64,000 nt of DNA from the NCBI RefSeq assembly GCF_900113005.1, contig NZ_FONW01000002.1, positions 682,001-746,000 of the forward strand, given 5' to 3'. Origin of the DNA: Sunxiuqinia elliptica (lineage in GTDB: Bacteria > Bacteroidota > Bacteroidia > Bacteroidales > Prolixibacteraceae). Positions 1-64,000 of this stretch are shown in pieces. The notes under the pieces were generated by a model. It was given only the letters and a program-made list of their open reading frames with translations, did no database searches and had not been told where the DNA came from. Position 1 is the first letter of the stretch; each line of letters starts with the position of its first letter. The position numbers were made by a program, and so were the translations under genes.

Positions 1-713
1 CGCAGGATAAGCTTCCCTATAACCTGATTTATGCCGCTTCGGCCGAAGAGGAAATTTCCGGACCAAACGGAATGGAAAGCTTGATTGACGAACTTGGGGA
101 CATTGATTTGGCCCTTGTGGGTGAGCCTACGCAAATGCAAATGGCCATTGCCGAAAAAGGCTTGATGGTGTTGGACTGTGTGGCTCATGGAAAAACGGGG
201 CATGCAGCTCGTAACGAAGGCGAAAGTGCTTTGTACAAGGGCATTGAGGATATTCAGAAACTGCGTGATTACCAGTTTGAAAAGACCTCAGAAGTTTTGG
301 GTGAAGTGAAGCTTTCCATAACACAAATCAATGCGGGCTACCAGCACAATGTGGTGCCGGACCAGTGCTCGTTTGTGGTGGATGTGCGTACCAATGAGCA
401 TTATTCGAATCAGAAAGCTTTTGAGATTATTGATTCGTTGATTGGTTCAGAAGTGAAGGCACGCTCATTCCGATTAAACTCTTCTGGGATTGAACTTGAC
501 CACCCGATTGTCAAAAGAGGCATGGATTTGGGATTGACTTATTATGGTTCGCCAACCACTTCAGATCAAGCGGTGATGCCATTCCGATCCATTAAAATTG
601 GTCCCGGAGATAGTGCCCGTTCTCATACAGCTGATGAATATATTCTGATTTCAGAATTGAAAGAAGGGTTTAAGACATACGTGTCGCTGCTTGACGGGCT
701 TAGGTTAAGATGA
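1..713 (+). CDS. argE: M20 family metallo-hydrolase, probable acetylornithine deacetylase (5' end outside window)
   Basis: The reading frame is open from base 3 with no start, so the gene begins before the window. The first visible residues include the M20 catalytic glutamate pair in SAEEEISGPNG. The usual dimerisation domain follows (GLMVLDCVAHGKTGHAAR), and then the C-terminal catalytic part with the conserved HTADEY near the end, whose histidine is a metal ligand. This family removes acyl groups from amino acids. In Bacteroidota a member of it makes ornithine or citrulline from the N-acyl form in arginine synthesis, which fits argH lying about 11 kb downstream. Succinyl-diaminopimelate deacetylase (dapE) is the main alternative. 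Confidence 0.75.
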   Translation, partial: QDKLPYNLIYAASAEEEISGPNGMESLIDELGDIDLALVGEPTQMQMAIAEKGLMVLDCVAHGKTGHAARNEGESALYKGIEDIQKLRDYQFEKTSEVLGEVKLSITQINAGYQHNVVPDQCSFVVDVRTNEHYSNQKAFEIIDSLIGSEVKARSFRLNSSGIELDHPIVKRGMDLGLTYYGSPTTSDQAVMPFRSIKIGPGDSARSHTADEYILISELKEGFKTYVSLLDGLRLR

Positions 714-778
714 GCAACAAGTTTTGGAATGCTTTGTGGAGATGAGTTGCTGAAAATACATTAACAAACCGTAGCTTT

Positions 779-786
779 TAGTTTTG
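779..786 (+). promoter_or_regulatory. Bacteroidota -7 box for the P-loop protein/mscS pair
   Basis: TAGTTTTG matches TAnnTTTG and lies 33 bases ahead of the start codon at 819. I see no good -33 TTG at the standard distance, so the assignment is tentative. Confidence 0.4.
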
Positions 787-818
787 TTTGATTGTTTGAA
801 AAGTGATAGATAAAAAAT

Positions 819-3695
819 ATGACGACTAACTCTCCTCAGAAATATCAGTCAGTGAAAGCTAGCCTGATGAAGTCGCTTCATCTTGAAGAGGCTTTGTTAG
901 AGCGCTTTGGGAAAAATCCGCTTGCTGATGGTGATCTTTCCATTTATGCCGAATATACTTCGCAACTGAGCAATTTGTTGAATAATGAATTGAATCAGAT
1001 GCATCCGAATTCGGGAGAACTGCCTGAAGATCAAATTTTAGAACTGCAGGCAAATTTGGTGGGCTTTGAGCAACTAAAGGTTGAAACGCAGGAGGCAGAA
1101 CGCTTTTATGCTCAAAAAGGCAATTCGTCAAAGGTGCGTTTGCTGAAGATGGGAAAACGTTGGTTGTTAAAGCTGGATTGGCTGACAATTGCTGCAACAA
1201 ATCTTTTCAGGAAGGAGAAGAGAGCGAAAACTTACTGGAAGCATGTGCTTGAGGAAGCCGCTTTGGCCGATTACGTTTACCTGACTTTGTTTTATGAGCG
1301 ACTGCTTCCGTTTTACGAGCAGTTATTGCAGAACCGGGAAATTCGAATCCGCCAGTTGTATGTGCTGGATCGTGAGTTGGAGAAGTTTCGTTTTCTGAAA
1401 GGGGAGGCGGTTAATTTTGAGGTGACCGTGGCTCAGGTTCGGGAGGATTTAAAGGCAGACCAGACTGATATTGAAAGGTTTTTTGCCACGGTTGAGGCCG
1501 AGATGGATGAGGAGTTTGAGGTACATCGTAAAATAGCGGGAACGATCGAGTTTCCAAAGGCTAAACTCAAGATTAAAAGGACGAAAAAGCTTCAGCAGAA
1601 AGTTCTTCATCGGCTGGCTCAATTGTCAGTAGGTCAACAGTTGGTGTTTTTTGCCTTGGGGGAGCATTGGCGTTTGAAGCTCCATAATCGTACGTTGATT
1701 TTTAAGCTGAAAGAGCAGGCTGAGTCACAGGGCGGAGCTCTGAAGCAACAGCTTGATCAGGGACTAAAGCCTGCTTTTATTGAACTGAAGAAGCAGCTTA
1801 CCATATTTGCCAACCGCAATGAGAAGGAGTGGGAAGAGGCTGAGAAGGTTCAGGAAATCCGCTCGTTTGTTAGCCAGAAGGTGCCGGAACTCACCCAGCT
1901 GGTTTTTCAAAGTAAGCTCGATGCGCTTTTTATGCGTCCGATGATTGAATTGGAGCAAGCCATTGGTTCTGGCCCTGAATTACATCAGTTTGCCGCACCG
2001 GTTTTTGATGGGAAAAGAATTAGCTCGAATTCATTTCATCCGGTTCAAACTCGTGTACTGTTGCAGGGCAGTGTTTTAGCGCCGCTGAAGGACGAATTTG
2101 CGACACACCAAAAAGATTTGATGCGCTTGCTGCAAAAGTTGACCACTAGCCTGGAGGAAATCAAGTATGCAGCCGATTACAGTGTTGATTTTTATTTTTC
2201 GCATAAGCAGGACGAGAAAGCCGCAGAAGAGTTAACGGAAGGTCTTAAGCGAACGGTAAAAAAGTCGGATGAAGCTCTTGGTGTGCTGGCTTCCATGGGG
2301 CAGTTAACGCGAGAATCGTTTGCAGGGATGGGGCAGGTTTTTGCCGAGTTGGTGTTGCAATACTTTGAGCCACACCGCTTACATCAGTCGGAAAAGAATA
2401 ATCAGCGGCGGGCACTTATTGCCAGGCGTAAAGCTCAGGCAAAAGAGGCACTGGATGTGTCTCTGAAGAAGATGAAGCACTCATTTAAGTGGTTAAAGTC
2501 GTTCTATGCTGCGTCTTATAGTCGCTATTTCAACCTACGAAACTTACTGGGTATTTCTTATGAGAAGGCGCCCATCAGTACGGAGTTGTCCAATTATCTT
2601 TCAGAAACCCGACAGGCCATTGCGCGTTTGCCGCTCATGTACCAAAAGCTGTTTGAAAATGTCCCCTTGACAGAAGAGCGATTTTATCTGCCACGGCGAG
2701 CAGAGGTTAAGCGCTTGGAGGACGCTTTTTCGAGCTGGCAAACCGGGCGTTTCTCACCTGTTTGCATTGTGGGTGAGCAGGGGAGTGGAACAACAACGAT
2801 CTTGAATTTCTTTGAGAAATCAATTCAAAATAAACTTCCGGTAAAACGCTTGGCTATTCGAGCGAATTTGTTGGATGAGAAAGCCATGTTGAGCTTTTTT
2901 CGGAATGCTTTTCCATCGATCAATTTTAGTTCTGTTGACGATTTAATTCGTGAGATTCTGAATAAAGAAGAGCCTCAGATTGTCGTGCTTGAAAATATTC
3001 ATAAGTTGTTTTTGCGGAGCAGTGGTGACTTTGGAAATTTAATGCAGCTGTTTAAGCTGGTGAGTCAAACCAATAGCAAGCTGTTTTGGATCACCAGTTG
3101 TTACCGATACAGCTGGAAATTGCTGGATTATACCAACAGTATTTCGGGCTATTTTGCCTACGTGATTGAGTTTGGAGATGTTCCTTCCGACTTGCTGCGC
3201 GAAGCAATTTTAAAACGTCACCAATTGAGTGGCTTTTCTTTGAAGTTTTTGCCGCCAGATCACTTTGTGCCTAAGCGAAATTATCAGAAAATGAGTGAAG
3301 AGGAGCAACAGGAAGTTTTGAAAGCTTACTTTTTTGAAAATTTATGGCAACATGCGCAATCCAATTTAAGCCTGGCCTTTATTTATTGGCTGAGGGGGAT
3401 TCGGGAAGTGGAAGACGGTGTAATCACCATTCAGCAGAAACGCTTGAATTTTAGTTTTTTGAATTCGCTAAAAACTCCGGAGATAACCAGCCTGCACAGT
3501 ATTCTGATTCATGGTGGGCTTGGCCTTGATGAGCATTCGCGTATTTTTAGGTGCTCCAAGGAGGAGAGTTTTCGCATGCTCATGGTGTTGACTGATGATG
3601 GCTTGTTGGAGAAGCAGGGCGAAATATATGTGGTTAACCCCTTGGTTTATCGTATGCTGGTGAGTCAATTAAAGTCATTAAACTTTATTTATTAG
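819..3695 (+). CDS. 958-residue P-loop ATPase-like protein with C-terminal winged helix, upstream partner of MscS
   Basis: About the first 600 residues are charged and helical with no recognised domain. A nucleotide-binding module follows. Its Walker A is GEQGSGTTT (about residues 652-660) and the Walker B-like strand is IVVLEN (about 719-724). Near the C-terminus (about 885-945) a segment containing RCSKEESFRMLMVLTDDGL looks like a winged helix. This order, AAA/ORC-like P-loop then winged helix, recalls STAND and AAA_16 proteins. No membrane segment or signal peptide is visible, so it is probably cytoplasmic. The stop codon is 2 bases before the mscS start, so the two are almost certainly co-transcribed and translationally coupled. 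The function is unknown; a role in regulating or assembling the channel is only inferred from the coupling. Confidence 0.8.
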   Translation: MTTNSPQKYQSVKASLMKSLHLEEALLERFGKNPLADGDLSIYAEYTSQLSNLLNNELNQMHPNSGELPEDQILELQANLVGFEQLKVETQEAERFYAQKGNSSKVRLLKMGKRWLLKLDWLTIAATNLFRKEKRAKTYWKHVLEEAALADYVYLTLFYERLLPFYEQLLQNREIRIRQLYVLDRELEKFRFLKGEAVNFEVTVAQVREDLKADQTDIERFFATVEAEMDEEFEVHRKIAGTIEFPKAKLKIKRTKKLQQKVLHRLAQLSVGQQLVFFALGEHWRLKLHNRTLIFKLKEQAESQGGALKQQLDQGLKPAFIELKKQLTIFANRNEKEWEEAEKVQEIRSFVSQKVPELTQLVFQSKLDALFMRPMIELEQAIGSGPELHQFAAPVFDGKRISSNSFHPVQTRVLLQGSVLAPLKDEFATHQKDLMRLLQKLTTSLEEIKYAADYSVDFYFSHKQDEKAAEELTEGLKRTVKKSDEALGVLASMGQLTRESFAGMGQVFAELVLQYFEPHRLHQSEKNNQRRALIARRKAQAKEALDVSLKKMKHSFKWLKSFYAASYSRYFNLRNLLGISYEKAPISTELSNYLSETRQAIARLPLMYQKLFENVPLTEERFYLPRRAEVKRLEDAFSSWQTGRFSPVCIVGEQGSGTTTILNFFEKSIQNKLPVKRLAIRANLLDEKAMLSFFRNAFPSINFSSVDDLIREILNKEEPQIVVLENIHKLFLRSSGDFGNLMQLFKLVSQTNSKLFWITSCYRYSWKLLDYTNSISGYFAYVIEFGDVPSDLLREAILKRHQLSGFSLKFLPPDHFVPKRNYQKMSEEEQQEVLKAYFFENLWQHAQSNLSLAFIYWLRGIREVEDGVITIQQKRLNFSFLNSLKTPEITSLHSILIHGGLGLDEHSRIFRCSKEESFRMLMVLTDDGLLEKQGEIYVVNPLVYRMLVSQLKSLNFIY

Positions 3696-3697
3696 TT

Positions 3698-4684
3698 ATG
3701 TGCAAGAAAATTGGAATCTTGATTAGTTTGGTGATGCTTGTGGCTTTTTGCAGTTGGGCAGAAGCTGCTGATACAACTTCGCAGGTTTTGCAATTGCCGG
3801 ATACCTTGCAGGTAACGGTTCAGCAGGCAGCTCCAGCAGTTGCTGATACGATTGAAAGTGGAGACAGCCGCTTGAAAAAGACCATTGAAAGTATTCCTGC
3901 TGTTGAGCTGAAGGAGATTTTTTCATTCGCCAAATTGTTTTGGGCAGGCGTCTTTTTTCTTGTGGCTTATTTTGTTATCCGGTTTTTGTCGCGGAGCATC
4001 GAAGCCTGGAGCGAGAAAAATGCCGAACGGCGGATCAAAGGAAAGGCCATTTTGCCGATTGTTAAAATTGTTAGCTGGCTGATTGTGAGTTATATTATCA
4101 TCCGCGGTATTTTCAATCCTCCGGTGCAGTCGCTCATTGCCTTTGGGGCTTCTATTGGGGTGGCTGTTGGTTTTGCTGCTCAAGACTTGTTGAAGAATAT
4201 TTTTGGGGGTTTCGTTATTCTGATTGATCGTCCGTTTAAGGTGGGAGATAAAATTGAAGTGGGGAGTGTTTACGGAGAAGTGCTGGACATGTCCTTGCGG
4301 TCAACGCGTATTCAAACGGCTGACGACTCGTTGGTGACCTTGCCTAACGGAGAACTGCTTAATCAGCCGATTTCCAATGCCAACTCCGGAGAATCCAATT
4401 GCCAGGTGGTGGCTGAAATCTATCTTCCGATCACCATTGATACCGTTAAGGTTCGGGAGATTGCCATGGAAGCGGCGCAAACCTCCAAGTTTGTTTACCT
4501 CGCCAAGCCAATCGCTGTTCTGTTTTTCAACGAAATTAAGCACGATAAGCTTTGTTATAAAATGCGGCTGAAGGCTTACGTGATGGATATTCGGTATGAG
4601 TTTCTTTTTAAGAGTGAGATGACTGAGATCGTTATCCGTGATTTGCTTCAGGCTGGTATTCTCGATCCCGAAATTTCAATTTAG
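3698..4684 (+). CDS. MscS-family mechanosensitive ion channel
   Basis: This is a small-conductance mechanosensitive channel of the inner membrane, which releases solutes on osmotic downshock. A signal-like hydrophobic segment covers residues 5-22. Transmembrane segments follow at about 79-97 and 118-138. The pore-lining helix (about 144-176) has the typical Gly/Ala spacing in SIGVAVGFAAQDLLKN. After it comes the beta-domain, with RPFKVGDKIEV and the hallmark LPNGELLNQPISN. The length of 328 residues is normal for the short MscS class with an added periplasmic N-terminus. It is coupled to the large P-loop protein just upstream. Confidence 0.93.
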   Translation: MCKKIGILISLVMLVAFCSWAEAADTTSQVLQLPDTLQVTVQQAAPAVADTIESGDSRLKKTIESIPAVELKEIFSFAKLFWAGVFFLVAYFVIRFLSRSIEAWSEKNAERRIKGKAILPIVKIVSWLIVSYIIIRGIFNPPVQSLIAFGASIGVAVGFAAQDLLKNIFGGFVILIDRPFKVGDKIEVGSVYGEVLDMSLRSTRIQTADDSLVTLPNGELLNQPISNANSGESNCQVVAEIYLPITIDTVKVREIAMEAAQTSKFVYLAKPIAVLFFNEIKHDKLCYKMRLKAYVMDIRYEFLFKSEMTEIVIRDLLQAGILDPEISI

Positions 4685-4906
4685 AAAAATGCTTAAGATT
4701 CGATTCAAAAACGAAAATCATCCAAAAGTATAACATAAGAGTCCGATTACTTAAATTATGGGGAATTTTTAGAAGTCCCCGTAAGCCTTCCTTTATTTTG
4801 TTGTCACTGGTGGCAGATCTATTGCTTCAGGTCATTTTTTCAGGCTCGGGTAGGTAGTGCCCGTTTTTTCTAAAAAATGATGTAATTGGTTGATTATTGG
4901 GTTGCT

Positions 4907-5032
4907 GCAGCCGTGCAGCAAGCCAGAAACTTTTGTGGTTTGCTTCCCGCAGCCGTGCGGCAGGCAGGAAATTTTCGTCGCTTGCTTGCCGCAGCCATGC
5001 AGCAAGGGAAAAATCTTGGAGGCTAGGCTGTT
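4907..5032. repeat. Three 42-bp imperfect tandem repeats in an intergenic region
   Basis: Units begin with GCAGCCGTGCAGCAA at 4907, GCAGCCGTGCGGCAG at 4949 and GCAGCCATGCAGCAA at 4991, exactly 42 bp apart. A degenerate continuation follows from about 5033. Because 42 is divisible by three and the unit lacks stops, open frames exist on both strands that would give 14-residue repeats. Neither frame has convincing start signals. The rest of the 4685-5151 gap holds a weak hairpin at 4760-4780 (GGGGA/TCCCC) and the gltD terminator. Confidence 0.85.
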
Positions 5033-5100
5033 GCAGGCTTCAGGCAAGGCCATCGCTCCTTGGCACGATGCCTGGATAACGATTGATGCTAAAAACAAAA

Positions 5101-5122
5101 GCCCCGCAAAATTTTGCGAGGC
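5101..5122 (-). terminator. Intrinsic terminator of gltBD
   Basis: GCCCCGCAAAATTTTGCGAGGC is a near-perfect palindrome. Read on the minus strand, it is followed by a T-rich tract (complement of 5091-5100). It lies 30 bp beyond the gltD stop. Confidence 0.8.
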
Positions 5123-5151
5123 CTTTAGTGGATATTACGAGTTAAGTAATT

Positions 5152-6570
5152 TTAGCTTAAATATTCATCGATGGCAGCTGCGGCATCTTTTCCGCACTGG
5201 ATGGCATGAACCACCAAGCTGGCACCACGCTCAACATCACCGGCAGCAAATACCTTGTCAATCGAACTTTGTTTGTTCTTGCCAACTTTTACATTGCCAC
5301 GAGCATCGTATTCTACGCCCAGGTTTTCTAGTAAGCCTTGATGCACCGGCTGGGTGAATCCCATAGATAATAAAACCAATTCGGCTTTGATGATCTTTTC
5401 GGTGCCAGGAACTTCGTTCATTAACCAACGTCCGTTCTTGTCTTTGTCCCAGGTTACCTCAATTACTTCAGCTTCTTTTACCTGGCCGTTTTCACCAATC
5501 AGGCGTTTGGTTGAAAGCGCCCATCTCCGTTCGCAGCCTTCCATGTGTGAGCTGGACGTGCGAAGAGTGGTTGGCCAGTAAGGCCAAGGGTTATCTTCGG
5601 AACGGGTTTCGGCAGGTTTCGGCATAATCTCAATTTGAGTTACGCTGGCTGCTTTCTGGCGAATTGAAGTACCAACACAGTCGGATCCTGTATCACCACC
5701 ACCAATCACTAGTACATGCTTGCCTTCGGCAGAAATACGATCTTTGGCTGCGACTTTCTTGCCGGAAACAACTCTATTCTGTTGAGTTAGGAACTCCATG
5801 GCAAAATGAACACCTTTTAGCTCGCGTCCTTCCGTTGCCAAGTCGCGTGGTTGTTCTGCTCCCATAGCTAAAAGAACAGCATCGTAGTTGGCCAACAAGT
5901 CTTTTTCCGAAATGTCTTTACCAACCGTAGTGCTTGGTTTGAAAATGATTCCTTCTTCGAGGAAAATTCCTAAACGACGGTCAATAATTCCTTTGTTTAG
6001 TTTGAAATCGGGAATACCATAACGTAACAAACCGCCAATGGCATCACTTTTTTCAAAGACAGTAACTTCGTGTCCGGCTTTGTTCAGGCGATCGGCTGCT
6101 GATAGACCAGCTGGCCCAGAACCTACGACGGCCACTTTTTTCCCGGTCCGAACTGTTGGTGGGTTGGCCGTGACCAAGCCCAGTTCAAAAGCTTTTTCAA
6201 CCGTTGAAGCTTCATTCTCACGAATGGTAACCGCTTCGTTGTGGATTGCCAGTACGCATGATTTCTCGCAAGGAGCTGGACAAACGCGTCCAGTCATTTC
6301 CGGGAAGCTGTTGGTAGAATTCAGAATTTCGTAAGCTTCAGCATAGTTCCGATTGTAGATGGCATCCTGCCACTCCGGAATTTTGCTTCCCACCGGGCAT
6401 CCCCAGTGGCAGAATGGTACGCCGCAATCCATACAGCGCGAAGCTTGCTCCCTTCTGTCCTCTTCGTTCAGGGTCTGCTCAACTTCCCCGTAGTCATATA
6501 TTCTTTCGTTTAGAGCGCGGTAGCCGCTCTCTTTACGTTGTACTTTTATAAAACCTCTTGGATCTCCCAT
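5152..6570 (-). CDS. gltD: Glutamate synthase small subunit (NADPH)
   Basis: The small subunit passes electrons from NADPH through FAD and iron-sulfur clusters to the GltB subunit for glutamate synthesis. The N-terminal cysteine motifs CMDCGVPFCHWGCP and CPAPCEKSC (about residues 41-106) are the cluster ligands. The FAD-binding GSGPAGLSAADRL (about 150) and the second dinucleotide motif VIGGGDTGSDC (about 287) follow. At 472 residues it is full length. It lies 46 bp downstream of gltB on the same strand and is followed by a terminator, so the two form an operon. The beta-subunit family is shared with other oxidoreductases, but next to gltB the call is secure. Confidence 0.97.
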   Translation of the reverse strand: MGDPRGFIKVQRKESGYRALNERIYDYGEVEQTLNEEDRREQASRCMDCGVPFCHWGCPVGSKIPEWQDAIYNRNYAEAYEILNSTNSFPEMTGRVCPAPCEKSCVLAIHNEAVTIRENEASTVEKAFELGLVTANPPTVRTGKKVAVVGSGPAGLSAADRLNKAGHEVTVFEKSDAIGGLLRYGIPDFKLNKGIIDRRLGIFLEEGIIFKPSTTVGKDISEKDLLANYDAVLLAMGAEQPRDLATEGRELKGVHFAMEFLTQQNRVVSGKKVAAKDRISAEGKHVLVIGGGDTGSDCVGTSIRQKAASVTQIEIMPKPAETRSEDNPWPYWPTTLRTSSSHMEGCERRWALSTKRLIGENGQVKEAEVIEVTWDKDKNGRWLMNEVPGTEKIIKAELVLLSMGFTQPVHQGLLENLGVEYDARGNVKVGKNKQSSIDKVFAAGDVERGASLVVHAIQCGKDAAAAIDEYLS

Positions 6571-6616
6571 AATCTTCTAAATCTTTTCTTGTTTTTCAAA
6601 TTGTTCTTTGTTTTCC

Positions 6617-9600
6617 TTATTCGTGACGTGAAGGATCGTCTTCGGTTAACTGTAATTTGCGTTCCAGTTCCTTCAGTTTCATTTCTTCCAATACTTTCTT
6701 GTATTCGAAAGGAATGACTTTTACGAATCGTGGCAGGTACTCTTCCCAATTGGTCAGAATTTTTGCCGCCAAAGAACTTTGTGTATATAAGAGATGCTTG
6801 CTGATCATTTCCTGTAGTTCGTCAATATCGGTTCTGTCCTCTACTGCCGACAGTTCAACCAGCCCTTTGTTGCAGTAGTAGTCAAAGTCGCCATCAACAT
6901 CGAGCACGTAGGCAATACCGCCGCTCATACCAGCTGCAAAGTTCCGTCCTGTTTTTCCGAGAACGACAACGCGGCCTCCGGTCATGTATTCGCAGCAGTG
7001 GTCACCCGTGCCTTCAACAACCGTTTGGGCTCCCGAGTTACGCACGCAGAAGCGCTCGCCAGCAACTCCGCGGATGTAGCCTTCACCGCTGGTCGCTCCA
7101 TAGAAGGTGGTGTTTCCAATGATGATGTTTTCTTCGGGTTTGAATGTTGATCCTGTTGGTGGGACCACCACCAGTTTACCACCCGATAAGCCTTTTCCAA
7201 TGTAGTCATTGGCATCACCTTCCAAGCGGAAAGTTACTCCTTTGACCAAAAAGGCCCCGAAACTTTGTCCGGCAGTGCCGTGGAAAGTACAGCTGATGGT
7301 ATCTTCAGGCAAGGCTTCTTCGCCATAGCGCTTGGATATTTCACCTGAAAGCATGGCGCCTGTGGTTCGGTCGGTATTGATGATTGGATGTGAAATCCAG
7401 ACCTTTTCTTTGCCTTTGATGGCCTTGTTGGCATCGCGAATCAGCTTGTGATCCAAATGATCTTCAATCGACTTCAAGTTCGGATGCGTGTTCCGGATAT
7501 CGTACTCTTTTGCTTCTTTTGGCAAGTAGAGTAATTCCGAGAAATCGATGTTTTTCATTTTCCAGTTGGTCGCTGTTTCATCAACTTCCAATAGGTCGCT
7601 CCGTCCAACAATGTCCTCAAATTTCGAGAAGCCCATTTCGGCCAGGTGCTCCCGGATTTCTTCAGCAACAAAACGGAAATAGTTAATGACAAATTCCGCT
7701 TTACCGATGAATCGTTTTCTCAAGTCTTTGTCCTGAGTGGCAATTCCGGCAGGGCAGGTATTCATGTGGCATTTACGCATCATGATACATCCCATGGTAA
7801 TCAGTGCTGAAGTGGAGAAACCGAATTCTTCACCACCCAAGCAGGCTACTGAAACAACATCGGTTCCGGTTTTTAGCTGTCCGTCAACCTGTAGCTTTAC
7901 ACGTCCGCGCAGGTTGTTCATTACCAGTGTTTGTTGAGTTTCAGCGATTCCCATTTCAACGGGAAGTCCGGCATGTTTGATTGAGCTGGCCGGGCTGGCT
8001 CCCGTGCCACCTTCACCTCCGGAAATAATAATTAGGTCAGAAAAGGCTTTTGCAACACCTGCGGCAACGGTTCCTACACCGTTTTCAGCAACGAGTTTTA
8101 CTGAAACTTTAGCCGAAGGGTTCGTAACTTTTAGGTCATAGATTAGTTGAGCCAAATCTTCGATTGAGTAAATGTCGTGATGTGGCGGTGGTGAGATTAG
8201 TGTAATTCCTGGAGTTGAGTTCCGGGTTTTGGCAATAATTTTATTGACCTTAAATCCTGGAAGCTGTCCTCCTTCACCAGGTTTGGCTCCCTGGCATACT
8301 TTAATTTGAAGTTCGTTTGCATTGGTCAGGTAGTTATTGGTAACCCCGAAACGTCCGGAAGCAATTTGCTTGATCGAACTTTGTTTAAGGGTGCCAAAAC
8401 GTTCTGGATTTTCACCACCTTCACCGGTGTTGCTTCGTCCACCAATGGTGTTCATGGCAATGGCCAGGGCTTCATGGGCTTCTTTGCTGATTGAGCCATA
8501 GGACATGGCTCCGGTAACAAAGCGCTTCATGATGTTTTCAGCCGGTTCCACTTGGTCTAGTGGAATTGGATTGCGCTTAAACTTGAAGCATCCACGAATA
8601 AATCCAGGCTTTTTGTTATCCTGTCTGACAAGTGCACTGTATTCTTTGTATTTGCTGTAGTCGTTGGTTCGGGTTGCCCATTGCAATAAGCCAATGGCTT
8701 CTGGGTTCCAGGCATGGTGCTCGCCATATTTTCTCCAAGCGTAAACTCCTGAGTTTTCAAAACGGAATTTTTCTGGAGTATTGGAGCTTTGGTAGGCTAT
8801 GCGGTGGAAGCGGCTGTATTCTTCAGCAATTTCTTCTAAGCCAATGCCACTCAGGCGAGAAGCTGTTCCGGTAAAGTACTTGTTGATTAACTCCCGGCTG
8901 ACCCCCATTGCTTCGAACATTTGAGCTCCGTGGTAGGAGCGCAGGGTTGAAATTCCCATTTTCGACAGGATCTTCAATAAGCCCTTGTCAACGGCCTTGA
9001 TGTAATTTTTCCGGGCGGTCTTGTACTCTATTTGTACTTTCTCTTCTTTAACCAAACGGTCGATAGCTGCAAATGCCATGTATGGGTTAATGACGCTGGC
9101 ACCATAGCCTAACAATAAGGCAAAGTGGTTAATCTCGCGAGCTTCGGCTGTTTCAACGATGATTCCAACCTGCATCCGCTTTTTCTTCGAAATCAGGTGG
9201 TGATGAACCGCTGCTACCGCCAGTAAAGAAGGAATTGGAGCATGCTCGGCATCCACTTTTCGGTCGGACAGAATGATGAAGTTCTTTTCGTTATCCACCG
9301 CTTTTTCGGCCATTTCCAACATGTTGTCAAAAGCTTGTTTAAAAGCTTTGAAGCCTCCTTTGACAGGAAAAACCATTGGAATGGTTTTGTGGGTGAACAT
9401 CTCATCCTTCAGGTCTTTGATCTTGCCGAGGTCGGTATTGGTAATCAGGGGATCATCAAACTTAATCAGCTTACAGTGTTGAGGAGTTTCAGTTAAAATG
9501 TTTGAGTTTAAAGACCCAATGTAGTTGGTTAAAGCCATGACCAGCCCTTCCCGGATTGGGTCAATTGCCGGATTGGTAACCTGGGCAAACATTTGTTTGA

Positions 9601-11140
9601 AGTAAGAGAAAAACAGTTGAGGCTTTTCTGAAAATACGGCCAGGGGCGTGTCGTTCCCCATCGAGCTGGTTGGTTCAGCTGCTCCGGTGGCCATCGGCTG
9701 AATCAGCTCATACATATCTTCTTTTGAATAGTTGAAGACTTTGGCCATGGTTTCAAACGAATCAATTTCAGAAGGAACCCGCTGCTTTACTTTAATATCC
9801 TTCATGCGCAAGCGGTTTTCTTTTAACCACATTTCATAAGGATTGCGCTTGCTGAGTTGGTTTTTCACTTCATTGTCAGGAATAATGATTCCCAGCTGGG
9901 TGTCAACCAATAATATTTTTCCGGGACGAAGTCGTCCTTTTTCTTTAATTTCTTGAGGTTCGAATTGCTGAACGCCTACTTCTGAGCCCATAACAATGAG
10001 GTCATTGTTTGTAATGACATAGCGTGAAGGGCGAAGTCCATTCCGGTCGAGTGTCCCACCAATGTAGCGGCCATCAGAGAAAACCATGGAGGCTGGCCCG
10101 TCCCAAGGTTCCATAATGGTTGAATGGTACTCGTAGAATGCTTTCAGACTTTCAGGAATTGGGTTTTTTTCGTTGAACGATTCAGGAATCATCATACACA
10201 GGGCGTGATGCAGTGAGCGTCCGGTGAGATGTAAGAATTCCAGTACATTATCAAACGATGCCGAATCGGATTTACTGTCTTCAATGACTGGTAAGATCTT
10301 TTTCAGGTCTTCTCCAAAAACTTCTGATTTCAACAGAGCTTCACGAGCTTCCATCCATTTCCGGTTTCCTTTTACGGTGTTGATCTCTCCGTTGTGAGCA
10401 ATCATCCGGAATGGTTGAGCCAAATCCCAGGTTGGGAACGTGTTGGTACTAAAACGAGAGTGTACCAAGGCAATCGCCGACTTGAATTTCTCGTGTTGAA
10501 GGTCTTTAAAGTACTCGCTTAGTTGGTGAGGGGTAAGCATTCCTTTATAAACAATTGTACGAGCAGAGAAACTGGGCTGATAAAAAGCTTCCTTGTATTT
10601 TAAGTTGGAATTGGCAACCGCTTTTTCGGTTAGCTTACGAACGATGTATAATTTACGCTCCAAAGCTTCAGGTTCCAAGTTGCTTTTTACAAATACCTGT
10701 TTCACTTTCGGCTCTGTCCGTTTGGCAATTTCGCCAGGGGCAGAGGTATCTATTGGAACATCGCGGTAACAAATTAACTCTAAGCCTTCTTCTTGGATGT
10801 ATTGGGTCAACAAGTCCAAGCATTTCGATGCTTCTTTTTCTTGTTGAGGAAGGAAAATAAGTCCTGTTCCGTATTGTCCTTGCTCGGGTACATCAATCTT
10901 TAAAACCGACTTGATGTACTCGTGGGGAATCTGCATCAGGATACCAGCGCCATCTCCTGTGGCATTGTCGGCACTTGTTGCTCCCCGGTGATCAAGGTTT
11001 TCTAATACCCGAAGGCCTCTGGTTATGATATCGTGAGAGGCTTGTCCTTTGATATGAGCGACAAATCCGATCCCACAATTGTCATGTTCGTTTGCAGGGT
11101 TGTATAGTCCCTGCGCTTTTGGAAATCTTAACTGCATCAT
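6617..11140 (-). CDS. gltB: Glutamate synthase large subunit
   Basis: GltB makes two glutamates from glutamine and 2-oxoglutarate. The chain is 1507 residues, the usual full length. The N-terminal glutaminase nucleophile is Cys22 in DNCGIGFVAHIKG, exposed by removal of a short propeptide. The FMN/synthase domain (about 800-1190) includes NTGEGGENPERFG and the 3Fe-4S cluster motif CIMMRKCHMNTCPAG. The C-terminal beta-helix has the repeated glycine motif (GKGLSGGKLVVVPP onward). It is first in the gltB-gltD operon. Start is M1 or M2. The 321-bp gap upstream shows no other gene. Confidence 0.98.
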   Translation of the reverse strand: MMQLRFPKAQGLYNPANEHDNCGIGFVAHIKGQASHDIITRGLRVLENLDHRGATSADNATGDGAGILMQIPHEYIKSVLKIDVPEQGQYGTGLIFLPQQEKEASKCLDLLTQYIQEEGLELICYRDVPIDTSAPGEIAKRTEPKVKQVFVKSNLEPEALERKLYIVRKLTEKAVANSNLKYKEAFYQPSFSARTIVYKGMLTPHQLSEYFKDLQHEKFKSAIALVHSRFSTNTFPTWDLAQPFRMIAHNGEINTVKGNRKWMEAREALLKSEVFGEDLKKILPVIEDSKSDSASFDNVLEFLHLTGRSLHHALCMMIPESFNEKNPIPESLKAFYEYHSTIMEPWDGPASMVFSDGRYIGGTLDRNGLRPSRYVITNNDLIVMGSEVGVQQFEPQEIKEKGRLRPGKILLVDTQLGIIIPDNEVKNQLSKRNPYEMWLKENRLRMKDIKVKQRVPSEIDSFETMAKVFNYSKEDMYELIQPMATGAAEPTSSMGNDTPLAVFSEKPQLFFSYFKQMFAQVTNPAIDPIREGLVMALTNYIGSLNSNILTETPQHCKLIKFDDPLITNTDLGKIKDLKDEMFTHKTIPMVFPVKGGFKAFKQAFDNMLEMAEKAVDNEKNFIILSDRKVDAEHAPIPSLLAVAAVHHHLISKKKRMQVGIIVETAEAREINHFALLLGYGASVINPYMAFAAIDRLVKEEKVQIEYKTARKNYIKAVDKGLLKILSKMGISTLRSYHGAQMFEAMGVSRELINKYFTGTASRLSGIGLEEIAEEYSRFHRIAYQSSNTPEKFRFENSGVYAWRKYGEHHAWNPEAIGLLQWATRTNDYSKYKEYSALVRQDNKKPGFIRGCFKFKRNPIPLDQVEPAENIMKRFVTGAMSYGSISKEAHEALAIAMNTIGGRSNTGEGGENPERFGTLKQSSIKQIASGRFGVTNNYLTNANELQIKVCQGAKPGEGGQLPGFKVNKIIAKTRNSTPGITLISPPPHHDIYSIEDLAQLIYDLKVTNPSAKVSVKLVAENGVGTVAAGVAKAFSDLIIISGGEGGTGASPASSIKHAGLPVEMGIAETQQTLVMNNLRGRVKLQVDGQLKTGTDVVSVACLGGEEFGFSTSALITMGCIMMRKCHMNTCPAGIATQDKDLRKRFIGKAEFVINYFRFVAEEIREHLAEMGFSKFEDIVGRSDLLEVDETATNWKMKNIDFSELLYLPKEAKEYDIRNTHPNLKSIEDHLDHKLIRDANKAIKGKEKVWISHPIINTDRTTGAMLSGEISKRYGEEALPEDTISCTFHGTAGQSFGAFLVKGVTFRLEGDANDYIGKGLSGGKLVVVPPTGSTFKPEENIIIGNTTFYGATSGEGYIRGVAGERFCVRNSGAQTVVEGTGDHCCEYMTGGRVVVLGKTGRNFAAGMSGGIAYVLDVDGDFDYYCNKGLVELSAVEDRTDIDELQEMISKHLLYTQSSLAAKILTNWEEYLPRFVKVIPFEYKKVLEEMKLKELERKLQLTEDDPSRHE

Positions 11141-11449
11141 TTATTCATTTTAAATTTTTTCTCCCAACCTTTGCGATTTCGCAGCAAAGCACAGCACGAG
11201 CGGTTTGAAGCAACGACTGGTTACTTTAAATTTTTAAGCAAAACCCACAAAAAACTTATGAAGTGAAAGCAAAAATAGCTAAAAAGCAGATAACATCCAA
11301 TTTTTTGCATTATTTAATATGCTGGATAACATGGTAGTTTTCCTTTGTAAATTGAATTTGATTTTATAAACGGGTGAAAGTCAAGAGAATTAGTGGGGAG
11401 GAGAGGAGGAGGACAGCGAAGGAGGGTGATTTAGAAATAACGTTTAATT
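11141..11449. other. Gene-free gap upstream of gltB
   Basis: This gap should hold the gltB promoter on the minus strand, but I cannot assign boxes with confidence. A purine-rich stretch at 11395-11427 (GGGGAGG, AGAGGAG, GAGGACA, GCGAAGG) has a loose 7-bp rhythm like the arrays further along the window. Confidence 0.4.
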
Positions 11450-11478
11450 AACAGTTGTTGCTTAATGCAACAACTGTT
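11450..11478 (-). terminator. Hairpin straddling the argH stop codon
   Basis: AACAGTTGTTGC, TTAAT, GCAACAACTGTT form a perfect 12-bp stem with a 5-base loop. The argH stop codon (11462-11464) lies in the loop, so the last codons of argH form half of the stem. The tail beyond the stem on the minus strand (AATTAA) is only weakly T-rich, so termination may be partial or the hairpin may act on mRNA stability. Confidence 0.6.
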
Positions 11479-12793
11479 TTAGGGCAGAATCCATTCCTTT
11501 AAAGTTGAATGAATCAATGACTTGCTTCATTTTATGTTCGATTTCCGGAAGGCATAAATTGCCAATACTACCGGCATGGGTATGGTTAACTTGGCGGCTT
11601 GGTTGGTAGTCCCCTTGTTGGATTTGCTTACCCACCTGGATGTAGGCATCGCGGAATGGAACACCTTGCTGAACCAATCGGTTAACATCTTCTACACTAA
11701 AGAGGTAGCGGTAACGATCATCTTCCAGAATATTTTCTTTGATTTTCATTTCGCCTAAGGCAAAGTTAGCGATCTGGATACAGCTTAGAAGTTCTTCAAA
11801 AGCAGGCAGGAAAACTTCCTTGATAATTTGTAAGTCCCTGAAATAACCACTTGGCAGGTTGTTGAGCATGAGTGTTATCTGGTTCGGAAGTCCTTGAATT
11901 TTATTGCAATGAGAGCGAATGAGCTCAAAAACGTCCGGGTTCTTTTTGTGTGGCATAATGCTCGAGCCGGTTGTTAGCTCGTCGGGTAAGCTTACAAATC
12001 CGAAGTTTTGACTCATAAATAGACACACATCGAAAGCTAGCTTGGATAAGGTTGCTGCCAATGAAGCCATCGCAAATGAAACAGTTTTTTCCATTTTCCC
12101 ACGTCCCATCTGGGCATAAACAACATTGTAGTTCATGGTTTCAAAGCCAAGCAGGTCGGTGGTCATTTGCCGGTCAAGTGGAAATGATGAACCATAGCCT
12201 GCAGCCGATCCCAGTGGATTTTGATTGGTGATTTTAAATGCCGCCTGCATCAGGGTCAAATCATCGGCAAGACTTTCGGCATAAGCACTAAACCAAAGTC
12301 CAAATGAAGAAGGCATGGCAACTTGTAAATGGGTGTAGCCGGGCATCAGTTGGTCTTTTGTTTTTTCGGCTTGGCTAAGTAGGGTTTTAAACAAGTCGTT
12401 GGTTGCATCAACCAACTGGCGGATTTGGTCTCTGGTAAATAATTTCAGGTCAAGCAGTACCTGGTCGTTTCTTGAGCGGCCACTATGGATCTTTTTCCCC
12501 ATATCTCCAAGCTTTTCGGTGAGCATGGATTCCACTTGTGAATGCACATCCTCAATGCCATCTTCAATAACAAACTGACCATCTTCAGCTTGCTTGTAGA
12601 TGGCTTTTAGCTCATTCAGCAGGCTGGGGAGTTCTTCTTTCTCGAGCAATCCGATTGACTCGAGCATAGTGATGTGGGCCATGGAGCCCAAGACATCAAA
12701 AGGAGCCAGGTATAAGTCAAGTTCCCGGTCTTGTCCAACAGTAAAATCTTCAATTAATTTGTTTACAGGTATGCCTTTATCCCAAAGTTTCAT
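11462..12793 (-). CDS. argH: Argininosuccinate lyase
   Basis: ArgH cleaves argininosuccinate to arginine and fumarate, the last step of arginine synthesis. The fumarase/lyase signature GSSIMPHKKNPD (about residues 277-288) is intact. The upstream conserved motifs SGRSRNDQVLLDLKL and PGYTHLQVAMPSSFG are also present. The 443 residues cover the normal length. It is transcribed alone, convergent with nothing nearby; gltB lies beyond a 321-bp gap on the same strand. The divergent neighbour at 13014 is a glycosyltransferase, so arginine genes are not clustered here. Confidence 0.97.
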   Translation of the reverse strand: MKLWDKGIPVNKLIEDFTVGQDRELDLYLAPFDVLGSMAHITMLESIGLLEKEELPSLLNELKAIYKQAEDGQFVIEDGIEDVHSQVESMLTEKLGDMGKKIHSGRSRNDQVLLDLKLFTRDQIRQLVDATNDLFKTLLSQAEKTKDQLMPGYTHLQVAMPSSFGLWFSAYAESLADDLTLMQAAFKITNQNPLGSAAGYGSSFPLDRQMTTDLLGFETMNYNVVYAQMGRGKMEKTVSFAMASLAATLSKLAFDVCLFMSQNFGFVSLPDELTTGSSIMPHKKNPDVFELIRSHCNKIQGLPNQITLMLNNLPSGYFRDLQIIKEVFLPAFEELLSCIQIANFALGEMKIKENILEDDRYRYLFSVEDVNRLVQQGVPFRDAYIQVGKQIQQGDYQPSRQVNHTHAGSIGNLCLPEIEHKMKQVIDSFNFKGMDSALKQLLH

Positions 12794-13013
12794 GATGTAT
12801 GTATTTTTATAAGCCTGTGGTAAGCGAGATACGTGTAGGCGTTTTTGTTGTTCTAAAAAATGAAAAAAATCTGACCAAAGATACTGATTTTGGAAACATT
12901 ATTGGGAAGTGCTCTTGTCACGGGGGAAGAAAGCTTTACTAATAATAAAAAAAATGCCAACTTTACCAGTTGTAAAACCGGTCTGAATCGACGGCCATAT
13001 TTTAACAGGCATT

Positions 13014-14639
13014 ATGCTACAAGATAAACTGTTTCAACGCATTTTTATAGCGATGGTGATAACTGCATTAGTCAGTTATTTTTTTGGTTTTTTTATTGAT
13101 TTTACCCGCGATGCTGGTAAGTATGCTACTGTTGCGAAAGAGATTTTTGAAAACGGGAACTACGTCAATTTGACCGTGCATGGTATGCCATACGATCAGA
13201 AGCCACCTATGTTGTTCTGGTTGGGAGCACTAGGCTTTCAGCTTGGAGGGGTATCCAATTTCTGGTTTAAGTTTCCTGTGTTCCTTGTTATTTTGCTGGG
13301 AATTTATTCGACCTACCGTTTGGGGAGGAGCATGTATAATAAGGATACTGGGATTATTGCCGGAAGCTTGCTGTTCTTTTCGGTGATGTACTGCTTGTAC
13401 AGTATGGATATTCATACCGACACGCCGTTGCAGGCTTTTGTAGCACTTGCGCTTTGGCAGTTGTATGACTTTATCAAAACAAAACGAACAATAAACTGTG
13501 TGTTGGGCTTTGGAGCCATTGGTTTGGCCATGCTTTCCAAGGGGCCTATCGGAATGGCTATTCCCGGGTTTGCTGTTGGTGGGCATCTGTTGTTGAGCCG
13601 GAACTTTAAATCGCTGACTGACTACCGGTGGTATCTGGGGGTGGTGTGGGCCTTTGTAGTTGCCAGCCCCGCGTTAATTGGCCTGTTTAATCAGTTTGGA
13701 TGGGAAGGCATTGAGTTCTTCTTTTGGAAAAACAATGTTGGGCGGATGACCGGAGAGTATGTTGGTGCAAACAATACGGATTACTTCTTTTATATACACA
13801 ACCTGGCTTACCTGTTTTTACCTTGGTCTTTGTTGTTCTTTGCGGCAGCATTTCTGGAGTTTAAACAGCTTTTCCGGGCGCGGTTTAAGGCGACAGAGTA
13901 TTTCACCCTAACAGGGATTTGGGTGTTTTTTCTGATTATATCCATGTCGCGAAGCAAGTTGCCCAATTACATGTTTGTTATTTTTCCATTAATTGCTGTC
14001 TTGACAGCAAAGTGGATTGAGATTGCCATTCGAGAGAAAGACCGTTTGTTTAAAGGGTTTTTTGTAACCCAGAATATTGTTACTGCTTTACTTTGGGTAA
14101 TGGTGCTGGGCTTGACCGCTTATTTGTTCCCACACCATAATCCAATCTTCTGGGGGATATGGTTAATCATGGGTGGGCTAACTTTTTGGGTCTATAAAAA
14201 GGCTAAAAGTAAAGCTGCTCGCTTGTTGTTGCCTTCAACCATTGTGATTGTTGGATTGATGTTGTATTTAACCGCTTCGGTGTTCCCCTTTATTTTTAAA
14301 CATCAGGCACCTCCGAAAGCAGCGCGCTATTATACCGAGCATGCAGCAGAGGGCGAGAAATTATATAATTATCGCTACAGGCAGTATGAGCTGTTCTTTT
14401 ATAGCGATCCGCAAGCTCTTCAACTTGGAAGTCTTGATCAGTTGAAGCAAGTTGCACAAGAACCCGGTTCCTGGATTTTTACGGATGATGTTGGCGTGGG
14501 GGACTTGGAACGATTAAATGCAAAAACAGACACAATTATAGAATACAGGCACTTGTATTTGAACCGTGGAGGAAAGTTCATTCTTCCGGGTAGACGGGAT
14601 GAAGCTCTGAAGCCTTTATTTTTGGTGAAGCTAAAATAG
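13014..14639 (+). CDS. GT-C membrane glycosyltransferase (GT39/ArnT-like), copy 1
   Basis: The protein has 541 residues, about twelve hydrophobic segments and a C-terminal soluble part. This is the layout of polyprenyl-phosphate-dependent sugar transferases that modify lipid A, proteins or polysaccharides from the outer face of the inner membrane. The first loop carries DFTRDAGKYA and YDQKPPMLFW, matching the catalytic acidic and E/QKPP-W motifs of the ArnT/PMT group. It is clearly a paralogue of the protein at 16433: both have IEFFFW, NNxGRxxGxYVG and NTDYFFY in the same place. The middle gene of the trio belongs to a different branch. The acceptor and donor cannot be read from sequence. Confidence 0.85.
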   Translation: MLQDKLFQRIFIAMVITALVSYFFGFFIDFTRDAGKYATVAKEIFENGNYVNLTVHGMPYDQKPPMLFWLGALGFQLGGVSNFWFKFPVFLVILLGIYSTYRLGRSMYNKDTGIIAGSLLFFSVMYCLYSMDIHTDTPLQAFVALALWQLYDFIKTKRTINCVLGFGAIGLAMLSKGPIGMAIPGFAVGGHLLLSRNFKSLTDYRWYLGVVWAFVVASPALIGLFNQFGWEGIEFFFWKNNVGRMTGEYVGANNTDYFFYIHNLAYLFLPWSLLFFAAAFLEFKQLFRARFKATEYFTLTGIWVFFLIISMSRSKLPNYMFVIFPLIAVLTAKWIEIAIREKDRLFKGFFVTQNIVTALLWVMVLGLTAYLFPHHNPIFWGIWLIMGGLTFWVYKKAKSKAARLLLPSTIVIVGLMLYLTASVFPFIFKHQAPPKAARYYTEHAAEGEKLYNYRYRQYELFFYSDPQALQLGSLDQLKQVAQEPGSWIFTDDVGVGDLERLNAKTDTIIEYRHLYLNRGGKFILPGRRDEALKPLFLVKLK

Positions 14640-14695
14640 TTGACCATTTCTTAGGGTGAAGGGAGTTATTGCCTACTCATGTTAATCAAGTTATT

Positions 14696-16360
14696 ATGAA
14701 TCTATTGGATAAGCTCGAGCGAAAGCACTACTTCTTGCTGGCGGGTTGGTTGCTGATCAACCTTGTGCAGGCGTTTTTTACAGAAATGCATGCTGATGAA
14801 TCGTACTATTGGTTGTACTCACGTCATTTGGATTGGGGATTTTTTGACCATCCCCCAATGGCTGCTTTCTTAATTTTTTTAGGAGACTCAGTTGTGCACG
14901 GAGAGTTGGGGGCACGCTTTTTCTCCATTTTGCTATCGACCTTTACGGCAGCATTGGTGATGAATGAGCTAAATGAAAAGAAGGATTTTGTTTTTCTGGG
15001 AATTTTCATGATGTCGTTTCCATTGGTTCATACGCATATTGCCGGTTTCTTAGCTTTACCCGATACACCATTGGTTTGCTTTACCTTGCTGTTTTTCCTG
15101 GTTTACCGTCGCTTTGTTGAGGAGCCAGGCTGGAAGTTGTCGGCTTGGTTAGCTGTTCTGGCAGCGGCTATGATTTACAGTAAGTATCATGCCTTTTTAG
15201 TTTTGGGACTAATTGTCCTATCAAACCTGAAGCTTTTAAAGAATAAGTATTTCTGGGCGGTGGTCATCGGTGCAGTGGTGCTGCTATTGCCTCATATCAT
15301 TTGGCAAATCAGTAACGATTTCCCCACCTTTAAATACCATTTGATGGGGCGTTCAAAGCCTTTGCAGTTGAAATACTTTGGTGATAATATCATTAACCAA
15401 TTATTGGTGGCTGGCCCATTAACTGGGGTTTTACTTTTATATAGTCTGAAGAAATTTAAAACGCACGGAGATGTGTTTCGGCGAGCGGTGATTTTTACCA
15501 TCGTTGGCTTTTATGTGGTTCTTTTAGTGATGAGTTTTTGGAATCGGATTGAAGCTCACTGGACCTCGGCCATTACGCCATTGTTGATGATTGCAGCTTA
15601 TCCGCTGATTACCGATAATCCGGCTCTGAAGAAATGGTTTAAACGCTTGGCTTTGCCGGTGGTGGTCATCTTTTTTATTTTCCGATTTTATCTGGCTGCT
15701 AATTTTATTCCCAATGTTGGCATGATTAAGTTGGCTTTTTATAACCGGGAAGCTACCTCCGAGAAGATCCAGGAAATGGCTAATGGCCGTAAAGTTGCTT
15801 TCTTTAACAACTGGGCTTCTCCGGGGATGTATGAGTTTTACACTGGCGAGGAAGCAGTGCATATGGCAATTCCAGGATACCGCTACACGCAGTTTGATTT
15901 GTGGGATGATGAAGTTTATGGTGAAGGAGATTCGCTGTTTGTAGTGATTCCGGATCGCATGAAAAATGATAACCTGATTCAGCTGCCCAATGGAAAACGA
16001 GTAACAACAAGTATTAGCCCTGATTTTCAGTCATTGAAAAAATTGGATGTGGCCGTTGAGGATGTGAGCTATACTCCAACCGTAATCAAGGTGAAGATGG
16101 TGTTGGCGAATCATGCTGATCATCCGATTTATTTGGATCATCCGTCACAGCCTGCTATTGGTTATATGCAAAAAGGCGATGAGATTGATAAAATTCCCTT
16201 GGCCAATTTTAGTGCTGATAAGGAATTGGCTGTTGGAGATCAGCTGCAACTGGAGTATCAGATTTCGAGGGGAAATCTTGAGCCGGAAGAAAAGCTATTG
16301 ATTTTTACGCAGACTGTTGATCGTAACCGGGGGCAAGTTGTCGCTGTAACTAATAAGTAG
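14696..16360 (+). CDS. GT39-family membrane glycosyltransferase
   Basis: I place the start at the ATG at 14696 (protein begins MNLLDKLERKHYF). The frame is open from a TTG at 14669, but that start looks weaker. The result is 554 residues with many membrane segments. The first periplasmic loop has ADESYYW and DWGFFDHPPMAAFLI, the hallmark of dolichyl/polyprenyl-phosphate-mannose transferases of the PMT_2 type. The last 130 residues are soluble and beta-rich. It lies between two paralogous GT-C genes with gaps of 56 and 72 bp, suggesting one transcript for all three. Donor and acceptor are unknown. Confidence 0.85.
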   Translation: MNLLDKLERKHYFLLAGWLLINLVQAFFTEMHADESYYWLYSRHLDWGFFDHPPMAAFLIFLGDSVVHGELGARFFSILLSTFTAALVMNELNEKKDFVFLGIFMMSFPLVHTHIAGFLALPDTPLVCFTLLFFLVYRRFVEEPGWKLSAWLAVLAAAMIYSKYHAFLVLGLIVLSNLKLLKNKYFWAVVIGAVVLLLPHIIWQISNDFPTFKYHLMGRSKPLQLKYFGDNIINQLLVAGPLTGVLLLYSLKKFKTHGDVFRRAVIFTIVGFYVVLLVMSFWNRIEAHWTSAITPLLMIAAYPLITDNPALKKWFKRLALPVVVIFFIFRFYLAANFIPNVGMIKLAFYNREATSEKIQEMANGRKVAFFNNWASPGMYEFYTGEEAVHMAIPGYRYTQFDLWDDEVYGEGDSLFVVIPDRMKNDNLIQLPNGKRVTTSISPDFQSLKKLDVAVEDVSYTPTVIKVKMVLANHADHPIYLDHPSQPAIGYMQKGDEIDKIPLANFSADKELAVGDQLQLEYQISRGNLEPEEKLLIFTQTVDRNRGQVVAVTNK

Positions 16361-16432
16361 AGCGATCTGCAGAGAATTAGAAAGACAATTTTAAACGAGT
16401 TAATTACAAACCATAAAAGTATTGCCAGAAAT

Positions 16433-18067
16433 ATGCTTACCAATAATTCAAAAGATCAATTGATAATTAAGATTCTAATTGCTTTTGCTGCGATCGTTTA
16501 TCTAGTGGGATTGTTTGTTGATGTAGCCGGAGATGCTGCAAAGTATGCTGCAATTGCCAAAAATATTTATCATTCAGGAGATTTTGTCAACCTGACAATT
16601 CATGGTGATGCCTACGACCAGAAGCCTCCGTTCTTGTTTTGGCTATCCACCTTGGGCTATGCCCTGTTTGGAATCAGCAACTTTAGCTTCAAGCTTTTTC
16701 CGGTTCTTTATGGTTTGCTAGGATTGTTTTTTGTCTACAAACTCGGAAGCAGCATGTATAGTAAGCAGGTTGGTAAGCTGGCAGCCTTGCTATTGGGCTT
16801 CTCCGAAATCTATTATTTATATAGTGTTGATGTACATACCGATGTGGTATTGCTTTCGAATATGGCTTTTGCCTTGTGGCAGCTGCATGAATACTTAAAG
16901 AGCAAGAAGGCTGTTAACTTTGTGCTGGGCTTTTTCGGTGTGGGTTTGTCGGTGATGACCAAGGGGCCCATTGGCTTGTTTGTGCCTGCCTTGGCTGTTA
17001 TTTCCTACCTCTTGTTTAATCAACAATACCGCGAGCTGTTCAATCCAAAATGGATCTTGGGGCTGCTGATTACCTTTGTAACGGCAATCCCAGCCTTTTA
17101 TGGTTTGTATAATCAATTTGGGCTTGAAGGGATTGAGTTCTTCTTTTGGACCAATAACTTTGGTCGGATTGCAGGAACCTATGTGGGAAGTACAAATACC
17201 GACTATTTCTTTTACCTGCATACCCTGCTTTACATTTTTGCTCCTTGGGGATTTGTTTTGTTTTTTGCCATATTCTTTGAGTTTAAAAGTCTGGCTGGGC
17301 GAAAGGCAAACAAAGCGGATTATTTCCTGCATGGCGGAATTTGGTTATTCTTTTTAATCCTTTCGGTAGCCCGGGGAAAATCGCCGAACTATATTTTAAT
17401 CATTATGCCTTTGCTGACTGTTTTGCTGGCAAAATGGCTCAATTACTTTTTGGAAAAGCCTGAAACAGGCCTTTATCGGGTGGTGACCAAGTTGCAAGGG
17501 GCAATTGTCGTTTTGTTATGGGTTTGCCTGATGTTGTTTGTGGGCTACTTATTCCCCATGAAACAATTTGCGTATTGGGGTTTGATTGTCGTTGGCCTTG
17601 TGGGAACCTGGTTCATCTATAAACAAGGATCAACTCCTGCGATCCGCTTTTTTGCACCATCTATGTTGGTCATTACTTTATTGAGCTTTTTCCTGAACGC
17701 GCATATCTTACCCTATATCTTTCAATACCAATCGTCGATTGTGGCGACAAGAGTGTTTAATGAGAAGGCCGATGCTGATGCCAGGTTGTATAATTACGAT
17801 TACGAGCAGTTTGAATTGTTCTTTTATGGACGTGATGAGGTTGAGTTGATCGAAGATTCAACTGAATTAAAAGTCGTGACAGCGAATCCTGACTCGTGGA
17901 TCTTCTGTTATGAGAAGGGCTTGAAGGATATTCAGGCGCTTGAGGTTCCTGTTGATACCATTTATGAGTTTAAGCACCGTGGCGTGTATCGAACAGGTAT
18001 CCAGTTTATTAATCCATCATCTCGTGAACGATCTTTGGGGACTACTTTTTTGGTAAAACTCAAGTAG
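16433..18067 (+). CDS. GT-C membrane glycosyltransferase (GT39/ArnT-like), copy 2
   Basis: This 544-residue polytopic protein is a paralogue of the one at 13014. They agree in length, hydrophobic pattern and local motifs: DVAGDAAKYA against DFTRDAGKYA, YDQKPPFLFW against YDQKPPMLFW, and TNTDYFFYLH against NNTDYFFYIH. Both end in the same LVKLK sequence. The two have diverged enough that this is an old duplication or two recruited copies, not a recent tandem repeat. It is last of the three and is followed by a strong terminator. A lipid-linked sugar donor is expected from the family. Confidence 0.85.
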   Translation: MLTNNSKDQLIIKILIAFAAIVYLVGLFVDVAGDAAKYAAIAKNIYHSGDFVNLTIHGDAYDQKPPFLFWLSTLGYALFGISNFSFKLFPVLYGLLGLFFVYKLGSSMYSKQVGKLAALLLGFSEIYYLYSVDVHTDVVLLSNMAFALWQLHEYLKSKKAVNFVLGFFGVGLSVMTKGPIGLFVPALAVISYLLFNQQYRELFNPKWILGLLITFVTAIPAFYGLYNQFGLEGIEFFFWTNNFGRIAGTYVGSTNTDYFFYLHTLLYIFAPWGFVLFFAIFFEFKSLAGRKANKADYFLHGGIWLFFLILSVARGKSPNYILIIMPLLTVLLAKWLNYFLEKPETGLYRVVTKLQGAIVVLLWVCLMLFVGYLFPMKQFAYWGLIVVGLVGTWFIYKQGSTPAIRFFAPSMLVITLLSFFLNAHILPYIFQYQSSIVATRVFNEKADADARLYNYDYEQFELFFYGRDEVELIEDSTELKVVTANPDSWIFCYEKGLKDIQALEVPVDTIYEFKHRGVYRTGIQFINPSSRERSLGTTFLVKLK

Positions 18068-18164
18068 CTTTCGAAAAGAATAACTGATGTAAGCATAAGG
18101 AGTACCTTATAAAAAATAGATCCGAATTACTTTTGCTTGCTCTAAATCAAGTTAGAGGAAGTGA

Positions 18165-18199
18165 CAAGAAGCCGTTTTTCATTGAAAAACGGCTTCTTG
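18165..18199 (+). terminator. Strong intrinsic terminator after the glycosyltransferase trio
   Basis: A perfect 16-bp stem (CAAGAAGCCGTTTTTC with its complement) and a 3-base loop are followed by seven T residues from 18200. It lies about 100 bp after the last glycosyltransferase gene. Confidence 0.93.
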
Positions 18200-18349
18200 T
18201 TTTTTATTCCTATGGTAAAATAGGGGGTGGTTTGGCAAAAAGTTAGTTTTTTTCTCGATGAGGTGTCTTTCTGATGGGGTGTTTGTTAAAAATATATTAA
18301 TTTGTCAGTGTTGGGCTTTGTTTTTAGGGGGTGTGTTCTAAAATGACGA

Positions 18350-18357
18350 TACTTTTG
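18350..18357 (+). promoter_or_regulatory. Candidate -7 box of the ammonium module
   Basis: TACTTTTG matches the Bacteroidota TAnnTTTG box, 109 bases before the first start codon. No TTTG sits at the standard distance upstream. The remaining part of the 18200-18465 gap shows nothing else that I can name. Confidence 0.45.
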
Positions 18358-18465
18358 AAGTGTTGCTCCTCGAAAAAAGGGGGGTAGTTCAGAAAAAAGA
18401 GCATTTTCTGGGATAAGACGTTAGAGCAAAGCAAAATTTTAAACAAACCCTAAAATTTTAACATC

Positions 18466-19116
18466 ATGAGAAAAACACTGACTGTATTCTTTTTTTTGTT
18501 GGCCGGAGCTTTGTCTTTAAATACACAGGCACAAGGATGGGACACTGGAGCTGATTTTGTATCGAGCTATGTGTGGCGTGGAACTAAATTTGGAACAGGG
18601 CCTGCTGTGCAGCCTTGGGCTGAATACAGTACCGGCGGTTTTGCCATTGGGGCTTGGGGCTCTTATGGATTTACCGATGATGAAGCGGCGGAGGCTGACC
18701 TGTATGCCAGTTATGGCTTTGATCTGGGGGATGCGTCGGTGTTAACCGTGACGCTTACGGACTACTACTTTCCGGGAACCAATTATTTTGATGGTGATGC
18801 TCATTTCTTTGAGCCGATGTTAGGCGTTGAGCTAGGGACCTTTTCGTTTGCGGGAGCTTATATGATTGGCTCCGACGCTACGGACGTGAGTGATTTGTAC
18901 CTGGAAGCCGGACTCGAACTTGGTTCGGTGGCTTTAACTCTTGGAGCAGGCGACGGAGCTTACACCATGGATGGTGATTTTAATGTCTGCAATATCGGAA
19001 TTGGGACAAGCAAAGAGCTGAAAATAACAGACTCCTTTTCAATTCCAGTGTCGGGAGCGGCCATTCTGAATCCATCTTCTGAGCAATTCCATATTGTGGT
19101 TAGCCTTTCTTTATGA
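18466..19116 (+). CDS. TorF/Gcw_chp-type outer membrane beta-barrel protein
   Basis: A signal peptide (about 1-22, cleaved near QAQG) precedes a 190-residue glycine- and aromatic-rich chain of alternating beta-strand character. The opening DTGADFVSSYVWRG is the recognisable start of the Gcw_chp (TIGR02001) putative porin family, and the chain ends in the hydrophobic strand VVSLSL typical of barrels. It precedes a PII gene and an ammonium transporter on the same strand. From that context I infer that it serves uptake of a nitrogen compound across the outer membrane. The substrate itself cannot be read. Confidence 0.75.
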   Translation: MRKTLTVFFFLLAGALSLNTQAQGWDTGADFVSSYVWRGTKFGTGPAVQPWAEYSTGGFAIGAWGSYGFTDDEAAEADLYASYGFDLGDASVLTVTLTDYYFPGTNYFDGDAHFFEPMLGVELGTFSFAGAYMIGSDATDVSDLYLEAGLELGSVALTLGAGDGAYTMDGDFNVCNIGIGTSKELKITDSFSIPVSGAAILNPSSEQFHIVVSLSL

Positions 19117-19277
19117 GGTAATTAACTCAAAAATAACCAGGATGAAACGAGCATGAAATTTTTCATTCAAAAATTACATAAACAAGAATGAGAAATTTTT
19201 ATGTGAGAGCGACGGATGGAGCGGTTCCGTCTGTCAAGTTTGAATTTTTAACTATCAGGAAATTAAAATTTATACCA

Positions 19278-19634
19278 ATGAAAAAGATTGAAGCAATAAT
19301 TAGGAAGACCAAGTTTGATGAGGTGGCCGATGAACTTCGTGAAGCAGGTATTGAGTTCTTCTCCTTTTGGGATGTTCGGGGAGTCGGACAAACTCGCCAG
19401 GAGCGTATTTACCGTGGTGTGGTGTACGATACCAGCACCATTGAGCGAACCATGTTGTCGATTATCGTTCGGGACAAGAATGTGGAGAAAACGGTGTTGG
19501 CCATTATGAAAGCGGCGCGAACCGGAGAGATTGGTGATGGAAAGGTTTTTATCTCGGGAATTGAAGAGTCTTACCGCATTCGGACGGGAGAGTATGGTGA
19601 TGAATCTTTATTCATCAAGGGAAAAGAAGAGTAG
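19278..19634 (+). CDS. glnB: PII nitrogen regulatory protein
   Basis: PII proteins sense 2-oxoglutarate and ATP/ADP and control targets such as ammonium channels by direct binding. The ATG at 19278 gives 118 residues aligning end to end with GlnB/GlnK. The frame is open 30 codons further up, but that extension matches nothing in the family. The T-loop tyrosine is kept at position 50 (YRGVVY). The nucleotide-binding GDGK (86-89) and RIRTG (100-104) are intact. The gene ends 27 bp before amt, the classic glnK-amt arrangement, so the likely target is the adjacent Amt channel. Confidence 0.93.
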   Translation: MKKIEAIIRKTKFDEVADELREAGIEFFSFWDVRGVGQTRQERIYRGVVYDTSTIERTMLSIIVRDKNVEKTVLAIMKAARTGEIGDGKVFISGIEESYRIRTGEYGDESLFIKGKEE

Positions 19635-19661
19635 TTGTTAACGAATTAAAATGAAATTATC

Positions 19662-20879
19662 ATGGAAGAACTCGCAATGTCGATAAACAATATATGGGTT
19701 TTGGTTGCCGCTTTTTTGGTTATGTTTATGCAGCCTGGATTTGCAATGGTGGAAGCTGGTTTTACACGTTCAAAAAACACGGCCAACATTCTAACGAAGA
19801 ACTTGGTGGACTTTTCAGTTGGATCGATTATCTTCTGGTTGGTGGGCTATACGATCATGTATGGCGAGTCGATTGGTGGATTGATTGGGATGCCTGAATT
19901 CTTTTTCAATGACAATGGCATTGGTGATTATACCAATAAAACAGATTTGATATTTCAGACGATGTTTGCCGCAACGGCCGCAACGATTGTTTCCGGAGCT
20001 GTTGCAGAGCGTACAAAGTTTAATGCTTATATCATTTTTACCGTTGTTATTACGCTGTTTATCTATCCTATTTCCGGGCACTGGAAGTGGGGTGGTGGCT
20101 GGCTCGATCAACTGGGATTCCTGGATTTTGCCGGCTCTACCATTGTACATTCGGTTGGAGCTTGGGTAGGTTTGGCCGGAGCAATAACCTTGGGACCCCG
20201 TTTAGGGAAATACGGAAAAGATGGAAAAGCCAAAGCCATTCCGGGACACAACCTGACCTTTGGAGCTTTAGGAGTGTTTATTCTTTGGTTTGGCTGGTTT
20301 GGATTTAACCCCGGATCACAACTGGGGGCGGCCGGCAACGACAATGCACTGGCAATTTCTCACATTGCATTAACCACCAACCTCTCTGCCGCAGCTGGGG
20401 CAATGGCAGCTTTGTTTTTTTCTTGGTTCAAATTTAAGCGCCCCACCTTATCGCTGGCATTAAACGGTGCATTGGCCGGGCTGGTCGCGATTACAGCTGG
20501 ATGTGATATCGTATCACCTGGGGGAGCTGTAATGATTGGACTGATAGCCGGTGTGTTATTGGTCTTGAGTGTCGAGTTTTTTGATCAGGTCTTGAAAATT
20601 GATGATCCGGTTGGTGCAATCTCAGTCCATGGTGTTTGTGGCGCTTTTGGAACCTTGGCTGTTGGATTGTTTGCCACGGATGGCGGCCTGTTTTACGGAG
20701 GAGGAACTTCTTTATTGCTAGCTCAGCTGATTGGTGTGGCAGCAGTGTTTGCCTGGGCTTTCCTTACTGGACTAATCCTTTTTAGAGTCTTGAAAGCAAC
20801 CATTGGTTTGCGTGTGTCCAGAAGGATTGAGGAAGAAGGCCTCGATGTTTACGAACATGGGGAAAGTGCTTACAATTAA
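19662..20879 (+). CDS. amt: Ammonium transporter
   Basis: This 405-residue channel protein has eleven membrane segments and moves ammonium across the inner membrane. The N-terminus carries FVMFMQPGFAMVEAGF-like sequence and SKNTANILTKNL, both diagnostic of Amt. The twin pore histidines are in IVHSVGAW (about 166) and ISVHGVCGAFG (about 318). The start may be M1 or M6. It is preceded by PII and followed by a terminator at 20910. PII most likely plugs the channel when nitrogen is plentiful, as known for GlnK-AmtB. Confidence 0.97.
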   Translation: MEELAMSINNIWVLVAAFLVMFMQPGFAMVEAGFTRSKNTANILTKNLVDFSVGSIIFWLVGYTIMYGESIGGLIGMPEFFFNDNGIGDYTNKTDLIFQTMFAATAATIVSGAVAERTKFNAYIIFTVVITLFIYPISGHWKWGGGWLDQLGFLDFAGSTIVHSVGAWVGLAGAITLGPRLGKYGKDGKAKAIPGHNLTFGALGVFILWFGWFGFNPGSQLGAAGNDNALAISHIALTTNLSAAAGAMAALFFSWFKFKRPTLSLALNGALAGLVAITAGCDIVSPGGAVMIGLIAGVLLVLSVEFFDQVLKIDDPVGAISVHGVCGAFGTLAVGLFATDGGLFYGGGTSLLLAQLIGVAAVFAWAFLTGLILFRVLKATIGLRVSRRIEEEGLDVYEHGESAYN

Positions 20880-20909
20880 TCATCAGCCTTCATGTTATTT
20901 TTTTCTCCT

Positions 20910-20935
20910 GGGGTCTGTCCAATTGGGCAGGCCCC
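20910..20935 (+). terminator. Terminator after amt
   Basis: GGGGTCTGTCC and GGGCAGGCCCC pair around an AATT loop with G-T wobbles, followed by TTCCTTTG. It lies 30 bp after the amt stop. Confidence 0.7.
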
Positions 20936-21099
20936 TTCCTTTGTGATGAAAACGAAAAGGACGATAATTGCAGCTGTTCGGATTGGGGGTAAGCGATAAA
21001 GAATAAGGATCGATTAACGCGGGGGTAACTTGTTTTTTATTTTTTTGCACAAACAATTGGCTTGGCTTATTGTCGTATTAGTAAACCCATTTCTATTTT

Positions 21100-21543
21100 A
21101 TGCTTGAATTTAAATTGTACACGGCGCAGGAGAAGCCTACGCCAATGGAAAAAGAGGATCTGATTGACTTTTTGTATCATCACTTGGAACAGTATGGCGA
21201 TGCCCGTTCGGCAATTGAAAAAGCCATTGACTATTCGCTGGAAAATTACACTTCGTTTGGTGGCTTTGTGTTGACAGCTACCCGGAATAATGAGCTTGCC
21301 GGGGTTGTTGTAATCAACCGGACGGGGATGAATGACTATATTCCGGAGAATATTCTGGTATACATTGCGGTGCACCCTAAGTTCCGCGGACAAGGACTTG
21401 GACGGAAAGTGATGCAGGAAGCGATCAATCAAGCTGAAGGAAACATTGCTTTGCATGTGGAGCCGGATAATCCTGCTCGTTTGCTCTATGAAAAGCTGGG
21501 CTTCAGCTCCAAATACCTGGAAATGCGCTTAGAGAAAAAGTAG
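21100..21543 (+). CDS. GNAT family N-acetyltransferase
   Basis: The 147-residue protein has a GNAT core. The acetyl-CoA pyrophosphate loop is HPKFRGQGLGRKV (about 91-103), preceded by the strand ILVYIAV and followed by the C-terminal NPARLLYEKLGF motif shared by many acetyltransferases. The substrate is not identifiable. It stands alone, downstream of the amt terminator and convergent with uvrB. Confidence 0.88.
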   Translation: MLEFKLYTAQEKPTPMEKEDLIDFLYHHLEQYGDARSAIEKAIDYSLENYTSFGGFVLTATRNNELAGVVVINRTGMNDYIPENILVYIAVHPKFRGQGLGRKVMQEAINQAEGNIALHVEPDNPARLLYEKLGFSSKYLEMRLEKK

Positions 21544-21555
21544 ATTTAGGAGAAC

Positions 21556-21625
21556 GGTGGTCTGTGGACAGTGGTGAGTGGTCTGTGGACGGTGATCAGT
21601 GTTGAGTGATCGGTGTAAAGTGGAT
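21556..21625. repeat. Heptameric intergenic array, GTG type
   Basis: Ten consecutive 7-bp units of form NGTGNNN keep perfect phase: GGTGGTC, TGTGGAC, AGTGGTG, AGTGGTC, TGTGGAC, GGTGATC and so on. The array fills the space between the acetyltransferase and uvrB. Confidence 0.9.
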
Positions 21626-21647
21626 CTAAAATTACTCCCTGCTTTTC

Positions 21648-21696
21648 GTCTTTACCTCTATGTCCTTAGCTCTTGGCTCTCTGTCCTCCGCTCTTA
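21648..21696. repeat. Heptameric intergenic array, pyrimidine type
   Basis: Seven 7-bp units (GTCTTTA, CCTCTAT, GTCCTTA, GCTCTTG, GCTCTCT, GTCCTCC, GCTCTTA) run to the end of uvrB, overlapping its stop codon by three bases. Confidence 0.75.
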
Positions 21697-23712
21697 TTTC
21701 TTCTTTTCTTTTAGAATTTCCTGCAGGCGATACATTTCATCGCGCAGGCGGGCGGCCTCAATAAAGTCAAGTTCTTTAGCGGCAGCCTGCATTTCTTTTT
21801 TCGTTTTCTCGATGGTTTTTTCCAGGGCATCGACATTCATGTATTGAACAACCGGATCAGCAGCAACATCCAAATGATCGGCACCACCCGCGTATTCTTT
21901 TTGTTTGTTTTCGCGGTACTCGTAACCAATGATTTCGCGTGTCGGTTTGATGATGGCTTTGGGGGTAATCCCATTTTCCTCGTTATAGCGCATCTGTTTG
22001 GCACGTCGGTAGTTGGTTGAGTCGATTGTTTTTTGCATCGAGTCAGTAACCTTGTCGGCGTACATAATCACCATGCCGTTGAGGTTACGTGCTGCGCGCC
22101 CTGCAGTTTGGGTGAGTGAGCGCTCCGAGCGCAGAAAGCCTTCCTTGTCCGCATCAATGATAGCGACCAGCGACACCTCCGGAAGGTCGAGCCCTTCCCG
22201 TAGCAGGTTGATTCCCACCAATACGTCAAAGCCTCCTTTGCGCAATTCCTCCATGATTTCGATACGCTCAATGGTGTCTACATCCGAGTGAATGTAGCGT
22301 GTTTTAATGCCCATATTAACCAGGTATTTGCTTAGTTCTTCGGCCATGCGCTTGGTAAGTGTGGTCACCAGCGTGCGCTCGTTCTTCTCAATGCGCAGGT
22401 TGATTTCATGGATGAGGTCATCAATCTGGTTGGCGGAAGGACGTACATCAATGATTGGGTCAAGCAGTCCTGTTGGGCGAATGATCTGTTCAACAACCAC
22501 GCCTTCTGATTTTTCCAGTTCGTAGTTGGCTGGGGTGGCACTGACGTAGAGCGTTTGATTAACCAGGTCTTCAAACTCTTCAAACTTTAGCGGACGGTTA
22601 TCGATGGCTGCCGGCAGGCGGAAGCCGTATTCCACCAAGTTGATTTTTCGGGAGTGGTCGCCGCCGTACATCGCCCGGATTTGGGGGATGGTCACATGGC
22701 TCTCATCCAGAATGGTCAGGAAGTCGTCAGGAAAATAGTCGAGCAGGCAGAATGGGCGCGTGCCTGCTGCCCGGCCATCAAAATAGCGCGAGTAGTTCTC
22801 AACACCGGGGCAATATCCCAGCTCACGCATCATTTCCATGTCGTATTCCACCCGTTCCAAAATGCGCTTGGCTTCCAGGGGCTTTCCAATTTCCTTGAAA
22901 AACTCCACTTGATTTAGCAAGTCATCCTGAATTTGGTGAATGGCCAGCTTCATCCGTTCTTTGGTTGTTACAAAAATGTTGGCCGGATAGATGATGGCTG
23001 TTTCCATCTCATCGATGGTGGCTCCATTGGCCGGATCAAAACTGTAAATTTCTTCGATCTCATCTCCCCAAAAAACCACCCGAATGGCCTTGTCGTCGTA
23101 AGCTAGGAAAATATCAATGGTGTCGCCTTTTACGCGGAAGTTCCCCCGCTGAAAGTCGACTTCGTTGCGGGAGTAAAGTGCATCGACCAGCTTATGTAGA
23201 AACTGGTTGCGATTGAGTGTTTGTCCAACGCTAACGCTGGTTACGTTGGCATGAAAATCTTCGGGGTTTCCAATACCGTAGAGGCAGGAGACCGACGAAA
23301 CAACCACCACATCACGCCTTCCGGATAAGAGGGACGAGGTGGTGCTGAGCCGCAACTTCTCAATATCCTCATTAATGGAAAGGTCTTTCTCGATGTAGGT
23401 ATCGGTGGTGGGCAGGTAAGCTTCGGGTTGGTAATAGTCGTAATAAGAAACAAAGTATTCCACCGCATTCTCCGGGAAAAACTGCTTCATTTCGCTGTAC
23501 AGCTGGGCTGCCAGTGTTTTGTTGTGGCTCAGAATGAGGGTTGGGCGTTGCACTTCCTCAATCACTTTGGCCATGGTGAATGTTTTTCCCGATCCGGTTA
23601 CCCCGAGTAGGGTCTGGTGGCGCTCGCCTTCGCGAATGCCAGCTGCCAGTTGCTTAATTGCCCCGGGCTGATCCCCCGTTGGTTGATATGGTGAAACTAC
23701 TTTTAAATCCAT
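21694..23712 (-). CDS. uvrB: Excinuclease ABC subunit B
   Basis: UvrB is the damage-verifying helicase of nucleotide excision repair, acting with UvrA and UvrC. Walker A is GVTGSGKT (residues 37-44). The DNA-clamping beta-hairpin YYDYYQPEAYLP (about 91-102) and the DESH helicase box (about 337-340) are present, followed by the other superfamily 2 motifs and QTAGRAARN. The C-terminal UVR motif (about 630-665) with EAARLRDEM binds UvrC. At 672 residues it is full length. It is transcribed alone, with repeat arrays on both sides. Confidence 0.98.
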   Translation of the reverse strand: MDLKVVSPYQPTGDQPGAIKQLAAGIREGERHQTLLGVTGSGKTFTMAKVIEEVQRPTLILSHNKTLAAQLYSEMKQFFPENAVEYFVSYYDYYQPEAYLPTTDTYIEKDLSINEDIEKLRLSTTSSLLSGRRDVVVVSSVSCLYGIGNPEDFHANVTSVSVGQTLNRNQFLHKLVDALYSRNEVDFQRGNFRVKGDTIDIFLAYDDKAIRVVFWGDEIEEIYSFDPANGATIDEMETAIIYPANIFVTTKERMKLAIHQIQDDLLNQVEFFKEIGKPLEAKRILERVEYDMEMMRELGYCPGVENYSRYFDGRAAGTRPFCLLDYFPDDFLTILDESHVTIPQIRAMYGGDHSRKINLVEYGFRLPAAIDNRPLKFEEFEDLVNQTLYVSATPANYELEKSEGVVVEQIIRPTGLLDPIIDVRPSANQIDDLIHEINLRIEKNERTLVTTLTKRMAEELSKYLVNMGIKTRYIHSDVDTIERIEIMEELRKGGFDVLVGINLLREGLDLPEVSLVAIIDADKEGFLRSERSLTQTAGRAARNLNGMVIMYADKVTDSMQKTIDSTNYRRAKQMRYNEENGITPKAIIKPTREIIGYEYRENKQKEYAGGADHLDVAADPVVQYMNVDALEKTIEKTKKEMQAAAKELDFIEAARLRDEMYRLQEILKEKKK

Positions 23713-23762
23713 GTTCTTTTCGTCCTAATTTCAATGTTCCCGAATTGCTGATCATTTATCAA

Positions 23763-23811
23763 TTCCTGTTAGCCTGTGTCCGTTCTCCGCTTTCCCGTCT
23801 CCGTCTTGCTT
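23763..23811. repeat. Heptameric intergenic array, pyrimidine type
   Basis: Seven units of 7 bp (TTCCTGT, TAGCCTG, TGTCCGT, TCTCCGC, TTTCCCG, TCTCCGT, CTTGCTT) lie between uvrB and the phosphatase gene. Confidence 0.7.
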
Positions 23812-24808
23812 ACTGCCAGTTCAGCTGAAGGTAAACCGGAAAGTGGTCGGAAATGCCTCCGTAATAGTTGGGGCCACCGTAGGTTCGGTTTGGCGATACT
23901 TGTCCTTTTTTATTCCGGTACTCCATCCATTCTTGCTGAAAAACTTGCCCCAGTTGGTCAGTAACAACAAATCCCTTTCCACGAAGCACCGAAGCTGAAA
24001 CAACCAAGTTGTCCAACATGTTCCAGTTGCCGCGGTAGTTGTAGCTTCCCTTGTGCTGTTCATCCAGCGGAATCATCAGGTTGTAGAGTTCCGCTTTGCT
24101 GTTGGGGGCTTGGGCGTTGAGCGCTTCAGCCAGGCTTTTGTTGTCCGGTTCGTCGTTCATATCACCCATAATGATGATCTTGGCTTTGGGGTCGTCAGCC
24201 AATAGCTCATCTACTTTGGTTTTGAGCGTTTCAGCAGCGACCAGCCGGTTGGGCTGCGATTTTGCCAGTCCGCCCCAGCGCGAAGGCCAGTGATTGACAA
24301 ACAGGTGTATTTTATCTTTTCCCAACTTGCCATAAACGTGCAGGATGTCTCGGGTTTCAAACCCAGGATCAACCAGCAGGGCTTCGTGGTGAATCAATTT
24401 GAATTCTCCTTTTCTGAACAGCAAGGCCACATCAATGCCGCGCTTGTCGGGGCTGTCGATATGGACCGTTTGATAGTTACCCTGAGCCAGCGGAGCTGTT
24501 GCTGCCAAATCTTCAACAACCTGGCGGTTTTCAACTTCACACAAACCAATAATCTCAGGTAGCTCTTCCAGACTAACGGCTCCCAGCACCCGGCTTAAAT
24601 CTGCCAGTTTCTTGGCGTATCGTTCACTATTCCACTTTTTTTCTGCTTCCGGCAAAAATTCTTCGTCGTTGATGGCCGGATCGTTGATGGTGTCAAACAA
24701 GTTTTCAACATTGTAGAAAACAACGGTTGCCTGCTTTTTGAGCGGGTCTTGCTTACAGGCGCCAAGAATAAGAACGAGCAGCGCAAGTAGAATAAGTTTT
24801 GATTTCAT
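23810..24808 (-). CDS. Endonuclease/exonuclease/phosphatase family lipoprotein
   Basis: A lipobox LGAC puts the lipid-modified cysteine at residue 18. The remaining 314 residues form an EEP-fold metal-dependent hydrolase, shown by YNVENLFD near the start, the middle motif IGLCEVENRQ, NHWPSR, GDMNDEPDN, and the terminal SDHFPVYL with its catalytic histidine. Substrates in this superfamily range from DNA to phospholipids and inositol phosphates, so none can be named. As an envelope lipoprotein it probably acts outside the cytoplasm, perhaps scavenging phosphate or nucleic acid. It stands alone on the minus strand. Confidence 0.87.
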   Translation of the reverse strand: MKSKLILLALLVLILGACKQDPLKKQATVVFYNVENLFDTINDPAINDEEFLPEAEKKWNSERYAKKLADLSRVLGAVSLEELPEIIGLCEVENRQVVEDLAATAPLAQGNYQTVHIDSPDKRGIDVALLFRKGEFKLIHHEALLVDPGFETRDILHVYGKLGKDKIHLFVNHWPSRWGGLAKSQPNRLVAAETLKTKVDELLADDPKAKIIIMGDMNDEPDNKSLAEALNAQAPNSKAELYNLMIPLDEQHKGSYNYRGNWNMLDNLVVSASVLRGKGFVVTDQLGQVFQQEWMEYRNKKGQVSPNRTYGGPNYYGGISDHFPVYLQLNWQ

Positions 24809-24935
24809 TTTTGAGCTTCTTTGAATGTCTGATTATTGATAAACGGATTTGCCCCTAAAGTTAATCAATCTGCTTGGAGTTGAGTTGCTGTGTTTAAAAG
24901 TTCCTGAGTTGGTATCACTCCCTGCGTTTTTTACT

Positions 24936-24984
24936 GGTGAACGGTGATCTGTGAACTGTGGTCGGTGATCAGTGAACGGTGGTC
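24936..24984. repeat. Heptameric intergenic array, GTG type
   Basis: Seven in-phase 7-bp units (GGTGAAC, GGTGATC, TGTGAAC, TGTGGTC, GGTGATC, AGTGAAC, GGTGGTC) occupy the middle of the 24809-25139 gap. Confidence 0.9.
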
Positions 24985-25009
24985 GGAACGTTCGTCTTCA
25001 ATCTTAACG

Positions 25010-25072
25010 CTTTGCTCCATGCACTTTGCCCTCTGCTCCATGTACTCTGCCCTCTGCTCTCTACCCTCTGCA
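25010..25072. repeat. Heptameric intergenic array, CTCTGCC type
   Basis: Nine in-phase 7-bp units include CTTTGCT, CCATGCA, CTTTGCC, CTCTGCT, CCATGTA, CTCTGCC and CTCTACC. A further short run (TTTCCTG, TCTCCGT, TTTCCGT, TCTACCG) lies at 25107-25134. Together with the GTG-type array just upstream, these fill most of the gap. Confidence 0.9.
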
Positions 25073-25139
25073 TTCTTGATCTGTGCCCAGTGATCAAAAA
25101 ATCCGGTTTCCTGTCTCCGTTTTCCGTTCTACCGGGTTG

Positions 25140-25748
25140 CTACTCTTGCCCGATGGTTACCTCGTAGTGTTTGGTGACATCCACCACTTGCATGCCTGCT
25201 GTCTGGGCGGCTTGAATTCCCAGGATGCCATCTTCAAAAACAAGGCAGTCTTTGGGAGCAACACCAATCAACTCGGCACACTTCAAGAAGGTTTCAGGAT
25301 GGGGCTTGTGATGGGTGACATCGTCGGCTGAAACCAGCTTGTCGATGTATTGGTCCACTCCAATCAGGTGCATGGATTTTTGCGAGATTTGGCGGCCACC
25401 ACCGGTTCCAACAGCCATTGGTAGCTGACCATGATAGCGATGGATAACCTCCATCACTGGCTCTACCGGGCGCGCTTTGTGCATGTTGTTTTCGTATTCC
25501 TGTTCTTTGGAGTCGCCCATTTCCTGCGGATCAATATTTTTATTGAAAAGTTTGTTCAGCTTTTCAACCGTTGGGTAAAGCGGAATGCCGGCTAACTGCT
25601 CAAACAGCTCGGTGGTGAACTCAATTCCGTAGCGAGCTGCCGCATTTTTCCAGGCAATATAATGAATCGGCATGGTGTCGGAGATCGTTCCATCCAGATC
25701 AAAAATCAATCCTTTAATCTCCGGGCTTACTTCTATTTTTGCTGTCAT
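25140..25748 (-). CDS. HAD-superfamily hydrolase, beta-phosphoglucomutase-like
   Basis: I choose the ATG at 25748 (protein starts MTAKIEVSPEIKG), 202 residues. The frame is open 13 codons further up without family similarity. Motif I is DLDGT (residues 17-21) with the nucleophile and the acid/base aspartate. A helical cap follows, then motif II around VGTGGG, and motif III/IV around KPHPETFLKCAEL and FEDGILGIQAAQTAGM. This is the pattern of sugar-phosphate phosphatases and beta-phosphoglucomutases. The exact substrate is unknown. No partner gene is adjacent. Confidence 0.88.
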   Translation of the reverse strand: MTAKIEVSPEIKGLIFDLDGTISDTMPIHYIAWKNAAARYGIEFTTELFEQLAGIPLYPTVEKLNKLFNKNIDPQEMGDSKEQEYENNMHKARPVEPVMEVIHRYHGQLPMAVGTGGGRQISQKSMHLIGVDQYIDKLVSADDVTHHKPHPETFLKCAELIGVAPKDCLVFEDGILGIQAAQTAGMQVVDVTKHYEVTIGQE

Positions 25749-25903
25749 GTTTCTGTGTTTTCCAAAATGAGCAGCAAAAATAGCCAAATTCTACCGAACA
25801 CGCCTAAGTTCAGCATTACCAAAAAATTAAGACTTTAAGCCGGTGAAAATAGGCGGCCCGAAGTCCTGTTGAAAAAGCAGGCGAGGGCTTATTCTTTTTT
25901 AGC

Positions 25904-26050
25904 TTATTTCGAATCTCTATTTTCTTCAATCCTTTTGAGTCGCTCATCAAGTGACTCCAGCCCTTTGAGTAATTCGTTAAATCCATTTTTTAATATATAA
26001 GTGATGCCTCCTACAAAAATTAGGATGGCGATGAGAATGATAAATTCCAT
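25904..26050 (-). CDS. 48-residue single-pass membrane protein
   Basis: The frame begins at an ATG (complement of 26048-26050) and ends at TAA. It encodes MEFIILIAILIFVGGITYIL as a membrane helix, then a charged helical tail rich in Leu/Glu/Lys ending in RDSK. Composition is typical of real small membrane proteins with a cytoplasmic coiled coil. It lies 90 bp downstream of the AT-rich nuclease gene on the same strand, so the two may be co-transcribed. No family is recognised. A holin-like, toxin-like or tethering role is possible but not shown. Confidence 0.6.
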   Translation of the reverse strand: MEFIILIAILIFVGGITYILKNGFNELLKGLESLDERLKRIEENRDSK

Positions 26051-26140
26051 GGTTGAGGTGTTTAGTTTTTAATCAAGTTTTTTATAAATATCTGCTTTTG
26101 CTCGTGGTTATAAATATCGGATATTGGTTGTTCTCAAGGC

Positions 26141-27994
26141 TTATTTTTTTATTGCCTTTAAAATTCTTTCTTCTTTAATTAAAACATCTTTCATGAGTAA
26201 TTGATAAGGAAACTGCTTGTGTTTTGATTCTCGAAATCCATCAAGAATGTTTACGAGAGAAGCAGCTGTTATTAATGAAAGGTTTATTTCAAATTCTAAG
26301 TCACAGTCATTTACAAAATCATCGCTAAAGTCAGGAGCAACAAGAAGTGATTTTACAACATTTAAACCTTCTTTTTTTGCTAAATCAACGTATGACTTTA
26401 TCTGTCTGGAAACGGAACTGAATTTATTATATCCACTTTCTTTTACTGTTTTACATTCGATTATTATTATGTTGTTATTGCCTAGGTTTAGTACAAGATC
26501 GATTTTGTTCTTTGCAGTGTTTAGTTTTTTCTTTAAAGATTCATCAACATTAAACCCTAGCTGTTCAAAGATCTTCTGAGTGAGGCACTCAAACTTTAAT
26601 CCTAGCTCACTTTCTTTAATAACAATGCCATTTTCTTTTAATAGATTCAAGTTTCGAAAACCAATTGCGACATAGTTTTCAATTAGTAGGTTTTCTGAAT
26701 CTTTGTAGGCATCTAAGATGTTAAGAACTAAATCACCTCTAGATTTCAATTCTTTAGCCGTAATGAAGGTTTTAAGGTCTTCAGTCGGTAGAATGTCGAG
26801 AATGTCACGCGGTTTAATGTTAAAATCTAAAAGAGTACTGCTATTCAAAACTGTCTCGTCAGGCATCTCAAATTCATTTAGCACTAAATTTCTAAAAGAC
26901 TTTAATTCATCATTTATCTCAATAAGTAGTTTTTCGTAACCTTCAACTGAAATGCCGACTTTTTCATCAAGTTCAATTTCATTGAAATGGGCAACAATGT
27001 TATCAATCTTTTCTTCGAGTGTACCTCCTTTTAAAGTGTTTGCAATTTTCAACCTTTTACACCAAATATCAGTAACCGCTTTTTTTCTATCGGTTAAGTT
27101 CGTTCCATCTTTGTGCATACTGCTTTTAAGCAGATTTGAAAATGAAATACCCTCTTTTATAATTTGTTTGATTTTTGATTCATAATCAAGTTCTTTAACA
27201 TCAATGTTATGTTTGCGACAGATGAGATTTATTTGTGATTCTTTTAAGGTCTTAAGCACTCGTCGGAAGTATTTGTCTGCAATTTGTTTTTTTCTGACTT
27301 TTCGCAAAACACGAACAACTTCATCTGCTACATAAATCAGATTGTTCTTTTTCGAGAAAAATATTACTCCAATATTTTTAAGGAATGTTGTTACAGTGTC
27401 AATATCTGATTTTTCAGGTGGAATGATTAGGTAGTTGATTAGTTTTACTTCTTCTTGTGATAGTTCTAGTTGATTTGTTAGTGTGAGCAAAATTGATAAT
27501 TCATCATCCGTGATTTTTGAATCCCGGTTGTTTTCAGAATCATTGTTATAGGCCGTTTCTACACATGCTTTATAGATGAGATAGTCACGTTTCCTCAATT
27601 CGCTAATTTCAGATTTGTCAGATTCAAGTTGTGCTTTTAGTTCTTTTGTTTTCCTTCTTATTTTTACCAATTCTCTTTCGTAGAGCCTAGCGAACCAATC
27701 TTGTTTTAAGATGTTGTTTCCGTCCTTTATAATTATATCAATTAAAATGTCTAGTTGCGAGGTTGTATTTACAAACTCCGCTTTAATGGTTTCTGCAAAT
27801 TCATCTTTTATTAGGTCGAAAACCTTGGCGATGTTAATACTGTCAACGCTTTTTAGATTATTACTGCTTTCAGAAAGAATCTTATCGATTTCTTTACTGT
27901 TTTTGGGATTGGAGGATTTGATGTTGTCAATAATTTTTAAAAAAGAATTTTTTTCAAGAGAATTAACATTGTCAAGGACTTTTTCAAGTTTCAT
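26141..27994 (-). CDS. 617-residue protein with C-terminal PD-(D/E)XK nuclease domain
   Basis: The first 450 residues are helical and charged, including a coiled-coil stretch (about 110-150), and match nothing I know. The C-terminal 150 residues look like a Mrr/RecB-type endonuclease core: Glu469 in LGLKFECLTQ, Asp499 in KIDLVLN, and Glu513-x-Lys515 in IIIIECKT, with the usual spacing between Asp and the ExK. The gene is strikingly AT-rich next to uvrB and the ECF genes, which suggests transfer. There is no methyltransferase, helicase or integrase beside it. A stand-alone defence nuclease or DNA-repair factor are both possible. Confidence 0.8.
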   Translation of the reverse strand: MKLEKVLDNVNSLEKNSFLKIIDNIKSSNPKNSKEIDKILSESSNNLKSVDSINIAKVFDLIKDEFAETIKAEFVNTTSQLDILIDIIIKDGNNILKQDWFARLYERELVKIRRKTKELKAQLESDKSEISELRKRDYLIYKACVETAYNNDSENNRDSKITDDELSILLTLTNQLELSQEEVKLINYLIIPPEKSDIDTVTTFLKNIGVIFFSKKNNLIYVADEVVRVLRKVRKKQIADKYFRRVLKTLKESQINLICRKHNIDVKELDYESKIKQIIKEGISFSNLLKSSMHKDGTNLTDRKKAVTDIWCKRLKIANTLKGGTLEEKIDNIVAHFNEIELDEKVGISVEGYEKLLIEINDELKSFRNLVLNEFEMPDETVLNSSTLLDFNIKPRDILDILPTEDLKTFITAKELKSRGDLVLNILDAYKDSENLLIENYVAIGFRNLNLLKENGIVIKESELGLKFECLTQKIFEQLGFNVDESLKKKLNTAKNKIDLVLNLGNNNIIIIECKTVKESGYNKFSSVSRQIKSYVDLAKKEGLNVVKSLLVAPDFSDDFVNDCDLEFEINLSLITAASLVNILDGFRESKHKQFPYQLLMKDVLIKEERILKAIKK

Positions 27995-28206
27995 AGTTGC
28001 AGGTTTTTTGTTAGTATTTTACTCTTCAATGATGAAGAGCTTTTGTCGTTTTCAGATTTGCAATTTCTGGTAATAACCTAAGAGATGTTTTTGCTCCCAT
28101 CACCTCGTCTCCTCTTTATTTTCCTAAACAAACAGCAATTTACCAAAACAAAATGATAAATTGGATTATGTTTTTTATGCTATAGAGCGTGTTGGCTTTG
28201 GGTCCT

Positions 28207-28365
28207 TCCTGCGGAAGGTTTAGCTGTCCTGTAACCCTTTTTGATTGTCCTGTAGGTTTTTTTCTGATCCTGTGCCCTTTTTTGTCGTCCTGCAAGCTTT
28301 TTTTGTAATCCTGCAGGGTTTTTTCGGGCCCTGCAGTCAGATTTTGTAATCCTGCGTAGCAGGGA
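28207..28365. repeat. Eight-unit 20-21-bp imperfect tandem repeat
   Basis: Units start with TCCTG (one with CCCTG) at 28207, 28227, 28248, 28268, 28288, 28309, 28329 and 28350, each followed by a variable pentamer and a run of T. The reverse strand has an open frame giving lysine-rich 7-residue repeats across much of it, but no credible start. It fills the gap between the nuclease gene (upstream end 27994) and the ECF operon. Confidence 0.85.
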
Positions 28366-28482
28366 AGGGGACAAGGCCGCAGGGAGGCTAAAAGAACAAC
28401 AGGGCGCCCCTGCATACTTGCAGGACGCCTCTGAAGGGTGCAGGGACTTGATGTTTACTTGTTTCGTGGTGGGCGTTTGGCG

Positions 28483-29079
28483 CTATTCGGGTGTGATTTC
28501 CAGTTGGTTGTGGAGTTCTTTCAACTCCTTCAGCGTTTGGGTGTAGTTTTTATTAAAGCGGAAGCGTATCGTCAGCACAAACGCCAGGATAATGGAGAAC
28601 GTGATCAGGGCTGTAATAGCATGAAAAGAGTTGGTTAATAGCCAGGAGGTAAAAGGAATGCTAAACCCTAAAATGATGGCGCTGGCATAGATGAGAATTC
28701 CGTATCGGCTTTTGATGCGGATGTCCTTTTCAACTTCCCGGATGCGGTATTCCAGCCATTCTTTCACCGGGCTGTTGCGTGCGAATTTATTCATCGTTCG
28801 GGCTGAGCGCTCCCAAATCAGGTACGATACGCTTAAAATCAGAAGTGCCCCGAGGTCAATTAGTTTTAAGCCCAGGCTATCGTTGCCAACGGCCAGGTTG
28901 ATGATCAGGTAAAGGCTGACAGCATAAATAATGAGCCGAAGAATCCAACCGGGCTGGATGGTTTTCATCGCCTTTCGTGCAGATTTAACAACGAGCTCAT
29001 TCAGCTCAGCATCAGAATAAGGTTTGATCTTGGTGTCGACTTTCGATTGCCAGATGTCTTTTATATCAGTGGTTTTCAT
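28483..29079 (-). CDS. Membrane protein co-transcribed with ECF sigma factor
   Basis: This 198-residue protein has about 45 soluble N-terminal residues, four hydrophobic segments (two around 46-90, two around 127-170) and a charged C-terminal tail. It starts 18 bp after the sigma factor gene, the position normally taken by an anti-sigma factor or a sigma-controlled membrane partner. It lacks the zinc-binding motif of ZAS anti-sigma factors. I read it as a likely membrane-bound regulator of the sigma factor, on position alone. Confidence 0.7.
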   Translation of the reverse strand: MKTTDIKDIWQSKVDTKIKPYSDAELNELVVKSARKAMKTIQPGWILRLIIYAVSLYLIINLAVGNDSLGLKLIDLGALLILSVSYLIWERSARTMNKFARNSPVKEWLEYRIREVEKDIRIKSRYGILIYASAIILGFSIPFTSWLLTNSFHAITALITFSIILAFVLTIRFRFNKNYTQTLKELKELHNQLEITPE

Positions 29080-29097
29080 GTGTTTGGGATTTGAGGA

Positions 29098-29580
29098 TTA
29101 ACGGTTGAATTGTTTTTGTAGTTGGGTTTTTAAGCGGTGTATTTTCACGCCTACATGCGATGGGCTAATGCCAACAATGTCGGCAATCTGTTCGTAGCTA
29201 AATTCTTCGAGGTACAGAAGCATAATTGATTTGTCGATTTCATTTAACCGGGACAAGGCCGCGAGCAATTGCTGGTAGTTGGCATCTTCGTTGAACTCCG
29301 GTTGTTCAACCATGGAAAAATCGGGAAGTGACTCCTGAAAGGTCAGGTTGCAATCTTTCCTTATTTTAGAGATTGAGGTGTTGATGGCCACCGAGTAAAT
29401 CCACGAGGCGGGCTTGTTTTTGTTTTTTAGCGATGGAAAGGATCGCCATAATTGAAAGACCACTTCCTGAAAATTATCTTGCTTGTCCATGTCGGTTTTG
29501 AAATAGATTAAGTTCACCTTATGGATGATGCCTTGATAATCCGTTAGTACTTTCAAAAATTCATCGTGTACAGGGTTCAT
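29098..29580 (-). CDS. ECF-type RNA polymerase sigma factor
   Basis: At 160 residues this is a minimal sigma-70 factor with only regions 2 and 4. Region 2 includes FQEVVFQLWRSFPSL and the -10-recognition part ASWIYSVAINTSISKIRK. Region 4 includes LLYLEEFSYEQIADIVGIS and the helix-turn-helix SPSHVGVKIHRLKTQL. It heads a two-gene operon with a membrane protein. Such units in Bacteroidota answer envelope or surface signals. The regulon cannot be read. Confidence 0.93.
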   Translation of the reverse strand: MNPVHDEFLKVLTDYQGIIHKVNLIYFKTDMDKQDNFQEVVFQLWRSFPSLKNKNKPASWIYSVAINTSISKIRKDCNLTFQESLPDFSMVEQPEFNEDANYQQLLAALSRLNEIDKSIMLLYLEEFSYEQIADIVGISPSHVGVKIHRLKTQLQKQFNR

Positions 29581-29819
29581 AAGTTGTTTTGTTTTTCAAC
29601 ATAGTCGGAGCTGGGCGGCATTTATTACAAAATAGAAGAAAAAAGTTGAAGGACTTACTCCAGAGGATGGAAGCATGTAACTTTTTTGAGAGGGATGGGG
29701 TAATCTAAAAACAGGTGGGTATTCTCCACTTTTTCAACGATGCAAAGCAAACTGGTTAGAGATGGCTTTTGATTGGCTGCAAGGGCTGTTAAAACAACCA
29801 GTTTCCAATATATCAAAAA

Positions 29820-29826
29820 AAGAAAG
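29820..29826 (+). promoter_or_regulatory. Unusually good Shine-Dalgarno
   Basis: AAAGGAG lies 9 bases before the ATG at 29836. Such complete sites are uncommon in this phylum and in this window, and it fixes the start of the 104-residue gene. Confidence 0.6.
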
Positions 29827-29835
29827 GAGTAATTT

Positions 29836-30150
29836 ATGAAGTACCTCATGCGAGTGAAGTGGCCCACGGCTGCAAGTAGTAACGATTTTTTGAAAGACCC
29901 AAAGTTTGGTGAAAAGATGCAAGAAGCGCTTGCAGATGTGAAGGCTGAAGCGGCTTATTTTACGACACTCTGTGGAAACAGGGGGTGTTTTATCGTCGTG
30001 AATATGGACGACGCGTCGCAAATGCCAGCTATAGCTGAGCCATTTTTTATGTGGCTGAAGGCTGAGATTGATTTCTACCCGGTAATGACTCCGGAAGATC
30101 TCGGAAAGGCGGGGTCGTCGATTGAAAATGCGATTAAAAAGTGGGGATGA
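29836..30150 (+). CDS. Small ferredoxin-like-fold protein, DUF3303-like
   Basis: The 104-residue soluble protein begins MKYLMRVKWP and has a beta-alpha-beta pattern. Its later part, RGCFIVVNMDDASQMPAIAEPFF and then DFYPVMTPEDL, resembles small DUF3303/muconolactone-isomerase-like proteins that form dimeric alpha-beta barrels. The resemblance is by eye and no catalytic residue is recognised. It has a strong ribosome site and its own terminator at 30210, so it is a separate transcription unit. Confidence 0.65.
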   Translation: MKYLMRVKWPTAASSNDFLKDPKFGEKMQEALADVKAEAAYFTTLCGNRGCFIVVNMDDASQMPAIAEPFFMWLKAEIDFYPVMTPEDLGKAGSSIENAIKKWG

Positions 30151-30209
30151 TGATGCAGGCTGTTTAGCTGGTTTTTGACTTTGGATAGTCGCTGCGGTTC
30201 CCCATGGTG

Positions 30210-30243
30210 AAAAAGGACAACTGGTTTTAAAGTTGCCCTTTTT
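30210..30243 (+). terminator. Terminator after the DUF3303-like gene
   Basis: AAAAAGGACAACT and AGTTGCCCTTTTT pair across an 8-base loop with one mismatch, and the stem ends in T residues. It lies 60 bp after the stop codon. Confidence 0.8.
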
Positions 30244-30324
30244 GTTTGTGTGAAAACGGATTTTTTTTCGATGCTTTTTCCATTACCGAAAAAAATAAAC
30301 ACTTTTGACCAAATTTTGGGAAAT

Positions 30325-30711
30325 ATGGACCGACAAGCATTTTTAACGTTGACCACCAGTTCGCAATGGGTGTTGTTTCTGGGAATTGGTTTAATCATTT
30401 TTTCGTGGGTTGAGAAGAAACGGCTGATCCAGCAGTTTGGACAAGGAACTTTTGTTGCTTTGGGGCTGTTTGCGCTGTGGGTAATTTTGTCGGATCAAAT
30501 TGTGGTGCCGGAAAATATTTCAGTAAAGACGGTGCCGGTGGAGGCTAAGGCGCTCACCTATTTTACGGGAGTGGTGGCTGCCGGAGCAATCGCTGTTGTG
30601 GCCTTTATCCTCGGGAAATTGGAATCGAGCTGGGCCAAAGTTTCCAATATGATTCTGCTTGCTGTGGCAATCGCCTTGTTCTTTATGGTGTATACGATTC
30701 AGCAAATGTAA
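30325..30711 (+). CDS. Small polytopic membrane protein of unknown function
   Basis: I favour the ATG at 30325 (MDRQAFLTLTTSSQ), giving 128 residues. The frame is open back to a GTG at 30250, but those 25 residues overlap the likely promoter region just after a terminator. Four hydrophobic segments are visible (about 13-28, 42-58, 80-98 and 106-124) with short loops. No motif or family is recognised. It is followed directly by a heptameric repeat array. Confidence 0.6.
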   Translation: MDRQAFLTLTTSSQWVLFLGIGLIIFSWVEKKRLIQQFGQGTFVALGLFALWVILSDQIVVPENISVKTVPVEAKALTYFTGVVAAGAIAVVAFILGKLESSWAKVSNMILLAVAIALFFMVYTIQQM

Positions 30712-30727
30712 AGGAGGGAGAACGGAG

Positions 30728-30769
30728 AGTGGACGGTGATCAGTGGTGTGTGATCAGTGGACGGTGGTG
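30728..30769. repeat. Heptameric intergenic array, GTG type
   Basis: Six in-phase units (AGTGGAC, GGTGATC, AGTGGTG, TGTGATC, AGTGGAC, GGTGGTG) form the left border of a palindromic non-coding block. Confidence 0.88.
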
Positions 30770-30780
30770 AGATATCAAGT

Positions 30781-31149
30781 CCCCAACTTCTCCGATAGGA
30801 GAAAGGATTGGCCTACAAGGGTTTTGATTCAGAAAACAAGGGGAGACATGGTGAGGGATCTGGGTAAGAAACTCTGTTTGACAATCCCGGTTATCCGATT
30901 GTGATCGGAGGATCGGGAGAGGAGTTGAGTTTCTCGGCATGGCTGACCCGTAGTTTTCTATTAAAAGGCTGGTCAGCCTTGATTCTTTTGGTTCCTTTTC
31001 TCATCCAAGGAGAAAAGGAATTGTCATTAAAAAACTTGGCGCATGCTTGCCTAAGCGCTATTCTACAACTTCACAGTTACACCAGTAATCATTTTTACCT
31101 TAATATCCTCAATGCGTTGCCTCGAGCTGATGCTTTTGCCCCGTTGGGG
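30781..31149. repeat. 369-bp palindrome-rich non-coding element
   Basis: The block starts with CCCCAAC and ends with its complement GTTGGGG. Inside are a nested hairpin at 30867-30934 (AGAAACTC/GAGTTTCT outside, TCCCG/CGGGA in the middle, TCCGAT/ATCGGA inside), a 7-bp hairpin at 30965-30980 (AAGGCTG/CAGCCTT) and an 11-bp hairpin at 30992-31020 (TTCCTTTTCTC/GAGAAAAGGAA). No convincing frame runs through it. It is bracketed by same-orientation GTG-type heptamer arrays. It may be a MITE-like or REP-like element, or it may encode a structured RNA. Confidence 0.6.
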
Positions 31150-31157
31150 CGTGAAGA

Positions 31158-31199
31158 AGTGGTCGGTGTTCTGTGGTCAGTGGTAGGTGGACGGTGATC
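31158..31199. repeat. Heptameric intergenic array, GTG type
   Basis: Six in-phase units (AGTGGTC, GGTGTTC, TGTGGTC, AGTGGTA, GGTGGAC, GGTGATC) form the right border of the palindromic block. Confidence 0.88.
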
Positions 31200-31215
31200 A
31201 GTTTTGGGGATGAAA

Positions 31216-31244
31216 AAAGGCCATTCCAACTCGGAACGGCCTTT
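31216..31244 (-). terminator. Terminator of the aminotransferase gene
   Basis: AAAGGCCATTCC and GGAACGGCCTTT pair around a short loop. On the minus strand the stem is followed by T residues. It lies 22 bp beyond the stop codon. Confidence 0.85.
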
Positions 31245-31265
31245 CGTTATTGCGTAGCTTTTTAG

Positions 31266-32558
31266 CTATTGTGCTGCATCTTTACAGGCATTGTAAATAC
31301 CTTCAAACAATTCTTTTACATCGGAAGCGGCTACGGCCGAGAAGGCTACCCGAAGCACATTGTTCAGGTTAATCAGTCCAATGCTGTACTTTTCAATCAG
31401 GATTTGACGAACCTGTTCGCCATCCAGGCCTTCAGCCAACTGTACACACATGAAGTAGCCCGAGTTGTAGGGCAGGGCCGTGAAGTATTGTTGGTACTTG
31501 TCGTCTTTCAAAACTTCTTTTACCGCTTGGTAGCGGGTATTCATAATCTCGAACTTGGCCTCCTTTTGTGCGTGGTAAGCTTCGTTTTCGAAGGCACTCA
31601 AAAGCAGTGACTGCGAAACGTTGGCTGCGTTGGAAATGTTTCCACGAACGGCTCCACCGGTTTTGGCTTCCAGGGCTCCGTACAATTCAGCATCGCCACC
31701 TTTCACTCCGTAAGTCATAAAACCAACACGGAATCCCCACACATAATCTTCTTTGGTTGGTCCGTCAATTTTCAGGGCCAATACGTTTTCGTGCAGGTCG
31801 CTCAATGGGGCAAAAATACTTTCCGGTTCAATCCCTTCTTCGTAAACCAGACCGAAATAGGCATCGTCGGAGAAAACCACGATTTTATTGCCAGCTTCTG
31901 CCGATTCTTTAATAATGCCAACAATGGCTTTAATTTCTGCTTGAGTTGGGGTGTATCCTGTTGGGTTGTTTGGGAAGTTCAGAATTAAAATCTTCTTGCC
32001 AATGCCGCCTTCAGCCAATTTTGCACGGAAAGCTTCCAAGTCAAAGCCACCATCTTTAAACAGGTTAAACTTGCTTAGCTGAGCTCCATAAGCATGCGTC
32101 AGAATCAGGTTGTAGTTGCCCCAGAACAGGTCGGGAACAATGACTTGGTCGCCTTCATCAACAAACAGGTAGCCAGCCATGCTCACCCCGTGGGTTAGCG
32201 CATTGGTCACTACCGGAAGGCTTAATGTTTTTCCTTGCAATGAAGGGTTTTTTTCAAAAATCATGCTTTGCCACTTCGCCCGGATGTCGGGACGGCCAAA
32301 GCTGGGTGCATATGGGAATACCAACGATGGATCGAGTTTGATATTAGATTCAATGCTTTCCAAACGCATGGGGCTGCCATTGTCTTCGACCGCGGCTCCA
32401 ATGGTCGCATTAATCCGGGTGCCTTTTGCATCGGCTGTCTGTCCCAGGATTCCCTTTTTAGGGAAGAAAATGTTTTTCCCTTTAGCTGATAAAAGGTCGT
32501 AAATGACTGGGTTTTTAGCTTGAATAATCTTGTTTAATTCCTCGGCTTGTGGATTCAT
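31266..32558 (-). CDS. Class I/II PLP-dependent aminotransferase
   Basis: The 430-residue enzyme has the fold type I pattern: the pyridine-stacking region near SMAGYLFVDEGD, the conserved NFPNNPTGYTP (about 194-204), the cofactor-binding Asp in FSDDAYFGL (about 231), and the Schiff-base lysine Lys269, eight residues before the Arg of WGFRVGF as in aspartate aminotransferases. The active-site context is unusual: TKEDYVWGFR replaces the SKxxxxPGxR form. The amino acid substrate is not clear. It is transcribed alone and ends at a good terminator. Confidence 0.9.
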   Translation of the reverse strand: MNPQAEELNKIIQAKNPVIYDLLSAKGKNIFFPKKGILGQTADAKGTRINATIGAAVEDNGSPMRLESIESNIKLDPSLVFPYAPSFGRPDIRAKWQSMIFEKNPSLQGKTLSLPVVTNALTHGVSMAGYLFVDEGDQVIVPDLFWGNYNLILTHAYGAQLSKFNLFKDGGFDLEAFRAKLAEGGIGKKILILNFPNNPTGYTPTQAEIKAIVGIIKESAEAGNKIVVFSDDAYFGLVYEEGIEPESIFAPLSDLHENVLALKIDGPTKEDYVWGFRVGFMTYGVKGGDAELYGALEAKTGGAVRGNISNAANVSQSLLLSAFENEAYHAQKEAKFEIMNTRYQAVKEVLKDDKYQQYFTALPYNSGYFMCVQLAEGLDGEQVRQILIEKYSIGLINLNNVLRVAFSAVAASDVKELFEGIYNACKDAAQ

Positions 32559-32741
32559 ATTTAAGTATTTTACTGTTGTTTAGAGTTTCCCCTGATCTAA
32601 GTCCGGATAAAACGCCTGCAATTTAATTAAAAAACTTTATCGAATGGCTTTTTTCTTTCATATTGAAATTGAAAAACACAATTTTTTCACAAATTGTAAA
32701 AAAATGACCCGTTTTTTGTAGAATCAGCTTTCGATTTGAAA

Positions 32742-33125
32742 CTACTTTAACAAATCTTCGTCACGAATGATCATGAGAATGGACGAATGGGGCAGAATAA
32801 TGTATTTTTCTTTGTTGAATTCGATTTCAAAACCACTTTTGGCCAGGTAAATGGCCAGGTCCCCAACATTGGCCTGTAGTGGAACATATTTCACTTCATC
32901 TTTTTGTTCTTTCCAAGGTTCGTTATCATCGGTCATTGCAGGAATGGGATAGCCCGGTCCAACCTTAACAATATACCCACTTTGTGTTTTTTCATTTTCC
33001 TGAACGGTTGGAGGCAGGTAAAGCCCCGATTTCGTTTTGGTTTGTGGGCTTTTTGGCTTGACCAATACCCGGTCTCCAACCATGATAAATTTTGCGAGAT
33101 CCTTTTCTTCGATTATGAGTGACAT
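32742..33125 (-). CDS. GroES-like co-chaperonin family protein
   Basis: At 127 residues this is longer than true GroES (about 95). It keeps the family pattern: VGDRVLVKPKSPQTKTKSGLYLPP at the start, a mobile loop region, GYIVKVGPGYPIP, and the end HSSILMII. No groEL is next to it. In Bacteroidota such stand-alone proteins occur beside the normal groES-groEL operon. Its partner is unknown, and I would not assume that it caps GroEL. It lies between the aminotransferase and a sensor kinase on the same strand. Confidence 0.85.
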   Translation of the reverse strand: MSLIIEEKDLAKFIMVGDRVLVKPKSPQTKTKSGLYLPPTVQENEKTQSGYIVKVGPGYPIPAMTDDNEPWKEQKDEVKYVPLQANVGDLAIYLAKSGFEIEFNKEKYIILPHSSILMIIRDEDLLK

Positions 33126-33251
33126 GACTGAATATTTTTTGCTGCAAAGATAAAACTTATCCCTGTAGTGTGGAATGGAAATCGGAAGTAGATGTTGGAT
33201 CTTTGAAGGCTAAGCAGAATCGAATGATTGACTGTGGGGTAAGCACTTTGT

Positions 33252-34565
33252 TTAGTCAACCAGCGGCAGGGTGAACCTGACTTTGGTGCCTTTGTCAGGG
33301 GCGCTTTCAATAACAATTTCTCCCTCGTTTTTGTGGACAAACTCTTTGGTCAGAATCAGGCCAATCCCAGACCCGGGTTCTTGCATGGTTCCGGGGTTTG
33401 AAAAAGATAGCGATGAGTTAAAGCGAAGCAGTGAGGCATCATTCATTCCCACGCCTTTATCGCTAACGCTGATTTGCATTTTGTCGTCTTTCTCTTTGGC
33501 CGAGATCCGGATTTCACCGCCAGAATGAGAGAACTTGATGGCATTGGAAACCAGGTTTCTTAAAATGGCACTGGCCATGTGGTAGTCGGCATAAATTTCA
33601 GAATTGCTTCTCATCTTCAGAAAAACCGAGAGTTTCTTTTCTTCAATCAATGGGTTGAAGAGTTCAATAACTTCGCGGTAAATCTTTTCAAGCTTGAAGG
33701 CAACCGGTGCATATGGAATATGGTCCATCTGTACTGTTGACCACTTGAGCAAGTCGTGCAGAAGTTTGTAGTTGTTTTTGGAAACACCGGCCATGTGCTT
33801 AATCAGCTTTTGCTTGTCTGCGTTGGAGAGTTCGTCGTATTGATCATTCAGCAAAGACGAAATTGCCATGAAGCTGCCAATGTGGTCGCTCAAGTCATGC
33901 GAAATAATAGACAGAAATTTCTCGCGGTTGACTGCCAGATTTTTATAGCGCTCCTGGCTGGTACGTAGCGAGATCGACATTTTTTCGAGCCGGCCGTAGA
34001 GCAATTCAAAAATAAACTCGTTGGCAAAGGCAATGGTGGCAATAAATAGAAATACAATGGAAAGCCTGAAAAGCATGGACTCGCTGTAATTGGGGCACCA
34101 GCTAGCCTCGTTGAAGGTCGCGTAAATCACCGTGTTGATGATGAAGAAGGCTAGCAAGGCCATAAATCCACGTTCTTTTCCCAGAATCAGAATAACAGGC
34201 AGAGGCAGCATGAGGGCAAAAGCAATCCCGGATCGGTTACTTCCGCCAGTCAGGAAAAAGAACGAGCTGATGATGAAAATGATGCCAACAAAAAGAATGG
34301 AGGCCGTCAGCAGCTTTTTTTTCTTCCGCAACAGCCAAAAGGTAAACGCAGCCACCACCAGGCATGCTGTGTTAAAAAGGGCTGTGCCAAAGTCATTTTT
34401 ATAGATATTCATTCCGATGAATACTCCGATAGCGGCAAAAAAAAGGAAAAAGAAAAGATTCAGGAGAATGCTTTTCTTTTTTTCTTCCAAGCGCTCGAAT
34501 GAGGTATTATCCGCATTGAAAAGAAATCGTTTTAAATAATAGTTTATCAGTTCGCTCACGACCAA
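33252..34565 (-). CDS. Membrane sensor histidine kinase
   Basis: The N-terminal 190 residues have about six hydrophobic segments and no large extracytoplasmic domain, so the signal is probably sensed within or at the membrane. The dimerisation domain has the phospho-acceptor His223 in FLSIISHDLSDHIG. The ATPase domain has the N-box NLVSNAIKFSHSGG, a DKGVGMND G1 box, and GSGIGLILTKEFV. The total is 437 residues. No response regulator gene is adjacent, so this is an orphan kinase. Confidence 0.92.
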   Translation of the reverse strand: MVVSELINYYLKRFLFNADNTSFERLEEKKKSILLNLFFFLFFAAIGVFIGMNIYKNDFGTALFNTACLVVAAFTFWLLRKKKKLLTASILFVGIIFIISSFFFLTGGSNRSGIAFALMLPLPVILILGKERGFMALLAFFIINTVIYATFNEASWCPNYSESMLFRLSIVFLFIATIAFANEFIFELLYGRLEKMSISLRTSQERYKNLAVNREKFLSIISHDLSDHIGSFMAISSLLNDQYDELSNADKQKLIKHMAGVSKNNYKLLHDLLKWSTVQMDHIPYAPVAFKLEKIYREVIELFNPLIEEKKLSVFLKMRSNSEIYADYHMASAILRNLVSNAIKFSHSGGEIRISAKEKDDKMQISVSDKGVGMNDASLLRFNSSLSFSNPGTMQEPGSGIGLILTKEFVHKNEGEIVIESAPDKGTKVRFTLPLVD

Positions 34566-34778
34566 TTATTATTTCGTACTAAAATAGCCAATTCAAAGAA
34601 CTAATGCACTACCTGTTGTGCAGAAGTTGCTTGTTCCTGTAAATTGAGTCGGTAAAATATGGTTTCGAGTAGTTCAATTGGTGTTTTTGAGGATGAACTA
34701 GCGAAGAAGTGAACTGGTTCTGTCAAGATTAAGCTGAAAGCAACAAGCTGCATTAATGCCCGAGCTACCAATAAGCAA
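34566..34778. other. Gap between kinase and map terminator
   Basis: I see no gene here. A 62-codon open frame on the minus strand (34601-34789) runs out of the map terminator and has no family or composition support. Confidence 0.5.
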
Positions 34779-34816
34779 AAGCCAGCCAACGGAACTCATT
34801 GTCCAATGGCTGGCTT
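34779..34816 (-). terminator. Terminator of map
   Basis: AAGCCAGCCA and TGGCTGGCTT form a perfect 10-bp stem with an 18-base loop. The minus-strand tail is TTTTGCTT. It lies 22 bp beyond the map stop. Confidence 0.75.
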
Positions 34817-34837
34817 GTAATCTTTTTATTCCTGGGC

Positions 34838-35611
34838 TTACTTGTACTCTCCGGTTACATCCGAAAGAACTTCGTAGCCTGTCTCGGTAACCAGTACGGT
34901 GTGTTCAAATTGAGCTGAAAGTTTACCGTCGCTTGTACGGGCAGTCCAGCCATCGTGTTTGTCTACACGAGTTGTTGGACGGCCTTCGTTAATCATTGGC
35001 TCAATGGTGAAGGTCATTCCCGGGCGCATCAGGTCGCCGGTGTTCTTACGCGCAATGTGATCAACCTGTGGTGCTTCGTGGAATTCAATTCCGACACCAT
35101 GTCCACAAAATTCGTAAACAACACTGTAGCGTTGTGCTTTGGCATATCGGGCGATAACAAAACCGATGTTACCGACGAAATTCCCCGGACGAACTTGTTG
35201 GATTCCCAAATCCAGACAGTGCTTGGTTGCTTCAATCAGCCGTTTGGCTTTATCTGAAGCTTCTCCGGCGGTGTACATTTTACTGGTGTCGCCAAAGTAA
35301 CCATTCAAAATGGTGGTTACATCAATGTTTAGAATGTCTCCTTCTTGCAGGATTTGTTTTTCACTTGGAATTCCGTGGCAAACGACTTCGTTGAGTGATA
35401 TGCATGTGGCTTTTGGATAACCGTTGTACCCAATGGTGGCAGGAATTGCACCATGGTCACGTACAAATTCTTCAATTTTGTTGTTCAGGAATTCGGTGCT
35501 GACACCCGGTTTTATGTAGTCTTCAATCATAATTAATGATTGTCCGGCCAACTGGCTACTCTTCCTGATTCCCTCAATTTGTTCTGGTGTTTTAATTATA
35601 ATATCACTCAT
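34838..35611 (-). CDS. map: Methionine aminopeptidase, type I
   Basis: Map removes the initiator methionine from nascent proteins with a two-metal site. The 257 residues carry the metal ligands in NIDVTTILNGYFGDTS, the HGVGIEFHE motif (His ligand), TFTIEPM (Glu) and QFEHTVLVTETG (Glu near the end). The short N-terminus without a zinc-finger extension makes it a type Ia enzyme. It is transcribed alone, divergent from the thioesterase gene. In many bacteria map sits in the ribosomal-protein cluster with secY, so this is a relocated or second copy. Confidence 0.95.
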   Translation of the reverse strand: MSDIIIKTPEQIEGIRKSSQLAGQSLIMIEDYIKPGVSTEFLNNKIEEFVRDHGAIPATIGYNGYPKATCISLNEVVCHGIPSEKQILQEGDILNIDVTTILNGYFGDTSKMYTAGEASDKAKRLIEATKHCLDLGIQQVRPGNFVGNIGFVIARYAKAQRYSVVYEFCGHGVGIEFHEAPQVDHIARKNTGDLMRPGMTFTIEPMINEGRPTTRVDKHDGWTARTSDGKLSAQFEHTVLVTETGYEVLSDVTGEYK

Positions 35612-35670
35612 TCTGTAGAAAAAATTTTCGCAAAAGTCGTAAAAGCTTCTTTATTTTCAAAGCTGAACAA

Positions 35671-35678
35671 TACTTTTG
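35671..35678 (+). promoter_or_regulatory. Bacteroidota -7 box of the thioesterase gene
   Basis: TACTTTTG matches TAnnTTTG and sits 29 bases before the ATG at 35707, a normal distance. Confidence 0.65.
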
Positions 35679-35706
35679 TCGAAAGGTTTAAAAAAAACCA
35701 GATGTC

Positions 35707-36447
35707 ATGAAGAAATTCACACAGCATTTAAGCATAGGTGCTTATCACACCAACCAATACACGCAAGTTTCAGTAAGCTCTTTATTTAATTTTATGATTG
35801 AAGCAGCTTGGCTGCATGCGCAGGTCATGGAGTGGGGCTACGAAGATTTGAAGACCAACAACATGTTTTGGGTTTTGTCGCGGGTGTATATTGAATTTGA
35901 GAACTATCCGAAGTGGCAAGATGAAATTGAGTTAGAAACCTGGTCGGCAGGAACTGATGGCATGTATGCTTACCGTGAATTTATTTTGAAGGATCAGGCT
36001 GGTGAGGTGATTTTAAGAGCCAATACAGCTTGGCTGATTCTGGATGTGGAATCGAAACGAATTTTCCGGCTTCGGGAGCTGAAAGATACGTTCCCGCGTT
36101 TGGAAGGCGTGCAGGTTTGCCGCCAGCCGAAGCGTATCAAACCTGAGGGGAGAGCCGAAGAACTGTTTTTTCAGCCGGTCCGATTTAGTGAGCTGGACAT
36201 CAACCGCCACTTCAATAGTGTCAAGTACATTGAGCGGGTGCTGGATCACTTTGGAATTGACTATTTGAATGAGCATGAGCTGGAGAGCCTGGAGGTAAAC
36301 TACCTGAAAGAAGGTTTGGCGGGAGATTGCTTGGCTGTCAATACCAAATTGTTGAACGAGCAGGCATTCTTATCAACCATCGTGCGGGAGTCGGATGATG
36401 TAGACTTATGCTGCGTAAAAACCAAGTGGCGTGCTCGAAAAAGGTAG
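35707..36447 (+). CDS. Acyl-ACP thioesterase
   Basis: This 246-residue enzyme family (FatA/FatB-like, PF01643) hydrolyses acyl-acyl carrier protein to free fatty acid in the cytoplasm. It is two tandem hotdog domains: the first includes FNFMIEAAWLHAQVMEWG and MFWVLSRVYIEFENYP, the second starts near FSELDINRHFNSVKYIERVLD. In the second domain the Asp-Asn/His cluster DINRHFN is the catalytic region. The length fits the bacterial form without the plant transit peptide. It has its own promoter and is followed by repeat arrays. Confidence 0.9.
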   Translation: MKKFTQHLSIGAYHTNQYTQVSVSSLFNFMIEAAWLHAQVMEWGYEDLKTNNMFWVLSRVYIEFENYPKWQDEIELETWSAGTDGMYAYREFILKDQAGEVILRANTAWLILDVESKRIFRLRELKDTFPRLEGVQVCRQPKRIKPEGRAEELFFQPVRFSELDINRHFNSVKYIERVLDHFGIDYLNEHELESLEVNYLKEGLAGDCLAVNTKLLNEQAFLSTIVRESDDVDLCCVKTKWRARKR

Positions 36448-36496
36448 GAGAAGAAGGAGACTGGAAACCGGATCATCTGACCACCAATTAAAAATT

Positions 36497-36531
36497 GCAG
36501 AGAGCAGAGAGCATGGGGCAAAGAGCAAAGC
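36497..36531. repeat. Heptameric intergenic array, inverted CTCTGC type
   Basis: Five units (GCAGAGA, GCAGAGA, GCATGGG, GCAAAGA, GCAAAGC) are the reverse complement of the CTCTGC-type units at 25 kb. The preceding bases (36450-36480) resemble inverted TTTCCNG-type units. Confidence 0.85.
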
Positions 36532-36554
36532 GTAATGATTGCTAACAAACTTTC

Positions 36555-36596
36555 TGATCACCGTTCACTGGGCACCGACCACTATTCCCCGATCAC
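36555..36596. repeat. Heptameric intergenic array, inverted GTG type
   Basis: Six units (TGATCAC, CGTTCAC, TGGGCAC, CGACCAC, TATTCCC, CGATCAC) are GTG-type units in reverse orientation. They end 3 bases before the miaA stop. Confidence 0.88.
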
Positions 36597-36599
36597 CAA

Positions 36600-37532
36600 T
36601 TAGCTGTTTAAAAGTTGTTGAATACGTTCCATTTTTTCTTCCAAAGGCATAAAACCATCGAGCCAGTGAATTGGCGTTCCATGCTTTTCCATACGTCGGA
36701 ACCAGGTCATCTGTCGCTTGGCAAACTGGTGAATGGCAATTTCCAGCTTGGTAAACATTTCGTCGTAGCTAAGTTCTCCAATCAGGTGAAGGGTCAGGTA
36801 CTTGTATTCCAGTCCATAATAGGTGAGCTGCTCTGGCGTTAAGCCTTTGTCAAGTAGGCGTTGCACTTCGTCAAGCATGCCATCTTCCAGGCGCTGCTTG
36901 AGTCGTTCGGTAATTCGTTTGCGACGGTTTTCACGATCAAACTTAACACCAACAATCAAGCTGTTAATTTCCGGCATCTCATTATTTAGTTCCGGATTGT
37001 CTTTCATGTAGATTTCAATTTCGATGGCGCGTAAAACCCGGCGACGGTTTTCAATATCGGTGGTATTGTGGAGCTCCGGTTTGATTGCTTTCAGCAGTTC
37101 ACTCAATTCATTCAGGCTTTTAGGCTCTAATTCAGCTCGGAGCTCATGGTTCTTGGGAACCTGGATTAATTGATAATTATTTAAAACTGCTTCGAGGTAA
37201 AGACCACTGCCTCCGCACAGTACCGGAAACTTCTGGCGGCTGGTAATATCGGAGTATGCTTCCAGAAAGGCATTGTGAAACAAATAGACATTGTACTCAA
37301 AGCCCGCATCAACAATGTCAATCAGGTGATAGGGGATCTGTTGGCCGTCAATTTCGTAATCTTCATAATCTTTGCCGGTTCCCAAATCCATTCCGCGATA
37401 AATCTGCCTTGAATCTGCCGAAATGATTTCTCCGTCAAGTAGTTTGGCAGCGTGGGCAGCAACCGTTGTTTTTCCTGAAGCGGTTGGGCCCAGAATGGTT
37501 AGCATCTGATATTTTGTTTGTTTCATCTCCAT
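36600..37532 (-). CDS. miaA: tRNA dimethylallyltransferase
   Basis: MiaA transfers a dimethylallyl group to A37 of tRNAs reading UNN codons. Walker A is GPTASGKT (15-22), followed by DSRQIYRGMDLGTGK and the DMAPP-binding/tRNA-contact GGSGLYLEAVL. The C-terminal RQMTWFRRMEK is the usual tail motif. The 310 residues are full length. The start may also be M10, nine codons in. It is divergent from the YIP1-smpB pair. Confidence 0.95.
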   Translation of the reverse strand: MEMKQTKYQMLTILGPTASGKTTVAAHAAKLLDGEIISADSRQIYRGMDLGTGKDYEDYEIDGQQIPYHLIDIVDAGFEYNVYLFHNAFLEAYSDITSRQKFPVLCGGSGLYLEAVLNNYQLIQVPKNHELRAELEPKSLNELSELLKAIKPELHNTTDIENRRRVLRAIEIEIYMKDNPELNNEMPEINSLIVGVKFDRENRRKRITERLKQRLEDGMLDEVQRLLDKGLTPEQLTYYGLEYKYLTLHLIGELSYDEMFTKLEIAIHQFAKRQMTWFRRMEKHGTPIHWLDGFMPLEEKMERIQQLLNS

Positions 37533-37558
37533 TTGTGATTAGGGTTTACAAAATAATG

Positions 37559-37566
37559 TATTTTTG
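37559..37566 (+). promoter_or_regulatory. Bacteroidota promoter of the yip1-smpB pair
   Basis: TATTTTTG matches TAnnTTTG, 20 bases before the ATG at 37586. A TTTG at 37532-37535 lies 23 bases upstream and may be the -33 element. Confidence 0.6.
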
Positions 37567-37585
37567 TAACGCAAAACCAGAGAAT

Positions 37586-38170
37586 ATGGATTTTAAAGAG
37601 AGATATCGTCAGCTTTTTTATACTTGTCGTCATGTTTTAACAGAACCCAAAAAAGTTTGGAAAGATGAAGCTGCCGGCTTAAGCCCTCAGGCTTTGTTGA
37701 AAAACTTTTATCTGCCTTTGGTTGTATTGGTTGGCCTTGGCGTTTTTTTGGGACAGCTGATTTTTAGTAGCCAGTTTTTACTAAGCTATGCCTTGGCGAA
37801 GTCGTTGCGCGAGGTGGTCAGCTACCTGTTGCAATACTTCATGGCCGTTTATTTGCTGAATGAGTTGCTGACAGGTTTTGGTGGCGAAAAAAACAAAGAG
37901 GCTGTGAGTCGATTAGTCGCCTATTCATTTTTGCCTTTCCTTTTAATGTCATTTGTGGTTGGCCTTTTCCCGGGCTTATATGCACTTGGCGTTTTAGGTC
38001 TTTATGGGATTTATTTATTTGTACAGGGAGTGAAAGAGAGTTTGGTGCTACCTTTGGAGAATCAAAATCGCTATACCATGGTTGGCTTACTGCTGATTTT
38101 TCTTATCTTCCTTCTGCTAAATGTATTTAGCTGGAAATTATTACAAGCATTCTACGGTTATGGTGCATAA
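37586..38170 (+). CDS. YIP1-family membrane protein
   Basis: The open frame begins further upstream (37466), inside the divergent miaA gene. The ATG at 37586 ([18 protein letters not shown]) fits the family and follows a good promoter box. The 194 residues have a soluble N-terminus and about five membrane segments from residue 50 onward ([16 protein letters not shown] onward). Bacterial YIP1 proteins have no established function. The end overlaps smpB by 11 bp, so the two are translated from one message. Confidence 0.78.
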
Positions 38171-38618
38171 AAAACAAAACATCAATATAAAAAATAAGCG
38201 TGCGTATTTCGATTATGAAATTCTGGAGAAATTTGTTGCCGGGATCCAATTGGTGGGTACCGAAATAAAATCGATCCGGGCTAGTAAAGCATCGATCGGA
38301 GAAGCCTATTGTCGTTTTTCTCGAAATGAATTGTACGTGGTGAATATGAATATTTCGGAGTATGACTTCGGAAACATCAATAACCATGAAGCACGCCGGG
38401 ACCGCAAACTCTTGCTGAATAAAAAGGAACTTGAGAAACTGCAAAAGAAGATTAAAGAGAGTGGATTGACCATTATTCCGCTACGCTTATTTTTAAACGA
38501 TCGTGGTTTAGCCAAGCTGGAAATCGGTTTGGCCAAGGGGAAAAGAACCCACGATAAGCGCGAGACCTTGAAAGCAAAAGATGCTAAGCGCGATATGGAC
38601 CGGGCCATGAAATTCTAA
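38160..38618 (+). CDS. smpB: SsrA-binding protein
   Basis: SmpB binds tmRNA and brings it to stalled ribosomes. The ATG at 38160 gives 152 residues. The conserved start [20 protein letters not shown]-like region, [14 protein letters not shown] and the tail [20 protein letters not shown] are diagnostic. The C-terminal basic tail reads into the decoding centre. It overlaps the yip1 gene by 11 bp. No ssrA (tmRNA) gene is visible in this window. Confidence 0.96.
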
Positions 38619-38720
38619 ATAGCCGAAAATTCCTTTATTTTTTAATTTGACTCTTGCTTCGGATGGGGCGATTGTCGTAACTTGTAGCTTGTAATTTTAA
38701 ATATAAAATAAGTTAATGCT

Positions 38721-39698
38721 ATGAGTAAGTTTTTACCCCTAAGCTTGATCTTAGTTGTTTTAATTGCTTTTGCTGAACCAGCATCTGCCCAGGGTTTTTT
38801 GAATAAACTGAGCAAGAAGGTTCAGGATAAAATCGAACAGAAAGTCGAGAAGAAGGTTGATGATAAGATAGATGAAAAGGTAGACGAAGAGTTGGATAAA
38901 GTCTTTGAAGAACAGGAAGAGGATGATGCTGTTGATGATGCAGACCGCGATGCTGCTCGCCTTCAGAAAATGATGAAGGGTTTTGGCATGTCCGGAGAAC
39001 CCGTTCCGGTGGAGGATGATTACACTTTTGACTCGAAGTTGCAAATGCATATTGAAACCTACAACAAAGATGGAAAGCAAGAAAGTGACGGTGACTTTAT
39101 CACCTATTTAGATTCAAAAGGAAAGAACTTTGCCTATCAGTTTATCGGCGGCGATATGCAGGATAAAGGTAAAGGTATGTTTATCATGGACCTGAAAAAC
39201 AAAGCCATGATTATTCTCTCCGAAGATGAGCAAAGAGGAGAACGACTGGGTGTTGTTTATGGCTTGGATATGTCAGAAATGGATGATTGGGATGAGGAGG
39301 TATACGACGATTTGAAAGAAGATGAGGTTCCTGATATAGCCATGAGTCCTTATGTGAAGAAGACTGGCCGGACAAAATCAATTGAGGGATACAAGTGTGA
39401 AGAGTATTTGTACAATGATCCGGAAGATGAAGTTGAAGCCAGTTTTTGGATTAGTAAAGATGTGAAGATTGCGACGCGCGATTTTATGGGAACATTAATG
39501 AAGTCGGCAAGCTATTCTCATGGAATGCCATGGGGCTTTGTTATGGAGTCGGAATCGACGGATACCGAAACCGGTGAGCGTTCGATTATGCGCGTGACCG
39601 ATTTGGATACGAATGCAAATAAAAAATTTAGTCTGAGTGGCTATAAAATTACCAATATTGGGTCAATGCAAATACCCAATGTGGACGGGGAAGAATAA
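38721..39698 (+). CDS. Secreted DUF4412-like protein with charged coiled coil
   Basis: A signal peptide (about 1-23, ending ASAQ) is followed by a highly charged Lys/Asp/Glu stretch (about 28-75) with short period repeats (QKVEKKVDDKIDEKVDEELD), probably a helical stalk. The remaining 240 residues are beta-rich and resemble DUF4412, a periplasmic or secreted domain of unknown function: TKSIEGYKCEEYLYND and ASFWISKDV are the recognisable parts. It has its own terminator and no functional neighbour. Confidence 0.75.
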   Translation: MSKFLPLSLILVVLIAFAEPASAQGFLNKLSKKVQDKIEQKVEKKVDDKIDEKVDEELDKVFEEQEEDDAVDDADRDAARLQKMMKGFGMSGEPVPVEDDYTFDSKLQMHIETYNKDGKQESDGDFITYLDSKGKNFAYQFIGGDMQDKGKGMFIMDLKNKAMIILSEDEQRGERLGVVYGLDMSEMDDWDEEVYDDLKEDEVPDIAMSPYVKKTGRTKSIEGYKCEEYLYNDPEDEVEASFWISKDVKIATRDFMGTLMKSASYSHGMPWGFVMESESTDTETGERSIMRVTDLDTNANKKFSLSGYKITNIGSMQIPNVDGEE

Positions 39699-39719
39699 AC
39701 TGTTTATGCTTTTAACATG

Positions 39720-39744
39720 GGCTCTTTCGGTTACCGGAAGAGCC
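39720..39744 (+). terminator. Terminator after the DUF4412-like gene
   Basis: GGCTCTTTCGG and CCGGAAGAGCC pair across a TTA loop and are followed by six T. It sits between two convergent genes and ends five bases before the exonuclease stop. Confidence 0.88.
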
Positions 39745-39748
39745 TTTT

Positions 39749-40471
39749 TTATACCACTTGAATATTTTCCATGGGAATAATTGGTTCGCCTTTATAGCGA
39801 AGTAGCAGGTTTGCTACCGCCAGCGTATCTTTCTCACAATACCTGATGACTCGATCAATCTCACCATCTTCATAATACACCTGAGCAACCTGGCTACCAT
39901 CAATGTCATCTTTAGGAGTGGGGATGTTAAAAACGGCACAAAGCAAGTTTAAGGAGGTGTAGTTTTTGTAATCGCCAAATTTCCAGAGCTGGAGGGTATC
40001 CATGAGTTTGTCTTTTACTTCCCAGGGTTTCATGCCGGCAATGTCGAGTGCTTTGGGGAGCGGAAGTCCATTAATCAGGGTGCGGCGGGCAATGTAAGGA
40101 TAGTCAAATTCCTGCCCGTTATGTGCACAAACCCGTTTTCCGGAATGCGACATAAACTTGTTGAGCATGTCGTTGAACTGGGCGAGTAGCTTCTTCTCAT
40201 TGTCATCGTAAAATGATTTTACGCGATAAACCCGTTCGCCAAGTCGCTGGGTAACTACGCCCGCCGAAATGCAGATGATTTTTCCAAACTCAGCATAAAT
40301 ACCTGCACGCTCATAAACATCAGCAGGTGTTTGCTCTTCATTTCTGAAAAAGGTCGATTTCTTTTCCCAAAGTCCCTGGAATACTTCATCCAGTTCATCG
40401 AAATTTGGATGTTGAGGAACGGTTTCAATGTCGATAAAAAGAATGTCTTCTACATTTACTTGACTGAGCAT
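39749..40471 (-). CDS. Predicted 3'-5' exonuclease, PolB-like
   Basis: The 240-residue protein belongs to the DNA_pol_B_exo2-type RNase H-fold exonucleases. Exo I is FIDIETV (residues 13-19, DxE), exo II lies around VCAHNGQEFDYPYI, and exo III around RYCEKDTLAVANLL with the final aspartate. It has no polymerase domain. It probably trims DNA or RNA 3' ends; the exact substrate is unknown. It starts two bases after the udk stop, so the two form an operon. Confidence 0.87.
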   Translation of the reverse strand: MLSQVNVEDILFIDIETVPQHPNFDELDEVFQGLWEKKSTFFRNEEQTPADVYERAGIYAEFGKIICISAGVVTQRLGERVYRVKSFYDDNEKKLLAQFNDMLNKFMSHSGKRVCAHNGQEFDYPYIARRTLINGLPLPKALDIAGMKPWEVKDKLMDTLQLWKFGDYKNYTSLNLLCAVFNIPTPKDDIDGSQVAQVYYEDGEIDRVIRYCEKDTLAVANLLLRYKGEPIIPMENIQVV

Positions 40472-40473
40472 GA

Positions 40474-41079
40474 CTACAGGTTTTGTTTGATGAAATTGGT
40501 GAAAATATTGATGGCTACCGTATTGTTGCCTCCCTGAGGAATAATGATGTCGGCAAAGCGTTTGGTCGGCTCGATAAATTGAAGGTGACTAGGGCGAACG
40601 GTTTCTTCGTAGCGCGTTAAAACCTCTTGGACATTTCTGCCACGTTCAATAATATCACGCTGAATAACCCGGGACAAACGGACATCGGAATCACAGTCGA
40701 CGTAAGCTTTGATATCCAGCATCTTTCGTAACGAAGCATTGGATAAAACCAGGATCCCTTCCACAATCAATACGGATTTGGGACTAATGGTTCTAGTTGT
40801 TTTCTGCCGGGTACAAGTCAGGTAAGAGTAGGTTGGCTCTTCAATGCTTTGGCCGGTTTTTAGTTCGGCTAAGTGTTTGGTGAGCAAGCTGAACTCGATG
40901 GAGTCTGGATGGTCAAAGTTAATTTCTTTGCGCTCTTCCATTGGAAGGTGGCTATTGTCGCGGTAGTAAGAATCTTGCGAAATAACGGCAACCTCGTTTT
41001 GAGGGAGTTGCTCAATGATTTTTCTGACAACCGTTGTTTTCCCAGAACCGGTTCCTCCGGCAATACCAATGATGATCAT
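40474..41079 (-). CDS. udk: Uridine kinase
   Basis: Udk phosphorylates uridine and cytidine in pyrimidine salvage. Walker A is GGTGSGKT (8-15). The nucleoside-binding motifs SQDSYYRD and NFDHPDSIEF follow, then RDIIERGRNVQEVLTRYEETVRP in the lid region. At 201 residues it is the normal length. It leads a two-gene operon with the exonuclease. Confidence 0.93.
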   Translation of the reverse strand: MIIIGIAGGTGSGKTTVVRKIIEQLPQNEVAVISQDSYYRDNSHLPMEERKEINFDHPDSIEFSLLTKHLAELKTGQSIEEPTYSYLTCTRQKTTRTISPKSVLIVEGILVLSNASLRKMLDIKAYVDCDSDVRLSRVIQRDIIERGRNVQEVLTRYEETVRPSHLQFIEPTKRFADIIIPQGGNNTVAINIFTNFIKQNL

Positions 41080-41201
41080 ACAAGTTGAATTTTAAGTAAA
41101 GATAAACAAGCTTGGCTTAAAATTGGCATTTTATGGTTCCACGAAAGGAAAATGTTAACTTCGCAGACGAAAGATAAACCCTTTTTAAAAACACATTACC
41201 T

Positions 41202-41501
41202 ATGATTAACCACGTGGTTCTTTTTAAGTTAAAAGACTATCCTGAGGCTGAAAAAGAAGTTGTTTTACACAAAATTAAGTCAGCACTTGAAGGTTTGAAT
41301 GGCAAGATAGAACAACTGAAGCACTTGGAAGTGGGATTGAATTATGAGTTGAATGCAAAGTCTTATGATGTTTGCCTGATCTCGCACTTTGAAACAGTTG
41401 CCGACCTGGATATTTACCGGGTTCATCCTGAGCATTTGAAAGTCGTTGATTTAATTACTGAAGCAACAGTGGAGCGTGCTGCTGTAGATTTTGAATTTTA
41501 A
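41202..41501 (+). CDS. Dabb-family stress-responsive alpha-beta barrel protein
   Basis: The 99 residues match the Dabb pattern: an opening MINHVVLFKLKD strand and the downstream LISHFETVADLDIYRVHPEHLKV, which form a dimeric ferredoxin-like barrel. Members are stress-linked small proteins of mostly unknown role. It lies 21 bp before manA, so it shares that transcript. Confidence 0.85.
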   Translation: MINHVVLFKLKDYPEAEKEVVLHKIKSALEGLNGKIEQLKHLEVGLNYELNAKSYDVCLISHFETVADLDIYRVHPEHLKVVDLITEATVERAAVDFEF

Positions 41502-41522
41502 ATTACTTATCAAGAGAAAGAA

Positions 41523-42503
41523 ATGGAAAAATTATATCCGTTGAAATTTAAGACCCAGTACATGGATAAAATCTGGGGTGGACAAAAAGTCAGAACTCAC
41601 TTGGGAAAAGATTTCGGTAAACTGCCTAATTGTGGTGAAACCTGGGAAATTTCGGGGGTTCAGGACCACGTATCGGTTGTTAGTAACGGCTTCCTTGCCG
41701 GTAATTCGTTGGAAGAACTGATTGAAGTTTACATGGGCGATTTGGTTGGTGATAAGGTGTATGAACGATTTGGCGTAGAATTTCCTTTGCTGATCAAATT
41801 TATCGATGCCAATGATGATTTGTCCATCCAGGTGCATCCTGATGATGAATTGTCGAAAAAGCGTCACCAGGCCTTTGGTAAAACAGAGATGTGGTACGTT
41901 ATGCAGGCTGATCAGGGAGCAAAGCTGAACTTGGGGTTCAAAGAGGAATTGACCAAAGAGCAATACCTGGAAAAGTTTGAAGCTGGACAATTGATGGACA
42001 TCCTGAACTTTGAAGAAGTAAAAGAAGGAGATGTGTTGTTTATGCCAGCAGGAAGAGTACACGCCATTGGTCGTGGTGTGTTGGTTGCTGAAATTCAACA
42101 GACTTCTGATGTAACTTACCGAATTTACGACTATGAACGGAAAGACGCCGAAGGTAATGAGCGTGAATTGCATACAGAATTGGCATTGGATGCTATTGAT
42201 TTTACTGTTCCAGAATCATATAAGACCGAATACGAGGCAAAACAAAATGACTCCGTAGAGGTTGTTAAGTGCGACTATTTTACAACCAATGTGTTGGAGC
42301 TGAACCAAAAATTGGAGCGCGATTTCCACCAAGAGGATTCGTTTGTGATTTATATCTGCCTGGAAGGGGAATTGACCATTGATTTTGAGGAAGGAAGTGA
42401 ATCCGTAAAGAAAGGCGATACCGTATTGGTACCTGCTGCTTTGGAGCAATTCTTTTTAAGCCCTCAGAATTCGGATGTAAAATTGCTGGAAGTACACTTA
42501 TAA
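41523..42503 (+). CDS. manA: Mannose-6-phosphate isomerase, class I
   Basis: ManA interconverts fructose-6-phosphate and mannose-6-phosphate, supplying mannose for surface polysaccharides. The zinc site is formed by SIQVHPDDEL (about 96-105) and KTEMWYV (about 117-123), with the third ligand in PAGRVHAIG (about 175-183). The 326 residues fit the short Bacillus-like form. It follows the Dabb gene and ends at a terminator. The nearby GT-C enzymes and GH130 may use mannose chemistry, but they are not linked in an operon. Confidence 0.95.
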   Translation: MEKLYPLKFKTQYMDKIWGGQKVRTHLGKDFGKLPNCGETWEISGVQDHVSVVSNGFLAGNSLEELIEVYMGDLVGDKVYERFGVEFPLLIKFIDANDDLSIQVHPDDELSKKRHQAFGKTEMWYVMQADQGAKLNLGFKEELTKEQYLEKFEAGQLMDILNFEEVKEGDVLFMPAGRVHAIGRGVLVAEIQQTSDVTYRIYDYERKDAEGNERELHTELALDAIDFTVPESYKTEYEAKQNDSVEVVKCDYFTTNVLELNQKLERDFHQEDSFVIYICLEGELTIDFEEGSESVKKGDTVLVPAALEQFFLSPQNSDVKLLEVHL

Positions 42504-42542
42504 TATAAACCAAGAGGTAGGCAATAATTGTCTGCAACTGCT

Positions 42543-42576
42543 GGAGGTTTTCGTCGTCGAAATGGTGTGAACCTCC
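42543..42576 (+). terminator. Terminator after manA
   Basis: GGAGGTT and AACCTCC pair across a 20-base loop that itself contains a small TCGTCGTCGA hairpin. TTTTTTAAT follows at 42581. Confidence 0.65.
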
Positions 42577-42609
42577 GAAGTTTTTTAATAAGAATTAAAA
42601 CAAAAATTG

Positions 42610-43197
42610 ATGGAGATAAAAACAGCCCGCTTTGTAATGAGTAACTCGGATGTGAAAAAATGTCCTGACCCCAATAAACCTGAGTTTGCATTTATTGGTC
42701 GTTCCAATGTGGGTAAATCTTCATTGATAAATATGCTAACAGGGCAGAAGAAGTTGGCAAAAACCTCGTCACGACCAGGAAAAACACAGTTGATCAATCA
42801 TTTTCTGATAAATGAAGATTGGTTTTTGGTTGACCTGCCAGGCTATGGCTACGCCAAGGTTTCCAAGAAAAGCAAGGAAAAATTTCAGGCCTATATCGTG
42901 AATTACATCTTGCAACGTGAAAACCTATACTGCTTGTTTGTTTTGGTTGATGCGAGGCATGAACCCCAGAAAATTGATATGGAGTTTATCAATTGGCTGG
43001 GAGAAAAAGAGGTGCCATTTGCGCTTGTTTTTACGAAAGCTGATAAGCTGGGACGTACGAAATTGGATAAAAACCTAGCCGCTTATAAAGCAGAGCTTTT
43101 AAAGGATTGGGCAGAGTTGCCCCCCCTATTGGTTAGCTCGGCTGAGGCGGGAGTGGGGAAAGAAGATATCTTGTCATTTATTGAACAGAACGTTTAA
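42610..43197 (+). CDS. ysxC: Ribosome biogenesis GTPase YsxC/YihA
   Basis: This EngB-type GTPase is needed for assembly of the large ribosomal subunit. I use the ATG at 42610, one codon after a TTG. G1 is GRSNVGKS (30-37), G3 is [10 protein letters not shown], and G4 is TKADKLG. The 195 residues are a single G domain, as usual. It stands between manA and prs as its own unit. Confidence 0.95.
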
Positions 43198-43312
43198 TGA
43201 AGTAAGAGTTTTGTTCTGTTATTCAGGTAGCTAACATTTTAATTGCTTGTGTTTTTTTTCATTTTTAAATAACTTAGAACAATTGCTGGTAAGGTTATTT
43301 TAAAGATTTTTT

Positions 43313-43320
43313 TACCTTTG
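43313..43320 (+). promoter_or_regulatory. Bacteroidota -7 box of prs
   Basis: TACCTTTG matches TAnnTTTG and sits 39 bases before the prs ATG. Confidence 0.7.
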
Positions 43321-43358
43321 CGCGCATTCCCAATGCTACAAAAATTAAACAAAAAAAA

Positions 43359-44297
43359 ATGGCTAAAAAGGCTCCTTTAAAGATTTTTACAGGTACAGCA
43401 ACAAAGTATCTAACAACTGAAATTTGTAAGAGTGTTAATGTTGACCTGGGGAAATCTTCCTGCCCCGTTTTCGCTGATGGTGAGTTTGAACCGTGTTATG
43501 AAGAGACGATTCGTGGGGCACATGTATTCATCGTTCAGTCTACTTTCCCAACTTCTGACAACTTTATGGAGTTGTTGTTGATGATTGATGCGGCTAAAAG
43601 AGCGTCGGCATATAAGATTATTGCCTGTATTCCGTATTTTGGATATGCTCGTCAGGACCGTAAAGATAAACCACGCGTTTCAATTGGTGCAAAACTGATG
43701 GCAGACTTGCTTTCGGCTGCAGGAGTTGACCGCGTTATTACGATGGATTTACATGCTGATCAGATTCAGGGATTCTTTAATGTTCCTGTTGATCACTTGT
43801 TTGCTTCGGCACTGTTTATTCCATACATCCAAAAAATGGGATTGCGTGACATCGTTATAGCGTCACCAGATGTAGGTGGAACCAAACGTGCAAATACCTA
43901 TGCCCGAATGCTGGGAACTGATATGGTAATCTGCCACAAATCGCGTGCAAAAGCAAACGTGGTAGGCAGCATGACCTTGATTGGTGATGTTCGGGATAAG
44001 GATGTGATTATTGTTGATGACTTGATTGATACAGCTGGAACAATTACAAAAGCAGCTGGATTGATGATCAAAGAAGGAGCTAACTCTGTGCGTGCATTTG
44101 CTGCTCACGGATTGTTGTCAGGCCCTGCTTACGAACGAATTGAAGAATCAGCCTTGCAAGAGGTTTATTTTACTAACTCTATTCCGCCTAAAAAGGAATC
44201 GAGCAAAATTAAATACATCTCGGTTGCTGACGCTTTTGGTGAAGCAATTCAACGCGTGTATAAAAATGAATCGATTAGTTCGTTATTCTTTAAATAA
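43359..44297 (+). CDS. prs: Ribose-phosphate pyrophosphokinase
   Basis: Prs makes PRPP from ribose-5-phosphate and ATP for nucleotide, histidine and tryptophan synthesis. The flexible-loop and catalytic regions are clear: YFGYARQDRKDKPR (about 88-101), DLHADQIQGFFNVPVDHL (about 128-145) and the PRPP motif DVIIVDDLIDTAGT (about 213-226). Length is 312. It precedes rplY by 110 bp, a common prs-rplY-pth order across bacteria. Confidence 0.96.
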   Translation: MAKKAPLKIFTGTATKYLTTEICKSVNVDLGKSSCPVFADGEFEPCYEETIRGAHVFIVQSTFPTSDNFMELLLMIDAAKRASAYKIIACIPYFGYARQDRKDKPRVSIGAKLMADLLSAAGVDRVITMDLHADQIQGFFNVPVDHLFASALFIPYIQKMGLRDIVIASPDVGGTKRANTYARMLGTDMVICHKSRAKANVVGSMTLIGDVRDKDVIIVDDLIDTAGTITKAAGLMIKEGANSVRAFAAHGLLSGPAYERIEESALQEVYFTNSIPPKKESSKIKYISVADAFGEAIQRVYKNESISSLFFK

Positions 44298-44302
44298 TTT
44301 AA

Positions 44303-44310
44303 TAAATTTG
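44303..44310 (+). promoter_or_regulatory. Bacteroidota -7 box of rplY
   Basis: TAAATTTG matches TAnnTTTG and starts just after the prs stop codon. It would give an approximately 90-base leader for rplY. Confidence 0.6.
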
Positions 44311-44327
44311 CCCCGCTTTTTCCAACG

Positions 44328-44369
44328 GCATAATGGTTATGTATGCTGTTTGCCCTTTTAACAAAAGGG
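44328..44369 (+). promoter_or_regulatory. Two-hairpin leader of rplY
   Basis: GCATA (44328-44332) pairs with TATGC (44342-44346), and CCCTTTT pairs with AAAAGGG around AAC (44353-44369). A G-rich AGGGAGGA follows. The leader may fold for L25 autocontrol, by analogy with other ribosomal-protein leaders; nothing here proves that. Confidence 0.4.
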
Positions 44370-44407
44370 AGGACTGAGTACCATAATTAATTTAAAACAT
44401 TTTTAAA

Positions 44408-45016
44408 ATGAAATCAATCGACATTAAAGGCCAGATTCGTGAAGGTCTTGGAAAGAAAGAATCAAAAAAATTAAGAAACGAAGGAAAAGTACCATGTGTA
44501 CTTTATGGTGGCGAAGAGCCAATTCACTTCTTTGCGACAACTGGTGATTTTCGTCCATTAATTTATTCTCCTGACGTTTACTTAATTAATCTGGAAATTA
44601 ACGGTGAAGTGCACAGCGCTATCATGCAAGATGTTCAATTCCACCCGGTTGAAGAGCAAATTTTGCACGTTGACTTCTTGAAAACAACTGAAGAGAAGCC
44701 AGTTAAAATTGAAGTTCCGATTAAAGTTACTGGATATGCAAAAGGTATGCGTTCAGGTGGTAAGTTGAAAGTAAACTTGCGCCGTCTGCGTGTAAAAGCA
44801 TTGGCTAAAGACCTGCCAGACGTAATCAACGTTGATATTACCAAACTTGGTTTGGGTGACAGCGTTAAAGTTGGTGAGTTGGAGTTGGAAAACATTGAAT
44901 TCTTGAACTCAAAATCAGTTCCTGTTGTTTCAATTATCATCACTCGTGCTGCTCGTGCCGCTATGGGGACAGCTGCTGCTGGAAATGATGATGAAGAAGA
45001 AGCAACTGAAGAATAA
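44408..45016 (+). CDS. rplY: 50S ribosomal protein L25/general stress protein Ctc
   Basis: This is the long (TL5/Ctc) form of L25, which binds 5S rRNA. Residues 1-95 are the L25 domain, with [15 protein letters not shown] as the rRNA-binding part. Residues 100-185 are the C-terminal beta domain. The last 15 residues are acidic (DDEEEATEE). Length is 202. It is followed by pth with an 85-base gap. Confidence 0.95.
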
Positions 45017-45101
45017 AACTTTCGGAACGACCCTATTGAATTTTGTTCTTAGGGCCGTTTCATCCGTATTGCCGGAAAATACCGAAAAAGATTTTTTACG
45101 G

Positions 45102-45668
45102 ATGAAATATTTAATAGTAGGACTAGGTAATCCGGGGAGTGAATATGAGAACACCCGGCATAACATAGGATTTAAAATATTGGACGCTCTTGCTGATGCG
45201 TCCAATATTGTTTTTAGCGATAAACGTTATGGCTTTGTAACCGAGTACAAGTTTAAAGCTCGAACGTTTGTTTTGCTGAAACCCACTACTTATATGAATC
45301 TTAGTGGGAAAGCAGTAAATTATTGGTTGCAGAAGGAAAAAATTCCATTCGAAAACCTTTTGATATTGACTGATGATTTGGCCTTGCCTTTTGGGACATT
45401 GCGGCTACGAGGAAAAGGTGGAGATGCAGGTCATAATGGATTGAAGAGTATTCAACAAGTTACCGGACGTAGCGACTACGCTCGTTTACGGTTTGGAATT
45501 GGGAACGATTTTCATCCCGGGCAACAGGTGGACTATGTGTTGGATGAATGGGACGAAGAAGAGAAAGCAGCTCTACCCGAAAAAATTGATACTTGCGTCC
45601 AGATTATTAAGAGTTTTGGTACCATTGGTGTTGCACGCACCATGAATCAATTCAATAAACGGAAATGA
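45102..45668 (+). CDS. pth: Peptidyl-tRNA hydrolase
   Basis: Pth releases peptides from prematurely dropped peptidyl-tRNA. The frame is open from 44925 inside rplY, but the ATG at 45102 ([24 protein letters not shown] region) gives the canonical start and 188 residues. The catalytic His is in TRHNIG. The conserved [14 protein letters not shown] and [11 protein letters not shown] are intact. It ends one base before the S4 gene, so the two are coupled. Confidence 0.95.
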
Positions 45669-45669
45669 C

Positions 45670-46050
45670 ATGGGAGACCAGGTTCGCGTTGATAAATGGC
45701 TATGGGCAGTTCGGGTTTTTAAAACTCGAAGCATAGCAACTGATGCTGTTCGTAAAGGACGGGTGATGATTGATGACTTGCCTGTAAAGCCATCGCGCGT
45801 ACTGAAAGTAGGAGATGTGGTTCAGGTGCGCAAGTCTCCGGTAACCTACCGTTATCGGGTGTTGAAATTGGCCGAAAAACGTATGGGAGCTAAATTGGTT
45901 AGCGACTATATGGAAGACATAACGCCACAAACGGAATTGGAGGTTCTGGAAGTCCAAAAAAATATGGGCTGGTTTCAGCGTGAGCGCGGAACAGGACGTC
46001 CGACCAAAAAAGAACGACGAGACTTGGATAACTTTTTTGAAAATGATTAG
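45670..46050 (+). CDS. S4-domain RNA-binding protein, HSP15-like
   Basis: The 126-residue basic protein opens with an S4 domain: VRVDKWLWAVRVFKTRSIATDAVRKG is its first helical pair, and VMIDDLPVKPSRVLKVGDVV its strand part. The C-terminal tail is basic (GRPTKKERRDLDNFF). The architecture matches Hsp15/HslR, which rescues nascent-chain-carrying 50S subunits after heat shock. It lies one base from pth and two bases from the DUF4924 gene, in a translation-quality operon. Confidence 0.87.
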   Translation: MGDQVRVDKWLWAVRVFKTRSIATDAVRKGRVMIDDLPVKPSRVLKVGDVVQVRKSPVTYRYRVLKLAEKRMGAKLVSDYMEDITPQTELEVLEVQKNMGWFQRERGTGRPTKKERRDLDNFFEND

Positions 46051-46052
46051 CC

Positions 46053-46595
46053 ATGTTAATTGCTAAGGAAAAACGGAAAAAGAATATTGCAGAGTACATT
46101 CTTTACTTATGGCAAGTGGAGGATTTGTTGCGGGCTTTAAAATTCGATCCAGAGCAAATTGATCAGAATTTGGTGGCGCGGTTCGAAGTGGATAAGGATA
46201 CGCGAAAAGAAATTGCTGATTGGTATCAGAATCTCGCGCTTATGATGGAGAAAGAGCGGATCACCCAGCAAGGGCACCTTCAGTTTGTTTTGAACCTGAT
46301 TGATGATTTATACCAATTCCATTTGCAGTTATTGGGGACCAGAAAAGATCCTCAGTATCCAGCTTTGTTTCAATTGGCAAAGCCTGTCATTGAAGAATTT
46401 AAAACAAAAAGTGCCACTCAGGAGGACAATGATATCCGGTTTGCTTTTCAGGCACTATACAGCATTGTACTTTTGCGCTTGCAGAAAAAGGAAATCTCGA
46501 CTTCCACGCAGACGGCAATGGAGCATATTAGTAAGCTGATAGCGCATTTGTCAGCCCGCTACCTTCAATTTGAACAAGGCAAGTTTGAGCTTTAA
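46053..46595 (+). CDS. DUF4924 family protein
   Basis: This 180-residue helical cytoplasmic protein (opening MLIAKEKRKKNIAEYILYLW) belongs to the Bacteroidota-specific DUF4924 family. No motif suggests a reaction. It starts two bases after the S4 gene, and its stop overlaps the end of the convergent DCC gene by four bases. From its operon I infer a link to translation or ribosome rescue, without direct evidence. Confidence 0.8.
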   Translation: MLIAKEKRKKNIAEYILYLWQVEDLLRALKFDPEQIDQNLVARFEVDKDTRKEIADWYQNLALMMEKERITQQGHLQFVLNLIDDLYQFHLQLLGTRKDPQYPALFQLAKPVIEEFKTKSATQEDNDIRFAFQALYSIVLLRLQKKEISTSTQTAMEHISKLIAHLSARYLQFEQGKFEL

Positions 46596-46999
46596 ATAAA
46601 ACGGTCTTTATCCTCCGGATTTGGAAGCATGCAGCTTGTTCGTTTCCCAAACCATCGAAAGCGTTTAGCCGCAACCCAGCGGTAGAGCTGATTACGCCAT
46701 GAGTGAGGTAAAATCTTCGCAATATTGGCTAAAAGAAATATTCCACCCAATTGGTTTGCTATTCGGAGTATCGCATCTGCATGGGTGTAGTGGTTCCCAG
46801 CTTCTATTAGAATAATCGAATCGATCGTTTCGGGGATGGCTCGTTCTTTTTTGATTTGCTCTCCGATGGCATTACTTAGTGGACTAAAAAGAAACTGTTT
46901 TTTCTGGTCGTATTTTAGTATCAATTGAACAGACCGACTACAGAGATGACAATACCCATCAAACAAGATAATGCTCTTATCTCTGGGAAGCTTGATCAT
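46592..46999 (-). CDS. DCC-family (DUF393) thiol-disulfide oxidoreductase-like protein
   Basis: The family hallmark is IILFDGYCHLCSRS, with Cys17 and Cys20 as the paired cysteines after the DG. The remaining 115 residues are typical of the fold, including ILKYDQKKQFLFSPLSN and the C-terminal tryptophan/arginine-rich end with KRFRWFGK. The activity is unproven for most members. It overlaps the amidase gene by four bases (ATGA) and so belongs to that transcript. Confidence 0.88.
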   Translation of the reverse strand: MIKLPRDKSIILFDGYCHLCSRSVQLILKYDQKKQFLFSPLSNAIGEQIKKERAIPETIDSIILIEAGNHYTHADAILRIANQLGGIFLLANIAKILPHSWRNQLYRWVAAKRFRWFGKRTSCMLPNPEDKDRFI

Positions 47000-48024
47000 T
47001 TATTGTTTTTAAAATCGAGTAAAAGTCCTTCTGCAAGCCAGTTGGCCAACGCCTGGCGGTTATTGCTTTTGATAAAGCGTTGTTGGTCCCGATAGTGATT
47101 GATGTTCCCTAGTTCAATAAAAACAGCAGGAGGGTAGCTATATTTCAGGACATATAAATTGCGGCTCGAAACTGTTCCGTGGTATCCTCGGTTAGGCTGA
47201 TGTGTGTCGTATTTCCTTTTAAATGTTTGCTGAAGGTTTCCTGCTAATTTCTTTCCTGTTTTACTTCGTTTGTCATGGTAAAAGAAAACATCAATATCTT
47301 GCCCCTTACTTCTCGAATCAACATGGGTGATGACTAAACGCTGAAAGCTGCCACGGTGCTTCATATACAACTTATTGACAGCATCTTTTCGTTGCCGAAG
47401 CCGCTTTAGTTGGTTGTGCGGAATGGTCAGTTTAGGATAACAAGTTTCGTCTTTGTCGGGCTTCAAAAAACTTGCATCACGAATGCCATCATTTTCATCC
47501 CGCGTAATCATGTAAACTAAAGCACCATGCTCGATCAGGCGCCGGGCTAACCTGAGCGTGACATCATAGGCGTATTCGTCCTCGCATAAGGTATGATTTC
47601 CATAGCGTCCAACAGCACCGGGATCAGGTCCTCCATGCCCGCTTACCAAATAGTAAATAGCTCCTTGTAGTGCATTGTCAATGGGTTTTACCTGTTCGTA
47701 AGTTTTTCCAAAAATAGGGTAGATTGCCCCGCCGGAACTAACCGGTTGAGTGGTTTGTGCTTTGTTGGGTAATCTGTAGCTTTGTCCGACGTAAAGGCTG
47801 TTGTTTTTACCCAACTTATTTTTGTTTAATTCGATAAAGGCATTTAAATGTTCTGATGGTGATAGATCATGACGCTTGAGTAAACTGTAAATTCCTTCAC
47901 CATCTTTTGCGACGGTTGTTGGGTAGTCTTGAGCTATCGAGGCCAAGCTTAAAAAAAAGAAAATCAGTGTAAGTGAAAATTTATAGGAAAGGCTCAACAA
48001 TTGGCCTGAAAATCGGTTCTTCAT
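46996..48024 (-). CDS. N-acetylmuramoyl-L-alanine amidase with LysM domain
   Basis: A signal peptide (about 1-31) leads to a LysM-like peptidoglycan-binding segment (about 35-85, DGEGIYSLLKRHDLSPSEHL) and an Amidase_3 zinc domain (about 125-335). Likely metal ligands are the histidine in SGHGGPDPGAVG, a glutamate in CEDEYAYD, and the histidine in VITHVDSRS. The last residues FIELGNINHYRDQQ carry the catalytic glutamate region. It cuts stem peptides from glycan strands in the periplasm. It is followed by the DCC gene and is divergent from the nucleotidase genes. Confidence 0.88.
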   Translation of the reverse strand: MKNRFSGQLLSLSYKFSLTLIFFFLSLASIAQDYPTTVAKDGEGIYSLLKRHDLSPSEHLNAFIELNKNKLGKNNSLYVGQSYRLPNKAQTTQPVSSGGAIYPIFGKTYEQVKPIDNALQGAIYYLVSGHGGPDPGAVGRYGNHTLCEDEYAYDVTLRLARRLIEHGALVYMITRDENDGIRDASFLKPDKDETCYPKLTIPHNQLKRLRQRKDAVNKLYMKHRGSFQRLVITHVDSRSKGQDIDVFFYHDKRSKTGKKLAGNLQQTFKRKYDTHQPNRGYHGTVSSRNLYVLKYSYPPAVFIELGNINHYRDQQRFIKSNNRQALANWLAEGLLLDFKNNK

Positions 48025-48135
48025 TGAATTAAAACTATTTTTTATAAGAACGAATTGTTAAGTTTAATGTTTATAAGAAACAACAAAAACGTAATTGGGA
48101 ATAAAGCTATTTTTTATTCCGGAAAAATAAAACGA

Positions 48136-48894
48136 ATGCGCTACTCATTTATCCTCATCATGCTGTTGATAATCTCTTTTTCCTGCAAAACTCCTCTGAG
48201 TGTCAGTTCTGTGGAAATGGATAATATTTCGAACCAACCAAGCAGTTTTTCTGATGATTCAGCCATTGTTCGGCTTGTTGCTCCTTACCGGCAAAGTTTG
48301 GAAGAAGATATGTCCGAGGTATTGGCCATCTCTTCCGAAGAGTTAAGTAAAGCAAAGCCGGAAAGTAAGCTTTCAAATTTTGTGGCCGACTTACTGATGA
48401 ATTCAGGAAAATCATACTGTCGAATGAATAATAAAGCTTTTTCGCCCGATATGGCCTTTGTTAATTACGGAGGATTAAGAACCAGCTTGCCACGTGGAGA
48501 AGTTACTGTGGGAAAGATTTATGAGCTGATGCCATTTGAAAATGAAATGGTGTTACTGAAATTGCCTGGAGCAACCATGATGAAGTTTTTGAAGCTAGTG
48601 GCTGCCCGAGGAGGTGATGGAATCGCGGGAGTCAAGCTGGGAATACAAGCAGATGGTTCAATCTCGAGCTTGCAAATTGGCGGACGAACGTTCAATGAGG
48701 CTCAGGACTATTGGTTGGTTACCAACGATTATATTGCCGGAGGTGGTGATGCCATGACAATGCTTGCAGAAGCTACGGAATATCTGGGGACAGGCTTGAG
48801 GATTCGGGATCTTATAATTGATAGCTTGAAGCAAAATTACAAGGACGGGAAACGCATACGGATTGAATTGGACGGGAGGTTTTACTATGAGTAA
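48136..48894 (+). CDS. 5'-nucleotidase C-terminal-domain lipoprotein (half of a split enzyme)
   Basis: The open frame starts at 48055, but the ATG at 48136 gives a proper lipoprotein signal (hydrophobic run ending IISFSC, lipid cysteine near residue 17). The rest is the substrate-binding C-terminal domain of UshA-type nucleotidases: NYGGLRTSLPRGEVTVGKIYELMPFENE is clear, as is NDYIAGGGDAMTML near the end. The catalytic domain is missing here and is encoded by the next gene, which overlaps by eight bases. Confidence 0.88.
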   Translation: MRYSFILIMLLIISFSCKTPLSVSSVEMDNISNQPSSFSDDSAIVRLVAPYRQSLEEDMSEVLAISSEELSKAKPESKLSNFVADLLMNSGKSYCRMNNKAFSPDMAFVNYGGLRTSLPRGEVTVGKIYELMPFENEMVLLKLPGATMMKFLKLVAARGGDGIAGVKLGIQADGSISSLQIGGRTFNEAQDYWLVTNDYIAGGGDAMTMLAEATEYLGTGLRIRDLIIDSLKQNYKDGKRIRIELDGRFYYE

Positions 48895-49810
48895 CAGAAG
48901 AAAATTTATACAGCAACTTACAGCAGCTTCATTCGGGTTAGGATTAACAGGAAAGTCAATTGATTTGCTGGCTGATGAAGGACTAAAAACCTTAACGATC
49001 TTGCATACAAATGATGTACATTGTCATATTGATCCTTTTCCCGAAAATCATTCCTTTTTCAAGGGGCGGGGCGGATTAGCTCGTATGTCAAGTTTGGTAA
49101 CCCGGATCAGAAGAGAACAATCCAATGTTCTGTTGTTGGATGCGGGAGATATGTTTCAAGGAACACCTTACTTCAACTATTATAAAGGGGAGCTTATTCT
49201 GAAAGTAATGACCGAAATGGGCTATGATGCTTCTACTTTAGGAAACCATGAATTTGATAATGGACTAAAAGGAATTGCAGATGTGATCGATTATGCTGGT
49301 TTTCCATTGGTATGTAGTAATTATGACTTTTCGAATACCCCTTTGGTAAATACCTTCCCTGATTATTTGATCTTTAGAAAAGATGGAATTAAGGTTGGTA
49401 TTTATGGTTTAGGAATTGAGTTGGATGGCCTCGTTAGTCAGTCCAATTATGGAGATGCGGTTTACCTGGACCCAGTGAAAGTTGCACAGGAAAAGGAGGC
49501 TTACCTAAAAAATGAAAGAGGATGCGACTTGGTCATTTGTTTGTCGCATTTAGGCTTGGAGTATAAAGAGGCAAAGATTTCGGATAAACTTTTGGCCAAA
49601 CAAACACATTTTACCGATTTAATTATTGGTGGTCATACGCATTCCTTTTTAGATGCCCCATTGGAATTGAAAAATGCAGATGGAAACCGAATTGTGGTTA
49701 ACCAGGCTGGCTGGGGCGGAATGGTGCTTGGACGAATCGATTTTATTTTTGACCGAACTAAAAAGCAGGCAGCAGGACTTGTGGCTCAGAATATCCCGAC
49801 TTCCTTATGA
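48887..49810 (+). CDS. Metallophosphatase catalytic half of a split 5'-nucleotidase, Tat-type signal
   Basis: I choose the ATG at 48887 (MSNRRKFIQQL), giving 307 residues. The start has a twin-arginine-like motif NRRKFIQ with a following hydrophobic stretch. The two-metal site is complete: HTNDVHCHI (Asp, His), DAGDMFQG (Asp), GNHEFDNG (Asn, His) and GGHTHSF (His). It lacks the C-terminal nucleotide-binding domain, which the overlapping upstream gene supplies. Together they should hydrolyse extracytoplasmic nucleotides to nucleosides and phosphate. Its stop overlaps lnt by four bases. Confidence 0.9.
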   Translation: MSNRRKFIQQLTAASFGLGLTGKSIDLLADEGLKTLTILHTNDVHCHIDPFPENHSFFKGRGGLARMSSLVTRIRREQSNVLLLDAGDMFQGTPYFNYYKGELILKVMTEMGYDASTLGNHEFDNGLKGIADVIDYAGFPLVCSNYDFSNTPLVNTFPDYLIFRKDGIKVGIYGLGIELDGLVSQSNYGDAVYLDPVKVAQEKEAYLKNERGCDLVICLSHLGLEYKEAKISDKLLAKQTHFTDLIIGGHTHSFLDAPLELKNADGNRIVVNQAGWGGMVLGRIDFIFDRTKKQAAGLVAQNIPTSL

Positions 49811-51411
49811 AACCAATCAATCAAATTTTATTGGCATTATTGAGTGGATTACTTTTAGCCTTGCCATGGATGGGATTAGCTCCTGGCTGGATTTTGTTTG
49901 TTGGCTTAGTGCCACTATTGGCTCTTGAAAATAATTTTGATAGAAGTAAGACGACTTCATCTGCAAGCCAATTTTTTCGATATGCTTTCCTGGCTTTTTT
50001 TATCTGGAACCTGCTTTCATGTTGGTGGATTATGCGTTCCCATTTGGTTGGAATGTTGACCATTGTGTCTATGAACGCTTTGTTGATGGCAGGTGTTTGG
50101 TGGCTTTTCCATCTCATGAAGAGGCGATTTAATGTTGGGCTTGGTTACTTTTCTTTTTTGGCATTCTGGCTGGCTTTTGAGTACATACACTTTAACTGGG
50201 ATTTGGAATGGCCATGGATGACTCTGGGGAATGGCTTTGCAAATCAGGTAAAACTGATTCAATGGTATGAATATACCGGAGTCTTGGGAGGTTCTGCTTG
50301 GATTTTAGGGACGAACCTGCTTATTTATCGAGCAATTGAACGAAGTCGTCAGAAACAATGGTTTCACGTGTTTGGACGAGGGACGCTGGCGATCTTATTG
50401 GTGCTAGTTCCGGCTTTAATATCAAAGCGCTTATACAATCAACAGGCTTTAGGCGGAGAAGAAACCTGTCACGTGTTGGTATTGCAGCCGAATGTTAATT
50501 CGCAATCTGAAAAGTTTAAAGAGGGGAATGAGTATAAACAGCAAAAACAGCTTATTTATTGGGTTGACTCTTTGGTTGACGAGCAAACTGACTTTGTTTT
50601 GGCTCCGGAAACTGCTTTACCCGTGGTTATTTCCAGCGATAGCTTGGCCTATAGTAAATGGCTGGCTCCTTTTGTGCATCGAACAGACAAGGCAGCGATG
50701 CCGGATATTGCATTGGGGGTTTATACGCGCGAAGATTATTCGGCAGAAGACCGCTCAGCAACCGCCAGGTATGATGATGAGACAAAAAGCTATTTTGACG
50801 TTTACAATGCAGCTTTGTTGGTGAATGCTTCAGGAGATATTCAAGAGTACCGAAAGAATAAGCTGGTAAGTGGGGTCGAAAAGATGCCCTATAGTCGCTA
50901 CTTTTCATGGATTGAACGGTTTGTTGTTGATATGGGGGGTGTGACAGGGAGTTTAGGCCGAACAGAAATGCCTTCAGTGGTGAAAGCAAGTGACGGTGTG
51001 CTTATTGCTCCGGTTATTTGTTTTGAATCTGTTTTTGGCGCCAATATAGGCCAACAAGTAAAACAGGGTGCCAACCTGATTTTTATTTTAACAAACGATG
51101 GTTGGTGGGAAGATGCTGAAGGTATTCAACAGCATTTGGCTTTAGCCCGACTTCGTGCGATTGAAACCAGAAGGAGCATTGCTCGTTCTGCGAATACCGG
51201 TATTTCGGCATTCATTGATAAGTATGGTAATTTATTGCAGGTAAGCGCTTGGAATCAGGAAGTAGCTCTCAAAGGAGAACTCGAACTTAGTCATGAGCTT
51301 ACATTTTACGTTCAGAATGGTGATTATCTGGGGCGTGCGAGTTTGTTTGTTAGTGTTATGCTTCTTTTATACCTACTGGTTCAGCGCCAAGTAAAGAAGG
51401 AGGAGCGCTAA
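49807..51411 (+). CDS. lnt: Apolipoprotein N-acyltransferase
   Basis: Lnt adds the third acyl chain to lipoproteins at the inner membrane. Several hydrophobic segments occupy residues 5-210. The carbon-nitrogen hydrolase domain holds the catalytic triad: Glu268 in LAPETALP, Lys352 in YRKNKLV and Cys405 in VICFESVF. A last membrane segment lies at about 510-528. The 534 residues are full length. It is the third gene of the overlapping nucleotidase-lnt cluster; one partner is itself a lipoprotein. Confidence 0.95.
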   Translation: MKPINQILLALLSGLLLALPWMGLAPGWILFVGLVPLLALENNFDRSKTTSSASQFFRYAFLAFFIWNLLSCWWIMRSHLVGMLTIVSMNALLMAGVWWLFHLMKRRFNVGLGYFSFLAFWLAFEYIHFNWDLEWPWMTLGNGFANQVKLIQWYEYTGVLGGSAWILGTNLLIYRAIERSRQKQWFHVFGRGTLAILLVLVPALISKRLYNQQALGGEETCHVLVLQPNVNSQSEKFKEGNEYKQQKQLIYWVDSLVDEQTDFVLAPETALPVVISSDSLAYSKWLAPFVHRTDKAAMPDIALGVYTREDYSAEDRSATARYDDETKSYFDVYNAALLVNASGDIQEYRKNKLVSGVEKMPYSRYFSWIERFVVDMGGVTGSLGRTEMPSVVKASDGVLIAPVICFESVFGANIGQQVKQGANLIFILTNDGWWEDAEGIQQHLALARLRAIETRRSIARSANTGISAFIDKYGNLLQVSAWNQEVALKGELELSHELTFYVQNGDYLGRASLFVSVMLLLYLLVQRQVKKEER

Positions 51412-51876
51412 AAAAAGACAAAAAGAATCCGCATTAATTCTTTTGTGTAAAATCCCTAATCAAAAGGATTTGAGTGCCTGGTCGATCAGACTTCCACCGG
51501 TAGCGAACTACTCACCTCGAATACTCGAGGCTACAAGGCCTGTCTTTACGTCCAAAAGCTTTCTCGGTTCAATATAAACTGTTGAATTTACCAAATTTGA
51601 ACTAATGCGGACAATATCTTTGTTATAGAACGTTTTCTTGGTTCAAATATAGTTTCCGGCGTGTGACTTTCCAAAGAAAATAGGTGATTTAATAACATTC
51701 GGTGAATATCTGCTTGATTAATAATGGTATTGCTTGTAGCCGCTACTATGAGAGGGAACTTTCATGTTTTTTATCCGTAAAAAAACTTTGGTGAATAAAG
51801 TAATTCTTGTTTCTGCTTTAGTTCCAATAACTTCCCATTTTTTTGTAAAAAAACCTTCATTTTTTTAGTGGAATAA
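51412..51876. other. Gene-free gap between lnt and the tRNA promoter
   Basis: A weak AGAAT/ATTCT hairpin sits just after lnt (about 51424-51442). A CCTCGA-type inverted repeat lies near 51517-51532. I see no gene, repeat family or clear RNA in the remainder. Confidence 0.4.
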
Positions 51877-51908
51877 TTTTGTGAAAGCGAAAAGTAGTTC
51901 TATATTTG
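51877..51908 (+). promoter_or_regulatory. Canonical Bacteroidota promoter of the tRNA genes
   Basis: TTTTG (51877-51881), 19 bases, then TATATTTG (51901-51908) match the -33/-7 consensus in both sequence and spacing. Transcription should begin about 75 bases before the tRNA-Ser. Confidence 0.85.
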
Positions 51909-51996
51909 CACGCACATTCGAAACGGGAAACACCCATCGGATGGGAAGTTCAAAAGATTATTACAAAGAGAGACGAAATTTAGTCACGATATTTCA

Positions 51997-52086
<90 letters not shown>

Positions 52087-52100
52087 ATTAAAATATTATT

Positions 52101-52175
52101 CGGGATGTAGCGCAGTCCGGTTAGCGCACCTGCTTTGGGAGCAGGGGGTCCCAGGTTCGAATCCTGGTATCCCGA
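52101..52175 (+). tRNA. tRNA-Pro (TGG)
   Basis: CGGGATG pairs with TATCCCG (one G-T wobble), with A as the discriminator. The anticodon loop CTTTGGGA has TGG and reads all proline codons. The T-arm CCAGGTTCGAATCCTGG is perfect. It lies 15 bases after tRNA-Ser and must share its transcript. CCA is not encoded. Confidence 0.96.
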
Positions 52176-52199
52176 CAAAATGGGAAACCATAGAAAATC

Positions 52200-52233
52200 A
52201 AAAGCCTGTAAATCGTATGATTTACAGGCTTTT
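52200..52233 (+). terminator. Terminator of the tRNA operon
   Basis: AAAAGCCTGTAAATC and its exact complement form a 15-bp stem with a GTAT loop, followed by ATGTTTTT. It lies 25 bases after tRNA-Pro. Confidence 0.93.
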
Positions 52234-52614
52234 ATGTTTTTGGTAAAGTCAATTCATATCAGTCAATATCACAAAAAATGTGAGTTAAACGGTGAGTTTT
52301 TTTTTTATTTAACTTCGAACTCACCAGATAGGCTTAATCGTTTGTTTTTCAGTTGTTAGTATGGGCTCGTTTTTTGTAATTTTCTGCTGATTAGAGGCTG
52401 GTATTTATGCTTGTAGGTATAGCATAATGAGTTGATTATAATGGATGAATAGTTTGGTGTAAACAGTCTGAAATGTTAGACGAAAGTCTTTTTATCTCGA
52501 TTTATTTTTTGAAGCAGGATATTTAGAAGTTGGGTAAGGAAGCAAAGTGAGCAAATAAAAGGAACATGACCAAAGTTAAAAGTTGCTAAGCAGCTTAAAA
52601 TGAATTATTAAATG
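52234..52614. other. Gene-free AT-rich gap
   Basis: I see no gene or repeat in this stretch between the tRNA terminator and the GH130 upstream region. The sequence is markedly more AT-rich than the region before the tRNAs. Confidence 0.4.
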
Positions 52615-52667
52615 TTCCAAACAAATCTGGAATAATCAATTTTATTCAAGTTTTGCAGTTACCTTTA
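52615..52667 (+). promoter_or_regulatory. Candidate promoter and operator of the GH130 gene
   Basis: TTCCA, 8 bases, TGGAA (52615-52632) is a perfect inverted repeat. TACCTTTA (52660-52667) resembles the -7 box and sits 23 bases before the start codon. The geometry suggests a dimeric regulator bound just upstream of the -33 position. Confidence 0.45.
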
Positions 52668-52690
52668 TAGAAATCCCAAATCTGTTTCTA

Positions 52691-54166
52691 ATGCAAATTA
52701 CAGTAACGAGAAAAGCCATTAAGTTTCTTCCTGACTCCAGTAGGGTAATCGCACGTTTCCTTTATGTGAATGATCACCGAGCTAAGAACACAATTCGATC
52801 GGTCTTGAGTATGAATGAGAATGAAGTAGTCTCAGCATTAAGTCCTGTCCTTAGGGATTATTCTCTCCGCCATCGAAATATCTCAAGAATTTTTGAATTG
52901 CATTTTAATAAGATTACCCATTTAATTCAATCACTTGGGGAGGAACCTCAATCGCTTAGTATTTCAAGAAAAATTTTGATTGGCTCTTATTTTACGATGG
53001 AATATTCGATTGAATCGGCGGCTTTTTTTAATCCATCAATTGTAGAGCATCCTGATCAATCAGAAACAGGCCTAGGGGAAAAGAGAGTTATATTAAGTTT
53101 CAGGGCAACGGGTGAAGGTCATATCTCATCAATTGTTTTCAGGACTGGCGTGCTCGATAAAACGAATAAGCTATCCATAGAGCCTGTAGGAAAGATGCTG
53201 GAAGAAGCTGAGTATATCCGTCACCATATATACGATAAAGAAGCTTTTGAAGAGCAACTGAATGAAATGAAAGATTTTCATGGGATTATCCCTTCTAATT
53301 TGATTATGAGACAACTCAATGATAAATTCACCTTTGAAGAGTTACAGAAATGCATTGAAGAAGCTCGAAAATCTCTACACCTTTCGGCGGACAAAGAAGT
53401 CTTGTTTAATCAAATCAATTGGCTGGCTTCATCTCATTATGAACTGGATTTTTCACTAGACTCGAATATCTCGGAACGAGTTATTTTTCCTGTATCATCG
53501 AATGAGAAAAATGGTGTTGAAGATGCTCGTTTTGTGAAGTTTATAGACGACGATGGCGCTGTAACTTACTATGCGACTTACACGGCATATGATGGGACAA
53601 GTATTTTGCCAAAAATGCTGGATACCAGGGATTTTTATCATATTAGAGTATTGCCTCTTCATGGAGAGATTGCTCAAAATAAAGGAATGGCTCTTTTTCC
53701 ACGCAAGGTAAATGGGAAGTATACGATGCTTTGTCGCTTAGATGGTTTCAATAACTATATAGCTTTTTCAGATAACATTAATGTCTGGCGGGAAGCTCAA
53801 TTATTGCAGCAACCTAAATTCTCGTGGGAATTAATTCAAATTGGAAATTGCGGGTCACCTATTGAAACTCCAGAAGGATGGCTGGTCATTAGTCACGGAG
53901 TAGGGCCTATGCGAGAATATGCACTTGGGGCTTCGCTATTTGATCTTCAAAACCCAGAGAAAGAGATTGGACGACTGAAAGCTCCTTTGTTGTTACCCAA
54001 TGCCGAAGAACGTGAAGGCTATGTTCCCAATGTGGTTTACTCTTGCGGCTCCATCATTCATAATGATGACCTAATTATTCCTTATGCCATGTCTGATTAT
54101 GCATCAACTTATGCGACTGTTGATTTACGTGAGCTTCTGAATGAATTGAAAAAGTCTAAAGAGTAG
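52691..54166 (+). CDS. GH130-family glycosidase/phosphorylase
   Basis: GH130 enzymes split beta-mannosidic linkages, many by phosphorolysis. The first 200 residues of this 491-residue protein are an unusual, mainly helical N-terminal extension. The five-bladed propeller follows from about 265, with SNEKNGVEDARFVKF, ATYTAYDG, KGMALFPRKVNGKY, NCGSPIETPEGWLVISHGVGP and VYSCGSIIHNDDLIIPYAMSD as recognisable family parts. No signal peptide, so it acts in the cytoplasm. The GT4-type protein at 59530 is its usual neighbour type in this phylum, which suggests a mannose-containing glycan or storage compound made and recycled here. Confidence 0.85.
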   Translation: MQITVTRKAIKFLPDSSRVIARFLYVNDHRAKNTIRSVLSMNENEVVSALSPVLRDYSLRHRNISRIFELHFNKITHLIQSLGEEPQSLSISRKILIGSYFTMEYSIESAAFFNPSIVEHPDQSETGLGEKRVILSFRATGEGHISSIVFRTGVLDKTNKLSIEPVGKMLEEAEYIRHHIYDKEAFEEQLNEMKDFHGIIPSNLIMRQLNDKFTFEELQKCIEEARKSLHLSADKEVLFNQINWLASSHYELDFSLDSNISERVIFPVSSNEKNGVEDARFVKFIDDDGAVTYYATYTAYDGTSILPKMLDTRDFYHIRVLPLHGEIAQNKGMALFPRKVNGKYTMLCRLDGFNNYIAFSDNINVWREAQLLQQPKFSWELIQIGNCGSPIETPEGWLVISHGVGPMREYALGASLFDLQNPEKEIGRLKAPLLLPNAEEREGYVPNVVYSCGSIIHNDDLIIPYAMSDYASTYATVDLRELLNELKKSKE

Positions 54167-54259
54167 CTCATATCTGCTATTGTTATGGAATGAAAATATT
54201 TTAGTTCAAAATGCTCATCTTCAGGATTGTAGAGTGTGTGTGCGTAAATGTAAGAAAGA

Positions 54260-54315
54260 TGTAACTCTTAACTTGAATTGTGTAATGCTTTTGGGGTAAG
54301 CAAAAGATAACTTTA
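54260..54315 (+). promoter_or_regulatory. Shared-operator promoter, copy 1
   Basis: TGTAACTCTTA at 54260, TGTAA at 54281 (21 bp on) and the -7-like TAACTTTA at 54308 (27 bp further) have the same spacing as at 55034 and 57738. The -7 box is 32 bases before the ATG at 54347. Confidence 0.65.
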
Positions 54316-54346
54316 TGTATTGATTATTCATTTAATACACAATTCA

Positions 54347-54808
54347 ATGAAAAAAGTAATTTTTCCCATGATCATGGCAGGCATAATGGTAAGTTTGGTT
54401 TTTATGTCATTTGGACAGGAAGCGAATAAAAAGGCCATAAAAGCCAGAGTTAATTTACAAGACGACCAAACTGACACTACTACCCACAAGATGGAAATGA
54501 TGAAAGTTCATCTTGATTTCATTTCTGAATTCCAGAATTTCAAGAAAAAGGCTGAATTGAAATTTGCGAACAATGAGAAGTGTATTGCAGATTTTAAGGA
54601 GAACCAGACTAAACTCAAAAAGATGGATGATGCTTGTAAGGAAAAGATTTCCAAATTAGAACAAAGGAACAATAAGCTGAAGAATATGCTGACAAATTAC
54701 AAAGATGCTGGAGCTTATGAGTGGAAATCGTTTAAGAACTTATTCAATTATGATATGGAAGAGCTTGAGGTAGCATTGGAAGAGCTTGCTCCTTTCGAAG
54801 AAAAGTAG
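54347..54808 (+). CDS. Secreted coiled-coil protein of unknown function
   Basis: The ATG at 54347 (MKKVIFPMIMAGIMVSLVF) gives a signal peptide with likely cleavage after SFGQ, and 153 residues in all. The mature part is Lys/Glu-rich and helical, with a coiled-coil stretch (about 60-130) containing LKKMDDACKEKISKLEQRN. Two cysteines in the mature part (NEKCIADF and DDACKEK) could form a disulfide. No family is recognised. It has its own promoter, of the type shared with the genes at 55154 and 57898. Confidence 0.7.
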   Translation: MKKVIFPMIMAGIMVSLVFMSFGQEANKKAIKARVNLQDDQTDTTTHKMEMMKVHLDFISEFQNFKKKAELKFANNEKCIADFKENQTKLKKMDDACKEKISKLEQRNNKLKNMLTNYKDAGAYEWKSFKNLFNYDMEELEVALEELAPFEEK

Positions 54809-55033
54809 TTAATAGGTCTGTTATATTTTGTTAGGCTAATTGTTAATATAGAAACTTCGACCTAATGTTTGAATCTAAAAGTCGATGAAACGAGGACAAA
54901 GCTTTTTAATTCATTTTATTACTAGCAGGAGTTTAGATTTCAGGAAAGAGCTGAATTAAGCTGATTCATTAGTTCAAATGGAGCGAGCTATCGTTGTATG
55001 ATGATGTTGTTGACAGTGGAAAAATGTGAATCA
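54809..55033. other. Gap between two small secreted-protein genes
   Basis: No gene, terminator or repeat is clear here. The promoter of the next gene follows at 55034. Confidence 0.4.
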
Positions 55034-55089
55034 TGTAACTCTTATTCAGAACTATGTAACAGATATCAGTTTGTCGTAGATTATCTTTG
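55034..55089 (+). promoter_or_regulatory. Shared-operator promoter, copy 2
   Basis: TGTAACTCTTA at 55034, TGTAAC at 55055 (21 bp on) and the -7 box TATCTTTG at 55082 (27 bp further). The upstream base run AAAATGTGAATCAT is also similar to that of copy 3. Confidence 0.7.
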
Positions 55090-55153
55090 CTTGTATCAAT
55101 TTTGAATTGCAGAATTTTAAATTGAATAAGATTATTAACAACTTAAAAAGAAA

Positions 55154-55564
55154 ATGATACTCATAGGTCTTTTAGTAGTTCTTCTTTTTTTTCCATCTAA
55201 TTTATCTGCTAAAAGGATCAATTTTAATTTTTCAACAATTGTTCCTACGGTAACAGGCTATGTGGAGGTTAAGGGTGGAAGTAACAGGAACCACTACATT
55301 AAAATTAAAATAAGTAATTTGGATAGAATTGAAAAGATGGAATGCTCCGAATTAACCTATGTGCTTTGGATGGAAACAGATCAGGACGAAACTGAGAACT
55401 TGGGGCAACTAGTCAGTACCCCCGTCCTTTTCTCAAGTAAGTTACAGGTTACAGTAGAGACTGTGTCTTCTTATCAACCTGTAAAAGTATTTATAACAAC
55501 TGAGTCTGAGGTCAACGTTCAATATCCAGGACAACAGGTTGTACTAACAACAGATAGATTTTAG
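55154..55564 (+). CDS. Small secreted beta-rich protein of unknown function
   Basis: A signal peptide (about 1-19, cleaved near LSAK) precedes 117 residues of alternating hydrophobic pattern, consistent with a small beta-sandwich. Segments such as TGYVEVKGGSNRNHYIKIKI and QPVKVFITTES suggest an adhesive or matrix-type fold, but no family is recognised. It has an independent promoter of the shared type and is followed by an 81-base gap to the next small membrane protein. Confidence 0.65.
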   Translation: MILIGLLVVLLFFPSNLSAKRINFNFSTIVPTVTGYVEVKGGSNRNHYIKIKISNLDRIEKMECSELTYVLWMETDQDETENLGQLVSTPVLFSSKLQVTVETVSSYQPVKVFITTESEVNVQYPGQQVVLTTDRF

Positions 55565-55644
55565 AATGAAGTGTTGTCATTGTTGATTTGATTAACCGAT
55601 TGACAATCAAATTCATTTTTTGGAGTCAATGAAAAGTAAAAGTC

Positions 55645-55809
55645 ATGAAAAATTCACCTTACATTATTGCAGGATTACTCGTTCTTCTGTGGGCTATTGT
55701 GACCTTAGGATTTCATTCCTTTAGGTATATTGATATTCTTTTACCTATAGCTGGATTCATTGTGCTTCTTCGGATTTTGTTTCACAGTGATGCTTTGAAA
55801 AAACGCTGA
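55645..55809 (+). CDS. 54-residue membrane protein, lmo0937-like
   Basis: The ATG at 55645 opens MKNSPYIIAGLLVLLWAIVT, and a second hydrophobic segment (YIDILLPIAGFIVLLRILF) follows before a basic end (KKR). Two short helices with a tight turn match small lmo0937-type stress membrane proteins. It lies 80 bp after the secreted protein gene on the same strand and may share its transcript. Confidence 0.65.
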   Translation: MKNSPYIIAGLLVLLWAIVTLGFHSFRYIDILLPIAGFIVLLRILFHSDALKKR

Positions 55810-56038
55810 TGGAGAAGCTATTTTGATATTAATCGGTAATAGCTTTATTTGATACTAAGATGAGATCAAAATAATTGAGAGCACATTATCAGAAGATTAG
55901 ACGAGGGGAGCTTTTATAGCCAATGTTGATCTTACTCTTATTGAAATTTGGATTTTACTCTTGTATAAGTTGTCAATGCTGAGTAGAATGCTGAAATACG
56001 CAGGAACCAAAATTAAACAAAAATAAAACGGAGTTCGG

Positions 56039-56515
56039 ATGACAACTAAAGCAAAACAGGTATTGATTGCTCTTGATTATGATCCAAGTGCACAGAAAGT
56101 AGCAGATAAGGGATTTTTGTTTGCCAAAACAATGAAGGCAAGAGTTACCTTACTTCATGTAATTGCTAATCCGTCGCATTATACTTCAATTGGACGAGTT
56201 ACGATCTTGGGATTTTCCGGGCACTTAGATACAAGCAAAAAAGTAGTTGAAGTAGATCTTGAACCGGATGAAATATCTAGCCAATTTCTTGATAAAACAA
56301 AACGATATTTGGGTGATGATAGGATTCAAACCCAAACAAAAGAAGGCGATTTTGCTGAATGCATATTAACTGTAGCAAAAAGTATTCATGCTGATGTTAT
56401 TGTTATGGGGTCTCATAGTCGTAAGTGGTTTGAAAACACGGCAATGGGAAGTGTTACTGAGAGAGTATTGTTATATACAACGATACCAGTGTTGATTATT
56501 CCTACAAAAAAATAA
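56039..56515 (+). CDS. Universal stress protein
   Basis: The 158-residue single UspA domain starts with a VLIALDYDPSAQKVADKGF strand-helix. It carries the ATP-binding motif GSHSRKWFENTAMGS (about 123-137), fitting G-x2-G-x9-G-S/T with serine at the second glycine. It is therefore probably the ATP-binding type. Such proteins help survival in starvation and oxidative stress. The upstream ACGGAG eight bases before the start could be a ribosome site. The release-factor-like gene follows by 64 bp. Confidence 0.92.
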   Translation: MTTKAKQVLIALDYDPSAQKVADKGFLFAKTMKARVTLLHVIANPSHYTSIGRVTILGFSGHLDTSKKVVEVDLEPDEISSQFLDKTKRYLGDDRIQTQTKEGDFAECILTVAKSIHADVIVMGSHSRKWFENTAMGSVTERVLLYTTIPVLIIPTKK

Positions 56516-56579
56516 ATCTTGATTTAGATAGCATAAATAGTAGGTTTTATCTATCGCAAAACGGCTAAATTTTAAGAAA

Positions 56580-56981
56580 ATGGAAATGAAATCATTAAAA
56601 CAATTAGGAGTTTGGATGGATCATTCAAAGGCCAACATCATGGAATATTCAAATGAGGAAGTTATATCAATTTCATTAAAGTTAACTCCTGCCTTTTCGG
56701 AACAGGTCCAAAATTTGAAAATGAATGAGAGTCTAATACACAACAAGGAACAGAATAAGCAAAACGACTTTTACAGTAAGTTAGGAGATATTATAAATGA
56801 TTATAACGAAGTTCTTTTGTTTGGACCAACGAATGCAAAAAGTGAATTATTCAATAGGTTAAAAGATGACTTGCAATTTAAAAAGATAAAATTTGAAATC
56901 AGGGTGACTGATAAATTGACCGAAAATCAACAAAGGGCTTTTGTGAAAGACTTTTTTCGAGAACGAGAAACAAGCAATTGA
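56580..56981 (+). CDS. Release-factor-like (baeRF/eRF1_3-like) small protein
   Basis: The 133 residues include LGVWMDHSKANIMEY near the start and NEVLLFGPTNAKSELFNRL followed by TENQQRAFVKDFF. The FGPxxAKxEL pattern is the recognisable core of the third domain of archaeo-eukaryotic release factors, which bacteria have in baeRF proteins linked to stress and ribosome rescue. It lacks the peptide-release GGQ domain. The call is by eye. It lies beside a universal stress protein, probably on its transcript. Confidence 0.65.
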   Translation: MEMKSLKQLGVWMDHSKANIMEYSNEEVISISLKLTPAFSEQVQNLKMNESLIHNKEQNKQNDFYSKLGDIINDYNEVLLFGPTNAKSELFNRLKDDLQFKKIKFEIRVTDKLTENQQRAFVKDFFRERETSN

Positions 56982-57087
56982 TACTTGAAATGAGTAGTTG
57001 AAACAGGTTCTGAAAATATTAATCTGGTTCTTGTTTTCTTAACGTCATGTTAAAAGTGTGTTGTATACAAATGTATAGATTAAAAAT

Positions 57088-57639
57088 ATGAACTATAAAC
57101 AACTTAATTCATCGATAAGAGATGATCTAAGGCAAAAGGCCGAAAAGCAGGTGAATGAAAAGCATCTACAAATAGTTAAGCCCAATATGAGTTCCGAGGA
57201 GAAGAAGCTGTTACGTGAAGTCCAAATATTACAAATTATTTTAGAGATGCAAAATGAAGAATTACAACAGACCAATGAAGTTGTAGAAAAGGCCTTGAAA
57301 AAATACACAATGTTGTTTGATTTTGCGCCAATTGGCTATTTTATCCTTGATACTGAAGGTTTAATCTGTGATTTAAATTTCACAGGTGCTGAAATGTTAG
57401 GTGAGAAACGTTTCAGCTTTTTAAAGACTGACTTTAAACTGTTTATTTCAAAAGAATCACATACCATCTTTTCTAGGTTCTTTGAGCGAATATTTTGTGA
57501 TGCTGAAAAAGTATCCTGTAAAATAACTCTCGGCTATAACGATCGATTAGCACGTCAGGTCTATCTGGAAGGGCTTGTTATCGAGAATGAACAGGAATGC
57601 TTATTGTCCGTTATTGATATTTCACATTTTAAGAATTGA
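57088..57639 (+). CDS. Orphan PAS-domain protein without kinase
   Basis: The first 70 residues are charged and helical, ending in a coiled coil (LREVQILQIILEMQNEELQQ). A PAS domain follows (about 72-180): YTMLFDFAPIGYFILDTEG, LNFTGAEMLGEKRF, and VIDISHFKN at the very end. It closely resembles residues 20-180 of the histidine kinase at 62067 (YDFAPTSYFILNKEG, LNFSGASML). The kinase part is missing and no remnant is seen downstream. It may be a freestanding sensor that pairs with that kinase or another partner. Confidence 0.82.
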   Translation: MNYKQLNSSIRDDLRQKAEKQVNEKHLQIVKPNMSSEEKKLLREVQILQIILEMQNEELQQTNEVVEKALKKYTMLFDFAPIGYFILDTEGLICDLNFTGAEMLGEKRFSFLKTDFKLFISKESHTIFSRFFERIFCDAEKVSCKITLGYNDRLARQVYLEGLVIENEQECLLSVIDISHFKN

Positions 57640-57737
57640 TATTTAGGAGTAAACTACACCGATTATCTATTATAACTCACAAAGAATAACGGATCATTAA
57701 GAATAACAATATTTTATCATCTAAAATGTGTGAATCA

Positions 57738-57793
57738 TATAATTCTTTTTAAAAGTTCTGTAAGAAAGAGTTAAACGATAGGTGTTAATTTTA
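57738..57793 (+). promoter_or_regulatory. Shared-operator promoter, copy 3
   Basis: TATAATTCTTT at 57738 (diverged first box), TGTAA at 57759 (21 bp on) and TAATTTTA at 57786 (27 bp further) repeat the geometry of the other two copies. The -7 box is 112 bases before the ATG at 57898. Confidence 0.55.
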
Positions 57794-57897
57794 CTTTGAC
57801 TAGTGATGCGAATGGATCTCTGTAAATGACTGATTTTTGTCCTCTATTGAGATATAAATGTAATGGACTATTGCCAATATTAAAATGTCACGATCGC

Positions 57898-58140
57898 ATG
57901 ATAACGAGTACTTTAAATAAACAAGAAGCAATAACTGATTTAAATTCAATGATTTTAAAGATGACCATGGTCATCAGTGAGTACTATCCTGAGTTAGCTG
58001 GATTTTTAGAGGAAATGCCTGACACAATTTCTGATAACGCTGACTTAGAGGTAACGATTGAGCAACTGGAAAGCTATTTTGAATCGTTGAGTTCGCTTTT
58101 GACCAAATATCTCCTGGAGCATCCGATAAGTTCCAGATAA
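57898..58140 (+). CDS. Small helical protein of unknown function
   Basis: The ATG at 57898 (MITSTLNKQEAITDLN) gives 80 residues. The frame is open 24 codons further up (57826), a possible longer form. The protein is acidic and helical, with ILKMTMVISEYYPELAGFLEEMPDTI as its central part. This recalls small Bacteroidota orphan proteins with a YPEL..LEEMP pattern, whose role is unknown. Its promoter resembles those at 54260 and 55034. Confidence 0.6.
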   Translation: MITSTLNKQEAITDLNSMILKMTMVISEYYPELAGFLEEMPDTISDNADLEVTIEQLESYFESLSSLLTKYLLEHPISSR

Positions 58141-58487
58141 TATATATTTTACTGCGTATTTCATGAGTGCAGCAGATATCTTGGACTTTCAAGATTGTTT
58201 TCTGTACTAATCAATATTTTTTTTCTTGGGAAGCTTATATTACTCCTGTAATAGATTTTCTGTTCTGTTAAGCAGAAAAAACGAGCACAAATCAGTTATC
58301 AAGCCCGTATAACCCAAATATGGATCAATAGCTGAAAAAAAATGAAAATCAAGTAAAAAAAATTTCGGATGAAACTTGGTGAACAGATTCAGCTAGAAGA
58401 CTATTCTTCACGTTTAGAGTCTGATTAAACAGTCCTATAGAGGGATAAGAATGGAGCTGCGATATTTAAACCAATTTTTCATATTTA
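58141..58487. other. Gene-free AT-rich gap
   Basis: I see no gene, repeat or terminator that I can support in this stretch upstream of the synthetase-like gene. Confidence 0.4.
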
Positions 58488-59483
58488 ATGATTCAGTTTA
58501 TGGAGGATGTCGAACTCAAAATAAAAGAATTTAAAAAGTATTATTATTCCAATTTAGCTTTTTACAATTCAGCATTAAGATTTTTAATCGAACTTATAGA
58601 TTCACTTCCTAAAGTAGAACATGTTTCGGGACGGATTAAAGACTATTCCGAATGCCTGAGCAAATTTAATCGTAAATATGTATCGAAAATTTCAGAGGAA
58701 AATAGAGATTATCAAATAATCGATTCGTTGTCCGATTTTATTGGAATTCGAGTGGTTTGTCTTTATGTTAGGGATGTAAATCTCATTAGAGAGGAGTTGA
58801 AAAGATATTTTATAGAAGTTGCTATTACCGATAAAACAGACCAGTTAGAGAGCACTGATGATAAATTTGGATACAAAAGTTTGCACCTTGATTTGAAGCT
58901 AAATAGCGAATATTGTAAGAAAGTTGAATTGATTCCTTATGCCAACGTTCGTTTTGAGTTGCAAATTCGTACAATTATTCAAGATGCCTGGAGTGTATTG
59001 GATCATAAAATAAAATACAAGAAGAGTATTCCTCAAAGCCTAAAGAGAAGAATTAATCGCTTGTCAGCTTTGTTTGAGATTGCAGATGATGAGTTTTTGC
59101 GGATAAATGATGAAATACTTTTGGAAGAAAAAAGAATCAATGATCGAATTAAGCAAGGAGGAACGATTGAAAAAGATAAGGCTTTGGATGTTTTTAGGTT
59201 TCTATTCGTGGTTCTGAAATATTTTCCCAACTATAACTTCATTGAGTTTAAGGTTGATGGTTTTGTGCAAGAAATATTGGATATAAAAAAGGGATTTACT
59301 GAAAGTGAATTGAATGATGGATTGAGAAACTATTTACATATAGCGGAAAAAGTTGAACAAAAAGAAAAAAAAGAACTGAATCCATATACTAAAATCCGCT
59401 ATTGCCTGTATCTTTTCGATCGAGATTTATTTTCTTCTATATTATCTACATATCAAAAGAACAGTCTCTTGACAGTTGGATAA
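58488..59483 (+). CDS. RelA/SpoT-domain protein, probable (p)ppGpp synthetase
   Basis: The synthetase fold occupies about residues 40-205, with LSDFIGIRVVCLYVRDV, FGYKSLHLDLKL and FELQIRTIIQDAWSVLDHKI. The Tyr of the YKSLH motif stacks on the guanine, and ELQIRT carries the catalytic Glu region. There is no HD hydrolase, TGS or ACT domain, so it is a small alarmone synthetase type. The remaining 120 residues are an unusual helical C-terminal extension. The start could be M1 or M5. Its neighbours are stress and signalling genes; it converges on the glycosyltransferase gene. Confidence 0.85.
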   Translation: MIQFMEDVELKIKEFKKYYYSNLAFYNSALRFLIELIDSLPKVEHVSGRIKDYSECLSKFNRKYVSKISEENRDYQIIDSLSDFIGIRVVCLYVRDVNLIREELKRYFIEVAITDKTDQLESTDDKFGYKSLHLDLKLNSEYCKKVELIPYANVRFELQIRTIIQDAWSVLDHKIKYKKSIPQSLKRRINRLSALFEIADDEFLRINDEILLEEKRINDRIKQGGTIEKDKALDVFRFLFVVLKYFPNYNFIEFKVDGFVQEILDIKKGFTESELNDGLRNYLHIAEKVEQKEKKELNPYTKIRYCLYLFDRDLFSSILSTYQKNSLLTVG

Positions 59484-59529
59484 TTAGAATTAACTAGGCT
59501 TGGTGAATATGAACTGGGAGTCGGAAAGA

Positions 59530-61770
59530 CTATTCCCTGTAGTCAGATCTGTGTAACTCTTCATAAGCTTGTAAAACAGTTAAATGAGAAATTAGATATG
59601 CAAGCGTGCTTTCAGCACCTTGATTGCGATTGACTCCATAGTTGTCAAATCCATCACAACAGCCCTTGGTTTCAAAATCATACAGACTCATGCGTAAATC
59701 ATTTTCTCCTAAAAACCACAAAAAGGAAGTATACAGTTTATTCAAGTAGTCTTTATTTTGGGTTAGATAAAAGGCCTGGTGGTACATCAGTACCATTGCC
59801 ATAGCATCAATTGGTTGCTGTGCAAAAATAGAACGCTCACCTTCTTTTCGATACCATTCTTCGTTGCCAATAATTGATAAGTAGTTGTCTTTTAATGTGT
59901 GACTAGTCAGAAAGTTCATAGATTCAAGAGCTGTTTGGGTTATTTCTTGATCATTAAGTATTTCTGCAGAATGTAAGAGAGCTAAAGGTAAAATGCCATT
60001 ATCATAGGCGAGTAAGGATTCAAACCATTTCCAGTCTTTTGATTCATTGTTTTTGTAATGTTTAACAAGTGTTTGAGTCATGTTACGGAGCCGTTCAGTC
60101 ATGGAGTCGTCAGATGGATTACTTTTCAAGTAGTAACTGATGCCAATCATTGTATTGGCGATGCCACGAATTGAACTTAGTTTTTCAAAATTAGGAGCAG
60201 CATTGAAAAATACCAACCTTCCTGTCTGGTAATAGGCATCGTTTGGAGCGTTACCCAATAGATATCCTAATGCCCAGATGGTACGGCCAAATGAATCTTC
60301 AGATCCAACTTTGTCTAGAAATATTCTGCTAAAACTCAGGAAGTTCCGGAAGGTTCCATCTGCATTTTGAAGATAGTGAATATAACTAAGATAGATAGGG
60401 GACAATTCCAACGCTTGCGTGTTTTTCATTTGTCTGTAGGCCATTAGTACCATTAATAATGCTCGGGCGTTATCATCTAGACAATAGCCTTCTTTTAAGT
60501 TTGGGATACCAAATTTTGCATGCTGAATAATTCCAGTATCATCTGTTAATCGATTGATGTGGGAAAGAGAAAAGGGAGGGAGTATTAATAAATCCATTAC
60601 CGTTTCTTTCTTTTCTATATCATGGTGGCTATCTTCCAGTATCGTTGATACTAGATCCATGTATTTTGCTCCTGTTTTGGACCAGGTTATCTTTTCTCCG
60701 TATGCTGAGGCTTTCCGTTTCATCTCATTCAGTTCTTCGGGATGATCCAATAGATCATTCAATGTTGTGGCAAGATGCTCCGAGTCATTGAAGTTAAAAA
60801 GTCGACCTCTTCCTTCTGAAAGTAATTCTACTGCGTGCCAATAGGGAGTTGAAAGCACCGCTGCGCCAACTCCAACTGCGTACGACAGGGTCCCACTGGT
60901 TATTTGGGCTTCGTTTAAGTAGGGAGTGATATAAATATCACAGGAATACAGATATTTAAATAGATCCTGCTCGTCAACAAATTCATTTAAAAATACGACA
61001 TGTTTATCCAGCTGAAGTTTTTGTACCAGGCGCATAAGGGAAATACGATATTCTTCACCCGAATGGCGCAATACATTGGGGTGGGTTTTGCCTAAAACGA
61101 TATAAATGACATTGGGATGTTTGTTAATGACTAGAGGCAGCGAATTGATAATCGTTTCAATTCCTTTGCTACGGCCTATAAAACCGAATGTCAGGAGCAC
61201 TTTCTTGCTGTCAAGCTTAAATTCTCTTCTTGATTTTTCGGCGTCGAAATGAATATCAGGAACGCCGTGTTCAATCAGTGTAATTTTGGCAGAAGGAACG
61301 TCATAAATCGTAGTTAGAAATTCAATAGCTTTATGACTCATTACAACAATCCTGGTAGCCATTTTGCAGATTTCCTTCATGATTGCCTTTTCGTTATACG
61401 AAGGGTTTCTTAAAATGGTATGAAGGGTTACGATGAGCGGCATTTCAAGTCGATGGAGCAAGGGGAGGATATAAACGCCGCTGTGTCCCCCAAATATGCC
61501 AAACTCGTGCTCCAGGATGCAAATGTCGGCACCGCTGAGGTTGATGTATTTAACTGCTTTGAGGTAATCTTCCTGGTGATCCTGACGGATGCTTAGTTTG
61601 ACTTCTTTGGGATATTTATACTTCAGGTCATTATCGTCTAAGGCAACAACAAATCCTTCATTCCGGGTTGTTCCATGGTGATGGTGTAGCATGGATTTAT
61701 ACAGGTTATTTGTGAAGGTGCCGATGCCACACTCCCGAGGAGGATAGGTCGCAATATAAGCAATTTTCAT
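59530..61770 (-). CDS. GT4 glycosyltransferase fused to a large C-terminal helical domain
   Basis: Residues 1-375 form a GT-B glycosyltransferase of family 4: MKIAYIATYPPRECGIGTFT at the start, FGFIGRSKGIETII, and the nucleotide-sugar loop around PYLNEAQITSGTLSYAVGVG. Residues about 390-740 are helical, aromatic-rich and repeat-like (ARALLMVLMAYRQMKNT, WALGYLLGNAPNDAYY), as in alpha/alpha-toroid glycosidase domains. At 746 residues it is about twice a normal GT4. With GH130 nearby it may build the glycan that GH130 breaks down. No signal peptide; cytoplasmic. Confidence 0.85.
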   Translation of the reverse strand: MKIAYIATYPPRECGIGTFTNNLYKSMLHHHHGTTRNEGFVVALDDNDLKYKYPKEVKLSIRQDHQEDYLKAVKYINLSGADICILEHEFGIFGGHSGVYILPLLHRLEMPLIVTLHTILRNPSYNEKAIMKEICKMATRIVVMSHKAIEFLTTIYDVPSAKITLIEHGVPDIHFDAEKSRREFKLDSKKVLLTFGFIGRSKGIETIINSLPLVINKHPNVIYIVLGKTHPNVLRHSGEEYRISLMRLVQKLQLDKHVVFLNEFVDEQDLFKYLYSCDIYITPYLNEAQITSGTLSYAVGVGAAVLSTPYWHAVELLSEGRGRLFNFNDSEHLATTLNDLLDHPEELNEMKRKASAYGEKITWSKTGAKYMDLVSTILEDSHHDIEKKETVMDLLILPPFSLSHINRLTDDTGIIQHAKFGIPNLKEGYCLDDNARALLMVLMAYRQMKNTQALELSPIYLSYIHYLQNADGTFRNFLSFSRIFLDKVGSEDSFGRTIWALGYLLGNAPNDAYYQTGRLVFFNAAPNFEKLSSIRGIANTMIGISYYLKSNPSDDSMTERLRNMTQTLVKHYKNNESKDWKWFESLLAYDNGILPLALLHSAEILNDQEITQTALESMNFLTSHTLKDNYLSIIGNEEWYRKEGERSIFAQQPIDAMAMVLMYHQAFYLTQNKDYLNKLYTSFLWFLGENDLRMSLYDFETKGCCDGFDNYGVNRNQGAESTLAYLISHLTVLQAYEELHRSDYRE

Positions 61771-62066
61771 TTCTGTAGTTTAAATTTGTTGATTTAAAGG
61801 ACTTTTTACGGCATCCTAATATGAGAGAATCTAGTCTTTCCTCTTGTTCTGTAACGATTTTTATTTTTTGAAATCGATATTTCTACTTTTTGTTTTGCAA
61901 TGCTTCTTTGATAATCTATTCAAAATTGACTTACAGCGACAGGCGTTTTTATCTCCGATTTCACCGAGATTGATTTTTGCGAATAAAAATTTTGAACATT
62001 GCGCCATCTTCGATAAATAGAATTTTCAAATTTCTTATTGGAGCAAATGATTTTTATCGGATTATT
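61771..62066. other. Gap between histidine kinase and glycosyltransferase
   Basis: This holds the upstream region of the glycosyltransferase gene on the minus strand. I could not place a promoter with confidence, and the shared TGTAA operator is not present. Confidence 0.4.
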
Positions 62067-63380
62067 TCAAGCTTTTATTGTTCCTTTAATATTTTGAATG
62101 ACAGTTTTATAGGGAATGGTGAAATGAAACGAAGCTCCTTTACCTTCCTCACTTTCAACACAAATCTTACCACCTAATAATTCTACATAAGCTTTTGATA
62201 TAGATAAACCTAAGCCAGATCCTTCATAGTTCCAGCTGTGTTTAGGGCTGTATTTTCTGAACCTTTCAAAAATCGTTTCTGCCAGTTCATTGTTAATTCC
62301 AGAACCCGTATCTGTCACATAGAATTCCAGAAATGCGCCTTTCTTGACATAGCCGAACTTGATCCCTCCTTTTTCAGTAAACTTGATGGCATTTTTGACC
62401 AAGTTGAATAGAATCGCGTCGAGTTTATTTTGATCGGTGTTGATAATACCTGCTTTGTCGGGTAAGCTGTTGTGCAAAGAAAGTTGAATGCCTTTCTTGT
62501 CGGCTTCCGGTTTGAAGAAAGTGTAAACAAAGTTGAGTTGGTCATTTATATTGGTTTTAGAAATAGAAATTTCCATTTGTCCCGCTTCTATTTTTGAAAT
62601 ATTAATTACATTATTGATTATTGACATTAGGTGATTTCCACTCTGTTCAATGATATCGATGTACTTTTGCCCCAATTCATTTTGAGTCATTATTTTCTTC
62701 AGAAGTTCTGTAAATCCCAGGATACCATTCATTGGTGTCCTGATCTCGTGGCTCATATTAGCAAGGAAGGCTGATTTTAGATAGTCGTTTTCTTCAGCCT
62801 TGTTTTTAGCTTTGACTAGTTCCAGTTCTACCTTCTTGGGGAGGGTGATGTCCAGGGCATTTACCAGATATTGTTCTCCATCTTCAACAACATTACCTGA
62901 AAGGTGCAGGTACCTGGGGGTGTTTTCATTTGTGATCATAGCAACTTCACAACCTTTTTGGGTCTCGCCTTCAAATAATTTGTGTAGAAAACGGTTAAAG
63001 ATTGACTTTGAGTGATGCACAAGGAATAATTCAAAAGGGTAGCCTTTCAGCTCAAAGCGAGACTTGTTTAGCATGCTAGCTCCGCTAAAGTTTAATGAAA
63101 TGATTTTTCCCTCTTTATTAAGAATAAAATAGCTCGTTGGGGCAAAATCATATAACTTAGCATATCGGTCTCTAAGTCTCAGTGCCTTAGTAACTGCTAA
63201 TACTAATTTCTTATTTTGGAGTTCCAACTCAAGCAGACGAAGCTTTAATTTCTTATTGTGCTTTTCTATATCTTCTCGAAGATTATGCGAGCTCGGTTTA
63301 AGTGTTTTCTTTGATGTTAACTCTTCTGTCTTTTGACAAAGTAATTTGACATCCGTTTGCTTATGAAGAGTTTTCATCAT
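62067..63380 (-). CDS. Cytoplasmic PAS sensor histidine kinase
   Basis: A helical, coiled-coil N-terminus (about 1-70) leads to a PAS domain (about 72-180). The dimerisation domain follows, with the phospho-acceptor His211 in FLANMSHEIRTPMNG. The ATPase domain has LFNLVKNAIKFTEKGG, VTDTGSGI and YEGSGLGLSISKAYV. There is no membrane segment, so the PAS domain probably senses a cytoplasmic signal. No receiver domain or response regulator is adjacent. The PAS part is paralogous to the orphan protein at 57088. Confidence 0.92.
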   Translation of the reverse strand: MMKTLHKQTDVKLLCQKTEELTSKKTLKPSSHNLREDIEKHNKKLKLRLLELELQNKKLVLAVTKALRLRDRYAKLYDFAPTSYFILNKEGKIISLNFSGASMLNKSRFELKGYPFELFLVHHSKSIFNRFLHKLFEGETQKGCEVAMITNENTPRYLHLSGNVVEDGEQYLVNALDITLPKKVELELVKAKNKAEENDYLKSAFLANMSHEIRTPMNGILGFTELLKKIMTQNELGQKYIDIIEQSGNHLMSIINNVINISKIEAGQMEISISKTNINDQLNFVYTFFKPEADKKGIQLSLHNSLPDKAGIINTDQNKLDAILFNLVKNAIKFTEKGGIKFGYVKKGAFLEFYVTDTGSGINNELAETIFERFRKYSPKHSWNYEGSGLGLSISKAYVELLGGKICVESEEGKGASFHFTIPYKTVIQNIKGTIKA

Positions 63381-63612
63381 GTATGAAAATTATGATTTAT
63401 CAACTATTTTTGGTCTGCACGAGTTGTTTTATTGATTTTAGCTACTATAGCTGTTTATTAGTTTTTCCAAGCTAGTAATAGAGCTATGTAGATTAGCATT
63501 TTTCAGACATCTTTATTGAATTCGGTAATACAAAAACGTTTTTCATCTGACATCTCTTTTAGTGTTTGGCTTTAAGGAAATGAACAGGCAGCTTAATGAC
63601 CTTGGAATGGAG

Positions 63613-63735
63613 TTATATTTTTCCGATTTCACTCTTCTTTTGTTGTTTGATCTGCTTTGCAAGTCTTTTCTCTTTTAAAGTCCTAGCTGGTGCTTTCTTA
63701 TTTGATTTTCCTTCTTTTGTTTTCGATTTTGACAT
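63613..63735 (-). CDS. 40-residue lysine-rich protein
   Basis: The frame starts at an ATG (complement of 63733-63735) and encodes MSKSKTKEGKSNKKAPARTL, then KEKRLAKQIKQQKK and an end in EIGKI. About one third of the residues are lysine. The composition and the TLKEKRLAK motif resemble small basic proteins common in Bacteroidota. The overlapping plus-strand frame is Phe/Leu-rich, as expected of an antisense shadow. It lies upstream of the histidine kinase on the same strand. Confidence 0.6.
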   Translation of the reverse strand: MSKSKTKEGKSNKKAPARTLKEKRLAKQIKQQKKSEIGKI

Positions 63736-63891
63736 AACTTTCACTTATTTTTTTTTGATTCTTCTATATTTCGACTTTCTCAATTTTCGTAATTGGTTCA
63801 ATAAAAGTACCTCAATACCTGGTGCGAAGTATTATACAATTGAGGATATAAGTTACATCATTCTCACATTAAAAGAATTTCTTATGAAGCC

Positions 63892-64000
63892 TCAGTCTTG
63901 TATCCCATATACTTTTCGAAAGTGGTAACCATAAACCGTATAAGTAATGGCATCATAAATGGCTGCCGGTCGATTGAAAAGAGTCCAAATGACCAACTTC
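63892..64000 (-). CDS. C-terminal end of a gene extending beyond the window
   Basis: On the minus strand a frame stays open from the window edge to a TGA at 63892-63894. It gives 35 residues that include FNRPAAIYDAITYTVYGYHF and end in GIQD, with the aromatic composition of a real protein end. A second frame ends at a TAA a few bases further on and is also open, so the choice is uncertain. The family is not recognised. Confidence 0.35.
   Translation of the reverse strand, partial: KLVIWTLFNRPAAIYDAITYTVYGYHFRKVYGIQD

Follow-up and report, generated by a model that had tools for sequence, protein, structure and literature searches.

In Escherichia coli, AraC acts at araI1-I2 through a class-II layout: its two half-sites are direct repeats with a spacing of 21 bp, and the proximal one covers the -35/-33 position. 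Direct repeats about 21 bp apart are likewise bound by LytTR regulators. SigB, RpoS and EcfG govern general stress regulons, and in the SigB and RpoS regulons one strictly spaced composite promoter serves many stress genes. To our knowledge, no master regulator of the general stress response is known in Bacteroidota, a major phylum of soil, sea and gut. The operator-promoter described here resembles AraC/XylS class-II sites such as araI1-I2 in half-site spacing, in the position of the proximal half-site and in the double HTH of its putative regulator. It differs from them in that the usual N-terminal domain is replaced by an HMA-like one some 70 residues long, in an extra AATGTGTG element and a Bacteroidota -7 box, and in an operator that is often fused to the regulator stop codon. 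No description of this putative AraC-type class-II activator regulon was found in the literature searched, in agreement with the initial annotation, to which the regulon looked undescribed.

The window, i.e. the whole stretch of 64,000 nucleotides analysed here, comes from Sunxiuqinia elliptica (contig NZ_FONW01000002.1, positions 682,001 to 746,000). Three promoters with identically spaced boxes had been annotated in it, and all nine box positions (54260/54281/54308, 55034/55055/55082 and 57738/57759/57786) are exact, as is the divergence of the first box of copy 3 (TATAA, not TGTAA). All three copies are real, but a fourth had been overlooked on the minus strand (63870-63802), with boxes at 63857/63836/63809 and one mismatch to the short box pattern, and there is a fifth 2 kb further on, outside the window. 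With up to two mismatches, the short pattern has six matches in the window versus 0.55 expected, a number reached in 0 of 100 shuffles; two of the six (9458 and 52354) are weak, fall outside the motif and were rejected. The features in and beside the window are as follows.

54247..54315, plus strand: operator-promoter 1 (upstream element 54247-54257; half-sites 54255-54269 and 54276-54290; -7 box 54308-54315; E 9.5e-13)
54347..54808, plus strand: target 1, a 153-aa, secreted-looking protein
55021..55089, plus strand: operator-promoter 2 (half-sites 55029-55043 and 55050-55064; -7 box 55082-55089; E 1.8e-12)
55154..55564, plus strand: target 2, a 136-aa, secreted-looking protein
56039..56515, plus strand: universal stress protein Usp (PF00582)
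57725..57793, plus strand: operator-promoter 3 (half-sites 57733-57747 and 57754-57768; -7 box 57786-57793; E 2.2e-9)
57898..58140, plus strand: target 3, an 80-aa protein
62067-63380: PAS histidine kinase, downstream of target 4
63613..63735, minus strand: target 4, a 40-aa basic protein (MSKSKTKEGK..., read by eye)
63802..63870, minus strand: operator-promoter 4 (boxes 63857, 63836 and 63809; E 2.9e-12)
C15:747986-748546, minus strand: probable regulator gene, some 2 kb outside the window, its stop codon overlapped by the fifth operator

The consensus is composed of AATGTGTG, then AATGATGTAACTCTT and AATTGTGTAACACTT, which are direct half-sites of 15 bp each with a 21-bp spacing, and finally a -7 box YANCTTTG, 27 bp past the second box and with no -33 TTTG. 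The AAAATGTG(TG)AATCAT run that the initial annotation had seen shared is a real third element, kept in relatives as AATGTGTGAAT. Most stress-type sites carry the AATGTGTG element directly upstream of the half-sites, and no counterpart of it was found in the copper-type sites checked (the S. elliptica genome, G043 and G049). Among 238 sites (four in the window, 47 in L053-L072, 152 in named loci and 35 in L290-L301), a TGTAA-like box is found at +21 in 226, a count that includes training sites and a spacing that the matrix favours; TTTG starts at positions 20-28 in none, where the matrix choosing the sites wants TGTAAC. The promoter-like layout proposed earlier, with direct repeats two helical turns apart and the proximal one at the -33 position, is borne out by the absence of TTTG there (0/238). 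An AraC-type class-II site is marked by direct repeats spaced about 21 bp, of which the proximal one covers -35/-33, and this is what the sites have as far as their sequence tells. A downstream GTGAAA (22/238 sites versus 4/238 in a control stretch) was considered as a part of the operator and left out.

The full 76-column motif is decisive where the short pattern is weak genome-wide. As a genome-wide test, the short pattern says little (with up to one mismatch, 5 matches in the S. elliptica genome versus 3 when read backwards), and a longer pattern stayed mostly at control level over 61 genomes, with an obvious cluster in G024 that led to the full motif. Copies of the full motif lie mostly upstream of ORFs and are kept in relatives. 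The scoring matrix contains 42 of 44 rows and has fixed spacing, two rows with a one-base gap being omitted, while the covariance model permits gaps; leaving out five own-genome rows as well gives a 37-row matrix, under which window copies 1-4 score 52.6, 50.7, 41.8 and 50.7 bits and the next-best place in the window -8.5 bits. The 80 named loci, none of which served for training, contain 152 copies above 10 bits, and no site passes this threshold in either the reversed or the dinucleotide-shuffled versions of the same loci. None of the 152 is identical to, or even 65/76 alike, any training row; one named locus, L205, has a 60-mer in common with training loci. An ORF starts 5-400 nt past the -7 box in 126/152 copies (median 50 nt). 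The second box (four of five letters) stands at +21 in 140/152 and a NANNTTT -7 box at exactly +48 in 117/152, both spacings favoured by the matrix. The initial annotation would have been refuted by a pattern as frequent in coding or shuffled DNA as upstream of genes; this is not the case, the centre lying inside an ORF of at least 80 aa in 5/152 copies. Three scan hits were taken out by hand (window 29650 minus, L058 5474 and L063 1037), and L071 2922-2997 was put into the model for its adjoining regulator, so that its own linkage to that gene is circular. The sequences themselves show the motif, its spacing and promoter placement, and its linkage to regulator genes; the copies belong to a control element present across Bacteroidota.

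According to the initial annotation, the sites might be run by one of the orphan kinases or stress factors in the vicinity. The evidence points instead to the gene just past the window end, whose HMA-like/AraC-type product is likely the regulator. This protein, 186 residues long, combines a metallochaperone-like N-terminus with an HTH of AraC type; at full length it matches HTH_18 (E 2.6e-16) and HTH_AraC (E 2.7e-11), which places it in AraC/XylS, and its best matches among solved structures are AraC-family DNA-binding domains. The N-terminal domain, unnamed by Pfam and NCBIfam, is predicted to be ferredoxin-like, its nearest folds being TTHA1718 and the Atx1, CopZ and CopA domains, and the fold match is modest (best E 2.8e-3, TM about 0.6); we call the domain HMA-like rather than HMA. 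It shares with Atx1/CopZ/CopA domains a predicted beta-alpha-beta-beta-alpha-beta fold and, in part of the family, an MxCxxC loop. It differs from them in being fused to a DNA-binding domain and in its profile matches: at E <=0.1, PF00403 matches neither L071 nor L194, both stress-type proteins taken at full length, and gives a sub-threshold match in the copper-type paralogue L302 (E 0.073; 13.9 bits, under the cut-off of 24.8). The second Cys of the CxxC loop is nearly invariant; among 145 regulator genes (distinct sequences with at least about 140 aligned residues in a 151-259-residue frame), the first is present in 47, with Ser instead in 93. In the tree, the Ser-for-Cys group lies on one side of a branch (99/81), with an unconverged bootstrap and a root that is not fixed.

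The sites are linked to these genes by position and by occurrence. Of 80 regulator loci, 72 contain at least one site at E <=0.1; in 24 of the 80, counting from the first base of the regulator stop codon, the TGTAA begins at exactly +7, and 13 have a site just upstream of the regulator gene. Thirty of these named loci have sites away from the regulator gene only, and eight have none in the stretch of up to 6 kb on each side. A core site follows the stop within 250 nt in 59 of the 145 distinct regulator genes, at exactly +7 in 42 of the 59, and is absent there in 86; in reversed regulator loci, 3 of 2,090,114 positions pass the same threshold. From its stop-codon position, the site would act on the next gene along, so that the regulator itself is not the target. 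Across 395 genomes of the phylum, among the matches listed, a regulator (E <=1e-30) is found in 54/59 motif genomes versus 120/336 others (Fisher p 1.5e-16, with phylogeny ignored and lists compared by hand). In G012, G025 and G029 the regulator is present and the listed sites are weak ones only.

A paralogue with an intact CPRC loop is encoded in the same genome (L302:7030-7581). Counting from the first base of its stop codon, TATAA-21-TGTAAC-27-GATCTTTG comes 12 nt downstream, and then the gene of an E1-E2 ATPase (742 aa) that carries an HMA domain. With its intact CxxC loop and the shared 21/27 layout, this paralogue seems to govern a copper-ATPase gene, so that a metal or thiol is probably the signal sensed by the family; in the many members with Ser for the first Cys, the signal must differ. 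The copper-neighbour label derives from a loose motif search, with a Pfam check for L302 and L252 only.

Taken together, the sites are very probably class-II promoters of an AraC-family regulon, where an HMA-like/AraC regulator reading both half-sites would switch on stress-type genes; binding, activation, signal and role are what we infer from sequence. The HMA-like protein, with its C-terminal AraC double HTH, would bind AATGATGTAACTCTT and AATTGTGTAACACTT as two head-to-tail monomers. The proximal half-site sits at the place of the absent -33 element, so the activator would recruit the housekeeping RNA polymerase, which would melt the DNA at YANCTTTG. The regulator would thereby switch on an island of about 12 kb encoding Usp, PAS-kinase, RelA/SpoT-like, glycosyltransferase, radical-SAM and small secreted proteins.

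The strongest competitor, which we nevertheless consider improbable, is that another DNA-binding protein, e.g. a LytTR-type response regulator under a PAS kinase, reads the 21-bp repeats, the HMA-like/AraC genes being mere members of the regulon. The repeat spacing suits such a protein, PAS kinases belong to the regulon, 10-23 LytTR genes (PF04397) occur in 8/8 genomes searched, and sites are listed with no HMA-like/AraC gene detected in four genomes (G040, G058, G252 and G449), or five with the 79% complete G049. LytTR, OmpR-type and CRP half-sites were early ideas, dropped as an HMA-like/AraC gene repeatedly directly preceded the site. Linkage of LytTR genes to listed sites, checked afterwards in the eight genomes by hand, was not found: one gene (G024 C60:1543-1836) lies about 1.2 kb from a site (C60:258-329) and is the only one seen within 5 kb, and in S. 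elliptica there is none within 160 kb of the island. Neither the fixed stop-codon register in 42/145 genes, where the regulator is not the site's target, nor the copper-type paralogue with the same layout before a copper-ATPase gene fits this explanation.

Recognition of the boxes by an alternative sigma factor at an activator-independent promoter would recall the strictly spaced composite promoters of SigB and RpoS, but is very unlikely: the -7 box has the TAnnTTTG form of housekeeping promoters, and the conservation, in the shape of a direct repeat, extends 61 bp upstream from it, as would not be expected of a sigma site. For Flavobacterium psychrophilum, the alternative-sigma motifs SM4-SM6 are described as -24/-12, TAnnTTGY and CGT-type (PMC9723704). 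Least plausible of all is an insertion trace or functionless chance pattern, which the short pattern, hardly above its backward control in S. elliptica, might suggest; the promoter-like placement and conservation across the phylum speak against it, and a chance origin is excluded by 152 sites versus 0 in both controls.

The proposed activator regulon, judged from the identity of its targets, looks stress-related. In relatives these include Usp, CsbD, Dps-like, YtxH, BON and PAS-kinase genes, and many are unknown proteins, with 40 singletons among 129 target ORFs. This cargo (CsbD, Dps-like, Usp, YtxH and BON) resembles that of the SigB, RpoS and EcfG regulons; unlike in those, an activator on housekeeping promoters is proposed, with no sigma factor, and S. 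elliptica has only five promoters at E <=0.1 in one island among the matches listed (four inside the window, the fifth at the regulator gene). The regulon is far larger in some relatives, e.g. at least 38 matches in G024. The family looks like metal-sensor-like activators put to a wider regulon, with the operator borne on the end of the regulator gene. It is conceivable, if somewhat doubtful, that this is a general-stress system of Bacteroidota: copper-efflux and stress activators would be branches of one family, and the stress branches, carrying a portable 21-bp-repeat operator on their own gene end, would have acquired AATGTGTG, given up the metal loop in part and come to occupy dozens of stress promoters throughout the phylum, filling the role of SigB, RpoS or EcfG. 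A precise operator, a promoter architecture and a candidate regulator would make the question of a Bacteroidota master stress regulator testable.

Regarding individual targets, (i) target 1 matches no Pfam family at E 0.001 and has four homologues in 60 relatives, with a site directly upstream in G030 and G014, the closest site about 1.8 kb upstream in G038 and none found nearby in G029; (ii) target 3 matches no NCBIfam family, nor any Pfam family in a longer 104-aa reading; (iii) proteins judged by eye to be like target 2 come after a site in L060, L066 and L068. Target 2 may head an operon with 55645-55809, the Usp gene, 56580-56981 and a PAS protein gene (57088-57639), the gaps being 80, 229, 64 and 106 nt. 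In relatives, a Usp gene is found directly downstream of a site in G058 (L291); for G024 (L055) the same was judged by eye.

The initial annotation had described three promoters with an identical double-box operator, and the three box sets are indeed present in the window at 54260/54281/54308, 55034/55055/55082 and 57738/57759/57786; the observation is real and was understated. With up to two mismatches, its short pattern (TGTAA-N16-TGTAA-N22-TAnnTTT) matches the window six times versus 0.55 expected, and six or more matches occurred in 0/100 shuffles. Besides the three sets, two of the six matches are weak and one is a genuine further copy:

63857-63803, minus strand, fourth copy: box spacing exact, upstream element recognisable, followed by an ORF of 40 residues

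The genome-wide scan with the short pattern that the annotation had proposed was not decisive in the Sunxiuqinia elliptica genome (five matches with up to one mismatch versus three in the backward control). A longer pattern stayed mostly at control level across 61 genomes, but in G024, a genome of the same family, near-identical copies formed clusters. From a reading of these islands came 43 distinct sites, whose profile is AATGTGTG-AATGATGTAACTCTT-N6-AATTGTGTAACACTT-N17-YANCTTTG, in which AATGTGTG and AATGATGTAACTCTT are contiguous and positions -5 to 9 and 16 to 30 are repeats of each other, 21 bp apart. A sequence-only covariance model built from 44 sites detected five sites in the S. elliptica genome at E up to 0.1, namely the window's four copies plus a fifth at 747924-747996 of contig C15. 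A matrix trained without sites from this genome gave the window copies 52.6, 50.7, 41.8 and 50.7 bits, with 38.4 bits for the fifth site; elsewhere in the window no position exceeded -8.5 bits.

In the islands of relatives, the gene directly before a site repeatedly encodes a protein about 186 residues long whose C-terminal part is an AraC helix-turn-helix domain, and this putative regulator belongs to the AraC family. Its gene in S. elliptica is the following:

L071:2986-3546, minus strand, regulator gene, roughly 2 kb beyond the end of the window

This gene's last codons and stop (AAT GTG TGA) form the upstream element of the fifth site. In the predicted structure of an Ancylomarina homologue (mean pLDDT 89), the AraC domain is preceded by an N-terminal domain of beta-alpha-beta-beta-alpha-beta topology. 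Copper chaperones and copper-ATPase domains make up most of the solved structures nearest to this N-terminal domain (best E 2.8e-3), with one designed protein among the first five matches. The N-terminal domain is termed HMA-like because Pfam gives no HMA call above threshold: none was obtained in the stress-type regulators, and only a sub-threshold one in the copper-type paralogue. AraC-type class-II activation by this HMA-like sensor-regulator, encoded beside the island, is the most likely mechanism; the protein is a candidate activator with a putative signal and a putative stress role.

Sites and regulator genes are linked. When 80 regulator loci taken from a separate collection were scanned with the matrix, 152 sites exceeded 10 bits, whereas neither the reversed nor the dinucleotide-shuffled copies of these loci gave any (at 8 bits, 155 versus 0 and 1, respectively); none of the 152 sites reaches a likeness of 65/76 to any training row, and one locus has a 60-mer in common with the training loci. 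Of the 80 loci, 72 contain one or more sites at E up to 0.1: in 24 of them the distance from the first base of the regulator's stop codon to TGTAA is exactly 7 nt, in 5 the site is near the stop, in 13 it is just upstream of the regulator gene and in 30 it is elsewhere in the locus. In the other 8 loci the stretch examined has no site. Among 145 distinct regulator genes, a core site follows within 250 nt of the stop in 59 and at exactly +7 in 42; at the same threshold, 3 of 2,090,114 positions pass in reversed loci. Furthermore, across 395 genomes of the phylum the regulator (E up to 1e-30) was found in 54/59 genomes with the motif versus 120/336 others (p 1.5e-16, from lists compared by hand and uncorrected for phylogeny). 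Of the five exceptions, three (G071, G190 and G294) proved to have it when a more sensitive profile was used; profile searches did not find it in G252 and G449, nor in the nearer relatives G040, G049 and G058. Strong sites without a detected HMA-like/AraC gene occur at L290 (G040), L291 (G058), L294 (G252) and L295 (G449), and in these four genomes a different regulator may act on the site.

LytTR regulators bind direct repeats about 21 bp apart. This spacing matches the operator, and a LytTR regulator was checked as a rival reader of the sites. LytTR genes occur in all eight genomes searched (10-23 each); however, among the matches listed for these genomes, a single LytTR gene lies within 5 kb of a site (contig C60 of G024) and none near the S. 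elliptica island. That pair, an operator copy at 258-329 about 1.2 kb from a LytTR gene at 1543-1836, is the only one seen among those matches.

The placement of the sites is promoter-like: the -7 box is followed 5-400 nt downstream by an ORF start in 126/152 sites (median distance 50 nt, quartiles of 40 and 95 nt), and in 5/152 the site centre falls inside an ORF of at least 80 residues. A second box at +21 is present in 140/152 sites, and 117/152 have their -7 box at exactly +48. With training sites included (238 distinct sites), these counts rise to 226 and 187, a further 25 sites having the -7 box at +47, and TTTG starts at positions 20-28, the place of the -33 element, in 0/238. All these counts overstate the rigidity because the matrix favours these spacings and letters. 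The earlier idea of an activator substituting for the -33 contact fits. In some promoters GTGAAA...TTCA, possibly a second operator, stands right behind the -7 box, e.g. L056:19160 (-), L063:1058 (-) and L068:1760 (-); GTGAAA is found there in 22/238 sites versus 4/238 in a control stretch. At three loci, operators stand back to back at divergent genes, with first boxes 32-45 bp apart:

L056:19160 (-) and 19192 (+), back-to-back pair
L061:2054 (-) and 2098 (+), back-to-back pair
L062:5554 (-) and 5599 (+), back-to-back pair

Four putative targets lie in the window. Two are secreted-looking proteins of 153 and 136 residues, and the gene of the second may head an operon that also encodes a Usp and a PAS protein. 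The third target has 80 residues, and the last, basic and 40 residues long, is encoded ahead of a PAS histidine kinase. Directly behind sites in relatives are encoded CsbD (PF05532), a Dps-like protein, Usp, an OmpA glycine-zipper protein, a PAS kinase and a release-factor-like (baeRF) protein, to which inspection by eye adds a cation ATPase and an MlaE-type permease. Clustering of 129 ORFs (126 first ORFs behind the 152 sites and three window targets) gave as largest groups cupin (20), the regulator itself (15), ice-binding/Ig-like (12) and CsbD-like (8) proteins, with 40 singletons, counts that are biased because the loci are centred on the regulator. Pfam was run on one member of each of these largest groups other than the regulator; the CsbD-like member had no match. 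BON, YtxH and ferritin/Dps-like proteins are also among the targets, and this content, from the predicted products, resembles a general stress regulon. The small cupin (L194:6648-7004 and 19 clustered genes), the largest first-gene group, often directly follows the regulator gene.

So far as open-access searches reach, the operator is undescribed. In the open-access literature, with most subscription papers outside its scope, no relevant title was found on Bacteroidota general stress regulons, on CsbD/Usp/Dps islands or on AraC proteins with heavy-metal-associated domains; AraC, TGTAA and direct repeat are all absent from the main text of PMC9723704, a Flavobacterium psychrophilum start-site study.

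A copper-type paralogue of the regulator is also encoded in the S. elliptica genome:

L302:7030-7581, second, more distant HMA-like/AraC copy, with a CPRC loop
L302:7030-9927, this paralogue and a copper-ATPase-type gene directly after it, with the same 21/27 promoter layout

Starting 12 nt after the first base of the paralogue's stop is TATAA-21-TGTAAC-27-GATCTTTG, without the AATGTGTG element, followed by a protein of 742 residues that contains an E1-E2 ATPase domain (E 3.5e-56) and an HMA domain (E 4e-13). Locus L252 has a comparable arrangement before a protein with E1-E2 ATPase and HMA domains; the operator layout therefore appears to travel with the regulator family, of which copper efflux is probably one role. 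Explaining the Cys/Ser difference of the metal loop takes one change in the unrooted tree (99/81, with the bootstrap unconverged). The sites of G049, whose genome is 79% complete, lie in an island that is copper-like by eye:

L292:804 and L292:10034, two sites of the copper-looking island, both without the AATGTGTG element
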